Assembly: GCA_938045315.1 (NCBI GenBank)
Contig: CALINM010000031.1
Span: 1 to 7,085, forward strand
DNA length: 7,085 nt
Reading direction: 5' to 3'
From: an uncultured bacterium
GTDB taxonomy: Bacteria > CALINM01
The translations under genes were made by a program, and so were the position numbers. Positions 1 to 7,085 of the stretch are shown one piece after another. The notes under the pieces were generated by a model. It saw only the letters and a program-made list of their open reading frames with translations, was not told the DNA's origin and did no database searches. Every line of letters begins with the position of its first letter. Position 1 is the first letter of the stretch.

Positions 1-276
1 AATTACTTTTTTAAATATTTAGATTATAATGAGACATATTACACTGGATTACAGGTTACCAAAGATCCTGGAGTATGGATTGTATGGTTAGGATGCTTTT
101 TAATGATGGTTGGTTTATACTACAGTTTTTTTATTATAAGAAAAAGGCTATGGGTAAGGTTAAGTTTTGATGGTGAAAAGACTGTTATAACAATAGCAGG
201 TCAATCAACAAGGACAAGAGTTTTTGAAGAAGAGTTTGCAAAAATTGTTCAACAAGTAAAAGATATGAAAATATAG
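1..276 (+). CDS. resB: ResB-like cytochrome c biogenesis protein, C-terminal fragment
   Basis: The frame is open from the first base and ends at TAG 274-276, giving the last 91 residues of a protein whose start lies outside the window. The residues around GLQVTKDPG, followed by a hydrophobic segment (about residues 26-47) and a basic stretch (RKRLW), resemble the last transmembrane helix and cytoplasmic tail of ResB/Ccs1. ResB works with CcsA/CcsB in system II cytochrome c maturation, carrying haem across the inner membrane and presenting reduced apocytochrome for ligation. The next gene is ccsB, 8 nt downstream, which is the usual partner and order. Family assignment rests on a short C-terminal piece plus this neighbour. 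Confidence 0.75.
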   Translation, partial: NYFFKYLDYNETYYTGLQVTKDPGVWIVWLGCFLMMVGLYYSFFIIRKRLWVRLSFDGEKTVITIAGQSTRTRVFEEEFAKIVQQVKDMKI

Positions 277-284
277 GAGGCAAT

Positions 285-1151
285 ATGGAAGGCTCCCTTT
301 ACATAAGTGGTAAACTTTTATCAATAACAACTTTTGTTTATTTTTTTGCAATGTTTGCTTATATAATATTCGTTGTTGGTAGAAATAGGGTTATTGGCTT
401 AATGGGGACAATTTTAACTGCCAGTGGTTTTCTTTTAGAATCAGGTGGTCTTGTACTAAGATGGATAGAGTCTTATCAAATGGGGATAGGCAGGGCACCA
501 CTTACTAACCTATATGAATCTCTTGTTTTTTTTGCCTGGTGTACTGCAGGTATGTATTTAGCTTTTGAATTCTATTATAAAAACAGATTTATGGGAGCCT
601 TTGTTCTACCCTTTGTTTCTATGGCAATGGCTTATGCATCTTTTTCTCCTAATATATCACAGGAAATACAACCTCTTGTTCCAGCTCTTCAAAGTAATTG
701 GTTAATTTACCATGTGGTAACATGTTTTTTGGCTTATGCTGCTTTTACAGTAGCTTGTGGTGTGAGTATCATGTATTTGGTTAAATTTAGAAAGGAAGAA
801 AAAAAATTACCATTTGGCCCTATATTATCATTGTTTCCCACTACTGCTCTTCTTGATGATATTAATTATAAGGCCATAGCTGTAGGGTTTCCTATGTTGA
901 CATTGGGTATTATTACTGGTGCAGCATGGGCAAGTTATGCATGGGGCAGCTACTGGAGCTGGGATCCAAAGGAAACGTGGTCCTTGATAACATGGTTTGT
1001 TTATGCTGCTTTTCTGCATGCTCGTTTTACTAGAGGTTGGCGAGGTAAAAAAGCAGCCTGGTTATCGGTTATTGGATTTCTGTCAGTTATTATAACTTAT
1101 TTGGGGGTTAATTTACTACTTTCAGGATTGCATAGCTATGGAGGTAATTAA
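285..1151 (+). CDS. ccsB: CcsB/ResC cytochrome c haem lyase subunit (system II)
   Basis: This intact 288-residue inner-membrane protein exports haem and, with ResB, attaches it to CXXCH motifs of cytochromes c in the periplasm. It has many hydrophobic helices and the family's PLTNLYES motif at about residues 72-79. The tryptophan-rich haem-handling segment is at about 215-232 (W215, W220, W224, W226, W232, with WSWDPKE). Candidate haem-ligand histidines are H143, H245 and H283. Length is normal for CcsB/CcsA. The start is set by a perfect AGGAGG (275-280) 4 nt before ATG; the upstream ResB-like gene stops at 276, so the two are probably co-transcribed. The following cytochrome frame overlaps its 3' end by 14 nt. 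It contains an A8 run (about 799-806) yet no frameshift, unlike the neighbouring cytochrome genes. Confidence 0.94.
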   Translation: MEGSLYISGKLLSITTFVYFFAMFAYIIFVVGRNRVIGLMGTILTASGFLLESGGLVLRWIESYQMGIGRAPLTNLYESLVFFAWCTAGMYLAFEFYYKNRFMGAFVLPFVSMAMAYASFSPNISQEIQPLVPALQSNWLIYHVVTCFLAYAAFTVACGVSIMYLVKFRKEEKKLPFGPILSLFPTTALLDDINYKAIAVGFPMLTLGIITGAAWASYAWGSYWSWDPKETWSLITWFVYAAFLHARFTRGWRGKKAAWLSVIGFLSVIITYLGVNLLLSGLHSYGGN

Positions 1152-2034
1152 AAACAATATCAAGTTTTTGATTATTCTTTTTGTTTCAATTTTAACCTAT
1201 ACCGTTTCCTCCTATGGTGTGGAGAATTATGTACCTTAAGGGTGTCATGACAATCTTTTAAAAAGAACCTTTTGCGCATGGCTCCGTAAGAGGTATAAAC
1301 TGTCAAAGATGTCATGGTGGTGAAGAACATCTGTACCCTTTAATAAAAAAAAGAAGAGATATGTAGTATTTGTCATAAAACTATAATATGCAAAAAAATA
1401 TTCATCCTCCTGTATCCAAAAACTGTATGAACTGTCATAATTCCTGTTCATTAAAGTATGAAAATTTGTTAATTAGCTCTAAAGAAACTTTATGATTCAA
1501 TTGTCAAGAGCAAAGGTATTTTAAAAATAATGTTATACATCCACCGGTATATGAAAATTGTATGAACTGCCATAAGCCTCATGATAGTGATTACAAAAAG
1601 TTATTGATTAATCAGGATAGTAAACTTTGTTACAACTGTCATGAACCAAAAAATACAAAAAAAACATATCCATCCACCTGTTAAAGAAGGCGATTGTGTT
1701 GGTGTCATAATCCCCATTCTGCAAGAACAAAAGGTTTGACAAAGGATGTGGGTAATAGTTTGTGTTTTTTGTGTCACGATAAAAAGAGTTATGTAGGTAA
1801 AAAAATGTTCACGCCCCTGTATCTGAAAATTGCAAAAATTGTCATCAACCCCATGAAAGTGATTTTGCCAGACTTTACAGGAGTAAACAGGAAAAACTTA
1901 TAAAAAGGGCGTTCAAAAGCTTTGGAGTTTGGAATATTCCTATAAAATTTACCAAAACTATCACTGGTGGTGGGTGTATTGTGGGATGTCATAAGCCATT
2001 TTATTTTGATAGAGTTAAACCAGTAAAAAATTAA
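1138..2034 (+). pseudogene. Multihaem c-type cytochrome with paired CXXCH repeats, multiply frameshifted
   Basis: No single frame spans this gene, but joining frames gives about 298 residues: a secretion signal (KFLIILFVSILTY), then about eleven haem-motif positions. Intact CXXCH are at 1301, 1362, 1424, 1559, 1628, 1763 and 1831. CV-CH at 1695 is split by a frameshift. The motifs at 1234 and 1493 are damaged, and a CX3CH (CIVGCH) lies at 1975. Frame changes occur near 1270-1273 (T4), 1345-1352 (A8), 1383-1398 (A7), 1657-1664 (A8), 1699-1700 and 1799-1805 (A7): three extra and three missing bases, net zero. In-frame stops are TAA 1237 and TGA 1493. The protein should be a periplasmic or exported electron carrier. 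GGAGGT at 1140-1145 lies just inside the ATG at 1138, so the original start may have been slightly downstream and lost. It is either a decaying gene or a victim of sequencing indels. Confidence 0.8.
1403..1903 (+). repeat. Four tandem ~45-codon haem-pair repeats inside the first cytochrome
   Basis: After frame correction the protein repeats a unit that begins HPPV or HAPV, at His codons 1403, 1538, 1671 and 1810 (spacings 135, 133 and 139 nt). Each unit has a first haem motif about 7 codons later, usually followed by a PH pair and a leucine-rich linker. A second haem motif closes units 1-3. Unit 1 has lost its second motif (stop codon plus Gln for His). Unit 4 has the linker but no second CXXCH, running instead into a basic segment (LIKRAFKSFG). 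The layout matches the doubled-CXXCH family of multihaem cytochromes. Confidence 0.75.
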
Positions 2035-2039
2035 GAACT

Positions 2040-2955
2040 ATGGTAAAAAATTTTAATATCCTTGGTACTTGTTTTTATTAGCAAAGCCTATGCTTTAAAG
2101 ATAATTGTTACCGATGACAAAAGCTTTGTAACTTCACCATATATTTATGTAATTGCTAATATTGAACGTGAAGATGCAACTCATGTTATGATTACAGTTA
2201 ATGACATAAAATCACCACTTATTCACATTGCATCAAACGACTTTAAATCCCAATTTAAAGATTATCTCATAATAGATGTAGAGCTTGAGAAAGGTGAGAA
2301 TCTTCCAAGTCTATCATTATTTAAAAATGGGAGGCCAATAGAGGAGAAAAAAGCTTTAGTCAATCTCATTTTACCCCCTGGAGATATTCCTAATAATGCT
2401 AAAAAAAATTATTTTCATAAAGAGGAAAAGGAAAATTTGTCTTGATTCTCACGCTTCTATACAAAATTGTGCGGAGTGCCACAAAAGGATTCTTTCTAAA
2501 AAATATGTTCATGGTACAGCAGGTTTTGGGGATTGTAATGTATGTCATTTAGAAGATAATAAAAATGGTGTAAAATATACAGTGCAACAAAGTATTGTTG
2601 AAATATGCATTAATTGTCATAATAATATGAGAATAGATAATTACAGATATGCGCATGGTCCATTTGTTGCTGGTTCCTGTGAAGTTTGCCATGATTTACA
2701 TTCATCGGAATATCCCCATCAATTAAAGATGGATACTAAGGATTTGTGCATAAGTTGTCATCATGAGTTTAAAAAACCAGGTGTTATTCATGTGGTAACC
2801 AAACATCCCTTAAGCGGTAAAAGGGATCCATCAAGACCCGGGAAAATGCTTCAATGTAGTAGCTGCCACAACCCCATGGAGAAAATTCCCAGGTATTTTT
2901 TGTTAGGGGTGTAAAAAATAGAATGGAGCTGTGTACAATATGTCATAAAAAATGA
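2040..2955 (+). pseudogene. About eight-haem c-type cytochrome with a non-haem N-terminal domain, frameshifted
   Basis: Joining frames gives about 304 residues. A signal peptide ends near SKAYA. A ~100-residue haem-free domain follows (about 2089-2400), rich in alternating hydrophobic residues and possibly a beta-sandwich. A C-terminal domain then has CLDSH (2438), CAECH (2468), CNVCH (2534), CINCH (2606), CEVCH (2678), CISCH (2747), CSSCH (2855) and CTICH (2932). Frameshifts are at A6 2045-2050 (one extra), A4 2432-2435 (one extra) and C4 2872-2875 (one missing; restoring it gives CHNPHGE and opens the last haem motif). The stop TGA 2953-2955 overlaps the ATG at 2952. ATG 2040 follows the previous stop by 5 nt, so it sits in the same operon. 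The first haem motif has Ser for the second Cys. It is probably a periplasmic or exported electron carrier, of unknown exact role. Confidence 0.78.
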
Positions 2956-2960
2956 AGGGG
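2955..2960 (+). promoter_or_regulatory. Ribosome binding site choosing the NHL lipoprotein start
   Basis: AAGGGG lies 6 nt before the ATG at 2967. The earlier in-frame ATG at 2952 overlaps the preceding cytochrome's TGA and lies upstream of this site, so 2967 is the better start. It also leaves a compact lipoprotein signal beginning MFKKF. Confidence 0.6.
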
Positions 2961-2966
2961 TTTGGA

Positions 2967-4010
2967 ATGTTTAAGAAATTTTTATGGTGTTTTTTAGTAA
3001 TTTTATTTTTTTCCTGTTCACAAAAACAGGAGGTAGTTAAAAAAGAGCGTTTTTTCTGGCCACCACCACCAAATGAACCTAAGGTAGAGTTTATTGGTGC
3101 ATACAGTGGCAACAGTGATTTGCCTCAAAAATTCAGCTTTGTTAAGAAAATTACTGGTGCCACTGAGCCTGAGATTAAACTTAGAAACCCCCTTCATATT
3201 ACTTCAGATGGTGAAGGTATTGTGGTTGTAACAGATTTGCTACCCTATGGTGGACTGGTGTTTAATTTTAATGAAAACAAGGTAGAGTTTATATCTAAAG
3301 AACCTTCCTTTCAGTTTGCAACAGGAGTGGCTTTTGATAGGGATAGGCTTTATGTTGCCGATGGTAGGGCAGGGAACATAAAAGTTTTTACGAAAAAAGA
3401 TAGAAATCCCCTTTATACTATAGGAGATGGGGATTTACAAAGTCCTAATGGTATTGCTATAAATGATAAACTAAACTGGCTTTATATAGTTGATACTAAA
3501 GCTCATAAAGTTTATGTATATGATCTTATAACAAAAAAACAGCTTTTTAGCTTTGGAAAACCTGGTGATAAGGAAGGGGAATTTAATAGACCATGGGGCA
3601 TCAGTATTGATAAAAATGGTGATGTCTATATCACTGATGGGTTGAATGCGAGAATACAAATTTTTGATAAAAATGGGAAATTTATCAGCATGTTTGGTAA
3701 AAGGGGTGATAAACCGGGTGAATTTGCTCAGGTAAAGGGTATTGGTATAGATTCTGATAATAACATTTATGTAATTGATCCTTTTAAGTCGATTCAGTTA
3801 TTTGATAGACAGGGGCAGCTTTTAGGATTAGTTGGTGCACCGGGTACTAAGGGTATAGGCGCTATGAGTTTGCCAATGGGACTTTATGTGGATAAGCATG
3901 ACAGAATATATGTAGTAGATCAGATGAACAGGCGTTTCCAAATATTTCAGTATATGAATGAAGTGTATAAGAAGAAGAATCCTGTAGATTTTGGTGAAAA
4001 GGCAAAATAA
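2967..4010 (+). CDS. NHL-repeat six-bladed beta-propeller lipoprotein
   Basis: This intact protein has 347 residues from ATG 2967 (352 if ATG 2952 is used). It begins with a type II signal, MFKKFLW, then a hydrophobic core and a lipobox ending FFSC, so Cys17 would be lipidated. Next is a FFWPPPPNEP segment, typical of NHL proteins found beside multihaem cytochromes. Six NHL blades follow, each with a G-I/V-x-hydrophobic-D/N...hydrophobic-Y/V-V-x-D pattern, at roughly residues 73-105, 117-142, 159-187, 208-235, 256-281 and 302-328. Such propellers are scaffolds, and no catalytic residues are visible. Between the cytochromes and the barrel, a role in assembling or docking the outer-membrane electron conduit is plausible but inferred. 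It is free of frameshifts although flanked by broken genes. Confidence 0.9.
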   Translation: MFKKFLWCFLVILFFSCSQKQEVVKKERFFWPPPPNEPKVEFIGAYSGNSDLPQKFSFVKKITGATEPEIKLRNPLHITSDGEGIVVVTDLLPYGGLVFNFNENKVEFISKEPSFQFATGVAFDRDRLYVADGRAGNIKVFTKKDRNPLYTIGDGDLQSPNGIAINDKLNWLYIVDTKAHKVYVYDLITKKQLFSFGKPGDKEGEFNRPWGISIDKNGDVYITDGLNARIQIFDKNGKFISMFGKRGDKPGEFAQVKGIGIDSDNNIYVIDPFKSIQLFDRQGQLLGLVGAPGTKGIGAMSLPMGLYVDKHDRIYVVDQMNRRFQIFQYMNEVYKKKNPVDFGEKAK

Positions 4011-4033
4011 TGGCGTGAAAAAACATTAACACT

Positions 4034-4061
4034 AAATTAAAAATTTTCAAATTTTTTATTT
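4034..4061 (+). repeat. AT-only imperfect palindrome between the NHL and OmcE-like genes
   Basis: Two 13-nt arms (4034-4046 and 4049-4061) are inverted copies with one mismatch and a 2-nt loop. The stem has no G-C pair and no following T-run, so it is a poor terminator. In sequence this AT-rich it could arise by chance. The rest of the 4011-4110 spacer shows no convincing promoter. Confidence 0.3.
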
Positions 4062-4101
4062 ACTAATTTATGAATTTATGTATACCTTCATAAAAAAAGG
4101 T

Positions 4102-4107
4102 GAAAGG
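4102..4107 (+). promoter_or_regulatory. Probable ribosome binding site of the OmcE-like gene
   Basis: GAAAGG, in the context AAAGGTGAAAGG, sits 4-8 nt before the A8 run at 4113-4120, where the signal peptide begins (KKALVLKIAAALALA). It indicates the true start should lie at about 4111-4116, although no start codon is present in frame there. Confidence 0.45.
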
Positions 4108-4114
4108 TTAGTAA

Positions 4115-4789
4115 AAAAAAGCTTTAGTATTAAAAATAGCAGCTGCTTTAGCACTAGCTGTGGTAAATGTTTATGCTGCATCAGACATTAGAAACACAAA
4201 GCATAATCTGGCAAACTGGTCAGGTAACACTTATCGTTCCACCGATTATAATGAAGTCTGTGTTTTCTGTCACACTCCCCACATGGCTGGTAGTTGGCCC
4301 CTTTGGAACAGAAATTATACTGAGCCCACATTTATAGCTTATTCATCAGTAATGTTTAATCCACAGAATTTTGGTGGTACAGGGCAGCCAGATGAAACAT
4401 CAAAGTTGTGTTTCTCCTGTCACGAGCAGCAAAATACAGCATCTACAACGAATCTCCTTAATACATCGAATCTTGTAAATGGTAGTCAACCTTCATTTAA
4501 TTTTACAAAGATTCATCCAACAGCTGCTTTAGGTACAGATCTAAGAGATGATCACCCAATTGGTTTTAACTACTCAGCAGCAGCAAATACAAATTATGAG
4601 CTTTATACTGCCGCACAAGCAGCTGCGAATATGGGAGAATCAGTAGCAGCAATATTCCCAGGTGATCAGATGACTTGCTTTAGCTCTCATGATGTTCATG
4701 GAAAAGTTTCAGGAGGTTTTGTTATACCTGTGTTATTAAGAAGGTTAAATGCTTCCAGTATGCTTTGCTGGTCCTGCCATAACAGGTAA
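4115..4789 (+). CDS. OmcE-like tetrahaem extracellular cytochrome, start codon missing
   Basis: The frame is open from the A-run to TAA 4787-4789. It encodes a signal peptide (KKALVLKIAAALALAVVNVYA), then about 200 mature residues. The order of landmarks is that of OmcE-type cytochromes: KHNL near the N terminus, CVFCHTPH (4259), PLWNR, CFSCHE (4409), DDHPIGFNY, MTCFSSHDVHG (4676) and a C-terminal CWSCH (4766). OmcE of Geobacter is a four-haem protein that polymerises into extracellular conducting filaments with stacked haems. Here the third motif reads CFSSH (TCT for an expected TGT or TGC at 4685-4687), so one haem would lack a thioether cysteine. In frame a TAA at 4112 precedes the signal, and no ATG, GTG or TTG occurs before GTG 4160, which would delete the signal. 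An A8 indel could restore a start (for example from ATG 4078). A terminator follows 14 nt downstream. Confidence 0.82.
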   Translation, partial: KKALVLKIAAALALAVVNVYAASDIRNTKHNLANWSGNTYRSTDYNEVCVFCHTPHMAGSWPLWNRNYTEPTFIAYSSVMFNPQNFGGTGQPDETSKLCFSCHEQQNTASTTNLLNTSNLVNGSQPSFNFTKIHPTAALGTDLRDDHPIGFNYSAAANTNYELYTAAQAAANMGESVAAIFPGDQMTCFSSHDVHGKVSGGFVIPVLLRRLNASSMLCWSCHNR

Positions 4790-4802
4790 AATTTAATTAA
4801 AC

Positions 4803-4825
4803 AGGGGGGATTATCCCCCTTTTTT
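4803..4825 (+). terminator. Rho-independent terminator after the OmcE-like cytochrome
   Basis: The stem pairs 4803-4810 with 4814-4821 (AGGGGGGA against TCCCCCTT, with one G-T wobble) around a TTA loop, followed by a T-run to 4825. It is the strongest hairpin in the window and its only GC-rich one. It ends 3 nt before the next gene's ATG, so the barrel gene needs readthrough or a start site within the hairpin. Confidence 0.85.
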
Positions 4826-4828
4826 GAG

Positions 4829-6620
4829 ATGAAAAATGTAATTATTATTTTTTTTATTTATGTTGTAGTTTTGATTCCCATCCCCTTCTTGCAAAAGGGT
4901 TTTCTGGCTCTCTATCTTATACCTATCAGGAAGATAAAATTGATTATCACATCTCAAACAGGGAAGAAAATAATTCTTATTTTTTACAGCGTTATAATCT
5001 GGATTACTCAAAACTAATTTTTCTACAAGATGGAGCCTTAGGTACTTTAAGGTAATGGAAACGGCAATGGTGGTATTCTCTCAGGTAATGGCAACGGACT
5101 TTTCCACAGTGGAAATGGTAATGGAGGTGGGTTATTGGGTAGAAGGGTTGGGCCTCTTACGCCATATGCATATCTATTCGAATGGGAAAATTTTAGAACT
5201 GAAGGTGATAATATAGAGACAACCACTACAAATAGATATACATTGAATCTCGGGTTTTTAAAATTCTGGATAAATGCATATTATTATGTAACTGATGATG
5301 GTATAAAAAAAGTTCGTGAAACAATAGAAGTAGGCCAGAGGAGATATGATGGAAGACTTCTCTGGACATTGATAAATAACTGGATGGCATCATCAAGTTA
5401 TTTTGCATATAATTTAGATAAAGTTAATGATGTTGTCTCAAAAGAGAGCTATGAAGGCAATTTCATTTTTAAAACCTTCAGGAAAGATTGGAGATCCGAT
5501 CTAATTGCAAAAATCCTATATGAAAATGGATCCCTTGATGAAAGAATTAATATAAAACTACCCTATTATTTTTATGGCAGTACTTCTTTAACAAACTCTT
5601 TCAGTGGCGCTCTATCTTATGAGTTAGATAAAATTATGCGGGATAGATCTGAAGATTCTCAAACAAGTAAAGCAGTAAATAATTTCTCATTAACATTTAA
5701 GAGGGGGGAATGGAGTTATACTTCCCGACATGATATAATTTACTTCACAGATAATACCAACAATAAATCAGGTATTTTTGATTACGACTATCTAACTTTC
5801 AACTATGATTTTAGTTTTATCAAACACTCTGGGTTAAGCTCACCTTATTTTCATGAAGGTGGATATACATTGACAGTACATGATTATCTTACAAGTAGTG
5901 TAGATAATAAGAAAATAAGGCAGATTCATACAGTAAGATATAAAATTTCGGGCCCAATTAATCCAAAGTTAAGTTTTCTATTTTCAGAGAAGAACGATTA
6001 AAGGTATGGCATCTTATACAAAAATTGAAAGAAAAGTATTCATTAATGCAGAAACAGGTAAAAGCATATTACAAAGGGTCAGTAATAATGATGAGTCAAA
6101 CTATTTCGTTAATTTACAGGTTTTATATACTCCAGGATATAATTTTACTTCAAAAACAGTGGCTTTTATAAATCGTTCAGATAGAGAAAATGGGGTTGAT
6201 ACTTTTACAGAAAGCAAGGGTATCTCCGAAGAACTTAGTTATGCCATTTATACAAATGATTATTATAGTAGAAAAATCCTTGATACAAGGGCTTATGCAA
6301 AATATGAAAAATATACTAATATTTCAGGTTTAATAGCAGATAGGTACATCGGTACAAATCCATTTAAGGAAAAAACACTCATAACTCTGGAAGGAATTTT
6401 AACTTTATATCCCTATAGATATTTATCGGTGGGTGGTAGAATAAAAAATGAGAGTTTTAAAGATGAAGATGGTTATAAAGATAATTTAACATATATAATA
6501 AGGGCTGATTTAACATTTCCTTTGCTTTCTATTAATAGCTATTACCAGCATAAAAAAATAAGAATTGATGGTAATAGAGACGAAGACATATTTTTTATAA
6601 ATTTGACCAAGCGTTTTTGA
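4829..6620 (+). pseudogene. Outer-membrane beta-barrel (porin-like) protein, frameshifted
   Basis: Joining frames gives about 596 residues. A hydrophobic signal (MKNVIIIFFIYVVVLIP) ends near LLAKG, and mature sequence begins FSGSLSYTYQED. A Gly/Asn repeat segment follows, then a long stretch of alternating polar and aromatic residues with many Tyr, Asn, Asp and Lys, typical of barrel strands. The C terminus is NLTKRF, and a terminal Phe is the classic outer-membrane insertion signal. Frameshifts are at C4 4882-4885 (one missing), AA 5049-5050 (one extra, creating TAA 5053) and AA about 5992-5994 (one extra, creating TAA 5999). The 5051-5998 and 6003-6620 stretches are clean. Beside multihaem cytochromes it could be the sheath of a porin-cytochrome conduit or the exit channel for the OmcE-like filament. 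I do not recognise a named family. A 5' signal and 3' Phe belonging together support one gene. Confidence 0.78.
5051..5140 (+). repeat. Gly/Asn-rich tandem repeat in the barrel protein
   Basis: Three imperfect units, GNGNGNGGILS (5051-5083), GNGNGLFHS (5084-5110) and GNGNGGGLLG (5111-5140), are encoded by repeating GGTAATGG-like words. The segment lies early in the mature protein, between predicted strands. It would be a flexible or glycine-loop insertion at the surface or lumen. Codons vary between units (GGT/GGA/GGC, AAT/AAC), so it is not a recent exact duplication. Confidence 0.75.
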
Positions 6621-6644
6621 TTTATTCACCTTTTTCCTTTGTGT

Positions 6645-6650
6645 TAAAAT
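6645..6650 (+). promoter_or_regulatory. Possible -10 element before the DUF2723-like gene
   Basis: TAAAAT matches the -10 consensus at five of six positions. It sits 10 nt before ATG 6660, where no Shine-Dalgarno sequence is visible, suggesting a leaderless or near-leaderless transcript. No good -35 is found at 16-18 nt; TTGATT at 6617-6622 is too far away. In AT-rich DNA this match is weak evidence. Confidence 0.25.
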
Positions 6651-6659
6651 CTCACACAT

Positions 6660-7085
6660 ATGAACTTTTTTAAGATTGAGAAAATAGAAAAATTAATTTT
6701 TTTTGCAATTTTATTATTTCTAATTTTTGTTTTTTATCCCCTTGAAACCTTCTCAGAGGGGGTTGATTTTTTGTTGGGTGGTTATTTTTTAGGGACTCCC
6801 CATCCCCCTTCTTACCCTGTTTACACACAGTTAGTTTGTCTGACAAAATATATTCCTTTAGGAAATTTAGCCTTAAGAGCAAATCTTTTGACAGCTTCTT
6901 TATCTTTTTTATTTCTTTTGTTTTTTTACAAAAAACTCAAAGGTAGCCTGTTAGATAGGTTTGTATGTATAATTGTTGTTCTTTTTAGCTATACATTTTT
7001 TATTAACTCGATAAATGGAGAGTTGTATGTATTAAATCTCCTTTTAATTTTTCTCATATTCTTTTTACTGGAAAAAGAGGATAAA
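6660..7085 (+). CDS. DUF2723-family polytopic membrane protein, N-terminal part
   Basis: The frame is open from ATG 6660 to the window end (142 codons), so the protein continues outside. The first hydrophobic helix is at about residues 12-27. A loop with an acidic pair (E33, D36) and GTPHPPSYPVY (45-55) follows, then PLGNLALRANLL and hydrophobic helices at about 70-90, 101-116 and 122-137. The acidic pair, HPPxYPxY and R-NLL pattern is that of the DUF2723 family. These are multi-spanning proteins related to protein O-mannosyltransferases and other GT-C glycosyltransferases, which includes eukaryotic TMEM260. The substrate is unknown. The start is the only plausible one for the first helix, though it lacks a Shine-Dalgarno. 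It may belong to a separate transcription unit from the cytochrome cluster. Confidence 0.75.
   Translation, partial: MNFFKIEKIEKLIFFAILLFLIFVFYPLETFSEGVDFLLGGYFLGTPHPPSYPVYTQLVCLTKYIPLGNLALRANLLTASLSFLFLLFFYKKLKGSLLDRFVCIIVVLFSYTFFINSINGELYVLNLLLIFLIFFLLEKEDK

Follow-up and report, generated by a model that had tools for sequence, protein, structure and literature searches.

The window analysed here, the entire contig C31 (7085 bp) of a 1.86-Mb MAG that is 92% complete, is, with a probability of about 80%, a damaged equivalent of the Geobacter ppcA-omcE locus, with conserved synteny, from a small and little sampled lineage, whose phylum is represented by three genomes in the collection searched. 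The gene arrangement is neither new nor special to this genome: it is that of the conserved ppcA-omcE locus. All of the components listed in a first-pass annotation of this DNA (the C-terminus of ResB, CcsB, two multihaem cytochromes, an NHL protein, an OmcE-family cytochrome and a barrel) were found again and in the same order (Table 1). The plus strand of the window carries 17 CXXCH-type DNA motifs; chance alone predicts 0.39 for the two strands together. The first cytochrome, the 8-haem gene and the barrel gene are not open reading frames, a condition absent from that annotation. The N-terminal part of ResB and a ppcA-like gene, both intact, are located on another contig of this MAG, C122. 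The NHL protein exhibits a lipobox-like FFSC, as read by eye.

Table 1. Features of the window and the matches that support their assignment
Feature	State	Position	Strand	Matches and remarks
ResB, C-terminal part (91 aa)	open	1..276	+	haem ligation (System II); PF05140 2.9e-20
CcsB (ResC/CcsA-type) haem-ligation protein (867 bp)	intact	285..1151	+	PF01578 2.1e-60
Multihaem cytochrome remnant	broken	about 1138..2034	+	19 CXXCH in G001 and G002 counterparts
8-haem cytochrome	frameshifted	about 2041..2951	+	PF09699 1.8e-19; open pieces 2062-2445, 2396-2914
NHL-repeat (beta-propeller) probable lipoprotein (1059 bp)	intact	2952..4010	+	PF01436 2.5e-24
OmcE-family cytochrome	frame open, no start codon	4115..4789	+	7tfs 3.5e-20, 9yuq 2e-22
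Third haem site of the OmcE-family protein	CFSSH replacing CSSCH	4676..4690	+	
Probable outer-membrane beta-barrel	broken	4831..6620	+	open pieces 5135-6001, 6006-6620; 789 aa in G001
TMEM260-like protein O-mannosyltransferase, N-terminal part	open	6660..7085	+	PF11028 1.5e-6, over cut-off

The sister genome G001, used as reference, carries the complete locus in the order 4-haem c3/c7-like cytochrome, ResB, CcsB, 19-haem cytochrome (555 aa), 8-haem cytochrome (307 aa, 8 CXXCH), NHL protein, OmcE-like protein (4 CXXCH), 789-aa barrel and TMEM260-like protein. Its CcsB copy scores above the TIGR03144 cut-off (308 bits vs 187.6). G002, a member of the same family used as outgroup, shows an identical order from the ppcA-like gene through NHL, including the 19-haem cytochrome, and its contig ends in the NHL gene. 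The 19-CXXCH first cytochrome (L012 12253-13920; L159 of G002) is composed of tandem doubled-CXXCH modules.

An OmcE-like match occurs in 148 of the 244 genomes of the class to which a Geopsychrobacter MAG belongs. Our Desulfuromonadia sample consists of 19 omcE loci around the best OmcE-like matches (L140-L158), all of which include ResB, CcsB, an 8-haem cytochrome, an NHL protein, OmcE and an ORF of about 750 aa, while a ppcA-like gene is present in 14 and a first cytochrome, with 7-10 haems, in 16. The approximately 750-aa ORF is homologous to the window barrel (hhalign 98.7%, E 4.5e-16; hmmsearch 1.3e-24). The first-pass annotation had made its proposal depend on related loci also holding NHL and barrel genes beside the cytochrome gene, and an NHL gene and a homologous barrel gene do flank omcE in each of the 19 loci. 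The order (ppcA)-ResB-CcsB-cytochrome-8-haem-NHL-OmcE-barrel is matched by the window, with the ppcA end on C122. It is further supported by the agreement of published locus numbers in G. sulfurreducens, where ppcA is GSU0612 and omcE GSU0618 (PMC2700814) and ResB and ResC are GSU0613 and GSU0614 (PMC7894505); the position of ResB/CcsB adjoining ppcA has already been noted (PMC11434368).

All genes of the locus are intact in G001 but not in the window. The genes had been presented as a complete export route, but in the sequence as it stands no normal product can come from four of the seven (those for the first cytochrome, the 8-haem cytochrome, OmcE and the barrel). Compared with G001, the first cytochrome gene is interrupted by nonsense codons in frame and by six small frameshifting indels, and it has lost 756 bp in a deletion which takes out about half of its haem sites. 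Its first haem site combines a Cys-to-Tyr change with an in-frame stop, and another site combines a Cys-to-stop with a His-to-Gln change. The 8-haem gene is split by a frameshift and its first haem motif is damaged, while in the barrel gene there is one 1-bp frameshift along with three deletions (266, 99 and 215 bp). CcsB and NHL are open throughout, as are the pieces of ResB and TMEM260. The same comparison applied to 22 genes from four other contigs of the MAG revealed one possible frame change (in the remainder of TMEM260) and three alignments with one stop each; as the queries extended between stops, some of these stops may fall upstream of the true start. Full-length frames are retained by the MAG's other multihaem genes, for example one of 310 aa on C129, the same in G001.

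Substitutions were also compared, using G002 as outgroup. At codon positions 1 and 2, the ratio of window-specific to G001-specific changes is 81:29 for the first cytochrome, a value that may be inflated by misaligned haem repeats around the 756-bp deletion, and 43:30, a mild excess, for the 8-haem gene; CcsB (16:11) and NHL (13:12) show no excess. The dN/dS values to G001, which are rough, dS being saturated, are 0.20 for the first cytochrome, 0.12 for the 8-haem gene, 0.037 for CcsB, 0.065 for NHL, 0.09 for the OmcE gene and 0.06 for the barrel pieces. The low values for OmcE and the barrel imply that a loss of function, if any, is either recent or only apparent.

The disruption of these four genes is most simply explained if the locus recently began to decay. 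Recent decay restricted to this locus is the explanation that we favour, as somewhat more likely than not rather than proven. The competing explanation, to which we give slightly less than even odds, is that the organism has a whole locus and that the breaks arose locally through errors of assembly or sequencing, the contig being short, probably of low coverage and containing repeated haem modules. Several of the 1-bp indels lie within A/T homopolymers, two of the large gaps fall in repeats (haem modules and GNG repeats), both ends of the short contig are inside genes, and the dN/dS of OmcE and of the barrel is low. However, the intact CcsB and NHL genes and the open ResB and TMEM260 pieces are interspersed with the broken genes, nonsense and haem-ligand substitutions are present in addition to indels, frameshifts are almost absent from the other contigs, including their multihaem genes, and CcsB and NHL lack an excess of window-specific changes. 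The near absence of frameshifts from the other contigs, the intact CcsB and NHL and the whole locus in G001 favour decay over assembly error. If the damage is real, the system can be lost from one lineage and kept in a close relative.

The assignment of the tetrahaem protein to the OmcE family agrees with the earlier proposal. A phmmer search of PDB with the window protein (E up to 1) returned three matches, 9yuq and OmcE 7tfs (Table 1) and NrfB (0.046). A profile built from 38 sequences of the family, from many phyla and with the window included, matches Geobacter OmcE 7tfs over its full length at 1.4e-53 and the OmcE-like 9yuq at 7.4e-50. The proposal had named a better fit to a soluble periplasmic cytochrome family as the result that would speak against it; NrfB reaches 0.24 with this profile, which rules out a soluble NrfB/c3-type cytochrome. 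OmcS is ruled out because its match (5.8e-6) covers only 21 positions around a haem motif, and OmcZ because it gave zero match in both phmmer and profile searches.

The alignment of the 38 rows contains exactly eight invariant His, of which four belong to haem motifs and the other four lie outside them, and all eight are kept by the window protein (H15, H38, H41, H88, H132, H177, H180 and H207). The four CXXCH attributed to it are found in G001, but the window copy has three CXXCH together with the CFSSH of haem 3, whose second Cys is replaced by Ser in the window alone (1 of 38 rows). Its frame opens immediately 3' of a TAA at 4112-4114. An AlphaFold2 monomer without haem, run on the window protein with 37 relatives, was too poor (pLDDT 45) to bear on filament formation. 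In the OmcE tree the window sits on a long branch without a firm position, and its grouping with the OmcE proteins of the syntenic Desulfuromonadia loci was neither supported nor rejected (p-AU 0.46).

OmcE filaments of G. sulfurreducens have been solved and one haem is ligated by the His of a neighbouring subunit (PMC9473688, PMC12307469). It is unlikely that the protein of the window genome and of G001 is instead a monomeric surface or periplasmic cytochrome forming no filament: members of the family occur very widely, some of them fused into 11-haem proteins, and the physiological role of OmcE/OmcS filaments in electron transfer is disputed (PMC13194489, PMC11077965), but the match to the polymeric OmcE is full-length and all eight His are kept, including an N-terminal TKH-type His that lacks a CXXCH partner of its own.

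OmcE-like genes extend well beyond this type of locus. A scan of public genomes identified at least 571 OmcE-like stretches, and neighbourhoods were counted around the best 79 loci among them. An NHL gene lies within 3 kb of 37 of the 42 single-domain OmcE-like genes, which come from many phyla and thereby strengthen the NHL part of the expectation on related loci, and of 26 of the 37 fused ones; 35 kb on the MAG's other contigs gave no NHL match. ResB or CcsB within 9 kb is uncommon around these 79 loci and, in the wider set, the barrel family is limited to one Desulfuromonadales locus, G001 and the window. The frequency of NHL, and the rarity of ResB/CcsB and of the barrel, near OmcE-like genes indicate that NHL is a general partner of OmcE-like proteins, while the haem-ligation genes and the barrel family mark the ppcA-omcE type among OmcE-like loci.

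Many OmcE-like sequences form the N-terminal part of larger proteins that span about 400-1000 aa and in most cases have 11 haems (L038, L051, L056, L066, L073 and others); a description of this fused form was not found in the literature searched. G001 and G002 also carry a second cluster, composed of NHL, OmcE-like and 7-haem genes, before type II secretion/pilus-assembly-like genes (L013 6420-8290; L015 10462-12392). In the window MAG, contigs C116 and C120 end either side of the corresponding spot, and one OmcE-like gene was found in this MAG.

The barrel is predicted from a C-terminal Phe, the lack of membrane helices and amphipathic strands above those of shuffled sequences, the assignment being made without a structural model or solved relative. 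A profile search of Pfam, NCBIfam and PDB gave no match for the family. The gene includes GNGNG-type glycine/asparagine repeats (window 5048-5135) that are shorter than in G001 (L012 barrel residues about 160-225).

By analogy with OmcE of G. sulfurreducens, a working scheme can be proposed for the intact version present in G001. The c3/c7-like, 19-haem and 8-haem cytochromes would pass electrons through the periplasm, ResB and CcsB would attach the many haems, and the NHL propeller lipoprotein and the barrel would make an outer-membrane station exporting or anchoring OmcE. The tetrahaem subunit would polymerise outside the cell, where a His from the adjacent subunit would probably complete the ligation of one haem in each subunit. 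A different role for the same parts appears doubtful, namely that NHL, barrel and large cytochromes form a porin-cytochrome-type conduit in which OmcE is the terminal surface cytochrome and the barrel no exporter. Porin-cytochrome clusters do encode a multihaem cytochrome, a barrel and a surface cytochrome together, and the present locus likewise groups an 8-haem cytochrome with a barrel and a surface cytochrome. However, nothing similar to the barrel family was detected among solved proteins or Pfam or NCBIfam models, and the most widespread link is the NHL-OmcE pairing, which occurs even without these large cytochromes or the barrel family. Returning to the export scheme, the presence of the Geobacter-type ppcA-omcE arrangement in a separate lineage, together with a barrel family that has no Pfam, NCBIfam or PDB match, is an argument for regarding ResB/CcsB, the cytochromes, NHL and the barrel as one working unit with OmcE. 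The locus thus supplies candidate genes for the way in which cytochrome filaments exit the cell.

Glycosyltransferase genes lie immediately 3' of the barrel. A GT2 glycosyltransferase gene is located there in 18 of the 19 Desulfuromonadia loci, with a second one near in 17. In the window and in G001 (L012 5445-7013, minus strand) this place is held by the TMEM260-like protein O-mannosyltransferase (PF11028). Of the 79 other OmcE-like loci, just 4 have glycosyltransferase genes of this kind nearby. Extensive glycosylation of OmcE filaments has been described (PMC9473688). We tentatively suggest that the omcE locus may possess its own glycosylation module modifying the filament, composed of two GT2 enzymes, often with a GT-C/TPR-like membrane protein, in Desulfuromonadia and of the TMEM260-like protein here, which would represent an enzyme swap at the same position. 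On this hypothesis, the conserved glycosyltransferases beside the locus are direct candidates for the enzymes decorating OmcE.

Several known systems can be compared with this locus. Both core subunits of cytochrome c biogenesis System II (ResB/CcsB) are adjacent here, which is nothing unusual. OmcS and its osc (omcS companion) cluster share with it the idea of a filament cytochrome gene beside maturation/export helper genes, OmcS itself resembling the OmcE-like profile over no more than those 21 positions. OmcE (7tfs) and 9yuq are similar to the protein of this lineage over their full length, with common spacing of the haem sites and the eight His, and share about 37-40% identity with the intact copy of G001; the window copy differs from them in missing one haem Cys and the start codon. 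The closest counterpart is the ppcA-omcE locus of G. sulfurreducens (GSU0612-GSU0618); the sampled Desulfuromonadia omcE loci share with this lineage the gene order from the ppcA-like gene, where present, to the barrel. Loci of this type differ from the window's lineage by a first cytochrome with 7-10 haems instead of 19 (G001 and G002), by a trihaem PpcA instead of a tetrahaem c3-like protein and by GT2 glycosyltransferases instead of a TMEM260-like gene 3' of the barrel, and the window copy differs further by its broken genes.
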